NCBI GenBank assembly: GCA_027450205.1
Contig: DAIDJL010000007.1
Span: 1 to 44,431 of the forward strand
Reading direction: 5' to 3'
DNA from: Candidatus Parcubacteria bacterium
Lineage (GTDB): Bacteria > Patescibacteriota > Minisyncoccia > UBA6257 > 2-01-FULL-56-20
DNA: 44,431 bases
Below are positions 1 to 44,431 of the stretch, piece by piece; the stretch's first letter is position 1; every line of letters begins with the position of its first letter. The notes under the pieces are model-generated. The model was given only the letters and a program-made list of their open reading frames with translations, searched no databases and was not told the origin of the DNA. Position numbers and translations under genes: made by a program.

Positions 1-1
1 T

Positions 2-217
2 CTCTCCTTCGGCGACACAGGAACAGATGTCTCCACCCTCCAGGGCATCCTTATGAACGACGGCTATCTTTCCCAGGGCGTCTTCACGAACGGCACATTT
101 GATGCCGCCACCCTGCGTGCCGTAGAGACCTTCCAGTGCGTGCAAAACATCGTCTGCACCGGCGGCTATGGCTATGGCCATGTCGGTCCGAAGACCAAAG
201 CGGCGCTTGGGATGTAG
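2..217 (+). CDS. C-terminal fragment of a peptidoglycan-binding (PG_binding_1-like) protein, cut by left edge
   Basis: Frame 2 reads LSFGDTGTDVSTLQGILMNDGYLSQGVFTNGTFDAATLRAVETFQCVQNIVCTGGYGYGHVGPKTKAALGM*, a typical PG-binding repeat. Confidence 0.8.
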   Translation, partial: LSFGDTGTDVSTLQGILMNDGYLSQGVFTNGTFDAATLRAVETFQCVQNIVCTGGYGYGHVGPKTKAALGM

Positions 218-273
218 GGGGGGGTGGGATATAGATGCTTAATATATCCCGGAAATGGTGATATAGTATGTGA

Positions 274-756
274 ATGCTTATTGATGGTATCGCCGTCTTT
301 ATCGCTCAATATTTCTATTTCCTCGTACTTCTCATAGGGCTCATTTTCTTTTTCATCCAGCCGTGGAACATCAAGAAAAGCATGATGATCCGTTCCGCGA
401 TCATCGGCCCATTGGCCTACCTTCTCTCACGCATCGCAGGATTACTTTACTACGACCCGCGCCCGTTCGTTGTCGGCCATTTCGTTCCGCTCATTGCCCA
501 TGCGGCCGACAACGGATTTCCTTCCGACCATGTGTTGCTCACGGGGGCGGCGGCGATGGTGATTTGGTTTTATGATAAAAAATGGAGCGCCGTGTTATGG
601 GCGCTCGCCCTGCTTATCGGATGGGCGCGGGTTTACAGTGGCGTCCACCACGCGGTAGATATTATGGGAAGCATTGTCATTGTATTGTTTTCCGGATCGG
701 CATATTACTACGTTTCAACCTTTTTATGGCCGACGCGTGGCCGTGTCCAAAAATAG
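274..756 (+). CDS. PAP2-family phosphatase (BcrC-like undecaprenyl-PP phosphatase)
   Basis: DPRPF, GFPSDH and SGVHHAVDI motifs in a multi-TM protein. Confidence 0.85.
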   Translation: MLIDGIAVFIAQYFYFLVLLIGLIFFFIQPWNIKKSMMIRSAIIGPLAYLLSRIAGLLYYDPRPFVVGHFVPLIAHAADNGFPSDHVLLTGAAAMVIWFYDKKWSAVLWALALLIGWARVYSGVHHAVDIMGSIVIVLFSGSAYYYVSTFLWPTRGRVQK

Positions 757-769
757 CGATTTCGTAAAT

Positions 770-793
770 ATGAATATGAATATGAATATGAAT
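770..793. repeat. (ATGAAT)4 hexanucleotide simple repeat
   Basis: Four perfect tandem ATGAAT units between PAP2 and the surface-protein promoter. Confidence 0.95.
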
Positions 794-852
794 GTTTTCC
801 ACGCCTGCATGATCTGTGTATAAGCAGTGGAGAAATTGTGCGTTCGAAATCA

Positions 853-881
853 TTGACATACTCAATGGTTTTTTATACTGT
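853..881 (+). promoter_or_regulatory. Promoter TTGACA-N17-TACTGT upstream of giant surface protein
   Basis: TTGACA 853-858, TACTGT 876-881. Confidence 0.6.
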
Positions 882-989
882 TCGGGTATTACATCTAAAA
901 TTGCATATCGTTGCAACCAGGGGAAAAAGGCCGGCGATCCAATATAATCCATAACGATCAGCAAATAACTTCATGAGAACAAGGTAAGC

Positions 990-1047
990 CCGTGCGTCCG
1001 CGTGGATCAGTCGACCAACGCGGTTCGGACGGCCTTTTTCCGCTTTT
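990..1047 (+). promoter_or_regulatory. Leader hairpin plus T-tracts (possible attenuator) in the long 5' leader of the surface-protein gene
   Basis: CCGT..CCGCGTGG/CCAACGCGG..ACGG stem followed by CCTTTTTCCGCTTTTTC. Confidence 0.45.
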
Positions 1048-1076
1048 TCTCCAAAAAACAAAAACATTAAATAATT

Positions 1077-4000
1077 ATGAACACGAACATGAAAAAATTT
1101 TATCAGTCGGCTCGGCGTTGGTCCTTACAGTGTTCGGCATCGGCCTTTTGGTTTCCACGAGCGCTCATGCCGTGGCGGCAACGACATATTACGTTGACGC
1201 GAATGCTACTTCTTCGGGCACGGGAACTCTCGCGTCTCCTTTTCAGACAATTCAGGAGGGAATAAATGCAGCGACGTCTGGCGACACGGTTCATGTTGCC
1301 GCAGGGGCATATGCGGAGAATCCTGATGTTGCAGCAGGAATAACGCTTCAGGGTGCAAGCGGCGCGGATATTGAGGGCCAGGTTACCATCGCTGGCGATA
1401 GTGTTACCGTGGATGGTTTCAACATCACGGACCCAAATTCAAGTTTTGGCATTCTGGCAACCGATCATAGTAACCTTACTATCACAAATAACACGATCCA
1501 TGATATCGGTACGACGCTCACGAGCGGTTCGGCGCAGGCGATCGGCATTATAAGTAGTGCCGCTGATGTGACCAACATAACGATAAGCGACAATCACATC
1601 ACGAATATCGGCAATACAAACTTGGCGCATGCCGGTTCCGCGGGTAGCAGCGCAAAAGGCATTTACCTCGGCAATTCGAACGGTTCATATACGTTTTCGG
1701 GTGTTACTGTTTCCGGCAATACGATAAATGATGTTTACGCTTCGACCGCTGCTTGGATCGGCTCGCCTAATTATGGCGGCGGTGCCGGTGCATATGGCCT
1801 CTTGGTGAACCATAAGACTACCGGTCTTGCGGTGACGGGAAATACCATTGGTACTCTTGAAGGACTTTGGGCGCACGCGATCGGTCTTGAGACCGATACG
1901 CCCAACGCGACCGTTTCGGGCAATACCGTCACGGGGCTTACGGATCATAAAGGAGGGACTGACGCCATGGCGCTTCGGCTTGAATCGAATCCGGATGCTT
2001 CGACGGTAACACTGACCGGCAACACCTTTAACGGCGATCCTCTCTTGCTTTCAACCTCTACTATTTCCGTGAATGCCGCGTGGAATACCTTAAGCACCAG
2101 TTCTTACACCTATCCGGAGGTCTTGTCCGGTGGTGTTTATAACTACTATGGGCTTAACGCGTTCTCAAAGATCCAAGACGGAGTTAACGCGGTCGCGACG
2201 GGCGGCACGGTGAATGTCGCCGCGGGAACTTATCCCGAGACCGCTTCGATCATAAAACCGCTCACGCTGAACGGCGCACAGATGAACGTTCCTGGCGCCA
2301 ATGCGAGCGGCACGCAGCGCTCGGGCGGCGAATCGATCGTGAACGCAATGGATATCTCCGCAAGCAATGTCACGGTGAACGGTTTCTCGTTCGTGAACGA
2401 TGGCACGCAGATGAATATCGGCTCCTCTACGATCCTCTCCGGGGTGGTCGTCAAAGATAATATTTTTTCCGGATTTAAAGGAGTTGGTGTCCCGACCAAT
2501 CATGCGGGGAATCTCATTATAGAAGGGAACCTGTTCAAGAACGCCGACACGAGCTCCGAAGCCATTCAGATCAAGTCGGATTCGCTGGCTGGCGGATGCA
2601 ATGGTACGGAAGTTGAGAACAATGTTCTCGTGAATGCTGGCAACAACAACGGCGCAGACATTAACTTCTCTTGCACGGGGAGCAATTCGTCCAATGTGAC
2701 CGTTTCCGGCAATACGGATCTTGGGAACACGAACGGCAACAGCTTCACCGCGTTTTCCGGCGTTAATGACGGCATCAATGTGACCGGCAACCATGCGACC
2801 AATATAAATGGTTCCGCGATCTTCTTCTGGGGCGATGTGTCGGGATCTGCTAATGTGACCAATAATGTCATTACCGGTGGCGCCGGCAGTGCAGTGAGCA
2901 TTCATGGTAATGGTGCGTATAACGTGCCCGATGCGCCGAATTCGGGAGCGTTCACGATAACGAACAACGACCTTTCCGGTAACCTGCGCGGCATCTATCT
3001 TGGCGATGACGGCGGTGCGTTCACCGCTTCGAGTACGATCGTAGCTTCCGGGAACAATTTTTCCGGAGAATCGATAGCGGGCGTCCAGAATTCTTCCACG
3101 GTGCTTACGGCGAACAGCGTGAATGCCACCGGCAACTGGTGGGGCGCCTCTACCGGGCCGGCGGATCTCGTTTCGGGCGATGGCAGCATTCCCGATACGA
3201 ACGCAAGCGGCACCGGTGCCGCGGCGATCGGCGCGGTGAAATATTCGGGCTGGTGCACGAATTCGTACTGCGATTCGACGCCCCCGACGCTCGTCTATAA
3301 CACGCCGGCTGCAAACGTGGTGGTAAGCTCAACCCTTCCGGTATCGGTCACGGCAAGCGACGCAGGCAGCGGCATCGCGGACGTGGTCGTGCACTACTAT
3401 CACGCGGATGCGAACGGAAATGCAACTGGCACAATGCTTGGTGCCTGCGGCTCGGGTGCGGCAAATCTCGGCGGGGTGCCCACATATACCTACACCTGTA
3501 TCCTTGATGTCTCGGCACTTTCCGACGGAAATTACGTCTTAAAATCAGGTACGTTTGATGTGGCGGGCAATAATCAGACCGTTTCATTGCCATTCACGGT
3601 GAGTCATGTGGCTCCATCGGTTTCGACGCCGACGTTGGTTTGGCCGGTAAATGGTGATATCACGCCGACCAATGTATTCACGTTCCGTTGGAACTCTTCG
3701 ACCAGCACAGTCTCGGGTCCCATCACCTATGAATTCCATTCATCCATGAATTCTGCAGAGACGAATGGAGTGCTCACGACCGGTCTTTGGGATTCGGGCA
3801 CTTTGACCACTTCGTCGATTCTTTCAACGGGAGCGCCGGATGGTACGTGGTATTGGCAGGTGCGTGCAAAGGATTCGGCAGGTGACACGAGCGCCTGGAG
3901 CGATATTTGGGCAGTAACGTTAAATACTGCTCCGACTCCCGCGCTTGTGACATGCCTTGCGGGAACAACGGCATCGCTTGTGGAGACCGATACCGTACAC

Positions 4001-5512
4001 TCGGCTTCGTCTACGCCAACGGTCGGTGTAAATAATCTGACGGACGGCCAGACCTATCTCTTGGTGGCCTCGGGGACATGGAAAAACGCAACTCTCAACG
4101 TAACAGATCCGGCATATGCGAGCGTCGACAATTGGACAACCTATATGCGGGGCTACGATATTGCACCGTATTACGAAGGATCCAACGATCTCGAACTTCA
4201 GGTAGACAATTCGTTCGTGAATTGGGGAGCCTATCAGCCGTCGCACGAGTATGCGTACCTTTATACCGGCACTGGCAATCCGGTGAGTTTCATCGTGTTC
4301 GACGGGAATGCGACGGTTGCATCGCCGACCCCAAATCCGTCATGGTACGGGGATAATTCAGGAGACCTTCAAGTCTCGGTCTACGCCTGTCATGCGCCTA
4401 CCTATGTGACGACCGAAGCGGCGACCAATTTGGCTCAGGCTGATGCGACGCTGAACGGCCTGAACGGCGATTACAACGCGACCGGACACTCTTTCTGGGT
4501 TTCCACATCGACCTTCAGCACGACAAGCCCCATCATCCCGGTTGGCGTCTACTCGACGCCTGACCTCGGCGCAATCGCATCCGGCACCCCATTCTCCATA
4601 TCGCTCTCATCTCTCACGGCGAATGCCTACGTACACGGTCAAGTTGCCGGTTCTATGCCTGCAGTGACACCGAATACGACGTACTATTATGTGGCATGGT
4701 CATTCGTAAATGGGACATGGCACCCGGGCACGATGAAAAGCTTTACTACGAAAGCGCTCAACGCAGACGATACCCTGAGCGCGCTTGGCGTTTCGGCGGG
4801 AGAGCTCTCGCCGAGCTTTAGCCCGGACACGCTCTCATACAATGTCGTGTTGCCATATAACACGACCCTTCCGCCGACCGTGACGGCCACGACGACCGAT
4901 CCGGATGCGACCGACACGGTCACGCAGGCCATGAGCACGACGGGAACGGCAACGGTTCACGTGACGGCGCAGGACGGGGTAACAAATCAGACATACGCGG
5001 TCAATTTCTCGCTTGCCCCGGCGACGACAAGCTTCCTGAACGTTGTTGTTCTGGTTGACAATTCCGACGGCGGTGCGGCAACTTCGTCCGACTTCACCGT
5101 CACGGTGATCGCACCGGGCGCAAGCAAAACTACGTTCCCCGGCGATGCGGCGGGTACGGAGATCACGATCGATCCGAACCAGCACTTCAATGTGAACATC
5201 TCTCACGTCCAGCACTATGATGTGGGGACGAGCGGTGACTGCAATGATCCGAGCGGTCTTCCCGCCGGAAGTTTGGCGACCTGTACGATCACGGAGACGT
5301 ATAAAGCGTTCGGAAACGATAATGACAGCGTTATCGTGGGCGGGGGAGAGCCGGGCGGCGGTAACAATAACGGCAATGACGGTGGAAAAGTGCTCGGTGC
5401 GAGCATCACCGGCGTTGAATTCCTCCAGCAGCAGATCGCGCAGCTCCAGCAGCAGTTGCTTGCCCTGCTCCAGCAATACCTGGCGCAGCTCCACTCGCAC
5501 GGAACGCATTAG
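1077..5512 (+). CDS. Giant secreted right-handed beta-helix protein with cadherin-like beta-sandwich domain; N-terminus requires a -1 frameshift at A6 1092-1097
   Basis: Signal-peptide-like KILSVGSALVLTVFGIGLLVSTSAHA; repeated VSGNTI beta-helix rungs; LSALGVSAGELSPSFSPDTLSYNV; C-terminal VLGAS plus Q/L-rich tail. ATG 1077/1089 is one frame off from the long ORF. Confidence 0.75.
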
Positions 5513-5533
5513 GATCGTGGGATTGCGGAAAAA

Positions 5534-5557
5534 AGCCCCGGGAGATCGGGGCTTTTT
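5534..5557 (+). terminator. Rho-independent terminator
   Basis: AGCCCCG-GGAGAT-CGGGGCTTTTT. Confidence 0.85.
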
Positions 5558-5623
5558 GCTATAATCATAGTAAAGGCCGACTCCGGAGATTCGTCATTAA
5601 TTAATAATTAACTTTATAAATTC

Positions 5624-5995
5624 ATGGATGTTTCGGTTGTCATCGCTCAGGTGTTGGGAATATTCTTTTTGATCGTGGGCATTGCCATGGGGGTGAATAG
5701 CAAGGCTACCGCGAGTGCGATAGAGGAGTCAGTGGCGCACAAAGGGATCATGTTCATGTGGGGCATACTCGCGCTCCTTATCGGGTCATGGATCGTCGTG
5801 TTCAACAATGTGTGGACGTCGGGCCTGCCGTTGCTCGTGACCATCCTCGGGTGGTTGGCGCTCATTAAGGGCGTATTCATCCTGCTTGCCCCCGCTGCCG
5901 CCGTATCGCTCTACAGGAAGTTCGGTAAGAGCGGCATGATCGTGTTCTGTGGCGTGGTCTCATTCGTGCTCGGCCTCGTTCTGCTTTATTGGTAA
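5624..5995 (+). CDS. Small integral membrane protein
   Basis: 123 aa, about four hydrophobic segments. Confidence 0.65.
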   Translation: MDVSVVIAQVLGIFFLIVGIAMGVNSKATASAIEESVAHKGIMFMWGILALLIGSWIVVFNNVWTSGLPLLVTILGWLALIKGVFILLAPAAAVSLYRKFGKSGMIVFCGVVSFVLGLVLLYW

Positions 5996-6034
5996 GCGAA
6001 CACGGAGACCGCCCTGCGTGATATGATTTCTATC

Positions 6035-6582
6035 ATGACAGTCTACAGTTCGATCGTCAGCATTTCTTGGGCGGTCATTATCGTATACTGGCTCGTCTCC
6101 GCGATGAGGGTCAAGAAGAATGTCGAGGGCGGCGCGGCGCGGGTTTTCGTATTGTAGCCATCGTCATTGTCATCATCCTGTTACAGGTGAACGCTTCCTT
6201 CCGCGTGTTCGACTATCGGTTGCCGGCGGGAGTGCAGGCGCTGGGCGCCGTCCTCTGTGTGGCGGGGATCGCGTTCGCGATCTGGGCGCGCTGGCACCTG
6301 GGCAGGAATTGGAGCGCGACGCCGTCCATAAAGGAAGGACATGAACTTGTGGCCTCCGGCCCGTATCGCTTCGTGCGCCATCCGATTTACACCGGCATCA
6401 TCCTTGCGCTTTTGGGATCGGCGCTTACAAACAGCGTCATATGGGTCGCCTTTTTCATTATTTTCACCATCAATTTTATTGCCCGGATCCCCATAGAGGA
6501 GCGGTATATGCTGCAGCTTTTTCCCGGCGAATATCCCGAGTATAAAAAACGGACAAAAGCGCTGATTCCGTTCGTGTGGTAG
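6035..6582 (+). pseudogene. Isoprenylcysteine carboxyl methyltransferase (ICMT)-family protein with a frameshift near 6140-6160
   Basis: TM1 (MTVYSSIVSISWAVIIVYWLVSAMRVKKNVEGG) lies in one frame, FRIVAIVIVIILLQ...SGPYRFVRHPIYTG...EERYMLQLFPGEYPEYKKRTKALIPFVW in another. Confidence 0.7.
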
Positions 6583-6749
6583 GTTCGTGTCGCGACGTGC
6601 GGCGCCATGGCGCGGTTATTTTGCATGCTGAAACTTTTATCTTTGGTCGTACGTATGTATAAGGCAGACGGGATCCGGTTTGGCTGGTCGAAGCGGCTCG
6701 ATGCCCGTCCAAAAATGTCTAAAACAATAGATTAAAAAATAATAAAAAC

Positions 6750-7625
6750 ATGATGAAAATAGTGGGTACGGTTTCGTGGATAGCGGCAATCGTGGCTGCC
6801 TCAAGCTTGGCGGTCGTCATGCCGGCGTTCGCGCAGGAGAACGTTGGCATAGGTGCCGGCGCGCAGGTACAGGCTGGAATACATGACGGGATAGATGGCG
6901 TTCGTCGCGCCGGAGCAGCTCCGGGTATCTTCGGTACCGTAAGCGCGGTGAATGGATCGACGCTCAGCGTAACGGCCCGGATGGCGCCAAGCTCAGCGTC
7001 AGGTGTTTCATCCACTGTTTATACGGTGGATGCAAGTAATGCGAGGATCTATAAAGACGGCGCAACTACGACGGTTCCCGTTTCGGACATCTCCGTAGGT
7101 GATATCGTAGTGGTGCAAGGAACGGTAACCGGCACGAATGTCGCGGCGACCGTCATCCGTGACGGCATATTCCCGCGTCCGGTAGGCGGCCCGGTCATGC
7201 CGATAGGCGGTCGAAGGTTCGATCGCGGCGCGAGCTCCACGCCGGCAATCCAGGGCAATGGCGAGCCGGTCGTCGGGGGCAGCGTCACTGCCATTAACGG
7301 CACGACGCTCACGATCACGAACGCGAGCAATGTCACATACACGATCAATGCGGCAAGCACCACGATCGTCAGGAACGGGACAAGTTCCGTGCTCTCAAAC
7401 ATTGCGGTGGGCGACAGCATCATCGTGCAGGGTACGGTCAATGGAACGTTCGTGACGGCGACGTCGATCATCGATCGGGGAGCGGGAAGCGGTACCGCGT
7501 CTTCATCGACGAATGTTTTGCCTCTCCGCCCCCATGACAGCGGTTTCGGATTCGGGATCGGCGGCGGCCTTGGAGGGTTCTTTGGCGCCATCGGCGGATT
7601 TTTCCGGCATTTGTTCGGATTCTAG
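6750..7625 (+). CDS. Secreted protein with two DUF5666-like domains
   Basis: Signal peptide; duplicated GTVSAVNGSTLSVTA..YTVDAS..I..GDIVVVQGTV units. Confidence 0.75.
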   Translation: MMKIVGTVSWIAAIVAASSLAVVMPAFAQENVGIGAGAQVQAGIHDGIDGVRRAGAAPGIFGTVSAVNGSTLSVTARMAPSSASGVSSTVYTVDASNARIYKDGATTTVPVSDISVGDIVVVQGTVTGTNVAATVIRDGIFPRPVGGPVMPIGGRRFDRGASSTPAIQGNGEPVVGGSVTAINGTTLTITNASNVTYTINAASTTIVRNGTSSVLSNIAVGDSIIVQGTVNGTFVTATSIIDRGAGSGTASSSTNVLPLRPHDSGFGFGIGGGLGGFFGAIGGFFRHLFGF

Positions 7626-7661
7626 GATCAATTCCGCGCGATAAGTCAAATATAAAAAAAG

Positions 7662-7688
7662 AAGGGTCCCGCAATGAGCGGGGCCCTT
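7662..7688. terminator. Convergent-gene (bidirectional) terminator hairpin
   Basis: AAGGGTCCCGC-AATGA-GCGGGGCCCTT. Confidence 0.75.
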
Positions 7689-7710
7689 TGGTGTTGGGTG
7701 CGCCGCGGGT

Positions 7711-8100
7711 TTAAAGCGCGTCGCCATCGAAGGAGGTATCGGCAAGATCCATCGAGGTGGCATCAAGGCCGTAAGCATGTTCGGCAAGTGCACGATGAAG
7801 CCGCTTATAGAAGCGGAGCTGCTGTTCGGGGGATCCCTTGAATCGGATCGAGGCCAGCCGTTCGAATTGCGAGATCGTCTGCACCACGCGGGCCGACACT
7901 TTCGGGTCGCCCCCCGGAGGGATACAGAACGAAGAAGGATGGGCCACTATTTGTGCAACGGAGTGCAGGGTCAGCCTCCAATAAAACAATGGCCGATCTG
8001 ATTCATGCAGTTCGTGCGCGGCCTGGTCGGCGAACCTCATGCCTTGTGTGATGCAGTTTGAGATCTTTACATCAGGATGCTCGGTGCTGATGACGGACAT
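7711..8100 (-). CDS. Hypothetical protein
   Basis: 129 aa ORF with GGAGG 7 nt before ATG. Confidence 0.7.
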   Translation of the reverse strand: MSVISTEHPDVKISNCITQGMRFADQAAHELHESDRPLFYWRLTLHSVAQIVAHPSSFCIPPGGDPKVSARVVQTISQFERLASIRFKGSPEQQLRFYKRLHRALAEHAYGLDATSMDLADTSFDGDAL

Positions 8101-8232
8101 TCAAATTCCTCCACGGAGAATCGAGTTGCTGGCCATATAGTAACAAAATTTTCTTCATCATGCAAGCCAAGAAGAGGCAGATGTGCGGCGACGGGCGTTG
8201 AGCCGCACGCCGTTTGGCGATACACTTACGGG

Positions 8233-11200
8233 ATGCCGACATCTGATGCGTTTGAAGCGAGATATGCATCGCTGAATCCCGAGCAGCGCCAATCGGTGGA
8301 CACGCTCGATGGGCCGGTGATGGTGATCGCAGGCCCGGGGACGGGAAAGACCGAGGTGCTTACCATGCGCATCGCGAATATTTTACGCGGCAAAAAGACC
8401 ATGCCGGAGAAGATCCTGGCGCTCACCTTTACCGAATCCGGCGCGGTTTCCATGCGCCGCCGGCTTGTGGAACTGATCGGCGCGGACGCGTATCGCGTGG
8501 AAATTTCCACCTTCCACGGTTTTGCGAACCGCATCATCCGCGATTATCCGGATTATTTTCCGACGATCATCGACGCGAATAGCATCACGGAGATCGAGCA
8601 GGTGAGCATCCTGCGCCGCTTGCTCGACACGCTGCCGCTCAAGGATCTGCGTCCGTTCGGCGACCGATATTATCATTTGCGTGCGATCCTCGCCGCGATC
8701 AACGAACTGAAGCAGCAGGGCGTCTCGCCGGAATTTTTTACCGCGATCGCCGCCGATGCAAAAAAAGAATTTTACGCGAATCCGGACCTCATGAATCAGT
8801 CGGGCAAATTCGAGGGAAAGATGAAGGGAAAATACGTGACGGCGTCCAGGCGGGTGGAGCGCAATATTGAGCTGGCTACGATCTACGCGGAATATCAAAG
8901 GGCGCTCGCTGCCGGGCGGCAATATGATTACAGCGACATGATCATGTACGTCGCGCTCGCGCTTGAACGCGATGACGAGCTCGCACAGGTGCTCCAGCAG
9001 GCGTACGAATATTTTTTAGTGGATGAGCACCAGGATACGAATGATGCGCAGAATAAGATCATAGAGTTCATTGCGGGCGCACCTGCAAGCGTCGGGCGAC
9101 CCAATCTTTTTGTGGTGGGGGACGAGAAGCAGGCGATCTATCGGTTCCAGGGAGCATCGCTCGAGAATTTCCACTATTTTCGCGATCATTATAACGATGT
9201 CGTGCTGATCACATTACGCAACAATTATCGTTCGACGCAGGCCATCCTTGACGCCGCGCACGCCGTTTCGCCGCGCGAGATCGCGCTGGTGGCAAAGGCC
9301 GCGCACGCGGTCGCGGCTCGTGCCGCGCAGACGGAGGAGCCGGCGCACCTGGCGGTGCTATCGTCGCCCATAGTGGAATATTATTTCATTGCGCAAAAAA
9401 TAAAGGAGCTTATCGCTGGCGGCGTGCCTGCGGAAGAGATCGCGGTCTTGTATCACAACAACAGGGACGTCGTACCGCTCGCGGCGATGCTGGAAAAACA
9501 GAAAGTGCCATTTGTCATAGAGTCGAACCAGGATGTGCTGGGGGACGAGGAGATCAAAAAGCTCGTGCGATTGCTGCGCGCCGTTCAGCATTTTGGCAAT
9601 GACGTCTGGCTCGCGGAAGCGTTGCATGTGGACTTTCTGGACATTCCGCCGATCGATGTATACCGGCTTTCCAGCTATGCCTTCCGCGAGCGGCGCAAAA
9701 TGTACGAGGTGATGCAGTATCCGGCCGGCCTTGATGCGGCAGGCATAAGCGATGCTTCAAGGGCCGCTTTTGCGAAGCTTTTCCAGAATCTTTCGGAATG
9801 GAAGCGGGCGGCAAAGAACCGCGGCGCGGGGGAGGCATTCGAAAAGATCGTTTATGAGTCGGGATTTATCCGGGCGGTGCTGAATCATCCAGCGGCCACG
9901 GAAAAATTGGCCAAGCTCCATGCGCTGTTCGATCTCCTGAAATCATTCATTGAGCGTCAGAAAAATTACACGCTCGATGATTTTTTCACTTATCTGGACC
10001 TGATGGAAGAGCACGACATCGCGATCCGCGGCAAGGACGCCGTGCGCCTTCCCGGCCGCGTGCGCCTGATGACCGCGCATGGCTCGAAAGGATTGGAATT
10101 CGATTACGTGTTCATTATGGATGCAGTGGACCGCAAGTGGGGTTCGCGCATGCACAAAGAATCGATATCGTTGCCGACAAAGATCTATAGAGGGGTAAAG
10201 GATGTGCCGGCCGGCGCCGGCTCTCGTGATGAAGAAGACGAGGGGGCCAACGACGATGCCGATGAGCGGAACGTTTTCTATGTCGCCCTTACCCGTGCGC
10301 GGAAGGAGATCTTCATCACGATGCCGAGGGTGGATCAGGCCGCAAAAGAACAGTTGCCGACAAAGTTCGTTGCGGGGTTAACGGAAGATATTTTAAAGCC
10401 GCTCGACGTGTCGGCGTATGAAAAGGATTTTGCAGAGCACCGTGAGGATATAGAGTTTGTTCCGGCGGACGGACACGGCGGTGCCGCAAAGTTGCCGGAG
10501 CTGGAGGACAAGGAATTTTTGAACGAGCTCTTTCGCGCGCAGGGGATCTCGGTGACGGCACTGAACAATTATTTGGAATGTCCGTGGGCGTATTTTTACC
10601 GCAACCTCATTCGCATCCCGGAAGCGCCAAATAAGAATCTTTCGTTCGGCAACGCCGTGCACGCCGCGCTCAAGAGCTATTTTGACGCACTTGGCGGCGG
10701 TGCCGGCGGCGCGCCCGGCGAGGATCGAGGCAAGACCTATCTCATTCGGCGTTTTGAGGAATCGCTCGCGCACGAGCCGATCAGAGAGAGCGAGTACGAG
10801 GAGGCGCTCGAGAAGGGCCGCCGGGCGCTACCGATCTTTTATGATACATACCACGAAACATGGTCGCCGCACGCGCTGAACGAGGTGCGTATCGACGGGA
10901 TCACGCTCGAGGATGGGACGCCGATCAACGGAAAACTGGATCGCATGGAATTCCTGGGCGTGTCAGCGGCGGTCGCGGATGGTGAAGAACGCGAGCCCGT
11001 TCGCGTGGTCGACTACAAGACCGGCAAGCCGAAGACGCGCAACGATATCGAAGGACTCACAAAATCCGGCGATGGCAATTACAAACGCCAGCTTGTGTTC
11101 TATAAGCTGCTGCTGGATAAAGAGGGGAAGCGAAATATGACCGACGGCGTCATCCAGTTCATTGAGCCGGATGATCGCGGCAAGATGCACCGCGAGGAAT

Positions 11201-11343
11201 TTACGATCACGCCCGGCGAAGTGAAGGTGCTTGAGAAGCTCGTGATGGACGTTGCGCGCGAGATCCTTGATCTCTCATTTTGGAGCAAGGGCTGCCACGA
11301 GCCGGATTGCAGATATTGTGAATTGAGGAGGGGGGTGAAATAA
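8233..11343 (+). CDS. UvrD/PcrA-like helicase fused to C-terminal PD-(D/E)XK (RecB/AddB-like) nuclease with predicted 4Fe-4S staple
   Basis: AGPGTGKTEVL Walker A, VDEHQDTN, GDEKQAIYRFQGA, TAHGSKGLEF; C-terminal GKLDRMEF..VRVVDYKTGK; Cys in LECPWAYFYR plus CHEPDCRYC. Start chosen at 8233 (TACACT-N6-ATG). Confidence 0.93.
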   Translation: MPTSDAFEARYASLNPEQRQSVDTLDGPVMVIAGPGTGKTEVLTMRIANILRGKKTMPEKILALTFTESGAVSMRRRLVELIGADAYRVEISTFHGFANRIIRDYPDYFPTIIDANSITEIEQVSILRRLLDTLPLKDLRPFGDRYYHLRAILAAINELKQQGVSPEFFTAIAADAKKEFYANPDLMNQSGKFEGKMKGKYVTASRRVERNIELATIYAEYQRALAAGRQYDYSDMIMYVALALERDDELAQVLQQAYEYFLVDEHQDTNDAQNKIIEFIAGAPASVGRPNLFVVGDEKQAIYRFQGASLENFHYFRDHYNDVVLITLRNNYRSTQAILDAAHAVSPREIALVAKAAHAVAARAAQTEEPAHLAVLSSPIVEYYFIAQKIKELIAGGVPAEEIAVLYHNNRDVVPLAAMLEKQKVPFVIESNQDVLGDEEIKKLVRLLRAVQHFGNDVWLAEALHVDFLDIPPIDVYRLSSYAFRERRKMYEVMQYPAGLDAAGISDASRAAFAKLFQNLSEWKRAAKNRGAGEAFEKIVYESGFIRAVLNHPAATEKLAKLHALFDLLKSFIERQKNYTLDDFFTYLDLMEEHDIAIRGKDAVRLPGRVRLMTAHGSKGLEFDYVFIMDAVDRKWGSRMHKESISLPTKIYRGVKDVPAGAGSRDEEDEGANDDADERNVFYVALTRARKEIFITMPRVDQAAKEQLPTKFVAGLTEDILKPLDVSAYEKDFAEHREDIEFVPADGHGGAAKLPELEDKEFLNELFRAQGISVTALNNYLECPWAYFYRNLIRIPEAPNKNLSFGNAVHAALKSYFDALGGGAGGAPGEDRGKTYLIRRFEESLAHEPIRESEYEEALEKGRRALPIFYDTYHETWSPHALNEVRIDGITLEDGTPINGKLDRMEFLGVSAAVADGEEREPVRVVDYKTGKPKTRNDIEGLTKSGDGNYKRQLVFYKLLLDKEGKRNMTDGVIQFIEPDDRGKMHREEFTITPGEVKVLEKLVMDVAREILDLSFWSKGCHEPDCRYCELRRGVK

Positions 11344-11422
11344 AGGTTCTGGCTAATGGTACTACCATGGTAAGCTTAGGGTAGGGTCGATGATGAATAT
11401 TAACTAATTATTATTAATACCG

Positions 11423-11644
11423 ATGAAACAAATGACATGTGCGGCGATGGGCGGTCCGGCAACCTGCACGGAAATGATAAGCGGCAACACTGCGGAAGAA
11501 ATGATGGCCAACGGCATGAAGCATGCCACCGAGGCCCATCCCGAGATGGCGGCGGACATGCAGAAAATGTCCCCGGAAGATATGGCCAAGTGGACGGCCG
11601 ATCTTCAGGGCAAGTTCAATGCGTTGCCAGAGGCGGCGGCGTAA
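11423..11644 (+). CDS. DUF1059-like small protein
   Basis: MKQMTCAAMGGPATCTEMISGNTAEEMM pattern. Confidence 0.6.
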   Translation: MKQMTCAAMGGPATCTEMISGNTAEEMMANGMKHATEAHPEMAADMQKMSPEDMAKWTADLQGKFNALPEAAA

Positions 11645-11737
11645 ATCACTTGAATCGATTCAATAAAAAGATCCCCATGCGGCCATCCTTTGCGCCACCC
11701 GGCGTTATTTTCTCCGGATCTCAGCTATAATCATTCC

Positions 11738-11977
11738 ATGCGCATTCTCGTTCGCGCCAAGCCGGGCGTCAAGAAAGCTTATGTAAAAGAGACCACCGAT
11801 CTTTTTGAAAAGAGCGGTGAGCGGCATTTTGTGGTCGCCGTGAATGAACGGGCGGTGGAGGGCAGGGCGAATCGCGCCATCGAGGACGCCATTGCGGAGC
11901 ACTTCAATGTACTGCGCTCGCGCGTGCGGATAATCTCCGGACAAGCGTCAAAAGAAAAGGTCGTAGAGGTGATGTGA
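11738..11977 (+). CDS. DUF167 (YggU) family protein
   Basis: ILVRAKPGVKKAYV..VNERAVEGRANRAIEDAIAEHFNV..RVRIISGQASKEKVVEV. Confidence 0.85.
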   Translation: MRILVRAKPGVKKAYVKETTDLFEKSGERHFVVAVNERAVEGRANRAIEDAIAEHFNVLRSRVRIISGQASKEKVVEVM

Positions 11978-12014
11978 GCCCGTTGTTATAAAAAGGTGCG
12001 GCGGCATGAAATAT

Positions 12015-12227
12015 TCATGCCGCCGATTGGTTGATGATGCTGTCGGCGATCGCTTTCAATCGCCTGTTTGCGGCTTCACGCCGGGGGTTTTCGAGGTCTT
12101 TTTGTAAAAAAAAGTCCATCTTTGCCTGGGTGACCGGCAGGCTATTCGACTCGATGACCTCCCTGAATGAGCGTTCAAGCTGCGCTTGCGATGACGCAAA
12201 ACTTGCGAGCGAATCCGGCGTCGGCAT
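12015..12227 (-). CDS. Hypothetical small protein
   Basis: 70 aa ORF with strong GGAGG ribosome-binding site. Confidence 0.55.
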   Translation of the reverse strand: MPTPDSLASFASSQAQLERSFREVIESNSLPVTQAKMDFFLQKDLENPRREAANRRLKAIADSIINQSAA

Positions 12228-12364
12228 TTTACCACCCCTCCTTTCCGTCGCTTCCTTCAGTATGGCACATCGTCCTCAAAATGAAATATCCATAAACTGT
12301 GCATAGGAACGCACGGATAGGGCGTGGGAATTCCGTCCTGCGCGGCAAAGGCCGGCAGTGCGCG

Positions 12365-13102
12365 CTAGGCTCCGCCGCTCTGCCGCCACATGCTTTCGAA
12401 CAGCACTTCCATCGTATGATGGATATCCTGGTCTTCTATTAAAATGCCCACCGGACGTTTTTTATTAAGGGAAATGATCGCCACTTTGTTGGCATAGATG
12501 AAGTTGCAGTTATTGATCTCGATGGAAGAGGGGAGGAATTGTGTCGTGCGGAGTTCTTCGCCGTCGCGCGCCTTGAGCGCCGATGCTGCCTTTGACTTTG
12601 GCGTGAGGATGCGGATGCGGAGATACTGCCGGTAGCGGCTTTCAATGAAATCTTCCATATATGTCTTGCCGAGGAGGTTCAGCCATTCGTCCCAGGAGAG
12701 GATGGCGGAAATGTGATGCTTCGCCTCCAGGATATCGTTCATGATCTGGCGGATCTCTTCCACGCCGCCGTAGGCGCGCACGGTCGGTTTGACGCCCGTG
12801 TCATGCCGCAGGGACTGTAGCTCAGGAAGCACGAGCTTCAGCGCCGCCTCGCGCTCTTTGACGGTGATCATCAGGCGCTCAGGGTTTTCCGCCGCCCAGA
12901 TCTTGCGCTTGCGCTGAATGTACGCGTTCATCAGCCCCTTTTTATTGAGGGAGTTGATGATGAGATTGACCGTGGTACGGGGCAGACGGGCTTTTGCCGC
13001 GATATCCGTGGCCGTACTGCCGCCCAGCTCCAGTGCGGCAAGATATACCGCAGTCTCCTGTGGCGAGTATCCCAGTTGTTCAATGACGGCCTTGAGGTGC
13101 AT
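12365..13102 (-). CDS. TrmB-like sugar/metabolite-responsive transcriptional regulator
   Basis: N-terminal wHTH (LGYSPQETAVYLAALELGGSTATDIAAKARLPRTTVNLIINSLNKKGL) plus C-terminal effector-like domain. Start set at 13102 because -10 ATTATA(rc) lies at 13121-13126. Confidence 0.8.
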   Translation of the reverse strand: MHLKAVIEQLGYSPQETAVYLAALELGGSTATDIAAKARLPRTTVNLIINSLNKKGLMNAYIQRKRKIWAAENPERLMITVKEREAALKLVLPELQSLRHDTGVKPTVRAYGGVEEIRQIMNDILEAKHHISAILSWDEWLNLLGKTYMEDFIESRYRQYLRIRILTPKSKAASALKARDGEELRTTQFLPSSIEINNCNFIYANKVAIISLNKKRPVGILIEDQDIHHTMEVLFESMWRQSGGA

Positions 13103-13144
13103 TTTGGGAGATTTTCTGAAATTATAGCACATTTTGAAAAAATG

Positions 13145-13163
13145 GTGACAAAAATGTTGTCAC
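13145..13163. promoter_or_regulatory. Inverted-repeat operator candidate GTGACAA-N5-TTGTCAC
   Basis: Perfect 7-bp dyad over the predicted -35 of the TrmB-like gene, in the region divergent with nrdJ. Confidence 0.65.
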
Positions 13164-13296
13164 TTTTTAGGGATGATTCATGAAGAGAAAATGAAGGATT
13201 TTCCGATATGGGTTGCGTATATGACAAGGCATTTTGGTTATGCACAGGTGTCGCTTGCTATGCGGTTGCGGACTTCAACATGACAATGGATATACC

Positions 13297-15597
13297 ATGA
13301 CAAAAAATAATAGCTTTGCGGAAGTGCGGAAGCGGGATGGTCGAATCGTTCCATTTGACCAGGACAGGATAACGAGCGCGATCGCGCGCGCGATGGCGGC
13401 GACGGGGGAGGGATCCGCGCAGAGCGCGGAAAAGGTTTCGGAGCAGGTGGTCGGCGCATTGATGAAGAAGTATCCCGCGGGGCATGTTCCCGCCATTGAG
13501 GAGATCCAGGACGTAGTGGAGACGCAGCTTATTCTGATGGATTTTCAGAAGACCGCGAAGGCATATATTCTCTATCGCAATGAGCGTTCTCAATTGCGTG
13601 AAAACAAGAAGGAGATCCCGGAGTACGTAAAGAAGCTTGCGGCCGCAAGTAAAAAATATTTCCACAATCAGCTTGCGGAATTTGTATATTATCGGACCTA
13701 TGCGAACTGGATCCCGGAGGAAGGCCGCCGCGAAACGTGGATCGAGACGGTGGAACGCTACATGTCCTTTATGAAGGAGAATCTTGGCGACAAATTGACG
13801 TCCGAAGAGTATGCGGAAGTGCAGGACGCGATCCTGCACCAGGAGGCGATGCCGTCAATGCGGTTGCTGCAATTTGCGGGAAAGGCGGCGCGGGCCACGA
13901 ACGTATGCGCATATAACTGTTCATTCACCGCACCGCAGAAGATCGAGGACTTTGCGGAGATCATGTATATCTCAATGTGCGGCACGGGCGTGGGATTTTC
14001 CGTGGAGAGCCAGAATGTGCAGAAACTCCCGCAGATCAAGCGCCAGCACGGGAAGAAGCTGAAGGCGCATGTGGTCGGAGACAGCAAGGAAGGATGGGCG
14101 GATGCGCTCACGCTCGGGTTGCGCGCGTGGTTTGACGGAAAGGATGTTGATTTCGACCTCTCGCAGCTCCGGCCCGCGGGTGCGCGCCTCGCGACGATGG
14201 GCGGCAAGAGCTCCGGCCCGGAACCGCTGCGCTCGCTCCTCGCGTTCGCGCGCGCGAAGATATTGTCAAAGCAGGGACGCCGCCTTTCAAACATCGACGT
14301 GCATGACATCTGCTGCAAGATCGGCGAAGTGGTGGTGGCGGGCGGCGTACGCCGCAGCGCAATGATCTCGCTTTCCGACCTTGACGACAAAGAGATGCAG
14401 GCGGCAAAGACCGGACAATTTTATTTTGCGGACCCGCAGCGCTCGATGGCAAATAACTCAGCGGTCTATACCCGGAAGCCCGAAGCCGAACAATTCATGG
14501 AAGAATGGCTCGCGTTGGCGAAAAGTCACACGGGCGAGCGGGGGATCTTCAATCGCGGCAGCCTTGCGGTGCAGATCCCGAAGCGCCGCCAGCGGATATT
14601 GGGGCAAAAAATATTGAAGCTTGGCACTAATCCGTGCGGCGAGATCCTTCTCCAGCCGAAACAGTTTTGCAATCTTTCCGAAGTCGTAGCGCGCGCTGAA
14701 GATACCGAAGAAACATTGCTCAAAAAGATCCGTATCGCGGCGATCCTCGGTACCTATCAGTCAACGCTCACGAACTTCCCGTATCTTTCAAAGGATTGGA
14801 AGCGCAATTGCGAGTCGGAGCGCCTGCTTGGCGTCTCGATCACGGGGCAGTGGGATTGTCCCGCCGTGCGGGATGAGGCGGTGCTTTCTGCCCTGCGCGA
14901 CCGTGCGCTTGCGGTCAATAGGGAATACGCGAAGCGGTTCGGCATTCCGGCATCGTCGTCCGTTACCTGCGTGAAGCCGTCGGGCACCGTGTCGCAGACG
15001 GTAGATGCCGCGTCCGGCCTGCATGCGCGCCACGCACAGTACTATATCCGCCGTGTGCGCATTTCGGCCACTGACGCGCTCTTCCATATGATGAAAGACC
15101 AGAAGGTGCCGTACTTCCCGGAAGTCGGGCAGTCGGTATCGTCCGCTTCCACGTATGTTTTCGAGTTTCCGGTAAAAGCGCCGGAAGGCGCGGTGCTCAA
15201 GGACGATCTTTCCGCGATCGATCAGTTGGAATACTGGCGGAAGGTGAAGGTGAGCTTTACCGAACATAATCCATCGGTGACGATCTCGGTCGGTGAAAAT
15301 GAATGGATCGCCGTCGCGAACTGGCTCTACGAGCATTGGGATATGATCGGCGGGCTGTCATTCCTTCCCCGCGAGAACCATGCGTATCTGCTCGCGCCAT
15401 ACGAGGAGATTACCAAGGAACGATACGAAGAAATGGCGGCGAATCTTCCGGCGATAGATTTTTCACAGATACTTCTCTATGAAAAAGTGGATTCCACGGA
15501 TGTAAAACAGGAATTGGCGTGCGCGAGCGGCGTGTGTGAAATAGACGATCTTCATGCGGAGGGTTCGGCGGTGGACGCCGCAACCATAGTAAACTGA
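13297..15597 (+). CDS. nrdJ: Adenosylcobalamin-dependent (class II, RTPR-like) ribonucleotide reductase with N-terminal ATP-cone
   Basis: ATP-cone VRKRDGRIVPFDQDRI; CAYNCSF, CGTGVGFSVE, GGVRRSAMI, NPCGEI; C-terminal ACASGVC redox pair. Confidence 0.93.
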   Translation: MTKNNSFAEVRKRDGRIVPFDQDRITSAIARAMAATGEGSAQSAEKVSEQVVGALMKKYPAGHVPAIEEIQDVVETQLILMDFQKTAKAYILYRNERSQLRENKKEIPEYVKKLAAASKKYFHNQLAEFVYYRTYANWIPEEGRRETWIETVERYMSFMKENLGDKLTSEEYAEVQDAILHQEAMPSMRLLQFAGKAARATNVCAYNCSFTAPQKIEDFAEIMYISMCGTGVGFSVESQNVQKLPQIKRQHGKKLKAHVVGDSKEGWADALTLGLRAWFDGKDVDFDLSQLRPAGARLATMGGKSSGPEPLRSLLAFARAKILSKQGRRLSNIDVHDICCKIGEVVVAGGVRRSAMISLSDLDDKEMQAAKTGQFYFADPQRSMANNSAVYTRKPEAEQFMEEWLALAKSHTGERGIFNRGSLAVQIPKRRQRILGQKILKLGTNPCGEILLQPKQFCNLSEVVARAEDTEETLLKKIRIAAILGTYQSTLTNFPYLSKDWKRNCESERLLGVSITGQWDCPAVRDEAVLSALRDRALAVNREYAKRFGIPASSSVTCVKPSGTVSQTVDAASGLHARHAQYYIRRVRISATDALFHMMKDQKVPYFPEVGQSVSSASTYVFEFPVKAPEGAVLKDDLSAIDQLEYWRKVKVSFTEHNPSVTISVGENEWIAVANWLYEHWDMIGGLSFLPRENHAYLLAPYEEITKERYEEMAANLPAIDFSQILLYEKVDSTDVKQELACASGVCEIDDLHAEGSAVDAATIVN

Positions 15598-16724
15598 TGT
15601 ACGAAAAGATCATCAAGCCGGTCTTCTTCCGGTTCGATCCCGAACGCGTGCATGATTTTGTTTCGTTCGTCGGCCGGATCCTGGGCGCATGCGCGCTTAC
15701 GCGGTGGATCGTGCGCGCGTCATGCGATTATGAACATCCGTCGCTCGCGACGCGCGTGGCGGGGATAGATTTCAAGAACCCGATCGGGCTCGGCGCGGGA
15801 TTCGACAAGGATGTGCGGCTGACGAAGATCATGCCGGCGGTGGGATTCGGTTTTATGGAAGTGGGCGCGATCACGCACTTTCCGTACGGAGGCAACAAGA
15901 AGCCGCGGCTCGCGCGGCTGCCGGATGACAGGTCGCTCATCGTGTATTACGGATTGAAGAACGATGGCGCGGCGGCGGTAGAGGAAAGATTGCGTCGGCT
16001 GGATTTCACATTCCCGGTCGGCATCAACATCGCAAAGACGAACCGCGCGGACATAAAGGGCGCCGCGTCAGTGGAGGATTACGCGGCGACGTATCGTGAG
16101 CTCGCACATTATTTTTCGTACGTGACGATCAATATCTCGTGCCCGAATGCGCAGGACGGCTGCACGTTCCAGGATCCGGTGATGCTCGACGCGCTCCTCG
16201 GTGCGCTTGCGCGCGAGGTAAAAGTGCGGCCGGTGTTCCTTAAGCTTTCTACGCATCTTTCCGCGGATGAGGTGGATGCCATCCTCGCGGTCGTGGAGAA
16301 ATATCCTTTCGTTGACGGATTCGTATTGGGGAACCTTTCCAAGGACCGCAGCATCCTGCATTTGCGGTCATCAAAGGAAGAACTTGACGCCATTCCCGCC
16401 GGCGGGATCTCCGGCGCGCCGGTCCGTGCGCTTTCCACGGCAATGATCCGTCATATATATAGGAAGACGGGCGGGAAGTATATCCTCATCGGGCTCGGCG
16501 GCGTGTTCACGGCGGAAGATGCGTACGAAAAGATCAAAGCGGGAGCGTCGCTCGTGCAGCTGGTGACGGGACTCATCTACGGCGGGCCGATGGCGGTCAA
16601 GCGCATCAATCGCGGGCTGGTCAAACTGCTTGCGCGTGACGGGTACGCGACGATCGCCGATGCGGTCGGAAAGGGGGCGCAAAACAGCGCGGACGCCGCG
16701 GCGCGCCGGTCCGTGATAAAATAA
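15597..16724 (+). CDS. pyrD: Dihydroorotate dehydrogenase, class 2
   Basis: NPIGLGAGFDK, GFGFMEVGAIT, NISCPNA, IGLGGVFTAEDAYEKIKAGASLVQ; overlaps nrdJ stop. Confidence 0.93.
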   Translation: MYEKIIKPVFFRFDPERVHDFVSFVGRILGACALTRWIVRASCDYEHPSLATRVAGIDFKNPIGLGAGFDKDVRLTKIMPAVGFGFMEVGAITHFPYGGNKKPRLARLPDDRSLIVYYGLKNDGAAAVEERLRRLDFTFPVGINIAKTNRADIKGAASVEDYAATYRELAHYFSYVTINISCPNAQDGCTFQDPVMLDALLGALAREVKVRPVFLKLSTHLSADEVDAILAVVEKYPFVDGFVLGNLSKDRSILHLRSSKEELDAIPAGGISGAPVRALSTAMIRHIYRKTGGKYILIGLGGVFTAEDAYEKIKAGASLVQLVTGLIYGGPMAVKRINRGLVKLLARDGYATIADAVGKGAQNSADAAARRSVIK

Positions 16725-16731
16725 CGATGAT

Positions 16732-18021
16732 ATGAAGATTCAGAACTTTGACGAGCTTGCGACGACGGATGCCCGTCGCGCGCTGCTCACCATTGCCGAA
16801 GCGGGATATGAGGCGATCGATACGGAAACGGTGTTGAAGCATGCGATGCGGTTCACGGGGGATACGCTGACCCTCGCGGACCGATCCGTGGATCTTTCGA
16901 CGGTCGGAAAACTGATCTTTATCGGGATCGGAAAATGCGCCGCGAAAGCGGGGGCGGTCGCGGAAGAGATCCTTGGCGATCGGATCACGGACGGCGTGGT
17001 GGTAGATGTGGCTGCGTGTCCTGAACTCCTGCACATAAGAACATTTTGCGGGACGCACCCGCTGCCATCGGACGAGAATATGCATGCGGCGGAGGCGATC
17101 GTTGCGGCGCTTGGCGGCCTAACGGAAAAAGACCTCGTTATCTTCGTGGTCTCGGGCGGCGGTTCCACGCTGTTGTTCCTTCCCGAAGATAAGGCAAGCC
17201 GCGAAGAGATCCCGATCATGACCGCGCTCATCGATGCGGGCGCGACGATCCAGGAGATCAATGTGATCCGCAAGCATCTTTCTTCCGCGCGCGGTGGTAA
17301 TTTGGCGAAAGCAGCGTATCCCGCACGGGTGGTTTCGCTCATCTTTTCCGACGTGGTCGGCGACGATCTTTCGTCCATTGCGTCCGGGCCGACGGTCAAG
17401 GACACGACGACGATGGACGACGCCGCGCGCGTTCTTACAAAGTTCAACGTACTTCGGACGTGCAAGATGGAGCAGTGCGGCCTGATGGAAACGCCGAAAG
17501 AAGACAAGTATTTCGCGAATGTTTCGAATATTCTGGTTGTTTCCAACCGCCACGCCCTCGAAGGAATGAAGGCCGCGGCGGAACGGCTCGGTTTTCTTGC
17601 CGAGATCCGCGGGACGGAACTGATCGGCGAAGCGGATGACGTCGGTAAAATGATCGCGGACGCGGTCCGCGCCGCTCCGCCGCGCACGGCGTTGCTTTGG
17701 GCGGGAGAGACGACGGTGACCGTGCGTGATCCCGCCGGCCGCGGCGGGCGCAACCTGGAACTGTGCGCGTCGGCGCTGCGGTTTATCGGCGATGGCGAGG
17801 AAATTTTATCTTTTGCCTCGGACGGCCGCGATCACGGCGCGTTCGCGGGCGCGATCTGCGACATGATGACGAAAAAGGCCGCGGGCGCAGCAGGTGTGGA
17901 TCCCGAGAAATTCCGCGCGGCGGATGACACGTATGGATTGTTCGAAAAAATTGGGAATTATGTGATGACGGGAGATACCGGGTCGAATGTGTCGGATTTG
18001 ATCGTTGCATTAAAAATATAA
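16732..18021 (+). CDS. Glycerate 2-kinase (GckA/TtuD, MOFRL/DUF4147 family)
   Basis: FIGIGKCAAKAGAVAEE, THPLPSDENMHAAEAI, VSGGGSTLL, INVIRKHLSSARGGNLAK, SDVVGDDLSSIASGPT, TSDGRDH-like FASDGRDHGAFAGA. Confidence 0.92.
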   Translation: MKIQNFDELATTDARRALLTIAEAGYEAIDTETVLKHAMRFTGDTLTLADRSVDLSTVGKLIFIGIGKCAAKAGAVAEEILGDRITDGVVVDVAACPELLHIRTFCGTHPLPSDENMHAAEAIVAALGGLTEKDLVIFVVSGGGSTLLFLPEDKASREEIPIMTALIDAGATIQEINVIRKHLSSARGGNLAKAAYPARVVSLIFSDVVGDDLSSIASGPTVKDTTTMDDAARVLTKFNVLRTCKMEQCGLMETPKEDKYFANVSNILVVSNRHALEGMKAAAERLGFLAEIRGTELIGEADDVGKMIADAVRAAPPRTALLWAGETTVTVRDPAGRGGRNLELCASALRFIGDGEEILSFASDGRDHGAFAGAICDMMTKKAAGAAGVDPEKFRAADDTYGLFEKIGNYVMTGDTGSNVSDLIVALKI

Positions 18022-18027
18022 AAATAT

Positions 18028-20520
18028 ATGAAAAAATACATATTAAAATTTGAGGAAGTCGGTATCAAGGACGTCGGGATGGTGGGCGGAAAGAACGCGT
18101 CACTCGGCGAGATGATCCGTACGCTCGGTGCCAAAGGCGTGCCGGTACCGTCCGGGTTCACCGTTACCGCCGACGGTTATTATTATTTCTTGGCAAGCAC
18201 CGGGCTCGACAAGTTCATTAAAGAAACATTAAAAGGCCTCAACACCAAGAATTTGAAGGAGCTGGAACGGCGCGGCAAGCTGATCCGCGATAAGATCGTT
18301 GCCACGGAATTTCCAAAAGATCTGAATGACGATATAGAGAATGCGTACCGCAACTATATAGAGAAGCGCTATGGCAAGAACGCCGACGTGGCGGTGCGGT
18401 CCAGCGCGACCGCCGAGGATCTGCCGGGCGCGAGCTTTGCGGGCGAGCAGGAGAGCTACCTCGGCATCCGCGGTGCGAAGGAAGTGGCGGTGGCGGTGCG
18501 CGCCACGATGGCTTCGCTCTTTACCGACCGGGCGATCTCGTACCGCGCGGACCGCGGCTTTGATCACCTGAAGATCGCGCTCTCTGCCGGCGTGCAGAAA
18601 ATGGTGCGCTCGGACAAGGCATGCTCCGGTGTGATGTTCTCGGTGGACACGGAATCCGGGTTCAAGGATATTGTCATCATCAACGGCTCGTGGGGCCTTG
18701 GCGAGATGATCGTAAAGGGCGAAGTGACGCCGGACGAGTTCATTGTGTGGAAGAACGGCTTGAAGACGAAAACGAAAAAACCGATCATCGAGAAGAAGCT
18801 TGGCGTCAAACTGCGCAAGATGATCTATCATCACCAGGCGGGAAACGGTGTTGCGAGCATTCAGCAGACGAAGATCGTGCCGACCTCGACCCGGGAGCGC
18901 GACACGTTTGTGCTGAGCGATAAAGAAGTGGCCCAGCTTGCGACGTGGGGCACTATCATAGAGAAGCATTACACCGATCACTACAAAAAGTGGACGCCGA
19001 TGGATATGGAGTGGGCGAAGGACGGCGAAACTGGCGAAATCTTCATTGTGCAGGCGCGCCCGGAGACGATCCAGGCCGGCCGTGACTTCTCGAAACTTAA
19101 GGAATATACCCCGCTTGAGACGAAGACGCCGGTGTTAACTGGCGCGTCAGTGGGATCGAAGATCGCAACGGGCAAGGCCCACGTCATCATGGACGCCAAG
19201 CACATCAACGACTTCAAGCGTGGCGAGATCCTTGTAACGACGATGACCGACCCCGACTGGGAGCCGATCATGAAAATGGCGGCAGCGATCGTGACGGACA
19301 AGGGCGGCCGCACATCACACGCGGCCATCGTCTCGCGCGAACTTGGCATTCCGGCGGTCGTGGGAACGGAGCGCGCCACAAAATTGATCAAGACCGGCGA
19401 CATCATCACGGTGGATACGACGGGCAGCGGCGGGAATATTTCCAGGGGCGCGATGAAGTTTAAGGTGGTGGAACATGACCTCAAGAAAGTGCCGAAGCCG
19501 AAAACGAAAGTGATGGTGAACGTCGCCGTCGCGGACAGCGCGTTCGAAGTGTCGTTCCTGCCGAACCGGGGCGTGGGCCTCGCGCGCGAGGAGTTCATTA
19601 TCGCGTCAAAAATGGGTTTGCATCCGATGGCACTGCTCAACCTGAAAGACCAGACACCCGCGGTGCGCGCGGCGATCGAGGCAAAGATGCGCGGGTGGAC
19701 CGACCCGAAGCAGTATTATATAGATAACCTTGCGTTCGGCATTGCGAAGATCGGCGCGGCGTTTTGGCCGAACCACGTCATCGTGCGTTTCAGCGACTTC
19801 AAGACGAACGAGTACCGCACCCTGCTTGGCGGTGAGGCGTACGAACCGCGCGAGGAGAATCCGATGATCGGCTGGCGCGGCGCGTCGCGGTATTACGATC
19901 CCAAGTTCAAGCCGGCATTCATGATGGAGGCCGCCGCGCTCAAAATGGTGCGCGAGGATATGGGGCTTACGAACGTGATCCCGATGGTGCCGTTCTGCCG
20001 AACGGTGGACGAGGGAATCAAGGTGCAGGAGACGATGGCGGAAGCCGGGCTTGTCACGAACTATATGGCGACGCGCAAAGCCGGCAAGCTCGCGAAGGGG
20101 TCTATTATGAAGCGGGGTGTACCCGCGGCCACGCCGATCTACGTAATGTGCGAGATCCCGTCGAACGTGCTCCTCGCGGACAAGTTCCTCGACATCTTTG
20201 ATGGCATGTCCATCGGCTCCAACGACCTCACCCAACTGACGCTCGGCCTTGACCGCGATTCCGGTATCGTCACGAAGATCGCGAACGAGAACAACGAGGC
20301 GGTGAAGATCCTGATCGGCGATGTTATCAAGAAGGCCCGTGCGCGCAAGAAATACATCGGCATCTGCGGCCAGGCGCCGTCGGATTATCCGGACTTCGCG
20401 CAGTTTCTCGTGACGCGCGGCATCGAGAGCATTTCCCTGAACCCCGACACCGTGGTGCCGACCACGATCGCGATCGCAAAAGAAGAGGCAAAGATGAAGG
20501 GGAAGCGGCGCGGGAAATAG
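18028..20520 (+). CDS. ppsA: Phosphoenolpyruvate synthase
   Basis: GGKNASLGEMI, RSSATAEDLPGASFAGEQESYL, GGRTSHAAIVSRELGIPAVVG, SIGSNDLTQLTLGLDRDS. Confidence 0.96.
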   Translation: MKKYILKFEEVGIKDVGMVGGKNASLGEMIRTLGAKGVPVPSGFTVTADGYYYFLASTGLDKFIKETLKGLNTKNLKELERRGKLIRDKIVATEFPKDLNDDIENAYRNYIEKRYGKNADVAVRSSATAEDLPGASFAGEQESYLGIRGAKEVAVAVRATMASLFTDRAISYRADRGFDHLKIALSAGVQKMVRSDKACSGVMFSVDTESGFKDIVIINGSWGLGEMIVKGEVTPDEFIVWKNGLKTKTKKPIIEKKLGVKLRKMIYHHQAGNGVASIQQTKIVPTSTRERDTFVLSDKEVAQLATWGTIIEKHYTDHYKKWTPMDMEWAKDGETGEIFIVQARPETIQAGRDFSKLKEYTPLETKTPVLTGASVGSKIATGKAHVIMDAKHINDFKRGEILVTTMTDPDWEPIMKMAAAIVTDKGGRTSHAAIVSRELGIPAVVGTERATKLIKTGDIITVDTTGSGGNISRGAMKFKVVEHDLKKVPKPKTKVMVNVAVADSAFEVSFLPNRGVGLAREEFIIASKMGLHPMALLNLKDQTPAVRAAIEAKMRGWTDPKQYYIDNLAFGIAKIGAAFWPNHVIVRFSDFKTNEYRTLLGGEAYEPREENPMIGWRGASRYYDPKFKPAFMMEAAALKMVREDMGLTNVIPMVPFCRTVDEGIKVQETMAEAGLVTNYMATRKAGKLAKGSIMKRGVPAATPIYVMCEIPSNVLLADKFLDIFDGMSIGSNDLTQLTLGLDRDSGIVTKIANENNEAVKILIGDVIKKARARKKYIGICGQAPSDYPDFAQFLVTRGIESISLNPDTVVPTTIAIAKEEAKMKGKRRGK

Positions 20521-20566
20521 TGTTGGCGCGCGAAAAAAATAAGATTAAAAAATTATTAAATCTTAT

Positions 20567-20594
20567 TTGACTTTGCCAACCCGGACGATATGAT
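20567..20594 (+). promoter_or_regulatory. Promoter TTGACT-N16-TATGAT for candidate sRNA
   Basis: TTGACT 20567-20572, TATGAT 20589-20594. Confidence 0.5.
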
Positions 20595-20600
20595 GGTGGG

Positions 20601-20680
20601 GAAGCGAGGTCCACGGAGACCGTGGGCGAAAACCTTGTCTGGCATAAAAACAGCTGTGAAAGTGCGGCTGTTTTTATTTT
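20601..20680 (+). ncRNA. Candidate small structured RNA ending in an intrinsic terminator; class not recognised
   Basis: CGAGGT[CCACGG-AGA-CCGTGG]GCGAAAACCTTG nested hairpin followed by 13-bp terminator hairpin. Confidence 0.45.
20644..20680 (+). terminator. Rho-independent terminator
   Basis: ATAAAAACAGCTG-TGAAAGTG-CGGCTGTTTTTAT then TTT. Confidence 0.85.
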
Positions 20681-20715
20681 AAATAGTTTTAACCGGCAAT
20701 ATTCTACTCTGGTGT

Positions 20716-20789
20716 GGGCCGGTCGTTTATGTTGGTAGGATCTCGCTCTTGCCAGACGAGGGAAGCGGGTTCGAATCCCGCCCGGTCCA
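20716..20789 (+). tRNA. Non-canonical tRNA, probably tRNA-Ala(TGC) by position; CCA not encoded
   Basis: GGGCCGG/CCGGTCC acceptor with G3-U70, T-arm GCGGG-TTCGAAT-CCCGC, A73, standard segment lengths; weak D and anticodon stems. Confidence 0.6.
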
Positions 20790-20889
20790 TATAGTGACGG
20801 GGTGGATGCCCGAGCAGAGGATGTCAGAACCTAAAACAATACCTTCTTAAATATCTATAAACGTGCTTAATTAGTGCTATAATACCCCT

Positions 20890-21909
20890 ATGGCACACAA
20901 AGCAACGTTTTTTAACTGTGAGCGGTGGGGTGATGAGGCGAAGTCATATCTGGAGGGGAGCGCCAAGCTAAAGGTGGCGGATGTGACGGTGGAGTTTGTG
21001 GATGATATATTGAGCAAGGATAAGATCCCGGCGCCGGGGAGCGCCGCGGCGAACTTCGATATCGCGGGCGTGTTCATGGATTCGCCGGTGGACGCGGCGG
21101 TGATCGCGGCGCTTCCGGAGCTTAAGTTCATCGCGACGCTTTCGACGGGCTTCGATCATATTGACCTTTCGGCCGCCGCCGCGCGCGGGATCCCGGTGTC
21201 GTCCGTGCCGGCGTACGGCGAGAACACCGTCGCCGAGTTCGCGTTCGCACTGATCCTCGCGCTCTCGCGGAAGATCATCAAAGCCAACGCGCGGGTGCGC
21301 GTGGAAGGCAAGTTCACCACCGACGGCCTGTGCGGTTTTGATCTCGCCGGGAAGACGATCGGCGTCATCGGTACCGGCCGTATCGGCAAGCACGCGATCC
21401 GGATGGCGAAAGGATTCGGGATGAATATCGTCGCGTACGATGTGTATCACGACGACGCGTTCGCGAAAGAGATAGGGTTCACGTATCTCTCGCTCGAGGA
21501 CCTGCTCAAGCAGAGCGATATCATCACGATCCACGCGCCATATCTTCCGTCGACGCATCATCTTATCAATATGGACAATGTTCGGCTTATCAAGCGCGGG
21601 GCGATCCTGATCAACACCGCGCGCGGGGCGATCGTGGAGACAAAGGCGGTCGTGGAGGCGTTGAAAGACGGCACGCTTGCGGGCGCGGGGCTGGATGTGC
21701 TGGAAGAGGAGGTGGCGATGAAAGCGGGGGACATGTCGCTTGATGCGAACCTCATCCAATTACCGAACGTGATCGTCACGCCGCATGACGCGTTCAACAC
21801 GCATGAGGCATTCATTCGTATTTTGGATACCACGATCGATAACATTGTCGCCTTTGTGAACGGCGCGCCGACGAATGTGGTGAAGGCGCCGGCGGCGGAA
21901 GCAAAATAA
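20890..21909 (+). CDS. D-2-hydroxyacid dehydrogenase (D-lactate dehydrogenase-like)
   Basis: GVIGTGRIGKHAIRMAKGFGM Rossmann motif, LINTARGAIVET, VIVTPHDAFNTHEA. Confidence 0.9.
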   Translation: MAHKATFFNCERWGDEAKSYLEGSAKLKVADVTVEFVDDILSKDKIPAPGSAAANFDIAGVFMDSPVDAAVIAALPELKFIATLSTGFDHIDLSAAAARGIPVSSVPAYGENTVAEFAFALILALSRKIIKANARVRVEGKFTTDGLCGFDLAGKTIGVIGTGRIGKHAIRMAKGFGMNIVAYDVYHDDAFAKEIGFTYLSLEDLLKQSDIITIHAPYLPSTHHLINMDNVRLIKRGAILINTARGAIVETKAVVEALKDGTLAGAGLDVLEEEVAMKAGDMSLDANLIQLPNVIVTPHDAFNTHEAFIRILDTTIDNIVAFVNGAPTNVVKAPAAEAK

Positions 21910-21917
21910 CGCGCGCC

Positions 21918-23123
21918 ATGAAGGTAAGTTCACTGAGCGCCCGACAGATCCTCGATTCCCGCGGCCAATGGACCGTGGAGGTGGCGCTTACATTGCAGAA
22001 CGGCGTCCGGGCGACGGCAAGCGTGCCGCAGGGGAAGAGCACCGGCGCCACCGAGGCACGGGCACTTCCCGCTGCCATGGCGGTGCGCAATATAAAGAGC
22101 GTCATCGCGACACGCATCATCCACAAGGATTTTTTGGACCAGGCCGCGCTTGACGAATTTTTGGTAAGGCTTGACGGCACAAAGGCCAAGTCGCGCCTTG
22201 GTGCGAACGCCATTCTGGCGGTTTCGATCGCATTCCTGCGCGCCACCGCCCGTACCAAAAAGGTGCCGCTTTGGAAACATATCCGCGACGTTTACGGTAT
22301 CTGGGTGGATCCGACAACGACCACGCTCCATCCGCGGCTCTTTATGAACGTGGTGAATGGCGGCCTGCACGCGGGCAACAACCTGCATTTTCAGGAATAT
22401 TTGGTTATTCCGCGGGTACGGACGTTTGCTGAATCCGTTGACGTTGGCACTAAAATTTATCACGCGCTCGGCGCGGCGCTCGCGCGCGCGAAAGGGCACG
22501 GCGCGGCGAACCTCGGCGACGAAGGCGGCTTCGCGCCGAATTTTAAGGACGACCTGGAGCCGTTCCGCATGATCCACGCCGCGGCAAAAAAATTAAAACT
22601 TGATAAAAAGATAGACCTTGGTATTGACGCCGCCGCGACCGATATAAAAGGGATGACCCGCGCCCGGTTGAACAATCTATATAAAAAATTGATAAAAGAA
22701 TATGCGCCGCTCTATATAGAAGATCCGTTCAGCGAGAATGATTTCAAAAATTTTGCGGCGATCACGGCGGCGAACGCGGGCGCCGGTGCGGGCGTGAAGT
22801 CCAAGCTTTGGATCGCGGGCGATGACCTGACCACCACGAACACCGACCGCATGGCGCTCGCGCATGCGAAGAAGAGCGTGAATGCCATTATCATAAAACC
22901 GAACCAGATCGGAAGCGTCACGGAAGCGCTGAACGCGGTACGCCTGGCGCGGGAATACGGCTGGGCGGTCGTTGTGTCTCATCGCAGCGGCGAGACGAAC
23001 GACGACTTCATCGCCGACTTCGCTTACGGTGTCGCTGCGGACGGCTTCAAGCTCGGTGCCCCCGCGCGCGGCGAACGTGTCGCAAAGTACAACCGGTTAT
23101 TGGAGATCGAGGAAGGAAAATAA
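21918..23123 (+). CDS. eno: Enolase (divergent)
   Basis: ARQILDSRG, NGGLHAGNNLHFQEYLVIP, GDEGGFAP, IEDPFSENDF, AGDDLTTTNT, IIKPNQIGS, SHRSGETNDDFIADFA. Confidence 0.93.
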   Translation: MKVSSLSARQILDSRGQWTVEVALTLQNGVRATASVPQGKSTGATEARALPAAMAVRNIKSVIATRIIHKDFLDQAALDEFLVRLDGTKAKSRLGANAILAVSIAFLRATARTKKVPLWKHIRDVYGIWVDPTTTTLHPRLFMNVVNGGLHAGNNLHFQEYLVIPRVRTFAESVDVGTKIYHALGAALARAKGHGAANLGDEGGFAPNFKDDLEPFRMIHAAAKKLKLDKKIDLGIDAAATDIKGMTRARLNNLYKKLIKEYAPLYIEDPFSENDFKNFAAITAANAGAGAGVKSKLWIAGDDLTTTNTDRMALAHAKKSVNAIIIKPNQIGSVTEALNAVRLAREYGWAVVVSHRSGETNDDFIADFAYGVAADGFKLGAPARGERVAKYNRLLEIEEGK

Positions 23124-23142
23124 AAAACGGTCTGCCGCGCCG

Positions 23143-23604
23143 TTACGCCGTCTTCTTCTTTGGGCCGTGAAAATGGATAAAATTGTCGAGGCCGAGGTAG
23201 TTCCCCGCGCCCGAGACGATAAGGATGAGCAGGCAAATGATGACGATCACCTCGTTGTTGATGAATTGTGAAACGCTGAATGCGGCAAAGCTGATCGTGG
23301 GCAGATAGCTCACGAGCGTGAGGGCGATGCCCACGATCGCCGCGAGGCGGGTAAGGAGTCCCAACATGAGACAGGCGCCGATGATCAAAAATGCCCACTG
23401 TGCGAACGGCTGCAGCCAGCCGTTGCCGCCAGCCGCGGCAGGTGCCGTTGCAAGCCATGAATAGAGGTTGCCGAATGAGCGCGCGCGGATCTCGGCGCCG
23501 AGCGCGTGATCAAAGAGCGTGCTGAAGCCGAGGTAAAAGAAATTGAGTCCGAGCGCGACGCGGAGAAAAAAGATGATGACGCGCAGGGAGTGGGGGAGTT
23601 TCAT
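23143..23604 (-). CDS. DoxX-family membrane protein
   Basis: LRVALGLNFFYLGFSTL, FAQWAFLIIGACLMLGLLTRLAAIVGIALT. Confidence 0.8.
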   Translation of the reverse strand: MKLPHSLRVIIFFLRVALGLNFFYLGFSTLFDHALGAEIRARSFGNLYSWLATAPAAAGGNGWLQPFAQWAFLIIGACLMLGLLTRLAAIVGIALTLVSYLPTISFAAFSVSQFINNEVIVIICLLILIVSGAGNYLGLDNFIHFHGPKKKTA

Positions 23605-23649
23605 AAGAATGCTATGATAGTATTATAATATATCCATAAGATAACCGTC

Positions 23650-24186
23650 ATGGGGATGGAAAATGAACGCAAGCATTCGTTGGGGCACCGGGCATACGTC
23701 CTCTTTCTTTCAAAGAGGATAAAACTGGTGATATTTTTGTTTGCGTTGACCGCCGCCGCATGGTACAGCGAGCGCTGGGCGCCGTCGTATTATCTGCCAT
23801 TCGTGCAATACGGCGTAGGGTTGCTTGCGCTCTTTAGTGTGCTCTATTTTTTGGCGATCATGCTTTGGACATATATGGAGTACCATTTTTATACCTATAT
23901 GTTCACCGAAGAAGCGTTCATTATGACCTCCGGATATGTCATGCGCACCGAGCTCGCGGCGCTCTATCACCAGATCCAGAACGTGAACATCCAGCGCGGT
24001 CCGCTGGATCGGCTTGCGGGTGTGAGTCAGATCGTCATTTATATGAATGGCTCCGAACGCGACGGCGCCCACAACAAAATCGTCCTGCCGGCGGTGGGGA
24101 AGACCAAGGCAAAGCTGGTCCAGAAGGAGTTGCTTGTGCGTGCGCGCAGGCATGTGGGAAGCCGCTCCGCACTCGCTGAGGAGTGA
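23650..24186 (+). CDS. Bacterial PH (bPH2)-domain membrane protein
   Basis: TM pair then YMFTEEAFIMTSGYVMRTELAALYHQIQNVNIQRGPLDRLAGVSQIVIY. Confidence 0.75.
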   Translation: MGMENERKHSLGHRAYVLFLSKRIKLVIFLFALTAAAWYSERWAPSYYLPFVQYGVGLLALFSVLYFLAIMLWTYMEYHFYTYMFTEEAFIMTSGYVMRTELAALYHQIQNVNIQRGPLDRLAGVSQIVIYMNGSERDGAHNKIVLPAVGKTKAKLVQKELLVRARRHVGSRSALAEE

Positions 24187-24201
24187 GCGCGTGGATCCTT
24201 C

Positions 24202-25545
24202 CTACTGCGGGAAGGTGAACTGCAATAACTTTTGCCCCCGATCGATGAGGTAGAGCGCGTTTTGCTGCGGATCGTACGATGCGTTGGTGCCTGCGGAGAC
24301 GGTGATGAGGTTTTTCAATGCCGCATCGGCGAGATCAAGGAATGCGATGCGGCCGGGGTATTCCACGAAAAGGTGCGTATTGTCCTTATACCAGATGAGC
24401 CCCTGCACATCCGGGGTGTCCGGAAGATCGAAACGATAATACCCCTGCGTCGGGAATACGAATACTTCCAGGCTGTGGTATTCCAATGCCGCGAGCGCGG
24501 TGCCGTCGGCGGTAGGGAAGAATTGTTTGACGTCATTGGCGATCGTGGAAAGTTGTTCATTTGGCACGTTATATGAATAGAGGGTGTTATCACTTGCGAG
24601 GATGCCGAGGACGCCATTCTGTATCCACGCGAGCTGTTTGACGGGTCCTTTGATGAAGAGAGAACTGTCGATCGTATTGCCGGAGAACTTATCGTAGGCC
24701 ACGATCTGAGATGTGCTTGATGCTGACGAATAGCGCGCCCACGCCATGACGGACGGCGAGACGGCAATAGGGGATTCTATTGCTTCTCCTATGGGCGCGG
24801 TATCAATGATGGTCGCACGGCGCGTGCCGCTGTCGATGGCCACGATCTGTGCGGGGGTCTGCACGATGATGCTCGTATCGTCGTATGGATCTATGAATAC
24901 ATTTGTGGTTGGCGTGGACCTTATGCCCGACCGCCTCATGAGCGCGGAAAGGTTGGTGCTTGTCGCAGCCGTAAAATCGTAGAGAGAATAGGTCGTGGCG
25001 CCGGTTTTCTCACTGATCGTGCGGATGATCGCGGTCCTAAGGTCGGTGCTGTGGCTCACTATCGTGCCGTATCCGATGACCTTGCCCCGCCAGGAGATCG
25101 TGGCGCTCGCATTTTGCACGACGATATTTCCATCCGCTTCAAAAAATCCGCCCACTGCCGCCGTGTCCGTCGCGACGTTTACGGCATTTTTTGGTACGAG
25201 CACGGCATACTTCATTTCGGTGACGAGCGACGGGGCAACCTGCGCGTTTTCGGTCCACGCATCATAGCCGGCTTCCGTAAGGGTGAGGGTATAGGTCTTT
25301 GGGAAGAGGCCGGAGATGAACGTGCCACGGCTCAGGAACGCCGACTGGTTCTGGATAGGTTTTCCATTCAGGGTAATTTGCGCATCGTCGGGGAATGACC
25401 TGACGTAGATACCGCCGGCCTTTTCTGCCTCGAGCGTGGAAAAGTTGATGCGCCATCCTTCGGCAAAAAGCACGACGGCTGCGCCGATGACGATGAATAA
25501 AAGAAGAAACACATAGAATATGCGTTTCCGAGTCTGAAGTTTCAT
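24202..25545 (-). CDS. PEGA-domain protein with beta-propeller-like C-terminal region, N-terminal TM
   Basis: GGIYVRSFPDDAQITLNGKPIQ..FISGLFPKTYTLTLTEAGYDAW. Confidence 0.75.
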   Translation of the reverse strand: MKLQTRKRIFYVFLLLFIVIGAAVVLFAEGWRINFSTLEAEKAGGIYVRSFPDDAQITLNGKPIQNQSAFLSRGTFISGLFPKTYTLTLTEAGYDAWTENAQVAPSLVTEMKYAVLVPKNAVNVATDTAAVGGFFEADGNIVVQNASATISWRGKVIGYGTIVSHSTDLRTAIIRTISEKTGATTYSLYDFTAATSTNLSALMRRSGIRSTPTTNVFIDPYDDTSIIVQTPAQIVAIDSGTRRATIIDTAPIGEAIESPIAVSPSVMAWARYSSASSTSQIVAYDKFSGNTIDSSLFIKGPVKQLAWIQNGVLGILASDNTLYSYNVPNEQLSTIANDVKQFFPTADGTALAALEYHSLEVFVFPTQGYYRFDLPDTPDVQGLIWYKDNTHLFVEYPGRIAFLDLADAALKNLITVSAGTNASYDPQQNALYLIDRGQKLLQFTFPQ

Positions 25546-25603
25546 TGCAGACTGATGGTACTACAGTTTTGTCCCCTTTTCCAGTGTCGGCGGGCTTATG
25601 CAC

Positions 25604-25634
25604 TTGATATCTTTTTCCCGCGCGGTGGTATAAT
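25604..25634 (+). promoter_or_regulatory. Extended -10 promoter for candidate ncRNA
   Basis: TTGATA 25604-25609; TGG-TATAAT 25626-25634. Confidence 0.6.
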
Positions 25635-25640
25635 GGAGTT

Positions 25641-25790
25641 AGATCCCGCGCAGATTTCGGATCAAACAATATTAAAGGGGAAAGCAAATCTCTGCCGCCC
25701 GTGGGCCGCAGTTGAGCTTACCCACCTGGCTGTTACGCCAGAAATCTGACGGGATTTAATAAAACACCAGCACACGCCGGTGTTTTTATT
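25641..25790 (+). ncRNA. Candidate stand-alone structured ncRNA (three-helix junction plus terminator); class not recognised
   Basis: AGATCCCGcgCAGATTTC 5' strand pairs with GAAATCTGaCGGGATTT; internal hairpins GGGaAAGC..CTGCcGCC/GGCcGCAG..GCTTaCCC and TGGC/GCCA; terminator AAAACACC..GGTGTTTT. Confidence 0.65.
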
Positions 25791-25876
25791 TTGCGGTCCT
25801 GTATTACCCGATGTGCCTCTTGTTTTAAAAAATCGCCGGGCAAATAAATTGCCCGGCATTGTTGTTGGGTGTATTG

Positions 25877-26224
25877 TCAGCGTATGGGATATGCGACAAA
25901 ACCCAATCCGTTGATATTTTCAGCGATCTCGATCCTCCATTCTTTTACCGGCCGCCGTGCGTTCGCATACTCTTTGGTGATGCGCATGATCTCGCGCGCC
26001 ATTGCTTCCGGCGTGGGGATCGGAGACCAGAGCTTGGGATTGTTCATAAAGGGATGCTCCGTGAATATCCGGCATCGGGTCGTTCGGTCACTGACGCACC
26101 CCGCATAACGAAATGGTCGTGCCGAATCCGCAGGAAATACGGCTCGCAGAAAAGAGATCAGGGCGTCCAGATTCGCCGGTACATTTCCTATAGGTTTTGA
26201 TGCCGGTAGGTCTGCAGCGCGCAT
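25877..26224 (-). CDS. Hypothetical protein
   Basis: ORF with GGAGG 8 nt before ATG 26224; no family recognised. Confidence 0.6.
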   Translation of the reverse strand: MRAADLPASKPIGNVPANLDALISFLRAVFPADSARPFRYAGCVSDRTTRCRIFTEHPFMNNPKLWSPIPTPEAMAREIMRITKEYANARRPVKEWRIEIAENINGLGFVAYPIR

Positions 26225-26247
26225 TTTCAACTCCTCCTAAAAACAAC

Positions 26248-26592
26248 CTATCGTTTTATGGCGGCAATGTCAATCTTTGCCGCAAGGATAAAGTCGTTTT
26301 CCGACAGTCCGCCCATTGCGTGCGTGGTGAGTTCGAAGCGCACCTTGTTATAGAAAATGTAAATGTCCGGATGGTGGCCTTCGGCTTGCGCAATGTCAGC
26401 GGTGGCATTCACGAATTTCATGGCTTCCACGAAATCCTTAAAGGTGAATTCGCGGGAGATCTTTTTCTCGTCGCCGGAAACGCTCCACTCCGGCACCTGC
26501 GCGGCGTATTTTTGCACGTATTCGTGGTCGAGCGGCGGCATACCGCCTTCACACGGGACGCAATGGTTTTGAGATAAATTATTGATGATCAT
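26248..26592 (-). CDS. phhB: Pterin-4-alpha-carbinolamine dehydratase
   Basis: FKDFVEAMKFVNATADIAQAEGHHPDIYIFYNKVRFELTTHAMGGLSENDFILAAKID. Confidence 0.92.
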   Translation of the reverse strand: MIINNLSQNHCVPCEGGMPPLDHEYVQKYAAQVPEWSVSGDEKKISREFTFKDFVEAMKFVNATADIAQAEGHHPDIYIFYNKVRFELTTHAMGGLSENDFILAAKIDIAAIKR

Positions 26593-26614
26593 GATAACGG
26601 TATAAGCGATTTAG

Positions 26615-27508
26615 CTAAAAACTCGCGGGGTTGATGTGGAACGCCGCGCCGACCACGGCGCCGAGCAGGAAGGTGGCAAGCGCGGTGGCGAGCATCAGAC
26701 CGACGGTTTCGGCGAACTCCCGCCAGAACTTCCGGTCGAAGACGACTGCGCCGTAGAACGTGAATCCAGCGACGAGCAGAATGCCGACGGATGTAGAGAC
26801 GACGAATGCGGGGAGCATCACGTGGATCAAGAAGTAGGGGAGCGCCAGCAGGACGACGGAGCAGAAATATGATACCCACGTGAGAAATCCGGAGAGCAGG
26901 GCGGATTTTTCCGTGTCCTGCTTTGCCTGCAGATACGATGCCGAGCCCATGGAGATCGCGGCGGAGAAGCCGACGATCACGCCCGCAACGCCCGCGATGA
27001 GCGTGGAGCCGGTGACGCCGAGGAATCCGGCGTGGACGCCCGTGATCTCCACTATCGCGTCGGCGAGGCCGAGCACGATGAATCCCATGTAACTCACGCG
27101 TCTCTCTTTGAGTTGGCCGATGAGCGCCCGCTCGTGCGATTTTTCATCCTCTATTATTTGCGCGAACCGCTCGCGATGCGATTCGGGAATGGAAGCCGCA
27201 AGGTTCTGATATTTTTGCACGGCACCGGTCTCGTGCGTCTCTAAAAATTTCGTGATGAACGTGACGCCGAACGCGATGCGCAGGAACGAAATGCCCCACA
27301 CGGTATAATGCCGTGGGTGGATCTTCTTCGCATCCGCCTCCGGTAGGAGCGATTTCCAGAAATCGTAATGTCCATGTTCCTGTTCCGAAAGCCGCTCCAA
27401 TGCCGCACGGTTCTCCGGATTCTTTTCCATTTGCGCGAGCCGGTGGTACACAACGTACTCCGTCAGCTCGTTCGTGGCATTCCAGGCGAAAATATCTTTC
27501 ATATTCAT
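26615..27508 (-). CDS. Ferritin-like plus VIT1/CCC1-type membrane protein (MbfA-like)
   Basis: N-terminal EYVVYHRLAQMEKNPENRAALERLSEQEHGHYDFW and ExxxH motifs; C-terminal VIT1 region GLADAIVEITGVHAGFLG..AISMGSASYLQAKQD. Confidence 0.85.
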   Translation of the reverse strand: MNMKDIFAWNATNELTEYVVYHRLAQMEKNPENRAALERLSEQEHGHYDFWKSLLPEADAKKIHPRHYTVWGISFLRIAFGVTFITKFLETHETGAVQKYQNLAASIPESHRERFAQIIEDEKSHERALIGQLKERRVSYMGFIVLGLADAIVEITGVHAGFLGVTGSTLIAGVAGVIVGFSAAISMGSASYLQAKQDTEKSALLSGFLTWVSYFCSVVLLALPYFLIHVMLPAFVVSTSVGILLVAGFTFYGAVVFDRKFWREFAETVGLMLATALATFLLGAVVGAAFHINPASF

Positions 27509-27530
27509 ATATCTTCATTATACCGCAAAA

Positions 27531-27585
27531 CAAAAGCAGCTTTTCACCTCCAGGCAGATGACCGTTCGGCGAAAAGCTGCTTTTG
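27531..27585. repeat. 15-bp perfect inverted repeat, terminator-like for tRNA-Pro
   Basis: CAAAAGCAGCTTTTC ... GAAAAGCTGCTTTTG; on the minus strand followed by TTTT. Confidence 0.85.
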
Positions 27586-27592
27586 TCTCTTG

Positions 27593-27663
27593 TCGGGCCG
27601 CCGGGAATCGAACCCGGTCTAAACGCACCCCATGCGCTCGTACTACCGGTATACTACGGCCCG
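27593..27663 (-). tRNA. tRNA-Pro(GGG), CCA not encoded
   Basis: 71-nt cloverleaf: CGGGCCG/CGGCCCG acceptor (C1-G72), T-arm CCGGG-TTCGATT-CCCGG, loop ATGGGGT. Confidence 0.92.
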
Positions 27664-27673
27664 TTTAATATTG

Positions 27674-28144
27674 CTAGTGTTCTTTTCCGAGCGAGTGATA
27701 ATACGCAGGCCCTGACATATCATTTCGCCTGCGTACTGCCTCATCTTCTTCGTCGTCTTCGTGTTCATTTGCAAGAGCCCATTCTTTAATGATCTTCCCC
27801 GTGGTTTCGCGGCTGGCCATTTCAAACAAGACCTTTTCCGAAAGCGGATCTAGTTTTTGGAGTGAAAGCTGCTTCAGGGTTTCCATGATCCGATTATGCA
27901 AATTCGCTCTTCGGGGAGGAGAATAGCTGCGTTTTTGACGCGGCACATAATTTTCTCCCAGAGCATCTGCATTGCTCGCGTTGCGCAATTCGGCATATTC
28001 CCTGCACGTTTCGAGGAATGCTTCCCTGGCTTTTTCGGTCCCAAAAAGCTTTAAGACGATATCAAGCTTTTCCTTTCCTGAAAGAGCCTCAAATTTTTGC
28101 TCCGTATCTTCCGGTGGTGCTGCTCCCTCAAACTTTGATTTCAT
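27674..28144 (-). CDS. Hypothetical protein
   Basis: 156 aa charged ORF with TATAAT-N6-ATG start. Confidence 0.65.
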   Translation of the reverse strand: MKSKFEGAAPPEDTEQKFEALSGKEKLDIVLKLFGTEKAREAFLETCREYAELRNASNADALGENYVPRQKRSYSPPRRANLHNRIMETLKQLSLQKLDPLSEKVLFEMASRETTGKIIKEWALANEHEDDEEDEAVRRRNDMSGPAYYHSLGKEH

Positions 28145-28174
28145 ATTTCCATTATACCACCGTCTGTGTACTTG

Positions 28175-28399
28175 CTATTTTGTCGCAGCCGCTACCGCCG
28201 TCTTCCGCACCGCCTTGCGCGGTGCTTTATTGAGCGTTCTCAGGCAGCCGGTGCAGACGAGCTGGCGCTTGCCGTCTATCGTTGTGTACTGCAAATTCGG
28301 GTACTTTCGGGTCCAGTTCGTGGGATTATAATGGCCGCGGAGCAATATGCGGTGCCCGCCCATCTGTGAAGTTTTCTCGCATCGCGCGCATTTCCTCAT
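28175..28399 (-). CDS. rpmB: 50S ribosomal protein bL28 with zinc-ribbon cysteines
   Basis: MRKCARCEKTSQMGGHR..NPTNWTRKYPNLQ..LVCTGCLRTLNK. Confidence 0.85.
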   Translation of the reverse strand: MRKCARCEKTSQMGGHRILLRGHYNPTNWTRKYPNLQYTTIDGKRQLVCTGCLRTLNKAPRKAVRKTAVAAATK

Positions 28400-28475
28400 A
28401 TCTTTAGTATTGTGTTTATTGAAAGTATTGTAAACGAAAAGGAGGTTTTGCGCAAGTTGGATGGTATCGAGATCG

Positions 28476-28590
28476 GACTGAAGAAATATTGTCCTTAAAG
28501 GGCGTCGCGGAGCCGCGAAGGCGGCGAGCGCCGAGGCGGCCGGCCAGAAGGCCGGAACGCCGTACCTTTAAGGACAATATTTCTTCAGTC
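28476..28590. repeat. 26-bp perfect terminal inverted repeat enclosing a 63-bp GC-rich multi-hairpin core
   Basis: GACTGAAGAAATATTGTCCTTAAAGG (28476-28501) and CCTTTAAGGACAATATTTCTTCAGTC (28565-28590). Confidence 0.95.
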
Positions 28591-28593
28591 GGC

Positions 28594-29124
28594 TTAGTCC
28601 AGCTTTACCTTTAGCTTGTGCACCTTCTTCTTGTTCGCCTTCGGCAGGGTCACCGTCAGGATCCCATTCTTGAACTTGACCACCGCACCCTCGGGATCCA
28701 CCTCCTGCGGCAATATGATGGAGCGGCCGAATTTTCCCCAGTAGCATTCCTGGTAGAGGTAGTCCTCGTCGCGAACGGTCTTCTCGCGTTTGCGTGATCC
28801 GCGGATGGAGATCGAGTCGGCGGTGACGTTCACGTCGATGTCGTCCGGCGCGACGCCCGCGATGGCGGATTCCACAATGATATCATTTGCGGTCTGATAG
28901 ACGTCAACCGTAAGCTGGCCTTCCGGTTCACCGTCCGCCCAGAGATCCTCCTTTTCCTCTTTTGTGCGGATCATCTTGGGGCGGGGACCGGGTGCTGCGC
29001 TTGTGCGCTCGGCGAGCGCGCCCGTGGATGCCTTTACGAGCTCGACGTCATATTCGCCGTCGGCTTCCGTTTTTGCGCCGGAAAGATCCTCGAAAAATTT
29101 TTCATCCTCGCTATTCATGATCAT
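28594..29124 (-). CDS. Hsp20/alpha-crystallin small heat-shock protein with N-terminal extension
   Basis: DVYQTANDIIVESAIAGVAPDDIDVNVTADSISIRGSRKRE..YWGKFGRSIILP..VKFKNGILTVTLPK. Confidence 0.92.
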   Translation of the reverse strand: MIMNSEDEKFFEDLSGAKTEADGEYDVELVKASTGALAERTSAAPGPRPKMIRTKEEKEDLWADGEPEGQLTVDVYQTANDIIVESAIAGVAPDDIDVNVTADSISIRGSRKREKTVRDEDYLYQECYWGKFGRSIILPQEVDPEGAVVKFKNGILTVTLPKANKKKVHKLKVKLD

Positions 29125-29133
29125 GGGTTTATA

Positions 29134-29841
29134 TTATACGATGAGGTTTATTGGTTGCGCCTTTATTTTTTCAAAATCATTCAATACAAAAAAACCGATA
29201 ATGATTAAGAATACCACAGAATAGACTGCGCCTCCATAGGTAAGTATAAGATAATTGAATGTGGTGTGTAAAATGGCGGCGAGCGCGAGGCCGAAGGTGA
29301 GATAGCGCCCCGTTTTCCCTTTTACGATGCCGCGCGCCCAGTAGTAGCCGACCGTGCCGGACGTGAGCGTATGAAGGAGCGTGGCGCCGACAAAGCGCAG
29401 GGAGACGGTCTGGAGCACCACGGGGATGAGCTCCGCGGACGGCGCGATGCCGGAAACCGCACCGATGTTCTCGAGCGTGGCGAAGCCGAGTGCGGCAACG
29501 ATCATATAGATCATCGCATCTACGGGTTCGCTGAAATTCGGATTCCGATTGATCGCAAAGTGCGCGGCGGCGAACTTCATGACCTCTTCAATGACGGCAA
29601 GGCCGAACAGAGAGCCGAGCAGGGGGAGGAAGGAAAGCGTCTGCAGGCTGACATTTCCCGTCGTCCATCCGGTGAAAATATTCTCGAGCGCGACGGTAAA
29701 GAACCCGAACGCCATGCCGGCGACGAACGTGAACGCGATGAGCCGCTTCGGTTCCGCGTGCGTCTCCTCGCCCAGATAAAAAACGAGCCACGCAAAGCCG
29801 GGAAGCAATCCGCATACCAGCGCGATGATGAGCATCAGCAT
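29134..29841 (-). CDS. PrsW-like intramembrane metalloprotease
   Basis: EEVMKF, EPVDAMIYMIVAALGFATLENI, LLHTLTSGTVGYYWA. Confidence 0.85.
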   Translation of the reverse strand: MLMLIIALVCGLLPGFAWLVFYLGEETHAEPKRLIAFTFVAGMAFGFFTVALENIFTGWTTGNVSLQTLSFLPLLGSLFGLAVIEEVMKFAAAHFAINRNPNFSEPVDAMIYMIVAALGFATLENIGAVSGIAPSAELIPVVLQTVSLRFVGATLLHTLTSGTVGYYWARGIVKGKTGRYLTFGLALAAILHTTFNYLILTYGGAVYSVVFLIIIGFFVLNDFEKIKAQPINLIV

Positions 29842-29894
29842 AGTTTTATTCTACCATGCCGGGATGATGGAATGATGGCGGGAATTGCGGTGGC

Positions 29895-32051
29895 CTACCA
29901 CTTTTCCACCATCAGCATCGTCCCCGGATGGAAGATCTGCCAGACCTCTTCGGTGATGAACGGCATGAACGGGTGAAGCATTTTGAGCGAGCCCAATAAC
30001 AGCTGTTCGAGCAATGCGTACGATTCGTTCTTTTCCGCGTCGGTGCCGTCGCCCAGTTTCTTCTTCTCCGCCTCTATGACTTTGTCCGCGAGCGTATGCC
30101 ACACGTAGTGATACAATTTTTCGCCGGCAAGGTGGAACTCAAAATCATCAATGTGTTTGGCGACCTCTGCTTTGATCGCCGCAAGTTCTTTTATTTCCTC
30201 GCGCACCGCAAGAGACGCGGCGGCGTCCGCGCGTGCTTTATCGTTAAACGTTTCCGGCTTGTTCATCTGGATGAACCGCGCAATATTCCAGATCTTTGTG
30301 GAAAAGTTGCGATAGCCGCGGACGCGGTCCTCGGAGAGCTTGAGGTCGTTGCCTGCGCTTGCGCCGATGATGAGCGAGAGCCGCGTGGCATCCGCGCCGT
30401 ATTTGTCCGCCATGGTGAGCGGATCGATGATGTTGCCGAGGGACTTGGACATCTTGCGGCCCTTGTCGTCGCGGACGAGGCCGTGCAGGTAGACGCGGCG
30501 GAAGGGGATATCGTCCATCAATACCTCGCTCATTAAGATCATGCGGGCCACCCAGAAGAAGATGATGTCGTAACCGGTCTCAAGCACCGAGTTCGGGAAG
30601 TAAGTTTTGAGATCGTCGGTTTTTTCCGGCCAGCCAAGCGTGCTGAACGGCCAAAGCCCGGACGAGAACCACGTGTCGAGCGTGTCGGGATCCTGCGTCC
30701 ACCCATCACCTTGTGGTGCCGCAACGCCGGCGAAAATCTCATCGCCCTTATACCACACCGGGATCTGATGCCCGAACCAGATCTGGCGTGAGATGCACCA
30801 GTCGCGCAGGTTGTCGATCCAGTTGAAGTAAATGCGTTCGAACCGCTCGGGCAGAATTTTTATCCCGCCATCCGTGACCGCAGACTTCATCAATTCCTTT
30901 AATGTTTTTTTAGCATCGCCGAACGGCTCGTTGACGGCGATAAACCATTGCAGTTTTGGCAATGGTTCGATGATGCCGCCGGTGCGTTCGGCGGTGGCCA
31001 CGTTCTGGGGGATTTCCTCCTCTTTTATGATGAGCCCGCGCGTGCGCAGTTCCTCCGCGACGATCTCGCGCGCCTCGGCCGTCTTTTTGCCGTGGACGAG
31101 CGAATTTTCCACGGTCATCTTTCCGTACTCATCTATTATCTGCACGAAGGGGAGCGAGTGCCGCTGGGCGATCTCCCAGTCGATCATGCTATGCGCGGGC
31201 GTGACGCCGAGTGCCCCGGTGCCGAAATCTTTTTCCACCGATTCGTCCGCGATCACTTTGACGTGGATCGGCGTGCCGCAATAATTCACGTCAAATTCTT
31301 TGCCGACAAATTGTTTGTAACGCTCGTCGGATGGGTGCACCGCGACGGCGGTGTCGCCGAACTTTGTTTCGAGTCGCGTGGTGGATATGGCGATAGGGAA
31401 GTCCGTGCCGTCAGAAAGCTTTCCGTAGCGGAACGTATATAATTTTGCCTTGCGCTCTTCGTAGACGATCTCGTCGTCGGAAATGGTGGTCTGGCCTTTG
31501 ACGTCCCAATTGATCACGCGGTGCCCTCTATAAATAAGGCCGAGGTCGTACATCTTTTTGAACGCGGCGCGGACGGCGACTTCGCGCTTGTCGTCGAGCG
31601 TGTAGGCTTCGCGGCTCCAGTCGAGCGACGCGCCCATGCGCTTCACCTGGTTGACGATCGTGTCGTGGCTTTCCTGCGCGAACGCGCGTACGCGGCGCAA
31701 AAATTCCTCGCGGCCGAGGTCGTGGCGGTTCTTTCCTTCCGCTTTGACGATATCTTTTTCCACCTTGGACTGCGTTGCGATCGCGGCATGGTCGGCGCCG
31801 GGGATCCAGAGCGTGCGCTTGCCGTTCATCCGTGCGTAGCGCACCATGATGTCCTCGATCGCAAGCATCGCCGCGTGGCCTATGTGTAAGGTGCCGGTCA
31901 CGTTCGGCGGGGGAAGTACGATCGAGAACGGTTCGGCATCTTTCGCGGTCACGCCTTTTTCTACGCACGTGTCGGGGTTGAAATAGCCGGCGTCCTCCCA
32001 CATTTTATAGATGCGGGATTCGACCTCGTTCACATCGTAGCGTGGTTCCAT
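29895..32051 (-). CDS. valS: Valyl-tRNA synthetase, short form
   Basis: PPPNVTGTLHIGHA, WIPGADHAAIATQ, WFSSGLWPFSTLGWPE, KMSKSLGNIIDP. Confidence 0.95.
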   Translation of the reverse strand: MEPRYDVNEVESRIYKMWEDAGYFNPDTCVEKGVTAKDAEPFSIVLPPPNVTGTLHIGHAAMLAIEDIMVRYARMNGKRTLWIPGADHAAIATQSKVEKDIVKAEGKNRHDLGREEFLRRVRAFAQESHDTIVNQVKRMGASLDWSREAYTLDDKREVAVRAAFKKMYDLGLIYRGHRVINWDVKGQTTISDDEIVYEERKAKLYTFRYGKLSDGTDFPIAISTTRLETKFGDTAVAVHPSDERYKQFVGKEFDVNYCGTPIHVKVIADESVEKDFGTGALGVTPAHSMIDWEIAQRHSLPFVQIIDEYGKMTVENSLVHGKKTAEAREIVAEELRTRGLIIKEEEIPQNVATAERTGGIIEPLPKLQWFIAVNEPFGDAKKTLKELMKSAVTDGGIKILPERFERIYFNWIDNLRDWCISRQIWFGHQIPVWYKGDEIFAGVAAPQGDGWTQDPDTLDTWFSSGLWPFSTLGWPEKTDDLKTYFPNSVLETGYDIIFFWVARMILMSEVLMDDIPFRRVYLHGLVRDDKGRKMSKSLGNIIDPLTMADKYGADATRLSLIIGASAGNDLKLSEDRVRGYRNFSTKIWNIARFIQMNKPETFNDKARADAAASLAVREEIKELAAIKAEVAKHIDDFEFHLAGEKLYHYVWHTLADKVIEAEKKKLGDGTDAEKNESYALLEQLLLGSLKMLHPFMPFITEEVWQIFHPGTMLMVEKW

Positions 32052-32127
32052 AATGTTGGATTATACGGTATAATAAGCAAAAGAAAAGGTCGTTGATCAT
32101 TAATCAGGATATAACGTCATTTTAGAA

Positions 32128-32466
32128 ATGGAAGAAACAAAAGACGGTCAGAAGATAATGTCGGTGGGCCGGACAACGTGCGCGTGCGGGCCGGGATGCA
32201 CCTGCGGCTGCGGACATCATTACGCGCATCGCGCGATCTGGTGGATCGTGGCTATAGTGGTTCTCGGCGTCGTATTCTGCATCGGCGTAAAGGCGGGTGA
32301 ATTCCGCGACGAGCTTCGCAGCGCGTTCGGCGGATATTACCGCGGCTATCCGATGATGCAGTACGGGACGTATAACGGCAGCGGCGTTGTTGTGCCGGCG
32401 CAGGGTGGCGTGCAGGGGAGTGCCACGGGCACGACTTCGGCACCAATGATCCCGGTGCAGCAGTAA
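32128..32466 (+). CDS. Single-TM hypothetical protein with Cys/Gly-rich N-terminus
   Basis: 112 aa; CACGPGCTCGCGHH then hydrophobic IWWIVAIVVLGVVFCIGV. Confidence 0.6.
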   Translation: MEETKDGQKIMSVGRTTCACGPGCTCGCGHHYAHRAIWWIVAIVVLGVVFCIGVKAGEFRDELRSAFGGYYRGYPMMQYGTYNGSGVVVPAQGGVQGSATGTTSAPMIPVQQ

Positions 32467-32471
32467 GAGCG

Positions 32472-32550
32472 AATACAAAAGCCCCCTCTTTTTTGAACAC
32501 CCACCATCCCCGGTGACGTCTGTGTTCAAAAAAGAGGGGGCTTTTGTATT
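32472..32550. repeat. 29-bp perfect inverted repeat with inner CACC/GGTG hairpin (terminator-like)
   Basis: AATACAAAAGCCCCCTCTTTTTTGAACAC (32472-32500) and its exact reverse complement (32522-32550). Confidence 0.95.
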
Positions 32551-32677
32551 TGTCTATTACCAGGGGAGGGAGTAGAGTATGGGCAGCTGTTCGGAATGGT
32601 CAAAGAAGCCACTCCCGCCCATCTAAGAAGTGGGTGAAAATCGAACCCTCGGGAGAACGAGGGAGAAAAGGTGATGT

Positions 32678-33319
32678 ATGGAAGCAAGCAAGCTTGAGCA
32701 ATTAGCCCTCTGGCAATGGAAACGATTGACGGCTCCGCTGTTGTTCGTGGGTGTTGGATGTGTCTGTGTGATGATGTCATTGGTCATCACGCTCACTATG
32801 CAGCCGCGGCGTCACGAGGGATTTCTTTTCGCTATTTTTGCCGTAGAAATCCTTCCCTTTCTTGGCGGAGTCAAGCTTTATTTTATCCGCAAGAAATATC
32901 AGGAAAGGGCGGCGATCAACAACGATGAATTCGGCCGCATTTTTGGAAGGATGTCCTTCGGCCTGGACGCTCCCGGCGTGCGGCAGATCGTTCAGCTCCG
33001 GGTGGATACCATTCTTACCCAACGTGCGGGCAGGCTCGATGATGCTTGCAAATATCAGGAGGACTATCTGAAGGAGGTCAAGGCTGCAAGCGGCGACGTG
33101 GCAAAAGTGGAAGAAATGCTTGGAAGGGTGACCGCTCTTGCGCGGGAGGTCAGGATCGCAAAGGTCGAATTCTGGAACGCCCGCCGGTCGGCGAAGAATT
33201 TCGGCTATAACGTCAAGGATTCATTCAAGGAATATCTTGATAATAAGACCGAGTCCTCACCGCCTTCCCGTCCTGGCTATGTATGTGCCTCTCCCGACGA
33301 AGACGGCATTCCTTTTTGA
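32678..33319 (+). CDS. Hypothetical membrane protein with structured 5' leader
   Basis: Two TM segments; AAGGTGA ribosome-binding site. Confidence 0.65.
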   Translation: MEASKLEQLALWQWKRLTAPLLFVGVGCVCVMMSLVITLTMQPRRHEGFLFAIFAVEILPFLGGVKLYFIRKKYQERAAINNDEFGRIFGRMSFGLDAPGVRQIVQLRVDTILTQRAGRLDDACKYQEDYLKEVKAASGDVAKVEEMLGRVTALAREVRIAKVEFWNARRSAKNFGYNVKDSFKEYLDNKTESSPPSRPGYVCASPDEDGIPF

Positions 33320-33345
33320 CCAGCTCCGTTTTTTTGGGACCAACA

Positions 33346-33375
33346 AACCCCGGCATCAGGCGTGCCGGGGTTTTT
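33346..33375 (+). terminator. Rho-independent terminator
   Basis: CCCCGGCA-TCAGGCG-TGCCGGGGTTTTT. Confidence 0.85.
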
Positions 33376-33405
33376 CTATGATAGATTTTCGGGTACACTA
33401 CTTTC

Positions 33406-34587
33406 ATGATCGAATTTTCCGTATTAAAAAAATCTAAAAAATCAGCGGCACGGCTTGGCGTATTAAAGACGCCGCACGGCGAAGTGATGACGCCCGCAAT
33501 CGTACCGGTCGCCACGCTTGCAACGATCAAGGCCCTGCGCAGCGACGAGGTCCTGCGGACGGGAACGCAGCTGCTTATTTCAAACACCTATCACCTCCAC
33601 CTCCAGCCGGGAGAAAAGATCGTGAAGGCCGCAGGCGGCATCAATAAGTTCATGGGCTGGCCGCGTCCGACAATGACGGATTCGGGCGGGTTCCAGGTGT
33701 TCAGTCTCGGCTTCGGGCGGGATCTTGGCATCGGCAAGCATTCGGTAAAATCCTATCCGGGAAAACTTGAAAAGGCGATCGATCGCGGGCATCAGCCGAA
33801 TCACGTCAAAATAACGGAAGACGGGGTGCGGTTCCGCTCGCCGCTCACCGGAGAGGAGATGTTCCTCGGGCCGGAGGAGTCCATTGCGATCCAGCAGCAG
33901 CTTGGCGCCGATATCATGTTCGCATTCGACGAATGTCCGCCCCCCGGCGTGACGCACGATTACATGAAACATTCGCTTGCCCGCACCCATCGATGGGCGA
34001 AACGCTCACTCGCGGCGCGCACTTCCCGGCAGGCGCTCTACGGCATCGTGCAGGGCGCGGGATTTGAAGATCTGCGTAAAGAGGGTGCGCGCGCGATCGC
34101 ACGCATGGACGGGTTTGACGGCTATGGCATCGGCGGGGATCTCGGCGAATCAAAGATAGCGTCGCGGAAGATCCTGCAGTGGGTCAATCCGCTGCTTGAT
34201 CAAAAGAAACCGCGGCACCTGCTTGGCATGGGTCACGTGGAGGATATCGAGCTCATCATGAAGGGCGGCGTGGACACGTTCGATTGTACGGTGCCGACGC
34301 ATTACGCCCGCCGCGGCATCGCGTTCGTCGGCAAGAAGAGCGGCATGCCAGGAGGCGCCCACGATGGCCGCGTGGATTTCACAAAATCCTCATTGTTGAA
34401 GGACAAAGATCCCATAGATCCCTCGTGCGAGTGCCTTGTGTGTCAAAATTACCGGCGCAATTACATCGCACATCTTGTGCGCGCGAACGAGATCGCGGGC
34501 GGCGCATTGCTCACGTTTCATAACCTGTTTTTCTTCAATGCCTACGTTGACAAACTACGGCAAAAGATTGCGAAAGGTGCATTGTAA
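33406..34587 (+). CDS. tgt: Queuine tRNA-ribosyltransferase
   Basis: ISNTYHLHLQPGE, TDSGGFQVFSL, GIVQGAGFEDLR, DTFDCTVPTHYARRG, SCECLVCQNY zinc site. Confidence 0.95.
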   Translation: MIEFSVLKKSKKSAARLGVLKTPHGEVMTPAIVPVATLATIKALRSDEVLRTGTQLLISNTYHLHLQPGEKIVKAAGGINKFMGWPRPTMTDSGGFQVFSLGFGRDLGIGKHSVKSYPGKLEKAIDRGHQPNHVKITEDGVRFRSPLTGEEMFLGPEESIAIQQQLGADIMFAFDECPPPGVTHDYMKHSLARTHRWAKRSLAARTSRQALYGIVQGAGFEDLRKEGARAIARMDGFDGYGIGGDLGESKIASRKILQWVNPLLDQKKPRHLLGMGHVEDIELIMKGGVDTFDCTVPTHYARRGIAFVGKKSGMPGGAHDGRVDFTKSSLLKDKDPIDPSCECLVCQNYRRNYIAHLVRANEIAGGALLTFHNLFFFNAYVDKLRQKIAKGAL

Positions 34588-34678
34588 TATTCGCCACCAC
34601 CCGCCCGTAGTACTCAGCAGGTCGAGCGGGGGCAATGTCGTACGCTCCAAATAAACTATACAGATCAACGCACGGAAC

Positions 34679-34837
34679 ATGCTTATTAAAAGTGATAAAG
34701 GGGTATACACCCATCTGAAGCTCCTCAAAGATCTGTCAGAGATCAAGGCCGTCCTTGACGTCGAAGCGCAGCTCATCAGGGCATTGGTGAAGATGGCGAT
34801 CGCGCGTCAGGCGATCGGCTTCCGACTTTCTTTCTAG
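34679..34837 (+). CDS. Small hypothetical protein (52 aa)
   Basis: MLIKSDKGVYTHLKLLKDLSEIKAVLDVEAQLIRALVKMAIARQAIGFRLSF; below ORF-track cutoff. Confidence 0.4.
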   Translation: MLIKSDKGVYTHLKLLKDLSEIKAVLDVEAQLIRALVKMAIARQAIGFRLSF

Positions 34838-34949
34838 AAAAGACGCCTATGCACATGCGATAAAATTCCGCTCTCCGAAAATGAGGGGCGGGATTTTTGT
34901 TTTTGGGGATTCGGCGTGAAAAGATTATAATAAGGTTAAATAGACGCCC

Positions 34950-35717
34950 ATGTCCTCCTACTACAACCCCCAGCGCTCGCGGAACATCTTCGACCCGAAG
35001 TCGCATGAGCCGTTTACGGTGAGCCGCAGCGGGATCGATCTTTTCGTGCAATGCTCCCGATGTTTTTATATTGATAAGCGGCTTGGCACCGGACGCCCGC
35101 CGGGATTTCCGTTCAGCCTGAACAGCGTCGTGGATGCGCTGCTCAAAAAAGAGTTTGATATCCATCGCGCCGCGGGCACCGTGCATCCGCTGATGAAGGA
35201 GTACAACATCGACGCGGTGCCGTACGCGCACAAAGAGCTCGACGCCTGGCGCGACTCTCTCCGGCGCGGCATACAATTTTTGCACGAGCCGACGAATCTG
35301 CTCGTCCGCGGAGGCGTGGACGATGTCTGGGTGGCTCCGACGGGGGAGCTGATCATCGTGGATTATAAAGCGACGGCGAAGGACGGCGAGGTATCGCTTG
35401 ACGCAGAATGGCAGGATGGCTACAAGCGGCAGATGGAGGTGTACCAGTGGCTGTTCCGCAAGAACGGCTTCAAGGTCTCGCCGACGGGCTACTTCGTATA
35501 CTGTAACGGCAATACTGATGCGAAGGCGTTCGATGCGCGGCTGGAATTCGACATCAAAGTGATCCCATACGTGGGCAATACCGACTGGGTGGAACCGACG
35601 ATCGTTAATATGCACAAGTGCCTGATGAGCGACACGCTCCCGCCGGCCGCCGATGATTGCGACTACTGCGCCTACTATAATAAGCGTGCACAGCACGAGA
35701 AGGCGAAAAGGGGATAG
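34950..35717 (+). CDS. PD-(D/E)XK nuclease, Cas4/RecB-like, with Fe-S cysteines
   Basis: SRSGIDLFVQCSRCFYID, GGVDDVWV..LIIVDYKAT..YKRQMEVYQWLF, C-terminal DDCDYCAYY. Confidence 0.85.
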   Translation: MSSYYNPQRSRNIFDPKSHEPFTVSRSGIDLFVQCSRCFYIDKRLGTGRPPGFPFSLNSVVDALLKKEFDIHRAAGTVHPLMKEYNIDAVPYAHKELDAWRDSLRRGIQFLHEPTNLLVRGGVDDVWVAPTGELIIVDYKATAKDGEVSLDAEWQDGYKRQMEVYQWLFRKNGFKVSPTGYFVYCNGNTDAKAFDARLEFDIKVIPYVGNTDWVEPTIVNMHKCLMSDTLPPAADDCDYCAYYNKRAQHEKAKRG

Positions 35718-35757
35718 GCGACGGACAGGATGCTCCTTTCTATACTATAATAGGCCT

Positions 35758-36978
35758 ATGGCGATCGCGCTCCCCGAAGACAAGGTTTTCACCATTGCAG
35801 AATATATCGAGATCCTTAATGTATTTTTTAAGTCGCAGTCTGCGCGGATCATCGGGGAGATCTCCGAGCTCAAACGTGCCGCGAGCGGCCACGTCTATTT
35901 CAGCATTAAAGACAAAGAAAATCCCGGTTCGCTTGATGCGATCATGTGGGCGCGGAACTATCAGTTGTGCGGTATCGCGCTCGAGGTCGGGATGGAAGTG
36001 ATCCTGAACGGACATCCGAACGTATATCCGAACAACGGACGGTTGTCGTTCGTGGCCGACACGGTGGAACTGGTGGGCGAGGGCGCGCTCAAAAAGGCAT
36101 ACGACGATCTGCGTAAAAAACTGGAGGCAGAAGGCGTTTTCGCGGCGGCACGCAAGCGCGTCCTGCCGGAGTATCCGCAGCGTATCGGCGTCATCACTTC
36201 GCTCAAGGGCGCGGTCATCCACGATTTTGAGAATAATCTGGGCAAGTTCGGTTTCACCGTGAACGTGATCGACGCGCGCGTGGAGGGTGCCCAGGCGGCG
36301 CCGTCACTGCTCGCCGCGATCCGTGCGATGCGCGAGATAGTGGAAGATGAAGGCTCGCGCGGGACGGGCATCGAGGCGCTTGTGATCATCCGCGGCGGCG
36401 GCTCGCTTGAATCGCTCCAGGCCTTCAACAATGAGGTGCTCGTGCGCGAGGTCGTCAACTTTCCGGTGCCGGTCATCGCGGGTATCGGTCATGATCAGGA
36501 CGTGCCGCTCATGGCGCTCGCCGCGGATCATATGACGAGCACGCCGACCGCCGCCGCGCATCTCTTGGGCCGGTCGTGGGAGGAGGCATACGCAAAGGTG
36601 CGCGAATTCTCGGGACTGCTCAATCGTTTTCCGCTCGAATTGCAGCGCGTGCAGAACGGCCTTGCGAATACGTGGGACGGGCTGGTCAATATGTTCGAGC
36701 GGTCGCTGGAGGGCGCGCGCCAGACGCTTATGCTCGGTGCACAGGCGATCAAGCATAACGATCCCGCGCGCCAGCTTGCGCTGGGCTATTCCATCGCGCG
36801 CAGGAATGGTAAAGTAGTACGGAGCACTGCCGGCCTGCGCGCGGGCGACGAGATATCGCTCACGGTCGCGGACGGCGAGATAAGCTCTATCATAAAATCA
36901 ATCGACCATGGCAAAAAACAAACCGCACGACCTAAAAAAATATCTGGAGGACATCAAGAAGATCTCGGATTGGTTTGA
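35758..36978 (+). CDS. xseA: Exodeoxyribonuclease VII large subunit
   Basis: IIGEISELKRAASGHVYFSIKD, RIGVITSLKGAVIHDF, IRGGGSLESLQAFN, GIGHDQDVPLMALAADHMTSTPTAAA. Confidence 0.95.
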   Translation: MAIALPEDKVFTIAEYIEILNVFFKSQSARIIGEISELKRAASGHVYFSIKDKENPGSLDAIMWARNYQLCGIALEVGMEVILNGHPNVYPNNGRLSFVADTVELVGEGALKKAYDDLRKKLEAEGVFAAARKRVLPEYPQRIGVITSLKGAVIHDFENNLGKFGFTVNVIDARVEGAQAAPSLLAAIRAMREIVEDEGSRGTGIEALVIIRGGGSLESLQAFNNEVLVREVVNFPVPVIAGIGHDQDVPLMALAADHMTSTPTAAAHLLGRSWEEAYAKVREFSGLLNRFPLELQRVQNGLANTWDGLVNMFERSLEGARQTLMLGAQAIKHNDPARQLALGYSIARRNGKVVRSTAGLRAGDEISLTVADGEISSIIKSIDHGKKQTARPKKISGGHQEDLGLV

Positions 36979-37117
36979 GGAGCAGGAAGAGATAGACCTG
37001 GAAGAGGCGCTCGTGAAGATCCGCGAAGCGGGGGAGCTGATCAAGTTGAGCAAGGACCGTCTGGCGGAAGTGGAGAACGAATTCAAGGAGATCAAATTGA
37101 AAATAGAAGAAGGATGA
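36908..37117 (+). CDS. xseB: Exodeoxyribonuclease VII small subunit, overlapping xseA by 71 nt
   Basis: EEQEEIDLEEALVKIREAGELIKLSKDRLAEVENEFKEIKLKI. Confidence 0.85.
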   Translation: MAKNKPHDLKKYLEDIKKISDWFEEQEEIDLEEALVKIREAGELIKLSKDRLAEVENEFKEIKLKIEEG

Positions 37118-37120
37118 TAA

Positions 37121-37155
37121 AAAACCCGCTCATTCAAAGAGCGGGTTTTTTTAAT
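37121..37155. terminator. Terminator between convergent genes
   Basis: AACCCGCTC-ATTCAAA-GAGCGGGTTTTTTT. Confidence 0.85.
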
Positions 37156-37174
37156 CGCGAATATTGGTGTTCTG

Positions 37175-37762
37175 TTATGCAGCCGCAATCGCAGGGACAT
37201 CCTTTTCGCGCGCGGCCTTCAGCGCTTCGGCCCACCAGATGAGCTGGTCAAGCATCTGCTCCGCGCTCGCGTCGAACGATTCCGTCTTGAGCACCCCTTT
37301 TTCGTCGAGCAGTGCCCACGGAGCCACCATGTGCACGGCGGTGCGCATCGGCGCCATCTGTTGTTCGGTGACGATCGGGCGGAGCTGGTCCACGGCGCGG
37401 GCTGCGCCGACGGTACCGTATCCCACGAACGCGACCGGTTTCTTGTGCCATTCGTCGGCCACGTAGTCGATCGCATTTTTCAATGCCGCCGCGGGGCCAT
37501 GATTGTATTCCGCGACCGTAAAGATGAACCCGTCAGCCTCCGCGATCTTTGCCGTCCATTGCGCAACGACCGGGTTCGCGTACGGCTCTTTTTTCATGGA
37601 AGGGGAAACCGGCTCATCAAAGAAGGGGAGCGGATAGTCCCGAAGGTCCAGCAACTCCACATCCAACCCTTTTGCTTTCGCTTTCTCCACGATCCACTTC
37701 GCCGGCTGCTCGCCGAACCGTCCCTGCCGCGTAGTTCCTAACACAACTTTTATTTTTAACAT
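37175..37762 (-). CDS. NADPH-dependent FMN reductase-family flavoprotein
   Basis: VVLGTTRQGRFGEQPAKWI, DGFIFTVAEYNHGPAAALKNAIDY. Confidence 0.88.
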   Translation of the reverse strand: MLKIKVVLGTTRQGRFGEQPAKWIVEKAKAKGLDVELLDLRDYPLPFFDEPVSPSMKKEPYANPVVAQWTAKIAEADGFIFTVAEYNHGPAAALKNAIDYVADEWHKKPVAFVGYGTVGAARAVDQLRPIVTEQQMAPMRTAVHMVAPWALLDEKGVLKTESFDASAEQMLDQLIWWAEALKAAREKDVPAIAAA

Positions 37763-37774
37763 TGTTTTAATGAT

Positions 37775-38074
37775 TTATTTTCGACTCTTTTCTTTATTTT
37801 TTTGCATGTCGTTCACAAGGGTGTGGAGCAGTTTGACGGTATATTCCATGTTCACCGCATAGAACACCTCCTTGCCGCTTCGTTCATCGATCACGAGATC
37901 GCAGGCCTTGAGCGTTTTAAGATGCTGGGACACCGCCGGCTGGGAGAGCTTTACGATCCGCGTGAGCTCGTTCACCGTCTTGCGCCCTTTGATGAGCGCT
38001 TCAATGATGCGATACCGCGCGGCGTTCCCGATGCCCTTACCGAACTTGTTTATCTCCTTGCAGAGGTCAGACAT
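37775..38074 (-). CDS. ArsR-family HTH transcriptional regulator
   Basis: GNAARYRIIEALIKGRKTVNELTRIVKLSQPAVSQHLKTLKACDLV. Confidence 0.9.
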   Translation of the reverse strand: MSDLCKEINKFGKGIGNAARYRIIEALIKGRKTVNELTRIVKLSQPAVSQHLKTLKACDLVIDERSGKEVFYAVNMEYTVKLLHTLVNDMQKNKEKSRK

Positions 38075-38080
38075 ATTCAA

Positions 38081-38100
38081 ATATTAGCATATGCTTATAT
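38081..38100. promoter_or_regulatory. Near-perfect palindrome ATATTAGCATATGCTTATAT, candidate ArsR operator
   Basis: 18 of 20 bases symmetric, immediately upstream of the arsR-like start. Confidence 0.7.
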
Positions 38101-38206
38101 GAAGTCAAGGGGGAAGGGGGTGGGTATCGCGGTTTTGCTATAATAGGGAGGCCTATGCGCGGGATCAAGAGCGCCGGCTCTCGCGAAAAGGAGTATAATT
38201 AATTAC

Positions 38207-38428
38207 ATGAAAAAAACATTAACAATTCTTGCGGTCATTTTCGGGATCGGGTTCATCGTGCTTGCCGTCTATTACTGGATGACGCCTGCGGACATGTTGC
38301 CGGTGTTCCTGCCGGGCTATGATGCGGCAAAGATGGCCCCGCACATCAAGCACGGCATTGCATCGCTTGTGGTGGGGCTCGCATTGCTCATCTACGCATG
38401 GTTCGCGAGCGCGAAGAAGGTCTCATAA
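38207..38428 (+). CDS. Small two-TM membrane protein
   Basis: 73 aa; two hydrophobic helices; TATAAT-N7-ATG. Confidence 0.65.
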   Translation: MKKTLTILAVIFGIGFIVLAVYYWMTPADMLPVFLPGYDAAKMAPHIKHGIASLVVGLALLIYAWFASAKKVS

Positions 38429-38450
38429 TATTTAATATCAATTTTCGGCG

Positions 38451-38795
38451 ATGACGATCGAGATCCCGGAAGAGGTTCCCGAAAAGGGATTCTATTATCA
38501 TTACAAGCACGATCCGGACGGGCCGGTGAACAATTATGCATACGAGGTGGTCGGCGTCGGCCACCATACGGAGGATTACCTTCCGATCGAGGATGTATTG
38601 ATGGCGGTATACCGGCCGCTGTACGAGGATGCGGGCGTGTACAAGGCGGGAAAATTATTCGATCTGCGGCCGCTCAAAATGTTCATGGAATTTATTACAA
38701 AGGAAGGGAAGACCTTCCCGCGATTCAAAAAGATCGTTGACGAAGGCGTAATAAAAGAGCTCGAAGCGATCCGCGCGCGGATGTACGGGGAATAA
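38451..38795 (+). CDS. DUF1653-like protein
   Basis: KGFYYHYKHDP..YAYEVVGVGHHTED..MAVYRPLYED..FDLRPLKMFMEFI. Confidence 0.7.
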   Translation: MTIEIPEEVPEKGFYYHYKHDPDGPVNNYAYEVVGVGHHTEDYLPIEDVLMAVYRPLYEDAGVYKAGKLFDLRPLKMFMEFITKEGKTFPRFKKIVDEGVIKELEAIRARMYGE

Positions 38796-38850
38796 AGCTA
38801 CTGTGGCCGACGGCGATCCGCGGCGCTCCCTTGGGTGGGGCGTTCCGGGA

Positions 38851-39726
38851 TTACTTAAATATCAGCACACCCACGATCCCGATCGCGATGCAGTAGATCG
38901 CAAACGGGCCGAGCGTTTTTGTCTTGAAGTAGCGCGTGAGGAATTTGACGGCGAACCACGCCGCGAACGCGGCGGCGATGGCGCCTGCGATGGAATTGTC
39001 GATGAGCGCGCTGTTTCCGGAGGCAAGGAGCGGCGGGATCTCCAGCAGCGCCGCCGCGCCGATGATCGGCGTGGCGAGGAGGAACGAGTACCGGAGCGAA
39101 TCCTCGTGCGAGAGGCCTACCATCAGGCCGCCGGCGAGCGTTGAACCGGTGCGCGAAAATCCGGGGAGCAATGCGAGCACCTGGAGCAGTCCCACCTTCG
39201 TGGCCTGCCAGAACGAGAGCCGGTGCGCGATCCGCTGGTCGTTGTTCTCCACGCTTTCCGCCGGCATGGCCGCACCGCGCCCAGCGCGCGTGCGCAGCCG
39301 TTCGGCGAGCAGGAGCAGTACGCCGTTCAGCGCGAGGAAGATCGCGGCGGAGCTTGGCAGCAACAGCGACCCCGTGATCTTGTCTTTCAATAATAGGCCG
39401 ATGAAACCGGCGGGGATCGTGCTGATCACGAGCAGCCAGCCGAGTTTGGCGTCGGGGTCCGCGTCGCTTATCTCCCGCGCGGCGAGCGACCGGAAGATCC
39501 CTTTTATGATGCGCACCCAGTCTTTGAAATAGATCGCAAAGAGCACGATCGCGGTGGCGAGGTGCGTGGCCACTAAAAATTCCAGGAACGGTTCGGCATT
39601 CTGGTCGATGTTATGCCACCCGAGCAGGCCCGGCAGCAGCACGGTGTGGCCGAGGCTTGAAATGGGAAACAATTCTGAGATTCCCTGTGCAAGACCGAGA
39701 ATGATCGCCTGAAAGAATGTGAGCAT
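38851..39726 (-). CDS. uppP: Undecaprenyl-diphosphatase UppP/BacA
   Basis: LGLAQGISELFPISSLGHTVLL, ALLPGFSRTGSTLAGGLMVGLSHEDSLRYSFLLATP. Confidence 0.93.
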   Translation of the reverse strand: MLTFFQAIILGLAQGISELFPISSLGHTVLLPGLLGWHNIDQNAEPFLEFLVATHLATAIVLFAIYFKDWVRIIKGIFRSLAAREISDADPDAKLGWLLVISTIPAGFIGLLLKDKITGSLLLPSSAAIFLALNGVLLLLAERLRTRAGRGAAMPAESVENNDQRIAHRLSFWQATKVGLLQVLALLPGFSRTGSTLAGGLMVGLSHEDSLRYSFLLATPIIGAAALLEIPPLLASGNSALIDNSIAGAIAAAFAAWFAVKFLTRYFKTKTLGPFAIYCIAIGIVGVLIFK

Positions 39727-39744
39727 AAAATTATTAAAATTTGA

Positions 39745-40803
39745 TCATATTTCCATATCGCCGCGCGCCTCTATTTTATAATGTTTTTTGCGAAGAAACG
39801 CCATATAGCCGGCGATGCCGATCATCGCGCCATTATCCAGGTTATATTTGAAATCAGGAACAAAGAACGCCGCGCCGATCTTCTTCGCCTCGCGCGCAAG
39901 CCGCGCGCGGAGCGCCTGGTTTGCGGCAACGCCGCCGGAGAGCATCACCGACCGCGCGCCATGATCCGCTGCCGCGCGGATCGTCTTTTTGACGAGCACA
40001 TCAAGGGCGGCTTCCTGGAACGACGCGGCAACATCGGCTTTCATGGCCGCGGACAATTTTTTATCGGCTGCGTGGTCGCGTAAATAATAGAGCACTGCTG
40101 TCTTCAGTCCGGAAAAACTGAAATCATAATTTTTTTCGGCGAGCATCGGACGCGGAAACGCGATCGCGGCGGGGTTGCCGGCGCGGGCGATGCGCTCTAT
40201 TTCCGGTCCGCCGGGATAGGGGAGGGCGAGCAGGCGCGCGACCTTGTCGAACGCCTCGCCCGCGGCGTCGTCGCGCGTCTCTCCGAGCCGTTTCCATTTT
40301 GAGAACGAATCGAGTTTGAGCAGGATGGTGTGGCCGCCGCTTACGATAAGCGCTATGGCGGGGAAGATGTTTTTTTGCGCCCGCGCCGCACCGCGCCCGC
40401 GCCCGCGCCGCGCTTTTTCTTGTGACAAAAGAAAACTGTAAAGATGCCCTTCCAGATGGCTTGCTCCGACGAGCGGCACGCGATATTCTTTCGCCAACGC
40501 TTGCGCAAAGGTGATGCCGGTCCAGAGCGCCGGTTCCAGGCCGGGTCCGACGGTGACGGTGATGAGGTCAGGCTTGAGTGTTGGATGTTTTTCCCGCAGC
40601 TGCCCGAACAATATGGGCAGATTCTTCAGGTGTTCGCGCTTTGCAAGATTGGGAACGACGCCGCCGAACGGCCGGTGGATGGGGATCTGCGTAGTGACGA
40701 GATTCTCAATAACGCGCGCGTGCGGTGCGCGTGCGGTGCCGGACATTTCAAGTAAAGCGATGCCCGTCTCGTCGCACGATGTTTCTATCGCAAGGATGTT
40801 CAT
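39745..40803 (-). CDS. tsaD: tRNA N6-adenosine threonylcarbamoyltransferase
   Basis: ILAIETSCDETGIALL, GASHLEGHLYSFL, ALIVSGGHTILL, FSFSGLKTAVLYYL, MLSGGVAANQALR, DNGAMIGIAG. Confidence 0.95.
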   Translation of the reverse strand: MNILAIETSCDETGIALLEMSGTARAPHARVIENLVTTQIPIHRPFGGVVPNLAKREHLKNLPILFGQLREKHPTLKPDLITVTVGPGLEPALWTGITFAQALAKEYRVPLVGASHLEGHLYSFLLSQEKARRGRGRGAARAQKNIFPAIALIVSGGHTILLKLDSFSKWKRLGETRDDAAGEAFDKVARLLALPYPGGPEIERIARAGNPAAIAFPRPMLAEKNYDFSFSGLKTAVLYYLRDHAADKKLSAAMKADVAASFQEAALDVLVKKTIRAAADHGARSVMLSGGVAANQALRARLAREAKKIGAAFFVPDFKYNLDNGAMIGIAGYMAFLRKKHYKIEARGDMEI

Positions 40804-40825
40804 TGGATCCGGTGAAGATATTTTA

Positions 40826-41137
40826 TTAAGGAGCCGACGCGGTCGGCTCCTTTGCTGTTTTTGTAACCCTTACAATGGGAATTTTTTCGATCCACCGGAT
40901 GAACCACCAACTTTTCTGATGATTTACCCAGCAGGAACGACCTTCCTCGTTGCCTATTGAAAATGCTTCGGTAAATGCCTTTTCCCATGTTGTGGCGGGC
41001 GCATTCACGATACAGCCCACCCAGACATCGCCTTTTTCGCGGTGCGGTTTTCCCTGCTTTGCCAGCGCTGACGGCATCGCAAGGAGTAAAATGGTCATCG
41101 TTATCGCCCAAAGGACGATCATACGCAGATTTTTCAT
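40826..41137 (-). CDS. Small secreted hypothetical protein
   Basis: Signal peptide MKNLRMIVLWAITMTILLLAMPSALA; GGAGG 5 nt before ATG. Confidence 0.6.
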   Translation of the reverse strand: MKNLRMIVLWAITMTILLLAMPSALAKQGKPHREKGDVWVGCIVNAPATTWEKAFTEAFSIGNEEGRSCWVNHQKSWWFIRWIEKIPIVRVTKTAKEPTASAP

Positions 41138-41210
41138 GGTCTCCTCCCCGCGCCATGCATGCACTACCATTAGCATGCTTTTAAAGAAACTGTTTGTCAA
41201 ATAATAAAAA

Positions 41211-41234
41211 AAACGGACCAAACGGCGGTCCGAG
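41211..41234 (-). terminator. Rho-independent terminator for small TM ORF
   Basis: Minus strand CGGACC-GCCGTTT-GGTCCGTTTTTTTT. Confidence 0.75.
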
Positions 41235-41243
41235 TGAAGCAAA

Positions 41244-41378
41244 TTACAGCATTGTTGAAACGATAACAATGATCGCAACAACAAGGAGCGCGATCATTGC
41301 CGCCTTTTTGAGCAATGGTGCCGCATTCAGCTGTTCGTCGAATTCATCAAAAAGGTTTTTGCGGGTGGTATGGTGCAT
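41244..41378 (-). CDS. 44-aa single-TM small protein
   Basis: MHHTTRKNLFDEFDEQLNAAPLLKKAAMIALLVVAIIVIVSTML with GGAGG-N6-ATG and its own terminator. Confidence 0.6.
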   Translation of the reverse strand: MHHTTRKNLFDEFDEQLNAAPLLKKAAMIALLVVAIIVIVSTML

Positions 41379-41500
41379 CAAACACCTCCGTACTATAAAG
41401 AATATACCATATGCATGCGGATTAAAAAGATCCGTAAAAAAGGAGACACTATCCCCACGCGCCGCCTTTATAACCTCCCCCTCTTCTGTATACTGAAATA

Positions 41501-44431
41501 ATGATTCTTTCTCCGTCCCCCCGCCATCATCCGCAATTCCATCATTCAAGATTCTTCCTGCTTGGATTTCTTTTCCTTGCTGTTTTTTTGGGCTTTGGCT
41601 TGCGGACAAAGCCGGCGCACGCGGCGATCGCATTAGTGCAGGCGACGAGCACGCCAACGAATTATCTCAGCGTTGCCGGGACAAGCAGCGTTGCATTCGC
41701 ATCAAGCACGGCTGCTGGCAATGCCATTGTCGTCGCCATAATGAGACAAGGCAATTCGGGTGCGTCCATGGCTACGGGTACCATCTCCGATACTGCGGGA
41801 GATAGTTTCGTCTTGGCAACCTCAACCTTCTGTCCGTGCAGCGGGGATTATATAGATTCATTTCTCTATTACGCCACGAATATCAAAGGAGGCGCTGACA
41901 CTATAAATTTCAATTGGACCTCAGCTCCGGATTATAGCTCCATCGCAGTTCATGAGTATTCCGGTATCGCTTCTCTCGATCCTCTGGATCAGATCAACAC
42001 GAGCAGCACAAATGGTGGAACCTCCGCGAGTACGGGAAACGTCACCACGACCGCGGCAAACGAGCTGCTTTTCTCGTTCGGGGCCGGGAATAGCACTTCT
42101 ACCCCGACAATGTCGCCCGGCTGGACGGCGGAAACCAATAGTTTTAACGGAAATACCAATAATCCGCTCATGCTTACTGCCGATCAGGTCGTTACCTCAA
42201 CGGGCAGCTATCAGAATACTTTTGGAGGATTTCTTGCCAATGCGGGATTGATTGTTGATATCGCTACTTTTAAATCCGATATATATTCTTCCCCCGGTAT
42301 TATATCTTTTACCGCACTTCCTACGCTCGTTGGTCCCGCAGGAACTTCAACGCTGTCGTGGAATATCACGAATGCTTCATCCGTTGCCGTCGCGCCCGGA
42401 TCTTTTAGTACGAGCACGCTTGTCGGATCGACGACCGTGAGTTCTGCTTCGACGACCGTTTATACACTGACCGCTACGAACGCGAATGGGACGACCACGG
42501 CAACAACTTCCGTTACGGTGGATTCTCAGCCTCCTACCATTCCGCAAAATCTCATCATATCGACCACCACATTCTCTTCGGTCACTCTCTCGTGGGCTTC
42601 ATCCACGGATGATACTTCGGTTGCGGGTTATGACATCTATCGCTGCTCAGGTTCTTCGTGCACCCCCACGAACTTGGTCGCAACAACCACCAATACCGCG
42701 TACTACGACGCTATAACTCCGTCTTCTTCGCCGCTCTCTTTTACTTACGCGGTTGCCGCCTATGATATTGTGGGCGAAACGTCTGCCCAATCCTCTCCCG
42801 CGACAGCGACGCCTCCGCCGCTCGCTTCGTCTACGATCGTCGCGGCTTCTTGCAATGCAAGTGATGTTCAAAATGCATTGAACTCGGCGACTGCCGCGAC
42901 GACCGTCGTTTTCATACCTGCGGGCACCTGCGCATGGACATCACAGGTCGCATTTACCGTTCCGGCCTCAAGCACACAACTCACCATTCTGGGTGCGGGA
43001 AATCTCGATGCAACCGGCGGGGGCGATGAAACGGTCATTGCAGATGGTTATGCAAGCGGGAATCCGCCTTTTATCATAACCACCGGGATACCATCTTCGT
43101 TTTTCCGGCTGGCGGGGATCACTTTCGAAGGAGGCAATGATGGCGGCACTGCAAATACGAAATACCATGGAATAGTTGAGGTCGGAGGCGATTCTCAGGC
43201 GGTACGCATCGATCATGTGCATTTTGACATGACAACATACGCCATACCCCAGAATGGCGCCGAGTTGGAATTTTCGGGTGCGGTGCTGGGGGTTACGGAC
43301 TACAATATTTTTGATAGCGCCAACAGCGTAGATAATGCCATCCATGTATATCAAGGCAGTCTTTTTGATGATAGTTCTGGCAATGGCAACGGATCGTGGG
43401 CAAATAGCGCCGATTTGGGTAGTGGTGGTTTTATGTTTATCGAGAACAATATATTCAACGCCGGCTTTGCGGACGATTGCACTTTCGGGGGACGGTTTGT
43501 GATACGGGATAACACCCTTAATAGCGTAACGGCCCAAACTCATCCTACGGGTCCCGGCGGCGGCCGAGGCATTCGCGGTTGCCGTGCATGGGAGATCTAT
43601 AACAACACATTCAATGGATCGAATACAAACCCCGTCTTTGATTCGTATTTTTTGAGCGCGGGCACGGGGGTTATCTGGGGGAATTCCGCTCCTACCGGAT
43701 ATACGGATTTCATTACGGTACATTCCATGAGGACGGATAGCAGTACATATGTGGAATCCGCAACGCCGAACGGATTTGGATATTGCGGTACGTCGTTCAA
43801 CGGAACAGGTTCTGCGTGGGATGGAAATACAAATACTACGACCGGCTATCCTTGTCTTGATCAGCCAGGAGAGGGGAAAACAGATCTTCTTCAAGGAGAT
43901 TTTCCCGATACCGTAGACACGGCTCCTCAGGCGGGTATTGCTGCCTGGTCAAGAACATCGAATGTCGTGACGGTTAACTTCAGTGGGGGGTGGTCGGGTT
44001 CGCCGATTGTCGTCGGGAATCCGGTCTTTATTGCGAATACTGCAACGGGCACCGGAGGTACCAATATCAATGGAACGTGGATCATCACTTCGGTTTCCGG
44101 TGGCACCTCACTTACTTTTTCACAAACAGCTATTAACGACTCCGCTTCCTCCGGTGGTTCGGCTTCGAGCATAACCTGGCCGCATCAGCAACTCTCTCCT
44201 TTCTATGAATGGAATGATGTATGGAATCAAGTACCAGGATATGGAAATGGCTCGCTATTGGATAACTATCAGCCAACCGTTTTAGTTCAGAATCGCGACT
44301 ACTATCTTGGCACCTCCCCCTTCACCGGCGCCTCGGGCGTCGGCTACGGCACCCTCGCCAACCGCCCCACGACCTGCACCCCGAATCCCGACGGGGGAGG
44401 AGCCCCCGGCGTGGGATATTTCGCGACCGAT
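41501..44431 (+). CDS. Giant secreted protein with Fn3-like and pectate-lyase-like beta-helix regions, cut by right edge
   Basis: Open frame from ATG 41501 to end without stop (977 codons); hydrophobic signal peptide; Ser/Thr-rich; LIISTTTFSSVTLSWASSTDDTSVAGYDIYR Fn3-like; FIENNIFNAGF.. beta-helix. Confidence 0.8.
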   Translation, partial: MILSPSPRHHPQFHHSRFFLLGFLFLAVFLGFGLRTKPAHAAIALVQATSTPTNYLSVAGTSSVAFASSTAAGNAIVVAIMRQGNSGASMATGTISDTAGDSFVLATSTFCPCSGDYIDSFLYYATNIKGGADTINFNWTSAPDYSSIAVHEYSGIASLDPLDQINTSSTNGGTSASTGNVTTTAANELLFSFGAGNSTSTPTMSPGWTAETNSFNGNTNNPLMLTADQVVTSTGSYQNTFGGFLANAGLIVDIATFKSDIYSSPGIISFTALPTLVGPAGTSTLSWNITNASSVAVAPGSFSTSTLVGSTTVSSASTTVYTLTATNANGTTTATTSVTVDSQPPTIPQNLIISTTTFSSVTLSWASSTDDTSVAGYDIYRCSGSSCTPTNLVATTTNTAYYDAITPSSSPLSFTYAVAAYDIVGETSAQSSPATATPPPLASSTIVAASCNASDVQNALNSATAATTVVFIPAGTCAWTSQVAFTVPASSTQLTILGAGNLDATGGGDETVIADGYASGNPPFIITTGIPSSFFRLAGITFEGGNDGGTANTKYHGIVEVGGDSQAVRIDHVHFDMTTYAIPQNGAELEFSGAVLGVTDYNIFDSANSVDNAIHVYQGSLFDDSSGNGNGSWANSADLGSGGFMFIENNIFNAGFADDCTFGGRFVIRDNTLNSVTAQTHPTGPGGGRGIRGCRAWEIYNNTFNGSNTNPVFDSYFLSAGTGVIWGNSAPTGYTDFITVHSMRTDSSTYVESATPNGFGYCGTSFNGTGSAWDGNTNTTTGYPCLDQPGEGKTDLLQGDFPDTVDTAPQAGIAAWSRTSNVVTVNFSGGWSGSPIVVGNPVFIANTATGTGGTNINGTWIITSVSGGTSLTFSQTAINDSASSGGSASSITWPHQQLSPFYEWNDVWNQVPGYGNGSLLDNYQPTVLVQNRDYYLGTSPFTGASGVGYGTLANRPTTCTPNPDGGGAPGVGYFATD

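Follow-up and report, generated by a model that had tools for sequence, protein, structure and literature searches.

The RNA gene on the forward strand at 25604-25790 of the window (the whole stretch of 44,431 nucleotides that was analysed) very probably encodes a compact and divergent version of 6S RNA (SsrS) in this genome of the Patescibacteria (Parcubacteria). Patescibacteria are a very large group with tiny genomes and a mostly host-dependent way of life, and 6S RNA was not annotatable in them with the current Rfam model (RF00013), which gave no match over its cut-off in any of the 41 genomes of the order or the 39 genomes of the phylum that were searched. A compact, single-copy 6S RNA in this group, including an order that has neither SRP RNA nor Ffh, would extend 6S RNA to a deep bacterial branch and give a concrete RNA handle on the way in which transcription is idled and resumed in these cells. 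From the seed alignments, Rfam could also gain a new or split 6S model. A literature search, made without the main 6S survey (Wehner 2014), brought up no relevant link of 6S RNA to Patescibacteria, Parcubacteria or Saccharibacteria.

That the locus holds a real, stand-alone structured RNA gene is confirmed. A preliminary description of the sequence had proposed a promoter, paired outer strands that enclose a long and a small hairpin, and an intrinsic terminator, and all of these were found where it had placed them (Table 1). The spacer from TTGATA to the -10 element is 19 nt long, and for this reason the promoter is not listed by a consensus scan that uses spacers of 16-18 nt. Seven bases lie between the end of the extended -10 element and A25641, at or near which the transcript is predicted to start. 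This is also the 5′ end of the closing stem, in which the window RNA differs from RF00013. In the predicted fold the outer stem is made by 25641-25648 and 25651-25658, which pair with 25741-25748 and 25750-25757. The region 25640-25790 has a folding energy of -56.7 kcal/mol as against -36.6 ± 3.8 kcal/mol for 200 dinucleotide shuffles, none of which folds as low (z -5.3). The neighbouring long ORFs (24202-25545 and 25877-26230) are both on the minus strand, opposite to the RNA, which agrees with the initial view that the RNA is not a cis leader.

Table 1. Parts of the 6S-like RNA gene, in positions of the window
Feature	Positions	Strand	Basis
Promoter: TTGATA (-35-like); extended -10 TGG-TATAAT	25604-25609; 25626-25634	+	Read from the sequence
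6S-like RNA core	25641-25757	+	R1 match with E 2.4e-30; fold z -5.3; relatives tied to RF00013
P1 closing stem, 5′ strand	25641-25658	+	Pairs with 25741-25757; compensatory changes; own-partner complementarity z 23
5′ central bulge GGAUCAAACAAUAUUAAAG, 19 nt	25659-25677	+	Unpaired in the fold; conserved (C)CGGAUCAAAYAAUU
Apical arm: P2 (GGG..GC/GC..CCC), internal loop, P3 with short stable loop	25678-25723	+	97% of cells paired; compensatory changes in P2 and in P3
3′ central-bulge strand: CCCACCUGG signature (25721-25729) and hairpin P4 (25727-25740)	25721-25740	+	Signature near-invariant
P1 closing stem, 3′ strand	25741-25757	+	Fold; covariation
Intrinsic terminator: hairpin (25761-25786) and U tract	25761-25790	+	Fold; terminator-like hairpins in relatives

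The gene is also lineage-wide, as conservation and covariation show. By blastn, which had been suggested together with a covariation analysis, the RNA was found in 22 of 100 relatives, once per genome. We aligned 20 copies with MAFFT without using structure (alignment A1, independent of the covariance models) and tested the alignment against the structure: 91.8% of its cells are paired and 17 pairs have changes on both sides, and none of 500 shuffles is as good. The pairing falls to about 55% when the partner is slid by one column. Strong covariation is seen in the helices P1, P2 and P3, and each of the two P1 strands is far more complementary to its own partner than to swapped ones (z 23). 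A covariance model made from the blastn relatives of the window RNA (R1) was run on 151 genomes, namely that of the window and 150 relatives from its order, and has matches in 114 of them, nearly always in single copy. With a second model built from the R1 matches (R2) we found the RNA in 93 of the 238 class genomes and 101 of the 287 phylum genomes searched, again almost always once per genome. The minus strand of locus L021 was left out as a model-strand artefact. For a third model, built from the wide set (R3), the best match in three genomes of 4-5 Mb from outside the Patescibacteria is no better than E 3.

The named organisms carrying an RNA of the window type are Ca. Liptonbacteria and Parcubacteria group bacteria. 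Ca. Liptonbacteria are close kin of the window's family. A pattern scan of contigs gave, besides these, matches in Rhodospirillales, Gammaproteobacteria and Pirellula, which have no model support and were discarded as chance. The signals around the RNA are kept in relatives as well. On examining 90 order-level relatives, the -10 box was found to retain at least five of the six positions of TATAAT in 77 cases (13.9 expected from shuffles), and a terminator-like hairpin is present 3′ of the RNA in 42 cases (1.1 expected). One genome (G123) has two tandem copies on the minus strand (locus L087, 2158-2280 and 2501-2620), which recalls the paralogous 6S-1 and 6S-2 RNAs of B. subtilis. Also, the tip of the apical arm is longer by 10-25 nt at six loci (L054, L058, L059, L085, L090 and L094), and the short arm is therefore variable at its end.

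It is in the class of the RNA that the preliminary description has to be revised. In an Rfam scan, which it had also proposed, neither the window copy nor the copies at 18 related loci reached the cut-off of any family, and to this extent the statement that the RNA matches none of the known SRP, 6S, tmRNA, RNase P or riboswitch cores holds; the part of it that sets 6S RNA aside was wrong, and so was the label of an unrecognised class, since relatives in other classes score just under the RF00013 cut-off exactly on the RNA. The window copy itself has no match to RF00013 even at E 10, and a relaxed scan with Rfam gave it chance sub-threshold matches only. We carried out a relaxed cmscan with all Rfam families on 20 loci that R2 had identified, almost all of them belonging to other classes, and found RF00013 in nine of them, each time exactly at the place of the R2 match and along the whole or the greater part of the 6S model. 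With 42.5 bits as compared to the cut-off of 46.4, the highest-scoring of these has E 3.1e-5 in a search of 62 kb with 4227 families. A second set of 18 loci, for the most part of the order and the class, gave RF00013 in four cases, again exactly on the RNA. RF00013 is thus present in 13 of 38 loci; all 13 matches lie exactly on the window-type RNA and none elsewhere in the loci. One of the four matches in the second set is in a locus of Ca. Liptonbacteria (L113), with 22.7 bits and, on its own, E 1.5.

The reverse test, in which RF00013 was searched against the 39 phylum genomes, gave six matches at E ≤0.01, none over the cut-off. Of these, three (in G377, G384 and G389) are R2 places. Two others (loci L185 and L186) are in G376 and G391, genomes in which R2 had no match at all, and both places are also matched by R3, which was trained on neither genome (E 2.5e-11 and 2.7e-7, respectively); the sixth is in G379. 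Homology was therefore found in both directions between the models of the window's family and RF00013, by way of shared loci. In the window's order the Rfam score is about 20 bits or gone. R3, in turn, gave no match to the ssrS of E. coli. As the window copy is not matched by RF00013 and R3 does not see E. coli ssrS, the identification as 6S RNA depends on members of the class and the phylum that are intermediate between them.

The structure leads to the same identification. The fold and the covariation give the 6S layout of a long closing stem, a large 5′ central bulge, a hairpin on the opposite strand and an apical arm. A hairpin opposite the 5′ central bulge belongs to canonical 6S RNA, as in lactic acid bacteria and B. 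subtilis, where the start of the product RNA also lies inside the bulge (PMC8414754); these 6S RNAs are longer than the window RNA. The RF00013 consensus GGGag..gggcaCCCACCUgg corresponds to GGGAG..CCCACCUGG of the window's family at the same structural place around the central bulge. GGGA and CCCACCU, which flank the bulge, are invariant or nearly so in A1, and the same is found in the RF00013 consensus (CACCCACCUgg). The RNA thus resembles 6S RNA in having its own promoter, a single copy and reciprocal covariance-model matches, together with the layout and the GGGAG..CCCACCU signature. Its own terminator and long stem, with no need of a gene downstream, speak for 6S RNA as well. The RNA differs from RF00013 in that its core is 117 nt long, its bulge reads (C)CGGAUCAAAYAAUU, and it stays below the cut-off in all Patescibacteria tested. 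Its apical arm has 46 nt as against 74 model positions (about 59-132) in RF00013, and Rfam misses RNAs of the window type because this arm is short and the stems are divergent.

Among the other readings, the one that keeps most weight, though we consider it improbable, is that of a 6S descendant with a changed function, which like Ms1 would bind the core polymerase without the primary sigma factor and store the enzyme, with no mimicry of a promoter. Ms1 of Actinobacteria is a polymerase-binding small RNA that is structurally related to 6S RNA and binds core RNA polymerase (PMC9130861), so that there is a precedent, and it shares with the window RNA a 6S-like shape and an occurrence where 6S models fail. 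The shortened apical arm could also weaken contacts with sigma region 4. Ms1 is, however, a core-polymerase binder of about 200-300 nt that is limited to Actinobacteria as described, and the window's family retains the hairpin opposite the 5′ bulge and the CCCACCU signature. Moreover, the cmscan with all Rfam families gives RF00013 at these places and no other family.

Still less probable is a housekeeping or trans-acting RNA of a new class, one that is unrelated to 6S RNA and only resembles it. In agreement with such a class, the Rfam cut-off is reached nowhere in the lineage, R3 does not match E. coli ssrS, and the bulge sequence GGAUCAAAYAAUU is, to our knowledge, not found in other 6S RNAs. 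Against it, the models of the window's family and RF00013 match reciprocally at shared loci of independent genomes, with common sequence words at the same structural position. A riboswitch or cis leader, which the compact three-way-junction layout with conserved joining strands might bring to mind, has very little probability left, as the RNA has its own terminator directly after the stem, its neighbours are on the other strand, and it occurs in single copy per lineage with differing downstream neighbours.

A divergent SRP RNA is practically refuted: RF00169 matches in none of the 39 order genomes, so that the slot seemed open, but the protein partners are absent too, with the Ffh M domain (PF02978) in none of the 39 genomes (all 14 controls were detected), practically all SRP GTPases missing and no convincing one in the genomes of the order, and no SRP motif in the window RNA. 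Loss of SRP in Parcubacteria has already been published (PMC4508563). RNase P RNA is ruled out, being found elsewhere in the genome.

Taking the RNA as 6S RNA, its mode of action can be outlined by analogy. 6S RNA is an RNA decoy that parks RNA polymerase. The closing stem would take the place of downstream DNA. The template strand of the opened promoter would be imitated by the 5′ central bulge (GGAUCAAAC..) and the upstream promoter duplex by the apical arm. As such a mimic of an open promoter, the RNA would fill both the active site of the polymerase with the primary sigma factor (sigma-70) and its sigma region 4, and block ordinary promoters. Once nucleotides are back, the polymerase would transcribe a short product RNA that begins on the bulge and runs on into the closing stem, and this product would open the stem and release the enzyme. 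We infer polymerase binding, product-RNA synthesis and release by refolding from the known behaviour of 6S RNA. On mapping by eye in the RF00013 alignments, U25662 corresponds roughly to U44, the product-RNA start in E. coli. From this, the product RNA would start near U25662 and is predicted to read AUCCGAAAUC.. in the window's genome and AUCCGGAAUC.. in most of the order. A GG is conserved at positions 4-6 of the product RNA in 6S RNAs (PMC8414754); this would hold in most of the order (CCGGAU), with the GG at positions 5/6, and not in the window's genus (UCGGAU). A template-strand -10 element was considered for the bulge, as ATTATA at a distance of seven bases from the putative start of the product RNA. 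It is exact at loci L029 and L080, but the family consensus there is only A/U-rich, and the element was rejected. This result, the GG that is not kept in the window's genus and the short apical arm count against 6S RNA.

The genome (G000, 860 kb) has one long protein of the sigma-70 family (437 aa) and five short, ECF-sized sigma factors on contigs C2, C4 and C5, which speaks for the reading as 6S RNA. A brake on the holoenzyme with the primary sigma would therefore have rivals to favour. As for refolding, complementarity between the bulge and the 5′ strand of P1, which would allow another fold, does not exceed that of swapped partners (z 1.1). The A/U-rich strand of the bulge is complementary to the spacer after P4 with an own-partner z of 4.1, in a statistic that ignores kinship, and this complementarity is seen at loci L045, L046, L048, L051 and L105. 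This hints at a possible alternative fold in some members. A broader proposition is that of a phylum-wide compact 6S subtype, in which the short arm goes with altered polymerase contacts (core binding like that of Ms1, or no contact with sigma region 4) or with altered release by built-in refolding. We regard it as unlikely, if less so than an RNA that has given up the 6S function; the suggestion of built-in refolding comes from members whose bulge strand could base-pair with the 3′ spacer.

The neighbourhood of the gene was compared across the phylum. Divergent from the 6S gene and upstream of it lies a minus-strand gene (24202-25545) for a protein of 447 aa that has no Pfam match. The protein occurs in about 20 genomes of the window's family with 22-64% identity and is likely a clade marker of the locus. 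By comparison, the 6S neighbours in lactic acid bacteria are rarA and uspA. In other classes of the phylum, genes for tRNA-Pro or tRNA-Thr/Tyr often follow the 6S gene on the same strand at a distance of 9-390 nt (loci L150, L154, L157, L160-L164, L166-L168, L170, L172 and L176). With a family-specific gene in one case and tRNA and RNase P RNA genes elsewhere, the neighbours of 6S RNA are therefore conserved by clade only. In several of the tRNA loci, RNase P RNA is found about 0.2-1.1 kb further on, and a stable-RNA cluster of 6S RNA, tRNA and rnpB is possible there.
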